Assembly: GCA_947259235.1 (NCBI GenBank)
Contig: CAMYLL010000034.1
Location: forward strand, 1-13,671
DNA: 13,671 bases
Source of the DNA: an uncultured Pseudodesulfovibrio sp.
GTDB lineage: Bacteria; Desulfobacterota; Desulfovibrionia; Desulfovibrionales; Desulfovibrionaceae
Direction: 5' to 3'
Shown: one piece after another, positions 1 to 13,671 of the stretch
How positions within the stretch are numbered: position 1 is the stretch's first letter
How the letters are laid out: the number at the start of each line of letters is the position of its first letter
Position numbers and translations under genes: made by a program
Notes under the pieces: model-generated
Databases searched by the model: none
What the model was told of the DNA's origin: nothing
What the model saw: only the letters and a program-made list of their open reading frames with translations

Positions 1-103
1 GTTCACCGCACTCCGGACACACCATGTCCCGTTCCTCGAACCCGGACTGCCACTCCTCGAAAACGGACTGGCAGCTGCGGCATTGATATTCGTAGATGGG
101 CAT
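1..103 (-). CDS. FmdB-family zinc ribbon protein (3' end outside window)
   Basis: Only the first 34 codons are in the window; the rest lies beyond the left edge. The product begins MPIYEYQCRSC and has a second pair at Cys29 and Cys32 (VCPECGE), giving the CxxC-x17-CxxC zinc ribbon of the FmdB/CxxC_CxxC_SSSS regulatory family, which typically starts MPxYxYxC. These small proteins are often called putative regulators, but a molecular role is not established. The start is the ATG complementary to 101-103, with a purine-rich AGGGGG (111-116) 7 nt upstream as ribosome binding site. It lies 50 nt downstream of the 37-residue basic gene on the same strand, so the two are probably cotranscribed. The family call is strong because of the N-terminal motif; full length cannot be judged. 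Confidence 0.88.
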   Translation of the reverse strand, partial: MPIYEYQCRSCQSVFEEWQSGFEERDMVCPECGE

Positions 104-153
104 AGCAAAGCCCCCTAGGACTTCAATGGTTGAGATCGTTTGGAAAACCGGTA

Positions 154-267
154 CTACGCCTTGGCCTCGGCCTTGGCTTCACGGATGCGGGCCTTGATCG
201 CCTTCTTGCGACGCTGACGCCTGCGGTCCAACTCTTTCATACGCTCATGTTTCTTGTGACGTGCCAT
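154..267 (-). CDS. 37-residue highly basic small protein
   Basis: This short gene encodes MARHKKHERM... and ends ...IREAKAEAKA. It contains 17 Lys/Arg in 37 residues against 5 acidic residues, with a dense RRRQRRKK block at residues 15-22, and it probably forms one charged helix. A perfect AGGAGG (complement of 273-278) sits 6 nt before the ATG, which is the best reason to accept so short a gene. It lies upstream of the FmdB-type gene on the same strand, 50 nt away. I do not recognise a function. The composition suggests binding to RNA, DNA or the ribosome, but that is inference. It does not align with ribosomal protein bS21. Its small size means automatic annotation could miss it. Confidence 0.75.
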   Translation of the reverse strand: MARHKKHERMKELDRRRQRRKKAIKARIREAKAEAKA

Positions 268-325
268 TTCGGCCTCCTTGGATATTTCAGCCCCGTAAGG
301 CTTTTCTTTCTTGCGAGCCGCATCT

Positions 326-353
326 CATATAACAATTGAGATCGCTTTGTCCA
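326..353 (-). promoter_or_regulatory. Candidate sigma-70 promoter for the basic protein/FmdB pair
   Basis: On the minus strand a TGGACA -35-like box (complement of 348-353) and a TATATG -10-like box (326-331) are separated by 16 bp, about 60 nt upstream of the 37-residue gene. The -10 region lies inside a short inverted repeat, ATCTCA...TGAGAT (322-342), which could be an operator. The match is partial and judged by eye. Confidence 0.3.
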
Positions 354-376
354 GCCCCGGCGAAAAGGAATTTCCC

Positions 377-405
377 TTGACGCGACCGCTCAGGATGACC
401 ATATT
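377..405 (+). promoter_or_regulatory. Sigma-70-type promoter for the gene at 441
   Basis: TTGACG (377-382) and CATATT (400-405) are separated by exactly 17 bp. Each box is one or two bases from consensus, and the pair lies about 36 nt upstream of the ATG at 441. This is the best sigma-70 match in the window. It is back to back with a weaker minus-strand candidate at 326-353. Confidence 0.6.
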
Positions 406-440
406 CCCACTCCAACGCCACCAATCATGAGGATAAAGAT

Positions 441-944
441 ATGATCAGAAGCGTCAGTGTTAAGAGCGCCGTCAAGGATGCCGTCGAAATATTCCAGTTT
501 GACCTGTGGCTGCGGTTCTACTTCGTCCAGAAGAAGAACGACGAGCTGTGGATCGAGATTCCCGACGAGGTCATGGCCCAGATCAAGGAAGATCATCCTG
601 CCCTGCACCGCCTCGCCGACCTCGTCAACGATGCGGTCATCGATTACAAGCGGGCCCAGGAAAACGTCTGCTCCTACGTTGGAGCGCGCCTGGACGGGCA
701 GAAATACGAGGCCACCGTCCTGCCCAAGGTCTTCGACAGTTCGGCCTTCAAGGTCGAAATGTACATTTTCAATCTCTGGATGAAGATGCACGAAAAATAT
801 CTGGAAGAGGACTACCTCAATTTCAACGAGTGGCTCGAAATGTACGACGGCTGGAACTCCCTCGACGAGGTCAAGGAGTACCGCGCCAAGCTGGTGGAAA
901 GCGGTACCGACCCCGCAACGCCCACCTGCACCACCACCCAGTAG
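441..944 (+). CDS. Conserved-looking hypothetical protein, 167 aa
   Basis: I do not recognise this family. The 167-residue product has no signal peptide or membrane segment. It is rich in aromatic and charged residues (FQFDLWLRFYFVQKK near the N-terminus; MYIFNLWMKMHEKYLEEDYL around residues 107-126) and ends in a Thr/Pro-rich tail with one Cys. It is probably a soluble, mainly helical cytoplasmic protein. The start at 441 is supported by GAGGA (429-433), 7 nt upstream, and by a good promoter at 377-405. The gene stands alone, ending just before a strong hairpin (963-1011) that it shares with a convergent gene. Codon usage looks like the neighbours, and a long antisense frame over it is a GC-rich shadow. 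No function is proposed. Confidence 0.82.
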   Translation: MIRSVSVKSAVKDAVEIFQFDLWLRFYFVQKKNDELWIEIPDEVMAQIKEDHPALHRLADLVNDAVIDYKRAQENVCSYVGARLDGQKYEATVLPKVFDSSAFKVEMYIFNLWMKMHEKYLEEDYLNFNEWLEMYDGWNSLDEVKEYRAKLVESGTDPATPTCTTTQ

Positions 945-962
945 CCGCCCCCGGAGACTGTC

Positions 963-1011
963 GCAACGCAAAGCCCCCCGGAATCGTCGATTCCGGGGGG
1001 CTTTGCGTTGC
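963..1011. terminator. Bidirectional hairpin terminator, perfect 23-bp stem
   Basis: The arms at 963-985 and 989-1011 are perfectly complementary over 23 bp around a 3-nt loop (GTC). The core is a CCCCCCGG/CCGGGGGG stem flanked by AAAG on one side and CTTT on the other, so each strand reads as a GC stem followed by a short T run. It lies between convergent genes ending at 944 (+) and 1038 (-), as expected for a shared terminator. The T tract is short, so efficiency is uncertain. Confidence 0.85.
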
Positions 1012-1037
1012 ATGACGCCAGCGATGGAGGACACGGA

Positions 1038-1370
1038 TCACTTGCGGGGCGGCTTCCCGTCGTCCCGATCCCTGTCGCGAGGCTTGCGCTCCACTCCGGT
1101 GACGGTCCCGTCCCTGCCCTTGATGACGATCCGGCCGCCCGGCGTGCCGTCTTCGACCTGTTTATCCCGGCCGCCTCGTTCGCCTCGGTCCTGCTGTCCG
1201 TTTCCCTCGCCCGGCTGGGCAAAGGCGAGCAGCCCGGCCACAGTCGGGCCGATGTCGGCTGCGGACGCGACCCTGTCGCCCCCCTGTCCGGGAGTGACCC
1301 CGGTCACGGGATTGGCAAAGGCCGGCTGAACGGCCAGAGCAAGCAGCAGGGCCGTGATGATACTCTTCAT
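1038..1370 (-). CDS. Exported small charged protein of unknown function, 110 aa
   Basis: The start is the ATG at 1370, with GGAGG (complement of 1377-1381) 6 nt upstream. A longer frame exists to 1508, but its extra 46 residues are an Arg/Cys-rich sequence unlike a real N-terminus and lie before the signal peptide. MKSIITALLLALAVQPAFA is a clear Sec signal peptide, with cleavage likely after AFA (residue 19). The mature 91 residues are rich in Gly, Asp, Arg and Lys (for example QQDRGERGGRDKQ, and RKPRDRDRDDGK at the end), probably disordered, with a short segment GGRIVIKGRDGTVTGVE that could form strands. It should act in the periplasm or outside the cell. No cysteine remains after the signal peptide and no enzyme motif is visible. 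It is 173 nt downstream of another exported protein on the same strand. Function unknown. Confidence 0.7.
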   Translation of the reverse strand: MKSIITALLLALAVQPAFANPVTGVTPGQGGDRVASAADIGPTVAGLLAFAQPGEGNGQQDRGERGGRDKQVEDGTPGGRIVIKGRDGTVTGVERKPRDRDRDDGKPPRK

Positions 1371-1543
1371 GAAATGCCTCCGAAGACAATGGTAGCAAGC
1401 CGTGTGCCGAACCGGCGATCGCGGTACGCGGCGGTTCGACGGCCGGAACGCGGCCCGGCAAGCGCAAAAGTGCGCATCACCGGACACCAGTGGGCGCACG
1501 GTTCGCACACCGGCAGAAGGCTACCCGCGCCTGACGCGCCATG

Positions 1544-2140
1544 TCAATGTCTCTGGCGCAGACCGTAATCAAGATACAGGCTGGACACGGCCTCGTCCAC
1601 AGCGCTGACGCCCCGGTCGTCTCCCGGCTCCACAAGCCCGACGAACTTGAGCATGCCGGTGCTGGTGTAGACAATATAGACTATCGTGGTCATTCGACCG
1701 CCGTTGACGGCGACTCCCTCCATTTCCAGACGCAGCATGTTCGTGCGTTCGCAAAAGCTCGCCCGGATCAGCTTCGGACATGACATTGCACTGCCCGCAG
1801 CCCGTCCCGGCTCCGCCCGCTTCAACCCTTTGACCACGAACCGGTTGAAGTTGCCAATGGTATCCTTGGACACGACCCGTCCGTGCAGCTTGGATACGAG
1901 CAGGCAGACCCGCGCCGGAGCGTCCAGCACATAGCCCGCCTCCCAGCCGTCCTCAAGGGCGGCCACCCCGTCCTGAAAGGGACTGAATCCTGACAATGCG
2001 ACCTCGGGCACTTCGGTCCAACCTCCGGGCAGCCAGATGGTATAGCCCAAGTCCTGATTGTAATACGGCAATGACGCAGACGCAGGGGACGGCAGAAGGA
2101 CGATGGCCGCAAGCATCACGGAGAAAAGTTGAAAGGGCAT
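1544..2140 (-). CDS. Exported protein with PsbP/Mog1-like N-terminal motif, 198 aa
   Basis: MPFQLFSVMLAAIVLLPSPASA (about residues 1-22) is a signal peptide. The mature protein opens with YYNQDLGYTIWLPGGW, where G-Y-x-I-x-x-P-x-G-W (residues 32-41) resembles the first strand and turn of PsbP/Mog1-like alpha/beta sandwich proteins; the assignment is tentative. Later segments, such as TTIVYIVYTSTGMLKFVGLVEPGDD, look like beta strands. Catalytic motifs are not visible. The frame is open to 2224, but the ATG at 2140 is chosen because it begins the signal peptide and has AGAGG (complement of 2147-2151) 6 nt upstream. It is transcribed away from the acylphosphatase-like gene and may share mRNA with the downstream exported protein. 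It probably acts in the periplasm; role unknown. Confidence 0.78.
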   Translation of the reverse strand: MPFQLFSVMLAAIVLLPSPASASLPYYNQDLGYTIWLPGGWTEVPEVALSGFSPFQDGVAALEDGWEAGYVLDAPARVCLLVSKLHGRVVSKDTIGNFNRFVVKGLKRAEPGRAAGSAMSCPKLIRASFCERTNMLRLEMEGVAVNGGRMTTIVYIVYTSTGMLKFVGLVEPGDDRGVSAVDEAVSSLYLDYGLRQRH

Positions 2141-2186
2141 TATAAACCTCTGCTTCACGGTTGCGAAGCAGTCAGAGCAGATTTTC

Positions 2187-2215
2187 ACGATACCCCGGAC
2201 CGGATGTGAAGGCAA
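2187..2215 (-). promoter_or_regulatory. Candidate sigma-70 promoter for the exported protein at 1544-2140
   Basis: On the minus strand TTGCCT (complement of 2210-2215) and TATCGT (complement of 2187-2192) are separated by 17 bp, ending about 46 nt before the ATG at 2140. Each box matches four of six consensus bases. It lies in the 212-bp divergent region shared with the acylphosphatase-like gene. Confidence 0.35.
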
Positions 2216-2284
2216 GCCCGCCATTTCCCCTGGCCGTCATGCCGGAGCATAAAGCCCGCACCGCACGCAATATCATGCAAGCCC

Positions 2285-2313
2285 TTTTCATAATCACATT
2301 TTTTTCGTATAAG
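2285..2313 (+). promoter_or_regulatory. Candidate sigma-70 promoter for the acylphosphatase-like gene
   Basis: TTTTCA (2285-2290) and TATAAG (2308-2313) are 17 bp apart in an AT-rich patch that stands out from the GC-rich surroundings, about 40 nt before the start at 2353. It may also feed the kinase/regulator pair downstream, because no clear terminator follows 2628. Confidence 0.4.
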
Positions 2314-2352
2314 GAAAGTTACGTGACACTATACACCTCTTGGGAGATCGAC

Positions 2353-2628
2353 ATGATGAAAAGCTACACCTGCATTGTTGAAGGCAAGGTCACCGGCGGC
2401 AACTTCCAGTCCTGGGTACTCGACGCCGCCCAGCTTCTCGGCCTCAAAGGCTGGGTGCGCAACATCGAAAACGGCAAGGCCGAGATACTCCTTCAGGGCG
2501 ACGCCCAGGCCTACGCCACGTTTCGCGAACGGCTGAACGCCGAGGCTCCTGTCCCCGACCTGAAGAATATCACATGTACCGTCATCGATTACGACAAGGT
2601 CCATGAACATTTCGAGGTGCGCGGCTAG
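2353..2628 (+). CDS. Acylphosphatase-like protein lacking the catalytic arginine, 91 aa
   Basis: At 91 residues it has the length and layout of acylphosphatases, which hydrolyse acyl phosphates. EGKVTGGNFQSWV (10-22) aligns with the phosphate loop and helix start (usually GxVQGVxFR), and LGLKGWVRNIENGKAEILLQG (29-49) aligns with the hallmark LGLxGWVxNxxDGxVExxxxG. Asn37, the water-binding residue, is kept, but the Arg after Phe that binds phosphate is Gln19, and the loop has T-G-G in place of Q-G-V. Classical activity is therefore doubtful; the protein may bind a ligand or have another role. Start: tandem ATG ATG at 2353 and 2356; GGGAG (2342-2346) gives 6 or 9 nt spacing, so either fits. The frame extends to 2161, but the extra N-terminus lacks homology. 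The next gene, 130 nt downstream on the same strand, is a sensor kinase. Confidence 0.85.
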   Translation: MMKSYTCIVEGKVTGGNFQSWVLDAAQLLGLKGWVRNIENGKAEILLQGDAQAYATFRERLNAEAPVPDLKNITCTVIDYDKVHEHFEVRG

Positions 2629-2649
2629 CGCCCCGGCATTGATGACCAC

Positions 2650-2728
2650 CCGGGCCTGCGCCCGGTACGAATGAACAAGCGGCCGTCGGCCAACCGTGGG
2701 CACGCAGTCCATGGTTGGCTGTCGGCCG
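2650..2728 (+). other. Two stem-loops in the leader before the sensor kinase gene
   Basis: A CCGGGC-CTGC-GCCCGG hairpin (2650-2665) is followed by a larger inverted repeat with 16-nt arms (2680-2695 and 2713-2728, two mismatches, 17-nt loop). No T run follows either, so a simple intrinsic terminator is unlikely. They could form an attenuator or processing structure between the acylphosphatase-like gene and the kinase. Confidence 0.4.
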
Positions 2729-2758
2729 TTGCCGTCCTCTCCGGACAACGGTGATCCC

Positions 2759-4189
2759 ATGCCCAAGGCCCGCGGACTGAACATAGCGACCAAACTCCTG
2801 CTCTGGGCGTGCGCCCTTATTGTAGTCTTTATGGCCACCACGGCCTTTCTCTTCCGCCAGGTCCGCCGCGACGCCGAGGTGGCAAACCGCATAGTCGACG
2901 TCAACCACGACGCGGACTCCGCCATCCAGCGCATGCTTGAGCGGCTCTACAGTGTGCAGGACAACATCCGCCGCTACCGGCTCCTGGGCAACCAGGACGC
3001 CGTGCGATTCATCGTCGAAGACCTGACCCGGTTCGGCGAGATTCTCCACGCGACCCTGGAGAAACACCCCGGCTACGCCGACGAATGGAAGGAACTCAGC
3101 CGCGAATACCAGATCACCCTGACCCCGGGAACCACGGCGGGCGAGACGCTGGCCCCGGACGCCACCGTTCTCGAATGGTCGGACATCCTGGAGCAGAGCC
3201 TGCTCGACAACCAGGCGGACATGGAGGCGGCCCTGACCGAGCTCCACGACTCCGGCCGCCGCGCAGCGGACATCGGCCTTTACGGGCTGATCCTGTGCCT
3301 CGCCCTTGGAGTTGGCGGCAGCCTGACCCTGGCCTATCTGCTCAACCGGTCCCTGGCCGAGGTCCGGCGCGGCCTGCGCGGCCTGGGCAAGGGCGACACG
3401 GTGCGCGACGTGCGGGTGCTCTCCGGCGACGAGCTGGGCGAGCTGGGCGTGGCCTTCAACGCCATGGCCGAACGCCTGCGGCGCGAAGAGCGCATGCGCG
3501 CCGATTTCATTGCCATGCTCAGCCACGAGGTCCGCACCCCCCTGACCAGCATCCGCGAGTCGGTGGACCTTGTGGGCTCCGGCGCGCTCGGCGCGGTCAG
3601 CGAACGCCAGCAACGGTTCCTGTCCATTGCGGAAAAAGAATCGGTGCGCCTCTCCGACCTGCTGACCCGGCTGATGACCGTTTCGCGCATGGAGTCCCAA
3701 TCCCTGGACCTGTCCCCTCTGGCAACAGACTGTGCCGAGCTGGCGACCTCCGCCCTGGAACGACTGGCCCCGACGGCCCAGGCCAAGGGCATCACTCTTT
3801 CGCCCGCCCTGCCCGACTCTCCCGTGTCCTGCGTCTGCGACCCGGCCCATGTGCAGCAGGTGCTGCTCAACTTGATCGGCAACGCCATCAAGTTCAGCCC
3901 CCGGGACGGTGTCGTGAACATCGGGCTTTCCATTGAGGGTGACTCGGCCGTCTTTCGCGTCACCGACGCCGGACCGGGCATCCCGGAGCCGCAGCACGAC
4001 ATGATTTTTTTGAAATACTACCGCGATCCGAGCGTGCGGGACAGCGTGGACGGCGCCGGGCTCGGCCTGGCCATCGCCCGGAACATAGTCGAGGCTCACG
4101 GCGGACGCATGCATCTTGAGAGCGCGCCGGGACACGGCTCCACCTTCAGCTTCAGCCTCCCTCTTCAGGGCCCGGAGAAAACCCGATGA
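2759..4189 (+). CDS. Membrane sensor histidine kinase (GlrK/QseE-like architecture)
   Basis: This 476-residue kinase should autophosphorylate on His and pass phosphate to the regulator encoded next. Visible parts in order: TM1 about 9-32; a charged, mainly helical periplasmic domain about 33-171, perhaps a four-helix bundle; TM2 about 172-195; HAMP about 196-247; HisKA with phospho-acceptor His256 in MLSHEVRTPLTSI; HATPase_c with N box LLNLIGNAIKFSP (about 369-381), G1 DAGPGIP (403-409) and G2 GAGLGLAI (432-439). All catalytic motifs are intact. The start MPKARGLN at 2759 is preferred because it precedes TM1 closely; the only upstream purine stretch is GGTGA at 4 nt, so initiation may be weak. 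The frame opens at 2696 but the extra 21 residues look non-coding. Its stop overlaps the next start by 4 nt. The signal sensed is unknown. A long antisense frame over this gene is a shadow. Confidence 0.92.
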   Translation: MPKARGLNIATKLLLWACALIVVFMATTAFLFRQVRRDAEVANRIVDVNHDADSAIQRMLERLYSVQDNIRRYRLLGNQDAVRFIVEDLTRFGEILHATLEKHPGYADEWKELSREYQITLTPGTTAGETLAPDATVLEWSDILEQSLLDNQADMEAALTELHDSGRRAADIGLYGLILCLALGVGGSLTLAYLLNRSLAEVRRGLRGLGKGDTVRDVRVLSGDELGELGVAFNAMAERLRREERMRADFIAMLSHEVRTPLTSIRESVDLVGSGALGAVSERQQRFLSIAEKESVRLSDLLTRLMTVSRMESQSLDLSPLATDCAELATSALERLAPTAQAKGITLSPALPDSPVSCVCDPAHVQQVLLNLIGNAIKFSPRDGVVNIGLSIEGDSAVFRVTDAGPGIPEPQHDMIFLKYYRDPSVRDSVDGAGLGLAIARNIVEAHGGRMHLESAPGHGSTFSFSLPLQGPEKTR

Positions 4190-5556
4190 CCAACACGCAC
4201 ATCCCCACCATCCTCGTGGTTGACGACGACGAGAACATCCTTCAGGTGCTGGAGGCCAGACTCCTCTCCGCCGGGCTGAGCCCGCTCATGGCCGACAGCG
4301 CGGAGACCGCCATCGAGATGCTGGCCGGGGAGCCGGTGGATCTGGTCGTCTCCGACGTCAAAATGCCGGGCATGGGCGGCCACGGCCTGCTCAAGGAGAT
4401 TCTCGAACACTGGCCCCATATCCCGGTCATCATGCTCACGGCCCACGGAACCATCCCCGACGCCGTCGGATCCATCCAGGCCGGAGCCGCGGACTACCTG
4501 ACCAAGCCCTTTGACGGGAAGGAGCTGGTGCGCCGCATCCGGGCAATCCTCGAATCGAACCAGCCGGAAAGGGGCGTTGCCCCCGACGCACCGCCCCTGC
4601 CGACCACCACGGGCCTCTGGGGCGGTGAGGCCCCCGCCATGGCCCGGTTTCTTTCACTGCTCGAACGCGTCGCCAGGTCCACGGCCAACGTGCTGCTCTA
4701 CGGCGAATCGGGCACGGGCAAGGAGAAGGCCGCCCGCTACCTCCACGAGGCCAGCCCCAACAACGGCGGTCCCTTCGTGGTGTTGGACTGCGGCTCCACC
4801 CAGCCGACCCTGCTCGAAAGCGAACTGTTCGGCCACGTCAAGGGATCCTTCACCCACGCGGTCAAGGACAAGAAAGGACTCATAGAGGAAGCGGACGGAG
4901 GCACTCTTTTTCTGGATGAGATCGGAAACATCTCCCCGGAGATGCAGACCCGGCTGCTTCGCTTTCTCCAGGAGGGAACCATCCGACGGGTGGGTGACAC
5001 GCGGGAGCGACAGGTCCGCTGCCGGGTTGTGGCCGCCACCAACGCGGACCTGCCCGGAAAGGTCCGTACCGGGGACTTCCGCGAAGACCTCTACTACCGG
5101 CTCAAGGTGGTGACCCTGACCATCCCCCCCCTGCGAGACCGTGCGGAGGACATCCCCTTGCTGGCGCGACGGTTTGTCGACGCGTTGAGCAACGCGCAGG
5201 GACGTCCCGCGCCCGGCCTCTCGACACAGGCAATGAACCGGCTGACTAGCCACGCCTGGCCAGGCAACGTCCGGGAGCTCAAACACACCCTGGAGGCCGC
5301 CCTCGTCTTCTGCTCCGACAGCAAAATAGATGCGGCCGACCTGCAACTGGACCCCATGCCCGGCGCCCCCACCGATCCAACGCCCCGCGCACAAACACGT
5401 GCTCTGTCCCTCGACGAAAGCGAGCGGCTGGCGATCATCCAGGCCCTGGCCGCCAATGGCGGCGTGAAGAAGGACGCGGCCGATGCCCTGGGCATCAGCC
5501 GTCGGGCCATCCACTACAAGATTAAAAAATATGGTATCGGCGAAACCAACAACTGA
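4186..5556 (+). CDS. Sigma-54-dependent response regulator, NtrC family (GlrR/QseF-like layout)
   Basis: This 456-residue protein is the expected partner of the overlapping kinase gene (ATGA overlap; GGAG 8 nt before the start). Receiver domain about 8-122 with acidic pair near D13-D15, phospho-acceptor Asp57 (VVSDVKMPG), Thr85 and Lys108. AAA+ domain about 145-380 with Walker A GESGTGKE (173-180), Walker B GTLFLDEI (239-246), and the conserved FREDLYYRL and WPGNVREL segments. Fis-type helix-turn-helix about 411-452 (KKDAADALGISRRAIHYKIKK). Phosphorylation should allow it to activate RNA polymerase with sigma-54 from an upstream site. The sigma-54 contact loop, normally GAFTGA, reads GSFTHA (220-225): phenylalanine and threonine are kept, but the second glycine is His. 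No clear -24/-12 promoter was found in the window, so its targets are probably elsewhere. Confidence 0.95.
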   Translation: MTNTHIPTILVVDDDENILQVLEARLLSAGLSPLMADSAETAIEMLAGEPVDLVVSDVKMPGMGGHGLLKEILEHWPHIPVIMLTAHGTIPDAVGSIQAGAADYLTKPFDGKELVRRIRAILESNQPERGVAPDAPPLPTTTGLWGGEAPAMARFLSLLERVARSTANVLLYGESGTGKEKAARYLHEASPNNGGPFVVLDCGSTQPTLLESELFGHVKGSFTHAVKDKKGLIEEADGGTLFLDEIGNISPEMQTRLLRFLQEGTIRRVGDTRERQVRCRVVAATNADLPGKVRTGDFREDLYYRLKVVTLTIPPLRDRAEDIPLLARRFVDALSNAQGRPAPGLSTQAMNRLTSHAWPGNVRELKHTLEAALVFCSDSKIDAADLQLDPMPGAPTDPTPRAQTRALSLDESERLAIIQALAANGGVKKDAADALGISRRAIHYKIKKYGIGETNN

Positions 5557-5594
5557 TACCCGTTACTATTTTCATTTTTGACCCACCTACGGAC

Positions 5595-5622
5595 TTGCAA
5601 GAGGCTCGTCCGATAGTATAGA
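5595..5622 (+). promoter_or_regulatory. Sigma-70-type promoter for cheV
   Basis: TTGCAA (5595-5600) and TATAGA (5617-5622) are 16 bp apart, about 55 nt before the cheV start. Each box matches four or five of six consensus bases. It places cheV, and probably the DUF885-like gene behind it, in a transcription unit separate from the kinase/regulator pair. I see no -24/-12 sigma-54 motif here, so the upstream activator is not an obvious regulator of this promoter. Confidence 0.5.
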
Positions 5623-5676
5623 GATAGAGACTCGGCTTTTGCCGGGAATTGCGTGTATTTCAGGGGAGCATCAAAT

Positions 5677-6633
5677 ATGGCCGAAAGCAACATCCTGCTC
5701 GAATCCGGTACCAACGAGGTCGAGATCGTCGAGTTCTACCTCGACGAGCAGCGGACTGCAGGAGAATACCGCGGGTACTATGGCATCAACGTAGCCAAGG
5801 TGCTGGAGATTCTCCAGATGCCGGAGCTGACCGACATGCCGGAGGTGTCCCACCCGGCCGTGCTTGGCGCGTTCAACCTGCGCCAGGAGATCATCCCGCT
5901 CATCGACCTGGCTGGCTGGCTGGGCAAGAAGCGCAACGAAAAGGAACCGCCCAAGGTCATCGTCACCGAGTTCAATAGAACCAAGAGCGCCTTCCTCGTC
6001 TCCGGGGTGACGCGCATCCACCGCATCAACTGGAACGAGGTCGAGGCCCCCACGGGCTACGTTTCGTCCCTGACGGTCAACTCCATCACCGGCGTGGTCA
6101 AGTTCGCCAAGCGAATCGTCTTCATCCTGGACATGGAGAAGATCTGCATGGACCTCAACCCCGAGCCGCCGTTGATCCAGGAGCCGACCGAGGAGATTCG
6201 CCGGTCGATCAAGCAGCGGCAGATCAAGGCACTGGTGGCCGACGATTCCACCATGGCCCGCAAGATGATCACCGGCATCCTGGAAAAGGCGGGCTTTGTG
6301 GTCCATGCGGTGGAAAACGGCGAACAGGCCCGGCAATACATGATCCAATGCAACCGCAAGGCGCAGGAGAGGAACCTCCCGCTCCAGCAGTATGTGGACG
6401 TCATCGTCTCCGATATCGAGATGCCCATCATGGACGGCCACACGCTGACCCGCTCCCTCAAGGAAGACCCGGATTTCAGACCCATTCCCGTGGTTCTGTG
6501 CTCGTCGATCATCACGGAAACCCTCCACCACAAGGGAATCGCCGTAGGCGCGGACGAACAGGTGTCTAAGGCCGAACTCGGCGACCTCGTCCCGAAAATT
6601 TACGCCCTGCTTGAACAGGCCGTGCGCGCATAA
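5677..6633 (+). CDS. cheV: Chemotaxis coupling protein CheV (CheW-like domain plus receiver)
   Basis: CheV proteins link chemoreceptors to the kinase CheA, with coupling tuned by phosphorylation of the receiver. This 318-residue protein has a CheW-like domain about 15-165 (GINVAKVLEIL, VLGAFNLRQEIIPLIDLAGWLG, RIVFILDMEKI are typical core strands), a short linker about 166-183, and a receiver about 184-318 with acidic pair D189-D190 (VADDS) and phospho-acceptor Asp246 (VIVSDIEMPIMDG). Length and layout match the family. The start MAESNILLESG at 5677 has GGGGAG (5663-5668) 8 nt upstream; a frame extension to 5653 adds only eight residues before that site. No other chemotaxis gene is in the window, so this is an orphan cheV probably serving an array encoded elsewhere. 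The next gene follows after 34 nt and is probably cotranscribed. Confidence 0.95.
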   Translation: MAESNILLESGTNEVEIVEFYLDEQRTAGEYRGYYGINVAKVLEILQMPELTDMPEVSHPAVLGAFNLRQEIIPLIDLAGWLGKKRNEKEPPKVIVTEFNRTKSAFLVSGVTRIHRINWNEVEAPTGYVSSLTVNSITGVVKFAKRIVFILDMEKICMDLNPEPPLIQEPTEEIRRSIKQRQIKALVADDSTMARKMITGILEKAGFVVHAVENGEQARQYMIQCNRKAQERNLPLQQYVDVIVSDIEMPIMDGHTLTRSLKEDPDFRPIPVVLCSSIITETLHHKGIAVGADEQVSKAELGDLVPKIYALLEQAVRA

Positions 6634-6667
6634 GCGCCGCCAACCCCCACGAGATCGAACCCCCTCC

Positions 6668-8251
6668 ATGAAAATAAAATCCGCCGACAAGTTCTTTTCA
6701 TATCTCGGCAAGCAGTATCCCGTGATGTGCGCGTCCGGAGCCTTTCCTCTCATGCCGCCCGTCACCGCCTCGGCCCAGTGGCTGGACCGCTTCGACGATC
6801 TCTCCCGCAAAGGCATCGCCAAGCACGTCACCCGCCTCTCCTCCTTCAAGAAGGAGTTTGAGAGCGAGGCTGCGCGGGCCGACGCCCCGGAGCGGTGGGC
6901 CCTGCTCGCCCTGGCCCGCAGCGCCGCCTGCGCCATCGCCGAGCTGGACGGCATCAGAACCTGGGAAAAAGCGCCTGAGCTGTACCTTCAGGTAGCCTTC
7001 AGCGGCCTGGAGCAGGCCGTGGACATGCCGAGCAAGACGCAGTCCGCCCTGGAAAAACGCTTCATCAAGCGACTCAAGGCAATCCCGGCCCTGCTGGCCC
7101 ACGCCCCGAACAACATCGAGACCATCAGCCCCACCTCGCGCGCCTTTACGCAGACCATGATCCGTGACTGCGCACGCTACCTGACCGGGCTGGGCGAGAG
7201 CGACCTGGGACGCACAGGCAAGACCCCGCGTCTTCTGAACGACTGTCTGGCCGCCCTGCGGGACTACGACCGCTTTGTCGCATCCCATCCCGAGGTCCCG
7301 GAGACCGAGGGTATGTCATTTAACCTCATGGCCTCCGGCGTGCTGGGCACTGACCGCTCCGCTGCCGAGATTTTTTCCATGGCCCGGGACGAGTTCGCCC
7401 GCCGCAGCGAGGCCCTGCGCCGCCTTGAGCCGGAGCTGGGGGCCAACTGGCGAGACGCGCTGGCCGCCTATGACGGCCCGGCGGAGAAAGACGCCGAGCC
7501 CCTCGACGCCGTAGTTCGCGAGATTCACCGCCTACGCGCCTTCGTATACGATACAGCCCTGCCCGGCGTGTTCGCGGACGCCGCCCTGCGCATTGATCCG
7601 CAGCCACTCCACCTGGCGTCCACGCTGCGCCCCATCCATTACGACCCGGCCCTGGGCGCCTGGCCCAACGAGCCTTCCCGTTGCTACGTGAGCCCGCAGA
7701 TGTTCACCGGGCGCGGTTTCCGGGACGATCCGTCCAGGCTCGCCCGGATGCGCCGGGAGTATGTCTTCATGACAGCCCGTCAGACCTATCCGGGCCGCCA
7801 TCTGCTCAACTCGCAACGGCGGACCCTGACCGATTCGCCTCTCTCGCAGGTCATCAACCCGCTGTTCATGGCGGGCTGGAACGCCTTTGCCGAGAATCTG
7901 CTCGACGAGCTGGGCTATCTCAAAAATCCATTGGACCGCCTTGTCCATCACCGGCGCGGACTCAGCGAGGCGGCCATGGCCATGATCGACGCAGGGCTTG
8001 CCGTGGGCGACCTGGACCAGGACCGCTGCATCGCCATCCTCGCGGACGCGGGATTTTCCAAAGACGAATCGCTGAACAGGATTCGCGCCGTGCGCCTCGC
8101 CCCTGCCAGCCGGGTCATGTCCGTCCTCGGGCTGCACGAGATACAGACGCTGCGACAGGATTCGGGCATGGAGCTTGGCGCGTTCTGCACCGCCCTCTTC
8201 GCCAACGGCCAGCTCCCCTTCCAGGCCCTGACCGAAGCCATCAAGGCCTGA
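6668..8251 (+). CDS. DUF885-family protein with lost metal-binding residues (probable pseudopeptidase)
   Basis: This 527-residue protein resembles DUF885 proteins, a family of zinc-peptidase-like enzymes, best in its C-terminal half. The metal-site region, usually H-E-x-x-P-G-H-H, reads RQTYPGRH (371-378): His, Glu and the next His become Arg, Gln and Arg. The later E-G-W-A-x-x-A-E segment is AGWNAFAE (402-409), losing the third ligand Glu. The D-T-G-L-H segment is DAGLA (441-445). The scaffold persists in the P-G-Q-A-x-x-Y-x-x-G counterpart APASRVMSVLG. Peptidase activity is therefore unlikely; a binding or scaffold role is inferred. No signal peptide or membrane segment is visible. The start MKIKSADKFF at 6668 is preferred over 6611, which overlaps cheV, although no Shine-Dalgarno is visible. 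It ends before a strong terminator. The frame is intact, so this is not a decaying gene. Confidence 0.75.
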   Translation: MKIKSADKFFSYLGKQYPVMCASGAFPLMPPVTASAQWLDRFDDLSRKGIAKHVTRLSSFKKEFESEAARADAPERWALLALARSAACAIAELDGIRTWEKAPELYLQVAFSGLEQAVDMPSKTQSALEKRFIKRLKAIPALLAHAPNNIETISPTSRAFTQTMIRDCARYLTGLGESDLGRTGKTPRLLNDCLAALRDYDRFVASHPEVPETEGMSFNLMASGVLGTDRSAAEIFSMARDEFARRSEALRRLEPELGANWRDALAAYDGPAEKDAEPLDAVVREIHRLRAFVYDTALPGVFADAALRIDPQPLHLASTLRPIHYDPALGAWPNEPSRCYVSPQMFTGRGFRDDPSRLARMRREYVFMTARQTYPGRHLLNSQRRTLTDSPLSQVINPLFMAGWNAFAENLLDELGYLKNPLDRLVHHRRGLSEAAMAMIDAGLAVGDLDQDRCIAILADAGFSKDESLNRIRAVRLAPASRVMSVLGLHEIQTLRQDSGMELGAFCTALFANGQLPFQALTEAIKA

Positions 8252-8299
8252 TCGCCCGGCTCGGGCACGCTCCCCTGCAACACCAGGCCAGGACGGGCA

Positions 8300-8348
8300 C
8301 GAAAAGAACACCCCCGCGCCAGAGTGTGGCGCGGGGGTGTCCTTTTCG
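8300..8348. terminator. Bidirectional hairpin terminator between convergent genes
   Basis: Arms at 8308-8321 and 8327-8340 pair perfectly over 14 bp (ACACCCCCGCGCCA) with a 5-nt loop. After one mismatch the stem extends 7 bp (8300-8306 with 8342-8348), which gives a TTTT run on each strand. It lies between the DUF885-like gene ending at 8251 (+) and the HD-GYP gene ending at 8390 (-), and probably stops both. Confidence 0.88.
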
Positions 8349-8389
8349 TCTCGGCGCGGAGGGCGTTCCCTCGGCGCAGCCTGCCTGAC

Positions 8390-10120
8390 TCAGCCGAAAC
8401 GGCCTATCTCCGAAAGATGGGTGACCCGGACCAGCTTGACACGGCCGGAGAAAAGCTCGACCTGGGAAAGATTCTCGCGGAAGAAATCGACCAGGGGCCT
8501 GTCGAGCTTGCCCTGCGCAGCCTCGGCGTCGAGTATCTTGATGGCCTCGGCGCGTGTGAAGGCGGGCTTGTAGTGTCGCTCCTGGGTCACTGCGTCATAG
8601 ATGTCGACTATGGCCATGATACGGCTCTGCACCAGGATTTCGTCGCCCTTGAGCTTGTCCGGGTAGCCGCTTCCGTCCATGCGCTCATGGTGCTGCCTGA
8701 TGATGGCCAGCATGTTGGCGTAGCCTTCCTGCAGGGGAATGTGCTGGAGAATGCGCTCGCTTTCGGCCGGATGTCTCTCGATCTCCTTGCGTTCGTCCCT
8801 GGTCAGGTTGCCGTAGGTCAGGAGCAGCGCGTCGAGTTCATCCTCGTAGAGCAGGGGCATCGGTGCTCCGCCAACGGCCCAGTCCTGACTCCCCAGTATC
8901 CTGACAAACTCAAGGTCCTCGCTGCCGGGGGTCATGGAGCGGTTGATCCTTTCGATCCGCTCGAAGGCCTCGACCCAGTCGAATTCCGAGGTCTGGCCAT
9001 GGAGCTGGAACCTGGCCCGGAGCACGTCCATGCGCCGCGCCGGGAGCCGGGAGTCCTTGGTCAGCACGTCTTCCTTGATGCCTATCTTGCCTACGTCGTG
9101 CAGAATTCCGGCATAATAAATCTCGCGCAGGTCAAGGTCGGAAAAACAGGCTCCCTGCTTTTCGTTGAGCAGGTGGGCAAAGGCCACGGCCAGATGGGCC
9201 ACGCGCTCGGAATGGCCTGCGGTATAGGGGTCCCGGGAGTCGATGGCTTCCGCAAGTGCCTTGAGGATGGCGTTCATGAGCGTCTGCACGCCTTCGAAGT
9301 GAAAGGCATTGCTCACGGAAATGCCGGCAACAGAAGCCAGGGTTGCCAAGCTCTTGCTGTGGGCCGCCTCGAAAATGCCCGTGCTGTCCGAGGCCAGGAT
9401 GAGCATGCCCTCGCACCGGTTGGGCGACATGATGGGAATGATGGCCATGGAGCCGAGCTGTTCCAGTTCACCGCCCCAGCGGCTGTCCTTGTCCAGATCA
9501 TTGACGATCTCACCGCGCCCGGCATGGGCGACCTGGGCAAAGAGCTCGCTATCGGCGACTAGCTGGAGATCGCTGTCCTCTGAAAAACCGAACTGGACGG
9601 CCAGACGGAAGCGGTTGCTGCCCGGCTCGGAAAGAAAAACCATACCGAACTCGCCGGGATAGTTCTCGCGGCGACACTCGTTGATGAAGGCATCCACCAC
9701 GTCGCGCATGCGCAAAGACGTGTTGATGACCGGAACCGAACGATGGAGCAATGCCAGCTCCCGGTACTTCGAGAGGGCTTCCTCGGCGATGGAACGGCGG
9801 GCGCGCTCCATGTCTATCAGCTCCTGGATGGAAAAGGCGACAAAGGCAAGCAGCCGGTTGTTCTGCTCTGCGGCTTCCGGCTTGGTCTCGGGAACGCGCA
9901 TTCGCACCTCGCCGCAGTGCCCCGCGTCAAACAGGAGTGGCGAGCAGAAGACATCGGGCCGCTCCGTCTCGAAATTGGACAGGGACTCCGTTCCCTCCAC
10001 CAGCACCACCTCGCCCTCGTAGGCGATGGCTATGGGACAAGCGCTCCCCGTAAGCTCGAAGGCCTTGCGCAGAAGATTGCGCAGGGCTCCGGGGCGAATG
10101 TACTTTTTAAGCGGCGTCAT
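8390..10120 (-). CDS. GAF-HD-GYP protein, probable cyclic-di-GMP phosphodiesterase
   Basis: This 576-residue soluble protein should hydrolyse cyclic-di-GMP. Layout: an N-terminal region 1-105 of uncertain fold (a small sensor domain), a helical linker about 100-130, a GAF domain about 130-275, and an HD-GYP domain about 283-560. Metal-binding and family motifs are present: His303 (AGHSERV), HD at 341-342 (GILHDVGKIGI), HHERMDGSGYP at 477-487 and D507/D509 in AIVDIYDAV. About 80 extra residues (roughly 358-438) split the usual stretch between KIGI and the LTxxE helix; I recall similar insertions in deltaproteobacterial HD-GYP proteins. An in-frame stop lies about 30 nt upstream, so ATG 10120 is the first possible start, yet it has no clear Shine-Dalgarno. 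It lies 36 nt behind the single-receiver gene and likely shares its mRNA. A long antisense frame over it is a shadow. Confidence 0.93.
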   Translation of the reverse strand: MTPLKKYIRPGALRNLLRKAFELTGSACPIAIAYEGEVVLVEGTESLSNFETERPDVFCSPLLFDAGHCGEVRMRVPETKPEAAEQNNRLLAFVAFSIQELIDMERARRSIAEEALSKYRELALLHRSVPVINTSLRMRDVVDAFINECRRENYPGEFGMVFLSEPGSNRFRLAVQFGFSEDSDLQLVADSELFAQVAHAGRGEIVNDLDKDSRWGGELEQLGSMAIIPIMSPNRCEGMLILASDSTGIFEAAHSKSLATLASVAGISVSNAFHFEGVQTLMNAILKALAEAIDSRDPYTAGHSERVAHLAVAFAHLLNEKQGACFSDLDLREIYYAGILHDVGKIGIKEDVLTKDSRLPARRMDVLRARFQLHGQTSEFDWVEAFERIERINRSMTPGSEDLEFVRILGSQDWAVGGAPMPLLYEDELDALLLTYGNLTRDERKEIERHPAESERILQHIPLQEGYANMLAIIRQHHERMDGSGYPDKLKGDEILVQSRIMAIVDIYDAVTQERHYKPAFTRAEAIKILDAEAAQGKLDRPLVDFFRENLSQVELFSGRVKLVRVTHLSEIGRFG

Positions 10121-10156
10121 TGAAGCGATGTGTCGGCAGGTTCATGATACCGCGAA

Positions 10157-10537
10157 TCAAAGACCCAGCAGTTCTTTGGAGACCTTGAGAATCTCATCGG
10201 GATCGAAGGGCTTGGTCATATACATCTTGGCACCGAGTTCGAGCCCCTGCTTGCGGTCCACCTCCTGGCCCTTGGCCGTGAGCAGAATGATCTTCACGTC
10301 ACCAAGGTTGCCGTCGTCCATGACGATGCGGCAGACCTCGTAGCCGTTCATCTTCGGCATCATGATGTCCAGAAAAACCAGGTCCGGTCGTTCATTCCTG
10401 ATGAACTCCAGTCCTTCCTCGCCATCCGAGGCGGTGAAGAGTTCGACGTTGTACTCGTCCTCAAGCTCCTCAAGCGTCTGCTCAAGCAACATCTTGATGT
10501 GGACCTCGTCATCCACGATGAGAATTTTCTTTGCCAT
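10157..10537 (-). CDS. Stand-alone receiver-domain response regulator, 126 aa
   Basis: The whole protein is one CheY-like receiver: acidic pair D9-D10 (LIVDDE), phospho-acceptor Asp57 (LVFLDIMMPKMNG), Thr87 (LLTAKG) and Lys109 (MTKPFD). There is no output domain, so it must act by binding a partner. GAAGGAGT upstream (AGGAG complement of 10545-10549, 7 nt before the ATG) is a strong ribosome binding site. It sits between a hybrid histidine kinase gene (107 nt upstream) and an HD-GYP gene (36 nt downstream), all on one strand. The simplest reading is that it carries phosphate from the kinase and influences the HD-GYP protein, but that is inference. Confidence 0.93.
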   Translation of the reverse strand: MAKKILIVDDEVHIKMLLEQTLEELEDEYNVELFTASDGEEGLEFIRNERPDLVFLDIMMPKMNGYEVCRIVMDDGNLGDVKIILLTAKGQEVDRKQGLELGAKMYMTKPFDPDEILKVSKELLGL

Positions 10538-10610
10538 TTCACAACTCCTTCAAACCAGAATGAAAAGTCCTTCGAGCAAACGCCAGCCCGCATCCAACCG
10601 TTCCAGCCCT

Positions 10611-10639
10611 ACAGTATGCCGTCTACGCTGCGGCGGCAA
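10611..10639 (-). promoter_or_regulatory. Candidate internal promoter before the single-receiver gene
   Basis: In the 107-nt gap after the hybrid kinase, TTGCCG (complement of 10634-10639) and TACTGT (complement of 10611-10616) lie 17 bp apart on the minus strand. It could give extra transcription of the receiver and HD-GYP genes independent of the kinase. The boxes match only about four of six bases. Confidence 0.3.
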
Positions 10640-10644
10640 CCCCG

Positions 10645-13179
10645 TTATACCGTTTTCGGCTTGTGGTTTCGCGCCGGGAGAATGACCACCGATACCTCGG
10701 GCAGGCGGGACAGCGCGTCGATATCCAGCCCTTCGGTCAGTTCCGCCGGGATGAAGATCGTTCCCTTGAACCCGCTCTCCACATGATGCCATATTTCCTC
10801 GGGGGGGCAATAGGTCGTGTCCTCGGGGCAAAAAACCGTCAACCCCTCGAAAGTCATGTCGTCCACATCGCCCAGAACAAGACAGGACCGGCGAACATCT
10901 TTGTTGAGTAGCAGCGCGCGGACGATCTCCACCAGCCGCTCCTCGTCCACAGGTTTGGTCAGGGCCACGTCGCCCCCGGCGGACACGCCGTCGCTCAGGG
11001 CCGAAAGGACCAGGATCGGAATATGCCGGGTGAACGGATTGTGACGCAGGCAACGGATGGCCGTGCGCCCGTCCATATCGGGCATCATCAGGTCCATGGT
11101 GATCAGGTTGGGCATGTGCTCGCGGGCCATGATCAGGGCCTCTTCGCCGGTGGCGGCCAGCTTGACGCGGAATCCGTATGCCTCGAAAAACTCGGTGAAA
11201 TAACGGCCAATGGTGGCGTCGTCGTCCACCACCAGGATGAGCGGAGACGCGTGGCTCTCGCCCGGCCCGCGCATGAGCATGGCGGAGTCGGGCTCCGGCT
11301 GGTACTCCCGGCAGGCAGCAAGTGTCTCGGGCGGCACGTCCGCCTTGGCCTCGAAGGTCGGGATGTTGAAATAAAAGACACTGCCCTTGCCCAGCTCGCT
11401 CTCGACCCAAATGCGGCCGCCGTGATGCTCCACTATCTGGCGGCAGATGGCCAGTCCGAGGCCCGTGCCCGAGGGCTTTTCTGTCAGAGTATCGCCCACC
11501 TGCTTGAACTTGTCGAAGATATCTTCGATGGACCGCCTCGGGATGCCCGGCCCCTGGTCGGAAACCGAGACAAGCACGCTGTCGCGGTCCAGATGCACCC
11601 GGCAGACCACCGGGCCGCCGCCTGAGAATTTTACCCCGTTGGATATGAGGTTGACCAAAACCTGAACCAGCCGGGCGTGATCGCCGCGAACCGGCGGCAG
11701 ATTCAACTCCACATCCAGACGCACCTCAACATTCTCGGCGCTCCAAAGCCCCCGGGTGGAGTCCACAGCCTGACGGGCCACGTCGCCCATGAACACCGGC
11801 TTGTCGCCCCACAAAAGCTCTCCCGCCTCCATCTTGGCGATGTCCAAAACGTCGTTTATCAGCTCTGTCAGCCGTTCAGCTTCGGTCACGATGATGCCGA
11901 TGTTCTCATGCACCTGGGTCGCCACCTTCATGGAGTCCTGACGGTCGGCCAAAGAGGGTAGCACGGACTGTTCCAGTTTTTTTCTGATGATCTTGGCAAA
12001 GCCGAGAACAGAGGTCATGGGCGTTCGCAGCTCATGCGAGACGGTTGAGATGAAGTCCGTCTTGAGCTGGTCCAGCGCCTTCTCGTGAGTAATGTCACGC
12101 AGGAGCACAACCCCGCCCAGGCACTGGTTCACAGGCTCGACAACCATGATTGAGGACGCCACGCCCTTGCCTGTGCGCCCGTTGCTTAAGGGAATCTCGG
12201 CGGACTGCACCGTTCCCTGGCAGCTACGCATGGCCAGGGCCAGATTCGAGACTTCCACCGGGAAGACATCGGTCACGGCAAAGCCCGTGTAATCCTTGTC
12301 GCCCAGGTCGAAAAACTCCCGCATGGACGGATTGATGACCGTCACGGCCCCGACCGGGCTGACCACGAGCAGGCCGTCTGCCAGGTTGTCGATGATGGCC
12401 GAGAGATAGACCATGTGCTCTTGCAGATCGCCCGTGGCTTTCCTGACCTCGCTCTCCATGTCTGAAAAGAGCCGGGCCAGTTCGCTGGCCATGGACCGCA
12501 TGGTCCGCCCAAGGTGGCCCAGCTCATCGCGCGAAGTAATCTCTATGTCGGCCGAAAAATCATGGGAAGCGAGACGGTCCGCATACTCCGTAAGCTGGAC
12601 CAGGGGCTGGGAGATTCGGCGCGTGACGAGAAAGAGCACACCGACGCAGGCAAGGAGGATGACGAACAGGAGCCCCTGCATCCGCATGACGGCGCTCCAG
12701 AAATACTTCCGTATCAGCTCCTTGTTCATGCCAACATGAACATAGCCGGCCACTCCGGCCAGAATCGGCTGGCAGATGTCGATGACATGGCCGAAGGGCT
12801 CGACGACCACCTCCGCCACGCGCGGGCCGTCCTTTGGCTCGAAGAGCGTGGCCAGACGCGGGGGCATTTCAGGCACGAAGGTGTGGGAAACCACCACGCG
12901 GTCCGCATCCATGACAAAGACGTAGGACACCCCCTCGATCTCGAGATACTGGTCTATCGTGGCCTGGACCGTGGCCGCGTCGCGGTTGAGGAGAATCTCC
13001 TGGCTTGCTCCGGCGATGGACTGGGTGATGGCCGACCCCTTGCTGATGTACTCCTGAACCATGCGGTCATAGAGCATATAGGCGGCCAGGGCGGACGTCA
13101 GCAGGGATATGACGCCGAAGAGGGCCACGGCGAGAAGGCCCGTCTTCTTGAAAATGGAGATGGTCCTCACTTGCGCCAT
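10645..13179 (-). CDS. Hybrid sensor histidine kinase (sensor-HAMP-PAS-HisKA-HATPase-REC) with extra C-terminal tail
   Basis: This 844-residue inner-membrane kinase contains TM1 about 13-36, a periplasmic sensor of about 125 residues (possibly Cache-like), TM2 about 165-186, HAMP about 187-240, a PAS domain about 258-367, HisKA with His382 (STVSHELRTPMTSV), HATPase_c with N box VNLISNGVKFS (about 509-519), DQGPGIP and GTGLGLAI, and a receiver about 645-760 with Asp696 (LITMDLMMPDMDG). The last 80 residues (about 764-844, RRSCLVLGDVDDM to ARNHKPKTV) match no domain I know. The start is ambiguous: ATG 13179 has GGGAA very close and AGGAG 12 nt away, while GTG 13188 adds three residues but has AGGAG only 2 nt away. 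Either start overlaps the end of the upstream binding-protein gene (13 or 22 nt), which suggests translational coupling and a shared sensing role. The Asp in the receiver may relay phosphate to another protein or act as a sink. Confidence 0.94.
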   Translation of the reverse strand: MAQVRTISIFKKTGLLAVALFGVISLLTSALAAYMLYDRMVQEYISKGSAITQSIAGASQEILLNRDAATVQATIDQYLEIEGVSYVFVMDADRVVVSHTFVPEMPPRLATLFEPKDGPRVAEVVVEPFGHVIDICQPILAGVAGYVHVGMNKELIRKYFWSAVMRMQGLLFVILLACVGVLFLVTRRISQPLVQLTEYADRLASHDFSADIEITSRDELGHLGRTMRSMASELARLFSDMESEVRKATGDLQEHMVYLSAIIDNLADGLLVVSPVGAVTVINPSMREFFDLGDKDYTGFAVTDVFPVEVSNLALAMRSCQGTVQSAEIPLSNGRTGKGVASSIMVVEPVNQCLGGVVLLRDITHEKALDQLKTDFISTVSHELRTPMTSVLGFAKIIRKKLEQSVLPSLADRQDSMKVATQVHENIGIIVTEAERLTELINDVLDIAKMEAGELLWGDKPVFMGDVARQAVDSTRGLWSAENVEVRLDVELNLPPVRGDHARLVQVLVNLISNGVKFSGGGPVVCRVHLDRDSVLVSVSDQGPGIPRRSIEDIFDKFKQVGDTLTEKPSGTGLGLAICRQIVEHHGGRIWVESELGKGSVFYFNIPTFEAKADVPPETLAACREYQPEPDSAMLMRGPGESHASPLILVVDDDATIGRYFTEFFEAYGFRVKLAATGEEALIMAREHMPNLITMDLMMPDMDGRTAIRCLRHNPFTRHIPILVLSALSDGVSAGGDVALTKPVDEERLVEIVRALLLNKDVRRSCLVLGDVDDMTFEGLTVFCPEDTTYCPPEEIWHHVESGFKGTIFIPAELTEGLDIDALSRLPEVSVVILPARNHKPKTV

Positions 13180-13671
13180 GCTTCCCACTGCTCCTCACGA
13201 ACGGGGACGAACGCGCCGTTTTCCACCGTGGTATAGTATACTTTGTCGAGACCCTGATGCCTGCCGGGGCCGAAGCGAACGGGCACGTCTATGCCCAGAT
13301 CGACCTGCTCAAGCGACTGGGCCGCAGCGGCCAGACCCAGCTCCGGCGCCTCGGCGTATTTCTCGAGCACCCGGGCCATGACCTTGGCATCAAGATACCC
13401 CTCGAAACCCGCAAAACTGTACCTGAACGGCAGATAGCCGGTTTCGGCAACGGTCGGGGGGGCCGGGTTGACGGCGTCCATCAACTGCCGATACTCGCGC
13501 ACGGCGGGCAGGCTCAGATCCTCGTAGCTCGGAACCACCTGGGAGTTGACCAGATCGCGCGTGTAGTCCCTCCCCCGCGCCACGCCCACGCGATCCAGAC
13601 GGACCAGCATGTTTTCGCTCCCCACGAAGGAAAGATTGGCGATGGGCACGTCAAGCCCGGCGTCGCGGGCG
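13167..13671 (-). CDS. LivK-type periplasmic ligand-binding protein, C-terminal part (5' end outside window)
   Basis: The frame is open through the right edge (reading ARDAGLDVPIANLSFVGSEN...), so only about 168 C-terminal residues are seen. An internal GTG at 13649 should not be taken as the start. The sequence matches the second half of Peripla_BP_6 proteins, which bind branched-chain amino acids or related small molecules: SFAGFEGYLDAKVMARVLEKY, then a segment with the DLG...RFGPGRHQG pattern, then VYYTTVENGAFVPV. It should be periplasmic, although the signal peptide lies outside the window. It overlaps the start of the hybrid kinase and is followed by no permease or ATPase gene, so it probably presents a ligand to the kinase instead of feeding a transporter. 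The ligand cannot be read from this fragment. Confidence 0.88.
   Translation of the reverse strand, partial: ARDAGLDVPIANLSFVGSENMLVRLDRVGVARGRDYTRDLVNSQVVPSYEDLSLPAVREYRQLMDAVNPAPPTVAETGYLPFRYSFAGFEGYLDAKVMARVLEKYAEAPELGLAAAAQSLEQVDLGIDVPVRFGPGRHQGLDKVYYTTVENGAFVPVREEQWEAWRK

Follow-up and report, generated by a model that had tools for sequence, protein, structure and literature searches.

What does a bacterium do with a protein that appears to have kept a gluzincin-like fold and lost the residues expected to hold its metal? This question is raised by a gene in a 13,671-nt stretch of DNA (the window), part of contig 34 of a Pseudodesulfovibrio draft genome (2.93 Mb, 82.8% complete). Pseudopeptidases have mostly been described in animals and plants. 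A first-pass annotation of the window had recognized a DUF885 scaffold in an intact frame of 527 codons, had noted that the expected zinc-binding and catalytic residues were replaced, and had read this as selection for a protein without the chemistry and not as decay. The gene and the positions concerned are as follows.

6668..8251, plus strand: DUF885-fold protein of 527 amino acids without the metal site, the finding discussed here
7778..7783, plus strand: codons of R371 and Q372, which stand in for the first His and the Glu of H-E-x-x-P-G-H (H/E in 120/120 intact relatives)
7796..7801, plus strand: codons of R377, at the second motif His position (H in 120/120 intact relatives, R in 31/36 genus genomes), and of the retained H378 (36/36)
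7871..7873, plus strand: codon of A402, at the Glu position of E-G-W (E in 120/120 intact relatives, A in 29/36 genus genomes)
7892..7894, plus strand: codon of the retained E409 (E in 120/120 intact relatives and 36/36 genus genomes)

The uninterrupted 527-codon frame at 6668-8251 matches the PF05960 (DUF885) profile with 111.4 bits (E 1.2e-31; residues 40-525 on profile positions 14-532), above the curated cut-off of 32.4, which places the protein in the family. It is the sole DUF885 match in its draft genome, and its closest named relatives are Pseudodesulfovibrio proteins (P. pelocollis at 72%, and others). Direct sequence comparison with the PDB is weak (best E 0.038), and a 66-sequence profile, built from seven genus sequences and otherwise from intact ones, reaches 6.5e-37. 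AlphaFold2 models were obtained for the window protein (pLDDT 93.7, pTM 0.92) and for an intact relative, P0092 (pLDDT 93.0, pTM 0.92). The best structural matches of both are solved DUF885 structures, namely 3u24 (30.1), 3o0y (28.8) and 3iuk (27.8) for the window model and 3o0y (30.9), 3u24 (29.5) and 3iuk (27.7) for its relative, followed in each case by M32 carboxypeptidases at 11-13. On these models, the window protein is predicted to share the fold of the solved DUF885 members. The scaffold and the open frame of the first-pass annotation are thus borne out.

An active gluzincin would carry H-E-x-x-P-G-H, with two metal-binding His and the catalytic Glu, and a third ligand in the Glu of E-G-W. 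The window protein instead reads R371-Q-T-Y-P-G-R377-H and A402-G-W-N-A-F-A-E409, and Glu occupies position 402 in 1 of 36 genus genomes. Our intact reference set came from a search with an intact DUF885 protein from another family of the same order (genome G091, locus L030) and consists of the best 120 of 1255 homologues, the query's own protein among them. Positions 371, 372, 377 and 402 are H, E, H and E in all 120, and G376, G403, W404 and E409 are each invariant across the same best 120 of 1255. In profile alignments, the solved structures 3u24, 3o0y and 3iuk all read H-E-x-x-P-G-H and E-G-W. This conservation, together with the three structures, shows that the positions are correct and that the departure in the window is not due to chance; the R, Q, R and A first read there in place of H, E, H and E stand. 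We considered a wrong motif alignment and rejected it because the columns are fixed by 120/120 intact relatives. Position 378 varies in the intact set (H in 86 of the best 120 of 1255) and so is not a general ligand. We likewise rejected the idea that E409 could take over as third ligand and rescue the site, because both histidines are gone anyway. The putative zinc ligands were assigned from conservation and from what we take to be the spacing of metal residues in related peptidases, by which positions 371, 377 and 402 would bind zinc. The assignment also draws on a two-His, one-Glu zinc site predicted by others for another DUF885 model (PMC12572635).

Is the altered site peculiar to one genome? 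Querying 98 genomes with the window protein, we found a DUF885 orthologue in all 35 other genomes of the same genus; outside it, G056 and G091 gave good matches and G082 a weak one. The genus that carries the metal-site-less protein is apparently Pseudodesulfovibrio. DUF885 is scarce around it, with matches in 38 of 247 genomes of the taxonomic family, the only ones outside the genus being G056 and, below the cut-off, G145. A phylum sample of 247 genomes held 16 with a DUF885 relative besides the window's own, and H, E, H and E are kept in 14/14 of those readable at the motif. Across the 36 genus genomes (own plus 35), residue 371 is R in 15, A in 8, M in 6, Q in 2, G in 2, and T, S and C in one each; residue 372 is Q in 29, E in 4, L in 2 and Y in 1; residue 377 is R in 31, S in 4 and L in 1; and residue 402 is A in 29, H in 2, W in 2, and E, N and G in one each. 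His occurs at 371 or 377 in 0/36, and H378 and E409, which lie beside the old site in the sequence, are retained in 36/36. Neither position is His in any of 85 filtered protein-database rows, which are those of 89 (besides the remote P0090) that passed a crude motif-region filter, four fragments being dropped; two of the 85, P0081 and P0084, look out of frame beyond the motif region. The suggestion that the four replacements might be conserved as a clade therefore holds for Q372 (29/36) and R377 (31/36) and largely for A402 (29/36), but not for R371 (15/36 only). One genome, G019, carries a second partial DUF885 match on contig 276 (bases 6-518, residues 357-527, 72% identity) besides a full gene on contig 214; the partial copy is a duplicate, a strain mixture or an assembly effect.

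In a tree of 76 sequences, whose display root is arbitrary, the genus members group together without exception (support 100, branch 0.66), and L029, from G056 of the same family, joins next to it (support 98). The L029 protein is a partly changed form, with H-D-T-Y-P-G-H and the E402 of E-G-W kept. G056 belongs to another genus of the family, and its DUF885 gene, from about 6816 on the plus strand, immediately follows a hybrid histidine kinase; this is possibly a transitional form, likewise beside a signalling gene. The deepest genus branches read Q-E-S, R-E-R or C-E-R, G-L-S, and R-Y-L at positions 371, 372 and 377. Both motif histidines are gone in every genus member examined, and E372 persists in four. 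Judged by these alignments, the replaced residues are a clade signature only in part, with position 371 drifting and early branches carrying S377 or E372.

The change reaches beyond the metal positions. Conservation of at least 98% in the intact 120 defines 120 positions; in 35 genus rows, the polar ones among them had been lost in 32/65 cases versus 10/55 for non-polar ones (Fisher p = 5e-4), the losses including Y481, Y485, R437, W433, R320 and H507. The main clade, which comprises 83 rows, two frame-broken ones included, has new residues that are conserved; H287, D280 and R377 are present in all 83, and three others are listed here.

7637..7639, plus strand: codon of H324, new conserved main-clade residue (82/83, vs S in 120/120 intact)
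7682..7684, plus strand: codon of C339, new conserved main-clade residue (83/83, vs F in 120/120 intact)
8186..8188, plus strand: codon of C507, replacing a conserved His (80/83, vs H in 119/120 intact)

A different metal site rebuilt in the same cleft, for example by H324, C339 and C507 with H378 or E409, would make this a metalloprotein with other chemistry. The three residues are absent at these positions from the intact relatives, and in the model 324 and 339 are placed on consecutive short strands (E323-326, E337-341). However, the early branches mostly lack them although they too lack the metal His: L022-L028 have Q, H, H, F, F, R and L at 324, C and then six L at 339, and five C and two R at 507. 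The trio is therefore not a general replacement, and we consider a rebuilt site unlikely. Alternatively, Q372 and R377, which most of the clade conserves, could serve a metal-independent hydrolase or transferase together with E409, which is invariant in the genus and the intact set alike. Yet the near-invariant polar Y481, Y485, H507, R437 and W433 are lost as well, which makes such an enzyme improbable in our judgement. The reading we prefer is that of a pseudopeptidase, even though the persistence of H378 and E409 in 36/36 genomes and the new main-clade residues H324, C339 and C507 make another site conceivable. The window protein very probably carries out no metal-dependent peptide hydrolysis.

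The alternative to maintenance is that the gene is relaxed or decaying and simply travels with its neighbours. By the Nei-Gojobori method, applied to pairs with 0.05<dS<1.3, the DUF885 gene has a median dN/dS of 0.415 and a maximum of 0.75, with values below 1 in all 195 usable pairs and of 0.06-0.26 in the five lowest-dS pairs. The neighbouring cheV and HD-GYP genes have medians of 0.283 (287 pairs) and 0.283 (191 pairs). The DUF885 gene is under constraint, but weaker constraint than its neighbours; its faster evolution speaks for decay and against the pseudopeptidase reading, as does the frame break in genome G032. Variable position 371 and the divergent members (34-40% identity in three genome pairs, and 49%) also favour decay. 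Against it, the frame is open to the contig limit in 35/36 genomes, dN/dS stays below 1, new residues are fixed (R377 in 31/36 genomes, C339 in 83/83 main-clade rows) and the predicted fold is of high confidence. On these grounds we reject decay, to which we give very little credence. The G032 orthologue (L031, around 6563-8148) is in two pieces in different frames, through a real break or a sequencing error. Maintenance, as the first-pass annotation had proposed, is upheld by the gene's presence in 36/36 genus genomes at a conserved position, by dN/dS below 1 in the usable pairs and by the residues fixed in the main clade. Its claim of a protein without the chemistry stands as far as a maintained DUF885 descendant without the metal constellation is concerned; the loss of chemistry is what we infer from it. 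Taken with the model and the constraint, the sequence fits a pseudoenzyme, with catalytic residues lost and the predicted fold and the gene kept by selection.

If the protein is a pseudopeptidase, its gene neighbours may indicate what it does.

5653..6633, plus strand: CheW-response regulator fusion (CheV type), immediately upstream with a gap of 34 nt (Pfam CheW 7.1e-31, Response_reg 8.9e-17)
8308..8340, plus strand: terminator-like hairpin between the convergent genes, seen in a consensus scan alone, which gives 9 sites of this kind in the region vs 2.6 expected
8390..10120, minus strand: GAF / HD-GYP-type protein, encoded convergently to the DUF885 gene (Pfam HD_5 8.7e-35, GAF_2 1.3e-07)

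The cheV-type gene immediately precedes the DUF885 gene, in the same orientation, in 35/35 loci with flank, the gaps ranging between -4 and 34 nt (in L032 the start is not resolved), and the two genes are probably co-transcribed. The HD-GYP gene is convergent at the 3' end in 35/35 loci with flank and lies 41-227 nt away in 33; one contig-end locus is missing from each flank count (L039, L005). In L022 about 2.5 kb separate the DUF885 gene from HD-GYP and the cheV junction is kept, and in L032 (G011) the HD-GYP orthologue, from about 4620, is broken into two pieces, the more distant of which gives the best match. Three other genera of the family (G041, G043, G044) have an HD-GYP relative and a response regulator but lack DUF885, and beside these genes cheV gave no match, so the cheV-DUF885 arrangement looks genus-specific. 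Neither the window's cheV nor its HD-GYP was matched within about 1.5 kb of flanking sequence around the 16 phylum-sample relatives. In L106 (G295; 4760-8661, minus strand), an intact DUF885 gene adjoins an ORF of 461 aa that matches no Pfam family and another with a methyltransferase domain, surroundings that may hint at the ancestral enzyme context. Two window proteins, at 441-944 (plus strand) and 1544-2224 (minus strand), have no Pfam match, and several genus loci keep their relatives in this order.

Homology, fold, the missing metal residues, constraint and the fixed CheV-type linkage are established by computation. We lean towards a pseudopeptidase of the gluzincin-like DUF885 fold, related to DUF885 proteins that bear the zinc site, that works with the CheW-REC protein. 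In the mechanism we propose, metal-based peptide hydrolysis would have gone with the two metal histidines, which are missing from every genus member examined; Q372 and R377 are fixed in most lineages. The remodelled cleft would bind a ligand or protein partner. Within a chemosensory or two-component circuit, the protein would be a subunit that responds to a ligand or provides a scaffold, acting together with the CheW-REC protein, which is probably made from the same transcript. Such a role in CheV signalling, whether through binding or as a scaffold, is a tentative guess from gene linkage, and the linkage has to be read against a whole gene block that is syntenic within the genus. A pseudopeptidase whose function has nothing to do with CheV or HD-GYP, its linkage being inherited gene order, is accordingly a serious contender, if short of an even chance, as any member of such a block would look linked. 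It sits less easily with a cheV junction that is very short or overlapping in 35/35 loci and survives in L022 despite the distance to HD-GYP, or with the HD-GYP and response-regulator genes that occur without DUF885 or cheV in G041, G043 and G044.

The block contains a further candidate for loss of catalysis.

2353-2628, plus strand: acylphosphatase-family protein (PF00708, 2e-17)

At the presumed catalytic Arg position of the family motif, Gln is found in 69/69 homologues of this protein, a count that leans because the homologues were chosen by shared words. Other acylphosphatases of the order have Arg in 30/30, including four separate paralogues from the same genus, a count that leans as these are top-scoring genes. 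Among 23 loci scanned, 13 have the acylphosphatase in the same block, and all 12 readable at the position have Gln. The protein is a candidate second pseudoenzyme. A signalling island with two enzymes that both appear dead would be the most interesting extension of our finding. We put forward as a rather doubtful speculation that in a conserved signalling island of one genus two enzymes became non-catalytic, a DUF885 peptidase by erasure of its metal site and an acylphosphatase by the change of Arg to Gln, and that they act as subunits sensing ligand or phosphoryl state for CheV, a histidine kinase with its NtrC-type regulator, and an HD-GYP c-di-GMP enzyme. If our reading of the DUF885 protein is true, the names "DUF885 family protein" and "acylphosphatase" imply the wrong chemistry here.

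Pseudoenzymes are already known as a kind, and a metal-site-less DUF885 beside cheV is a new form of it. Invariably paired with a chemotaxis adaptor in what is probably one operon, it offers a tractable route to non-catalytic peptidase folds in bacterial signalling, with the intact DUF885 relatives usable as controls. In the accessible portions of the literature searched, we found no established DUF885 function, no description of the window protein under DUF885/PF05960 (including PMC12572635 and PMC8478523) or bacterial zinc pseudoproteases, and no DUF885-fold partner of CheV, Pseudodesulfovibrio and CheV papers included. "DUF" and "M32" occur nowhere in the main text of a review of pseudometallopeptidases (PMC11266112). 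Compared with known systems, the window protein differs from the PF05960 structures 3u24, 3o0y and 3iuk in having R-Q-T-Y-P-G-R and A-G-W where they have H-E-x-x-P-G-H and E-G-W. The M32 carboxypeptidases, M3 oligopeptidases and M2 ACE-like peptidases (Peptidase_MA) have 6-11% identity among the matches listed, and, unlike them, it has neither an HExxH-type motif nor the third Glu. The gene upstream has the domain pair of CheV, a CheW-REC adaptor. Pseudometallopeptidases, as described in the review, are inactive homologues retained for binding or scaffolding, and the window protein resembles them as an apparently inactive homologue that has been kept; unlike the cases reviewed there, it occurs in every searched genome of a bacterial genus, beside cheV (PMC11266112).
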